Part shown: piece after piece, positions 1-5,477 of the stretch
Numbering within the stretch: position 1 is the first letter of the stretch
Layout of the letters: each line of letters starts with the position of its first letter
NCBI GenBank assembly: GCA_008501785.1
Contig: QQUD01001120.1
Location: forward strand, 1 to 5,477
Length of the DNA: 5,477 nt
Origin: Chloroflexota bacterium
GTDB lineage: Bacteria > Chloroflexota > Anaerolineae > Promineifilales > Promineifilaceae
Direction: 5' to 3'
Position numbers and translations under genes: made by a program
The notes under the pieces: model-generated
What the model was told of the DNA's origin: nothing
What the model saw: only the letters and a program-made list of their open reading frames with translations
The model's database searches: none

Positions 1-3000
1 TTTCGTCTCGATACGTGATATGTCGGTCAAATCCTGAATTTGCTGCCCCATGCGTCTGATATTGGCAGCAATGGTCTCCATAAAATTGAGCTGTTGTTCA
101 TTTAGCTCACCAGTCATGCCAGAGAGTAACAAATCGACATAGCCGCGTATCGCGGTCATTGGCGTCTTTAATTCATGTGACACCATCGACACAAATTCTG
201 ATTTGGCCTGATTGGCTTCGTTGACTTTTTCGATGAGGATGGCATTGTCAATGGCAACAGCCGCGTGATTAGCGACGCGAACGGCCGTTTCCACATCATG
301 CGGATCAAATGCGACTAGCTTATCCCGCTCTACCGCAATCACCCCAATTACCTGCTGCTTGCTGACAAATGGCAGTGTCATCTGCGAAAGCGTGGAGAAG
401 TTGGAGACAACATACTCGTCTTCTTGATGAACATTGCCAGTAATGTGTGGCTTGCCGGTGCGAATGACTTTGCCTACTAAACCACTCATCAGCAAACCAG
501 GGTCTTGCGCGACTCTCACTTCAAAATCTTCGTCGTAGTTTGAGGTTTCGAAGAAATACGGCCGTTTTTCATCATCTAGCAGCACAATCGCCCCCGCCGT
601 GCCCTTACAAATGCCCAACATCCGCGTCAACGTCAAGTTTAAGACACGTCCCACATCCAATAATGTGTTATTCAAATCCAGATCAAGCTGCTGCAGCAGC
701 GACAATTCATCCACACTTTTGCGCAGCGCAATATCTGTCTGCGTAATCAAACGCGCATTTTCAATGGCCACGACAGCTTGTCCAGCAAACGCCATCAGTA
801 AGCTCTGGTCTTCTTCACGAAATGGTGATCTGTCCCGCTTGTTAATCACCTGCAAAACACCCAGCACCTGATTCAGTCGAATCAGTGGAATCGTTAAAAT
901 GGTCTGGGTTGTATATTCAGATTTAGCATCGACATCAGAAAACCAGCGCGGATCGTTTTGCACATTATTGACAATCACAGGGCGTCCAGTCTGTGCGGCC
1001 GTTCCCGCTAACCCCTTGCCAATTGGCAGACGGTTCCCCAGCAGTTCATCGCTGGCAGGACCGCGCACTACCCGAAATTCCAGTTCACCCGTGTCGGGTA
1101 TCGTCAGCATAAAGGTGCCAGCTTCAGTATCGAGCAGTTCCATCCCTTTATCAAGAATCAGCTCCAGCAGCGGCTCCAGTTCCAAGGTTGACGCCAACAT
1201 GGGCGTCACCTGGTTCATAATTTCCATCTGCTGAGCGCGTTTGGTCAGCGATTGGCCAGACTGGAGGCGCTCGAGGGCAACGGCCGTTCTGTCGGCAAAC
1301 ACCCCAAACAACTGCTGCTGTCGGGGTCGCAGCGACCGTATCGGATCACGGTAGAATGTGTAGATAGCTCCTAATGTTTCGCGCCCTGAGTTGAGCGGGG
1401 CGGCGAAGTGAAAACGGCCGTTTTCTTCCCCCTGCCATGCTTTACTTTGCCCCGTTTCCACAACTTTTAAAACATGTGCATTCGTCTCGATCTGGTGGCG
1501 ACCTTCTGCCACAGACAACCGTTCACATTTTTCTACATGAAACGCTTTGTAAACATAATCCAACTCTTTATCGCGTAACACCACAAAGAAATCTTCAATT
1601 TCTATAAGCCGCTCAAAATTTGTAAACACCAATTCCAGCAAATCATCAAATTCAACCGTAAAACTAAGGAACTGTGAAAAATGGGTGAGCAAGTCTAACT
1701 CAGCCACCCGATTTTCCAGCCGACGCACCACATTCGCACGCTCCATGCCCAGCAACGTTTGTTCAGCCAATGAACTCAGATAGTTGAGTTGATTGCTCTC
1801 GATTTTGGCAGAGGTTGATTTCGGTGCGAGTGTTACCCAGCCCAACAAATCTTTGCCATTGCTCATTGGTACAATGGCTTTTGCTGCAAGTGATTGAACT
1901 GTTTCTTTGTATTGCAACAATGTATCAGGCCATGCACGTTCTTCTGCCAAATCAATCGCGCCATCTTGCTGCCGCATAAATGCCACGAGAGGGGATGATG
2001 TATTGACGACCACATCACTATGATTGGCATAGCTAGTAAAACAGCTTGTTTTGTGATCGGGCAAATAGAGTTTCGCCATTGAGTCTGGTATCCCTAATCG
2101 GATATATTTGAGCAGCACATCGGCTACCTGGTCCATGTGAACGGCCGTTGTCAATTCCCGCCGATACCCTAACAATAATTTTTCAAACGACTGTGTCTCA
2201 CTAAAAAATGCCTGGTCAATACCCCTTTGAAACCTGGAACGTACCGGATCAAATGCTGCTGCCATAATCACGAGAAAAACGGCTACAAACCACGGGTTTT
2301 CCACGACTGAGCCAAACGTAGCTGTTAAGCCAGTCACCACCAGTACCAAAATGCCAGCCAGCAGCATCGTCATTACCGAATACGCTACACTACGACGCAC
2401 GAATTTGCCCCCCGTATCCATCAAGCGATAACGGACAATGATATATCCAATAATAAAGGGGAAAATCGCTACTGGCGGGATGTAGAACGTGGGTGGCAGC
2501 CATGCGTGTTGAAATCCCAATCCGGCCGTGATAAAAAAGAGCAGCAACGGCAAAAAGGCAATAATACTGCCACCTAAAATCAAACGTGCCTGCTGCTTCA
2601 CCAATGCCGATTGCGTTCGTAATCTCCGATAAGCCATCACAAAAATGACCGTTGCCAACCCAAAGCCATTCAAAATATATGCCGCACGCCAGGGAATCGC
2701 ATACGCCCACGGGTCTGTGCCCCAATTCAACCAAAGCTCACCCCACACAGCGGCTGCTACGGCTGGTATAGGAATCAACCATCTTAACCAGGGAAAACGA
2801 TGAATTAACCGAGATTCATGGGGAAAGACAAAAGAAAGCCATGTACCAAGAGCACCCACCATAGACAAAGCAAATATCCAAACCCGAATAAATTGCTGTG
2901 CAGTTACCTGGTCAAACACGGCCCCAATCGTTAATGCACCAAATGCAGACAGCACTGCAAATACCTGGGCTTCTTCTTCTTTGGGTCGTGCTCGAAAAGC

Positions 3001-3468
3001 CCAGCCCCCAATTCCCAACATTAACAGACCAGTTAAATAAAACAACCAAAATTGATTCCACAAATCACGTTGCGAAAATTGGGTGAGCGACACAGTAACG
3101 GTTCGTTCCGTTATTTCGTATCTGGGTGGCACGCGTGAGTTGATTGGTTGACGCAGTGTAATCGCAATTTGATCGCCAACGCGATGTTCTAACAAAATTT
3201 GATGAAAAGCACGAATGGTATTCACAGCGACACCATCAACTGCAACAATTTGTTCAGGGTAAGCAATCGGGGGTGTTTGTTTTTGCCTTTCCCAATCCAA
3301 ATTACCAGTATCGCTAACAACAAGATTTGGATCGAGAAGAAATCCAGGGAAAGGAATGCGCGACCATTTGAGCGCAGACACAGGTAACATGAGAAATACT
3401 AGCCCGCTCAAGACTAGCACTCCCAATACAACACCAAAACGTATCCGGCCAATCAATTTATCCGACAC
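1..3468 (-). CDS. Membrane sensor histidine kinase, PDZ-like / 10 TM / 4 GAF / HisKA (C-terminus cut by window edge)
   Basis: The frame is open from an in-frame TAG at 3565-3567 to position 1 without a stop, giving 1156 residues from the chosen GTG at 3466-3468. Helix 1 is at about 12-35. A PDZ-like domain follows at about 70-110 (IVAVDGVAVNTIRAF, then GDQIAITLRQ). Nine further hydrophobic helices lie at about 137-157, 169-190, 194-217, 229-250, 257-283, 297-317, 329-348, 362-384 and 391-410. Arg/Lys-rich loops alternate as the positive-inside rule requires, placing the PDZ-like domain outside and the rest inside. Then come a divergent GAF-like region (about 438-576), GAF 2 (592-736), a canonical GAF 3 (746-910; LPIGKGLAGTAAQTGRPVIV), GAF 4 (923-1078) and HisKA (1083-1156). 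The H-box MVSHELKTPMTAIRGY places the phospho-acceptor at His1098 (bases 175-177). Known family role: autophosphorylation on this His and transfer to a response regulator. The ligands are unknown, and I see no obvious bilin Cys. The HATPase domain should continue past the window. No ATG lies upstream of residue 22, so the start is uncertain; TTG at 3454-3456 and TTG at 3508-3510 are alternatives, and none has a convincing ribosome binding site. Confidence 0.93.
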   Translation of the reverse strand, partial: MSDKLIGRIRFGVVLGVLVLSGLVFLMLPVSALKWSRIPFPGFLLDPNLVVSDTGNLDWERQKQTPPIAYPEQIVAVDGVAVNTIRAFHQILLEHRVGDQIAITLRQPINSRVPPRYEITERTVTVSLTQFSQRDLWNQFWLFYLTGLLMLGIGGWAFRARPKEEEAQVFAVLSAFGALTIGAVFDQVTAQQFIRVWIFALSMVGALGTWLSFVFPHESRLIHRFPWLRWLIPIPAVAAAVWGELWLNWGTDPWAYAIPWRAAYILNGFGLATVIFVMAYRRLRTQSALVKQQARLILGGSIIAFLPLLLFFITAGLGFQHAWLPPTFYIPPVAIFPFIIGYIIVRYRLMDTGGKFVRRSVAYSVMTMLLAGILVLVVTGLTATFGSVVENPWFVAVFLVIMAAAFDPVRSRFQRGIDQAFFSETQSFEKLLLGYRRELTTAVHMDQVADVLLKYIRLGIPDSMAKLYLPDHKTSCFTSYANHSDVVVNTSSPLVAFMRQQDGAIDLAEERAWPDTLLQYKETVQSLAAKAIVPMSNGKDLLGWVTLAPKSTSAKIESNQLNYLSSLAEQTLLGMERANVVRRLENRVAELDLLTHFSQFLSFTVEFDDLLELVFTNFERLIEIEDFFVVLRDKELDYVYKAFHVEKCERLSVAEGRHQIETNAHVLKVVETGQSKAWQGEENGRFHFAAPLNSGRETLGAIYTFYRDPIRSLRPRQQQLFGVFADRTAVALERLQSGQSLTKRAQQMEIMNQVTPMLASTLELEPLLELILDKGMELLDTEAGTFMLTIPDTGELEFRVVRGPASDELLGNRLPIGKGLAGTAAQTGRPVIVNNVQNDPRWFSDVDAKSEYTTQTILTIPLIRLNQVLGVLQVINKRDRSPFREEDQSLLMAFAGQAVVAIENARLITQTDIALRKSVDELSLLQQLDLDLNNTLLDVGRVLNLTLTRMLGICKGTAGAIVLLDDEKRPYFFETSNYDEDFEVRVAQDPGLLMSGLVGKVIRTGKPHITGNVHQEDEYVVSNFSTLSQMTLPFVSKQQVIGVIAVERDKLVAFDPHDVETAVRVANHAAVAIDNAILIEKVNEANQAKSEFVSMVSHELKTPMTAIRGYVDLLLSGMTGELNEQQLNFMETIAANIRRMGQQIQDLTDISRIETK
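1410..1425. repeat. 16-base perfect palindrome containing the iterated octamer
   Basis: GAAAACGGCCGTTTTC equals its own reverse complement over 16 bases. It is the longest perfect extension of the dispersed ACGGCCGT motif in the window. It lies in the second GAF domain of the kinase, where it encodes E-N-G-R-F-H in a loop-like stretch. This is the only copy read in the Gly-Arg phase. Confidence 0.8.
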
Positions 3469-3493
3469 AGAAATTTCGATTTCCAGGCAAACT

Positions 3494-3543
3494 AGTGTTC
3501 CGACAAACAAATATTGACTAATACCACACGGACTCGGAACACT
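3494..3543. repeat. Perfect 10-base inverted repeat upstream of the kinase gene
   Basis: AGTGTTCCGA at 3494-3503 is matched exactly by its reverse complement TCGGAACACT at 3534-3543, with a 30-base spacer. The pair lies 26 to 75 bases upstream of the chosen GTG start of the kinase, inside its presumed promoter or mRNA leader. It could be a two-site operator or a leader stem-loop. If the upstream TTG at 3508-3510 were the true start, that codon would sit in the loop. The repeat is directly visible; its function is unknown. Confidence 0.45.
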
Positions 3544-3577
3544 TAAGCTGAAGCAATTTGCGAACTAACTATCTGGC

Positions 3578-3615
3578 AAAAAATGTTAGCTTCAGTACTA
3601 ATAGCTACAGTTAAC
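3578..3615 (-). terminator. Weak terminator-like hairpin with T-run after the glycosyltransferase-like gene
   Basis: Read on the minus strand, 3615 to 3585 starts GTTAACTGTAG and ends CTGAAGCTAAC. It can fold into an imperfect stem with two single mismatches and one G-U pair around a 9-base loop. A six-T run follows at 3583-3578. The site is about 80 bases past the stop codon at 3695. The stem is AT-rich and an alternative 5-base TAGCT/AGCTA pairing competes with it, so as an intrinsic terminator it would be poor. Position and T-run are the main support. Confidence 0.25.
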
Positions 3616-3694
3616 AAGTACGTATCTTATAAATTAGACACAATTTTGCTTGAAGTTGTCACTTTACTGATTTACGGCCTGAATATTAACTGTT

Positions 3695-5477
3695 TTACGG
3701 AAACGGCCGTATTCTAATACTAGCCAATAATAAGTGATTATTCAGGTTGTGTCCATCCTCATCTAAAAGTGGTTCACCCTGTTTGGTGTCATTATTGAAT
3801 AATCTTAGCTCAATCTGATAACTGCCTGGCTCGAGATCATCAGGAATAGCCATTAATTGCGAGTCAGTCACAATTTGTCCCTGCACCCATTCGGTTGTTG
3901 GCATCTCATTATTCTGAGGGCGACCTTTCTTACTCACAACCTGAACACCCATTTCATCCCGCAAGATAAATTGAATCTTGTAATCGCCTGGCGCATCTTG
4001 CAATGCTTGCCAGGTGGTATTTATCTGTAACGCTTCGCCCGGATAAAGGGCACGCTGCCCATACTCGTATCCGAGAAATTGGGCGATGCCCGCAAAATTA
4101 TGCGACTGTGGATTAGGGTATTGTAGGCCAAATTCTGTACTTGGCGTGGGTGCCAATGCAACCTCACTGAGTTTCAGAGCATCGCCAATTGGGCTGCCTG
4201 CTGCATCTGTGATCAACAAACGGTAAGCATTTCTTGCATATAAACCAATACTCAACGTAGCAGTTGCAGGCGCGTATGTTGTATCGGGCAGCCACAGCCG
4301 AATCGAATCGACAAATCGATCACCAGCCTGCCAAGTGCTGCTAGGAAATCGTCCTAAACCAGGATGTGTATCGCGCTGTGCCACCATGACGCCTGTTTCG
4401 TTATCGATCAGATGCACAAACATGAGGAAATCGCCGGGAGGTGGCTCAAGCACCTCCCAATACAAATCGATGTCGAGTGGCCCACCAGCTAAAAGAGACG
4501 TTTCACGCACCTCGTATCCACGCAGCATGACAAAGCTGTCAAATTGTGCGTCAGTGGGATTAGGAACGGCCGTTTCCGCTTCAAACGCCTCCGGCCTCCC
4601 ATACGCAGGGGCCAAATACCCCCACAATGCCACAATGGTGAGGATTGCCATGCCAAGGTTGGTGAGAATGGCAAGGAGTGAGATTGAAGATTGGAGATTA
4701 GGAGATTTTTGTCTTTGGGGGATGAGGGTGAGCCAACGGCTGAGGCCATAAAAGGCCAGGATGGAAAGGGATGAGAGCGCCGGATAAAAAAAGCGTCCCA
4801 TCGCGCCAGCCGGACTGATCAATAAATAGTAGAAGACAACGACAAAGCCAAGCACGGCATTTAAAATCAAAACCAGCAGCGGCATACCAATTTGCTTCAT
4901 TTCATCCTGGCGACGCAGCACAACTGGAACCAGCAGTCCAAGTAAACCAATGCCTATCACCCACATCAGGCCAATGTAAATGCCTTCTGGCAGCGGAATT
5001 TGCCCATACCCAAACCGTCCCCACAAGCTGGTCCAGGTTGGTTTCAGTTCGTAAAATGCCAATCCCCAGCTTTCGGATGGATCGCGTACCCCCCACATTT
5101 CTGTCAAACGCTGCACGCCAGTGGGTTCACCGTACAAAATCATATTGCGCACAAACCACCAACCAGAGAGCAACAGTGTCACAAGGCCCGCAATGACGCC
5201 GACTTCGAACCATTGTCGCCACTGCTTGCGCCGCCACGCCACCCAGGTGGCCGCTGCGCCAATCGTGCCACCTAATGCCAACAGGTTAAATTTACTTAAC
5301 AACGCGATGCCGTACAGCAGTCCCATCACAACGCCCCAGCGACGACTGAGGCCATTTTTGTCTTTGACCAGGCGCACGCAGGCCAGGGCAACGGCCGTTC
5401 CGCTCAACGCCGCAAGCACATCATTATTAATCGCTCCCGCCATGTCAACAAACATGGGATTGAATGCCAAAAATGCG
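3695..5477 (-). CDS. Polytopic membrane glycosyltransferase-like protein (GT39/DUF2142 type) with two C-terminal beta domains; N-terminus cut by window edge
   Basis: The frame is open to the window edge. TTG at 5468-5470 could be read as a start, but coding-like sequence (A-F-L-A-F-N-P) continues upstream and the true start lies outside. Numbered from that TTG, the stop follows residue 591. Hydrophobic segments are at about 15-33, 45-60, 61-78, 89-108, 164-186, 195-218, 230-250 and 264-286. Positive loops (VKDKNGLSRRW, RRKQWRQW, RRQDEMKQ, PQRQK) alternate, so the tail is extracytoplasmic. FNPMFVDMAGAINNDVLAAL near the start and GRFFYPAL at 226 to 233 resemble conserved loop motifs of DUF2142/GT-C proteins. 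In those families such proteins move sugars from lipid-linked donors on the outer face of the membrane. The usual first-loop acidic catalytic motif would be off-window, so activity cannot be judged. Residues 312-440 and 460-588 are two related beta-rich domains (LRGYEV/FLGYEY; DIDLYWE/QINTTWQ; PPGDF/APGDY). The substrate and the exact family remain uncertain; membrane topology is well supported. Confidence 0.85.
   Translation of the reverse strand, partial: AFLAFNPMFVDMAGAINNDVLAALSGTAVALACVRLVKDKNGLSRRWGVVMGLLYGIALLSKFNLLALGGTIGAAATWVAWRRKQWRQWFEVGVIAGLVTLLLSGWWFVRNMILYGEPTGVQRLTEMWGVRDPSESWGLAFYELKPTWTSLWGRFGYGQIPLPEGIYIGLMWVIGIGLLGLLVPVVLRRQDEMKQIGMPLLVLILNAVLGFVVVFYYLLISPAGAMGRFFYPALSSLSILAFYGLSRWLTLIPQRQKSPNLQSSISLLAILTNLGMAILTIVALWGYLAPAYGRPEAFEAETAVPNPTDAQFDSFVMLRGYEVRETSLLAGGPLDIDLYWEVLEPPPGDFLMFVHLIDNETGVMVAQRDTHPGLGRFPSSTWQAGDRFVDSIRLWLPDTTYAPATATLSIGLYARNAYRLLITDAAGSPIGDALKLSEVALAPTPSTEFGLQYPNPQSHNFAGIAQFLGYEYGQRALYPGEALQINTTWQALQDAPGDYKIQFILRDEMGVQVVSKKGRPQNNEMPTTEWVQGQIVTDSQLMAIPDDLEPGSYQIELRLFNNDTKQGEPLLDEDGHNLNNHLLLASIRIRPFP
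4679..4707. repeat. Imperfect tandem 7-base repeat (GRAGATT-like), four units, inside a coding region
   Basis: On the plus strand the units TGAGATT, GAAGATT, GGAGATT and AGGAGATT follow each other directly, each ending in AGATT. They fall in the glycosyltransferase-like gene at about residues 255-264, in the short cytoplasmic loop and the start of the last membrane segment (K-S-P-N-L-Q-S-S-I-S). Three units are 7 bases and the last is 8, so the repeat does not keep the codon frame. It looks like a low-complexity expansion tolerated in a loop. Confidence 0.5.

Follow-up and report, generated by a model that had tools for sequence, protein, structure and literature searches.

The palindrome in the analysed window

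The question raised by this locus is why one 8-base palindrome, ACGGCCGT, is found eight times exactly in 5,477 bases of Chloroflexota DNA (the whole stretch that was analysed, hereafter the window). In dinucleotide shuffles of the window the mean count was 0.04 and the maximum 1, and eight or more copies were obtained in 0 of 200 shuffles, in agreement with the sequence-only reading, which had placed the eight copies far above chance. Together with the overlapping CGGCCGTT, also present eight times, ACGGCCGT is the commonest 8-mer of any kind in the window. The runner-up palindrome, CCAATTGG, has two copies, six of the eight ACGGCCGT copies are AACGGCCGTT, and the word of the cyanobacterial palindrome HIP1, GCGATCGC, has no copy in the window.

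Five of the sites are located in a gene for a GAF-domain sensor histidine kinase (1..3459, minus strand), whose C-terminus is truncated at the window edge; the open frame extends to 3510, and the portion analysed was 1-3459. The site at 281..288 is read as ACG GCC GTT (Thr-Ala-Val) and is present at the same position in 20 of 29 orthologues from the order. That at 558..565 (AAA CGG CCG TAT, Lys-Arg-Pro-Tyr) is present in none of the 29, that at 1280..1287 (Thr-Ala-Val) in 8, that at 1414..1421 (AAC GGC CGT, Asn-Gly-Arg) in 15 and that at 2141..2148 (Thr-Ala-Val) in 22. The other three sites fall in the upstream gene (3695..5476, minus strand), which encodes a membrane protein whose match to PMT_2 (mannosyltransferase-like) is weak and under the curated cut-off, and whose N-terminus is truncated at the window edge. 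Here the palindrome is found at 3703..3710, near the 3' end of the gene (ATA CGG CCG TTT, Ile-Arg-Pro-Phe), and at 4566..4573 and 5391..5398, both read as Thr-Ala-Val. All three codon phases are thus used (Thr-Ala-Val five times, Arg-Pro twice, Gly-Arg once), the same phases that had been read from the window before.

Abundance in related genomes

The genome-wide figures given below were obtained from genomes of relatives and not from the window's own, the main sample being G001 (Chloroflexi MAG Go_SlAct_bin_68). The 6.0 Mb of this genome contain 12,611 copies of ACGGCCGT and 237 of the reversed control. In a sample of 330,645 bases, 716 sites were counted, where a third-order Markov model predicts 25; built from sequence in which the sites are masked, the model predicts about 7 (1,432 observed and 13.9 expected with both strands counted). 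The next most frequent palindrome has 10 copies. This GC-rich palindrome is therefore the most overrepresented word of G001, and chance or base composition was rejected as the source of the excess by the window shuffles together with these counts. A genome-wide count against a Markov model had been proposed as a check, and its outcome (716 versus 7 to 25) lies far from the expectation that would have spoken against a highly iterated palindrome.

At least 400 copies per Mb were found in 20 of 396 sampled genomes of the class, every one of them in a single order (56 genomes) of uncultured Chloroflexota, in many genomes of which there is roughly one copy of the word for every 500 to 1,000 letters. 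The density was 991-2,102 per Mb in 18 genomes, within the 500-2,500 per Mb by which the class of highly iterated palindromes (HIPs) is recognized. A tree of rpoB from 28 chosen genomes groups the 22 labelled as HIP genomes in one clade with a support of 100/100. A scan of 30 loci returned rows for all except four of them (G115, G068, G036 and G031). ACGGCCGT is the highly iterated palindrome of this lineage, with CGGCCG as its core, and the window shows a local instance of a pattern that runs through the whole genome, as the iterated-palindrome reading of the window had held.

In G001 the sites occur at 2,099 per Mb in coding and at 2,646 per Mb in noncoding sequence. Their spacing is near random, with a coefficient of variation (CV) of 1.03 and a largest gap of 2,766 bases in the sampled stretches; a regular spacing was rejected on the basis of this CV.

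Retention at the DNA level

Among kinase orthologues of less than 62% nucleotide identity, the 8-mer was kept at 98.3% of aligned Thr-Ala-Val sites (n = 871 pair cells), versus 21.4% for control codons in the same comparison (n = 5,480). In the gene of the candidate methyltransferase described below, at about 60% identity, retention was only 13.7% versus 4.9% in the control. The palindrome spells 344 of the 350 Thr-Ala-Val tripeptides in the G001 sample, where 58.6 are expected, and its three phases were counted 344, 173 and 97 times, which is 5.9, 18.3 and 34.9 times the codon-usage expectation. The tripeptide itself is in excess (350 versus 46 expected), and its scrambled forms TVA and ATV occur 24 and 28 times. 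Since the tripeptide is so abundant and nearly all of its copies are spelled by the site, the bias towards Thr-Ala-Val seems to follow from the site and not to cause it. In the relatives, the palindrome is held by a force acting on DNA and not on protein.

A protein motif or codon-usage effect, to which the five Thr-Ala-Val sites of the window might point, has practically no chance of being the explanation and was rejected on the phase counts, the tripeptide counts and the synonymous retention, noncoding density being at least equal to coding density. The sequence-only reading had argued that no conserved peptide motif lies behind the sites; genome counts, the codon-usage test and the conservation at synonymous sites that it had suggested examining all agree with it, and copies are not confined to Thr-Ala-Val codons at the frequency given by codon usage.

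The core, its outer pair and the flanks

The core CGGCCG is common to the genomes, and the outer pair varies, giving ACGGCCGT, TCGGCCGA, GCGGCCGC or no fixed pair; one genome, G402, iterates TGCCGGCA instead. At one kinase column, G182 has GCGGCCGC, whereas 21 of the 24 A..T genomes have ACGGCCGT, and an amino-acid change accompanies the switched site. In one genome, deviations from the word were commonest at its outermost positions: outer-base variants were counted at 1.3-2.8 times the expectation, and one-off words in the core 65 times versus 99 expected (0.66), barely under the range of 0.72-1.34 of six control words. CGGCCG is also the specificity of EagI-type restriction-modification; the hexamer is identical, but extreme excess is observed here and not avoidance. 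Several genomes of the class strongly avoid CGGCCG (in G119, for instance, 92 copies were counted versus 5,312 of GCCGGC).

On each strand, the sequence 3' of true sites is C-rich; this flank, or halo, spans some 30 bp on each side of the site. Its C-G skew is 0.37 at 4-6 bp, 0.145 at 21-30 bp and at most 0.033 past 75 bp, and the window has a halo of its own (83 C versus 36 G, p = 2e-5). No halo was found around CGGCCG lacking A..T. Half-site words have a weak halo and close relatives without the site still keep it, so that the coupling between halo and site is not strict. The skew was 0.31 at sites present in one or two genomes and 0.25 at widely shared sites. The idea that mutagenic patch synthesis produces the halo found no support, as older sites do not show a stronger one, the flanks are not clearly more diverged (see below) and site-less relatives retain it. 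A hairpin or terminator was likewise not supported, arm complementarity over 15 positions being without consistent excess (z -2.5 to 3.4).

Gain and loss of sites between relatives

Sites of close relatives differ mostly through substitution in place. Between G359 and G235 (84% identity), 58 sites are shared and 16 unshared; none of the 16 is gapped and 12 are one base away from the palindrome, which gives no support to the insertion of a small element. Flank divergence in this pair was 0.139 at shared sites, 0.174 at unshared sites and 0.162 on average. Across 24 partly overlapping genome pairs, 95 unshared and 11 gapped sites were counted. By contrast, when distant kinases (about 60% identity) are compared, 9.6% of sites meet a gap versus 5.0% of control words, so that sites are located more often in variable stretches. 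Single differences were C>T or G>A in 23 of 39 cases (10 of 12 for G359 versus G235 alone), not above the background of 4,404/6,706 (66%), and so no sign of a 5-methylcytosine deamination hot spot was obtained.

Candidate partner proteins

A solitary methyltransferase of CGGCCG specificity had been suggested as something to look for. One conserved candidate correlates with the palindrome; m5C methyltransferases (PF00145) had no match in 9 of the 21 genomes searched and were rejected as a universal partner. In G205 neither PF00145 nor PF01555 was matched, the genomes being incomplete. The candidate is an orphan N6/N4-type methyltransferase found in 28 of 30 strict 8-mer genomes and in none of 6 relaxed ones, a contrast that comes from incomplete genomes and corresponds to one or two phylogenetically independent pairs. 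It is missing in G134 and G412 and present in 24 genomes of the class outside the order. In predicted fold it is at least as close to tRNA methyltransferases as to CcrM: CcrM was the first row in Foldseek, and no CcrM chain was among the 50 matches listed by VIA-align. Its link to the HIP is weak and correlative.

In G001, NurA/HerA adjoin the methyltransferase; NurA is beside it in G369, G215, G300, G374 and G182 and about 3.7 kb off in G389, and was not found near it in the stretches examined of G195, G364, G379, G168 and G347. Of 30 genomes, only 6 had Vsr (PF03852), 5 of which belonged to the 24 HIP genomes, and a site generated by Vsr-type repair was rejected.

Comparison with known iterated words

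HIP1 was described in 1995, and its purpose has been a puzzle ever since. The excerpts of PMC4390886 give HIP1 as GCGATCGC and, as alternates in cyanobacteria, TCGATCGA, GGGATCCC, GGCGCC, GCsGC and rCCGGy. As they describe, the cyanobacterial HIPs are, like the present word, perfect GC-rich palindromes at about 1,000-2,000 per Mb, with a 6-base core, variable outer bases and, in some genomes, palindromic extensions; one HIP can be replaced by another between relatives, and one-off words are in excess at the outer positions (for HIP1, section 2.6). HIP1 had been named as the closest precedent in kind, and these shared features agree with that, the core being different. The present case differs in its phylum and its core CGGCCG, in the C-rich halo decaying over about 30 bp and in that the searches for PF00145 and PF01555 did not turn up a cognate methyltransferase in every genome. 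We found no report of a HIP in this Chloroflexota group in the literature searched, where such words were described for cyanobacteria. The uptake sequences (DUS/USS) of Neisseriaceae and Pasteurellaceae resemble it as short dense words with a degenerate extended flank (excerpts of PMC1939737), but the word here is palindromic.

Possible explanations

We give about even chances to the explanation that this symmetric, genome-wide word is kept mainly by direct selection for interaction with a symmetric protein that acts on DNA, perhaps in connection with methylation. Word and flank together would form the putative binding site of a dimeric or two-fold acting protein, and each copy would be kept mainly by selection on the protein-DNA interaction. 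We infer this because no halo surrounds background words with this core, young sites have as strong a halo as old ones, and neither insertion nor a mutagenic process left a sign. More tentatively, the interaction may be coupled to DNA methylation. As has been suggested for the HIPs of cyanobacteria, it might mark strand or self while DNA is repaired, recombined or replicated. The specificity of the protein may also set the outer base pair, and the genome would therefore be rewritten when this specificity shifts. It is important to mention that the slight depletion of core one-offs, near the control range, the loose coupling of halo and site, the weak methyltransferase link and the low retention in the methyltransferase gene count against this explanation, and that the holding of thousands of sites for one function, amino-acid changes included, is hard to picture.

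A broader proposal, possible but held tentatively, is an evolvable genome code of the whole order, in which a DNA-reading system marks the entire chromosome with the palindrome. The outer pair, and once the core, would have changed several times, dragging along thousands of sites and the encoded amino acids, and some mobile elements would bear the mark more densely without the full host-type flank.

Somewhat more doubtful is a build-up without function, in which mismatch repair, or a process resembling very-short-patch repair, resolves nearby mismatches in favour of the palindrome and the word is a by-product, following the model of Elhai (2015) for HIP1. The saturation of compatible Thr-Ala-Val codons, the near-random spacing, the switched kinase site with its amino-acid change and a density matching that of HIP1 (excerpts of PMC4390886) are consistent with such a drive; the scarcity of Vsr, flanks that are not hypermutated and the C>T or G>A proportion are not, and the halo would be left unexplained.

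We regard it as unlikely that the word is an uptake or self-recognition tag, which would give DNA bearing it preference in uptake, packing or sparing by cells or mobile elements, biased import and recombination then multiplying the word. The extended flanking preference and the density are reminiscent of the 29-bp uptake consensus found in Haemophilus, but DNA uptake sequences are stated to be non-palindromic (both in excerpts of PMC1939737), and ACGGCCGT is a perfect palindrome. Some viral or plasmid contigs have the word at 1,600-4,200 per Mb; at least 23 of 120 pattern-selected stretches, from at least 17 contigs, were such word-rich viral or plasmid DNA, and a search for a named host of the HIP-rich viral contigs established none. 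Improbable to a similar degree is a nucleoid or chromosome-organizing site, at which an abundant structural protein would bind the word and its flanks. The occupation of both coding and noncoding DNA, the limited largest gap and the extent of the halo would suit this role; the irregular spacing would not, no candidate protein was found, and thousands of individually selected sites would be needed.

Whatever its origin, the pressure on the DNA is strong enough to reshape the proteome, as seen in the Thr-Ala-Val excess of the G001 sample. A HIP in a second phylum is a second case of the thirty-year-old cyanobacterial puzzle, and its natural word switches, losses and flank signature lend themselves to comparative tests for a gene that changes along with each switch of the outer pair.

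A palindrome iterated across one order

In the window (5,477 bases, 48% GC), ACGGCCGT occurs eight times, against a mean of 0.04 and a maximum of 1 in 200 dinucleotide shuffles, and the excess over chance noted in the sequence-only reading is thus confirmed. The commonest 8-mers are ACGGCCGT and the overlapping CGGCCGTT, and six of the eight copies have the extended form AACGGCCGTT. Two incomplete genes lie on the minus strand: most of a GAF-domain histidine kinase gene, and part of one for a membrane protein that matches PMT_2 weakly. The kinase has close homologues that, where their sources name them, are assigned to Chloroflexi/Chloroflexota, Anaerolineae, Anaerolineales or Ardenticatenaceae. 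Of its five sites in the window, four are common to 8-22 of 29 orthologues and the remaining one to none.

The genome-wide figures describe relatives of the window, not its own genome. The 80 GTDB contig loci listed include a single close relative, a locus of Chloroflexi MAG Go_SlAct_bin_68 (genome G001) whose 15,390 bases contain 34 copies; each of the other listed loci had at most one. The 6.0 Mb of G001 contain 12,611 copies of ACGGCCGT versus 237 of the reversed control word, and 330,645 bases of it hold 716 sites. Counted on both strands, these give 1,432 versus 13.9 expected once the sites were masked, so that the comparison with a Markov-type expectation, named beforehand as a check, came out far above it. 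Densities of at least 400 per Mb were found in 20 of 396 class genomes, the next highest being 179 per Mb; all 21 belong to the order of G001 (56 genomes), which we take to be the GTDB order Promineifilales. In an rpoB tree of 28 chosen sequences, the 22 labelled as carrying the iterated palindrome, including the weak case G036, form one clade (support 100/100). The six others include G225 and G273, both of the order and with a slight CGGCCG excess; the tree omits four order members without the word (G308, G336, G401 and G402), and G001 and G379 had no rpoB match. The highly iterated palindrome proposed from the window is real, genome-wide and order-specific.

Core and outer base pair

The core CGGCCG is more frequent than the control hexamer GCCGGC in 52 of the 56 order genomes, the exceptions being G401, G308, G336 and G402. 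Outside the order, the ratio exceeds 2 in at least 11 class genomes, all with fewer than 1,000 CGGCCG per Mb. In other class genomes CGGCCG is strongly avoided, for example in G119 (92 versus 5,312 GCCGGC); avoidance is very strong in G119, G233, G258, G238, G280, G164 and G156, as expected from restriction.

The order genomes were classed by the outer pair from counts over whole genomes and in sampled stretches roughly 3 to 45 kb long. The class A..T comprises 27 of the 56; T..A was found in G095 (25 of 34 CGGCCG) and G399 (30 of 38), and G..C in G182 (43 of 49). Five genomes (G152, G205, G282, G353 and G416) show no outer preference, G417 being added to them on its CGGCCG excess alone, and the remaining 20 have weak or no excess or were too little sampled. 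G402 iterates TGCCGGCA (12 in 9,955 bases versus 0.4 expected, from the few sites of loci L268 and L269); the same genome avoids CGGCCG (447 versus 7,315 GCCGGC). At one kinase alignment column, ACGGCCGT stands in 21 of the 24 A..T genomes that align there and G182 has GCGGCCGC, with changed amino acids. The same G182 switch is seen at a column of the methyltransferase gene, where ACGGCCGT is present in 7 of 18. The other kinase sites of G182, three of four, have no matching A..T site.

Maintenance at the DNA level

A protein-level effect was rejected, in agreement with the earlier view that no peptide motif explains the sites: in G001, phases 0, 1 and 2 carry 5.9, 18.3 and 34.9 times the sites expected from proteins and codon usage, and density is 2,646 per Mb in noncoding versus 2,099 per Mb in coding DNA, under a gene calling that simply took the longest ORF; some of the noncoding sites fall inside a tandem array. 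One such array without a called gene (L093:5382-6677, contig C12 of G001) has units of about 51 bases, many with one ACGGCCGT. Thr-Ala-Val, the phase 0 reading, is the most enriched G001 tripeptide (350 versus 46 expected), and the palindrome spells 344 of the 350.

Conservation at synonymous sites, also suggested from the window, was evident in kinase orthologues below 62% nucleotide identity: where Thr-Ala-Val was kept, the 8-mer was kept in 98.3% (n=871), versus 21.4% for control triples of fourfold codons (n=5,480), in overlapping and hence non-independent genome pairs. At about 60% identity, 41.6% of kinase sites (n=2,074) and 4.0% of GC-rich control 8-mers were retained, and alignment gaps were met at 9.6% of sites versus 5.0% of controls; retention was lower in the methyltransferase gene (13.7% versus 4.9%). 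We consider maintenance of ACGGCCGT at the DNA level established; a protein that acts on it is putative.

Over 36 kb of alignment at 84% identity, G359 and G235 share 58 sites, and 16 more are unshared, with no gap at any of them; a single base separates 12 of these 16, by C>T or G>A in ten. The 24 genome pairs of a larger set, many with genomes in common, have 330 sites in both members, 95 unshared and 11 gapped. One-base differences number 39 and those of three or four bases 38; C>T or G>A accounts for 23 of the 39, not above background. From how the sites differ, insertion, hypermutation and a deamination hot spot are therefore unsupported among these close relatives.

C-rich flank

On each strand, the sequence 3' of the site is T-rich immediately and then C-rich, with a skew of 0.37 at 4-6 bp, 0.145 at 21-30 bp and at most 0.033 beyond 75 bp; arm-to-arm complementarity around sites showed no consistent excess. 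The 16 half-sites of the window show this halo (C 83 versus G 36), and T adjoins the site in 14. In G001, neither CGGCCG lacking A..T nor three control words have it, and half-site words and some words one base away have it weakly (e.g. C 0.36, G 0.29 at 6-10 bp). Among other genomes, G359, G399 and G402 show it clearly and G182 moderately; it is weak in G095 and in those without outer preference.

The halo may be a slow consequence of site occupancy; we read it instead as part of the putative recognised site. It is as strong at sites of one or two genomes (0.31) as at widely shared sites (0.25). Genomes without the site show no halo at the corresponding columns (0.02-0.03), but close relatives lacking a site still keep its halo.

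Candidate methyltransferase and mobile DNA

An orphan DPPY methyltransferase gene adjoins NurA and HerA genes at L182:5779-12384, and the NurA adjacency recurs in several genomes, not all. In G095, which carries the T..A palindrome, the orthologue is split over two overlapping frames (G095:C1:577107-579027), by a frameshift or a sequencing error. A Synechocystis N4-cytosine enzyme for GGCC affects replication and repair, according to PMC6560206.

An IMG/VR scan for two sites 30-60 bases apart gave at least 120 stretches. Among the 120 listed, 23, from 17 contigs, had at least five sites and at least 1,500 per Mb, up to 4,200 per Mb; selection by pattern inflates such densities, but by far less than the 47 sites found within 13 kb would require. 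In these stretches of viral or plasmid contigs (within L343-L462, e.g. L355, L389 and L343), with 1,600-4,200 per Mb, the C-rich flank is weak or absent (C 0.27-0.36, G 0.22-0.34 in 14 groups), and GCCGGC is nearly missing from some. Terminase, integrase, ParA, ParB or replication genes are present in five of the six site-rich contigs scanned for proteins. In the site-rich contig pieces examined, the candidate methyltransferase has no homologue. The L387 terminase shares 41-43% identity with those of the eight phage records that match it best, most of them from Proteobacteria phages, and for a replication protein of L343, 4 of the 56 order genomes gave matches, all distant (28-38%).

Relation to cyanobacterial palindromes

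After masking, words one base away at the outer positions occur at 1.3-2.8 times expectation, and those altered in the core number 65 versus 99 expected (six control words range 0.72-1.34). An outermost-position excess is likewise described for cyanobacterial HIP1 in PMC4390886 (section 2.6), our source for the comparison; DNA uptake sequences, the other precedent named, are described in PMC1939737 as not palindromic. The earlier choice of HIP1 as a precedent in kind was apt, and the Chloroflexota word is a variant of the highly iterated palindromes. In searches of open-licence papers, nothing listed describes a comparable word from Chloroflexota. The palindrome of this order belongs to a kind already known from cyanobacteria.
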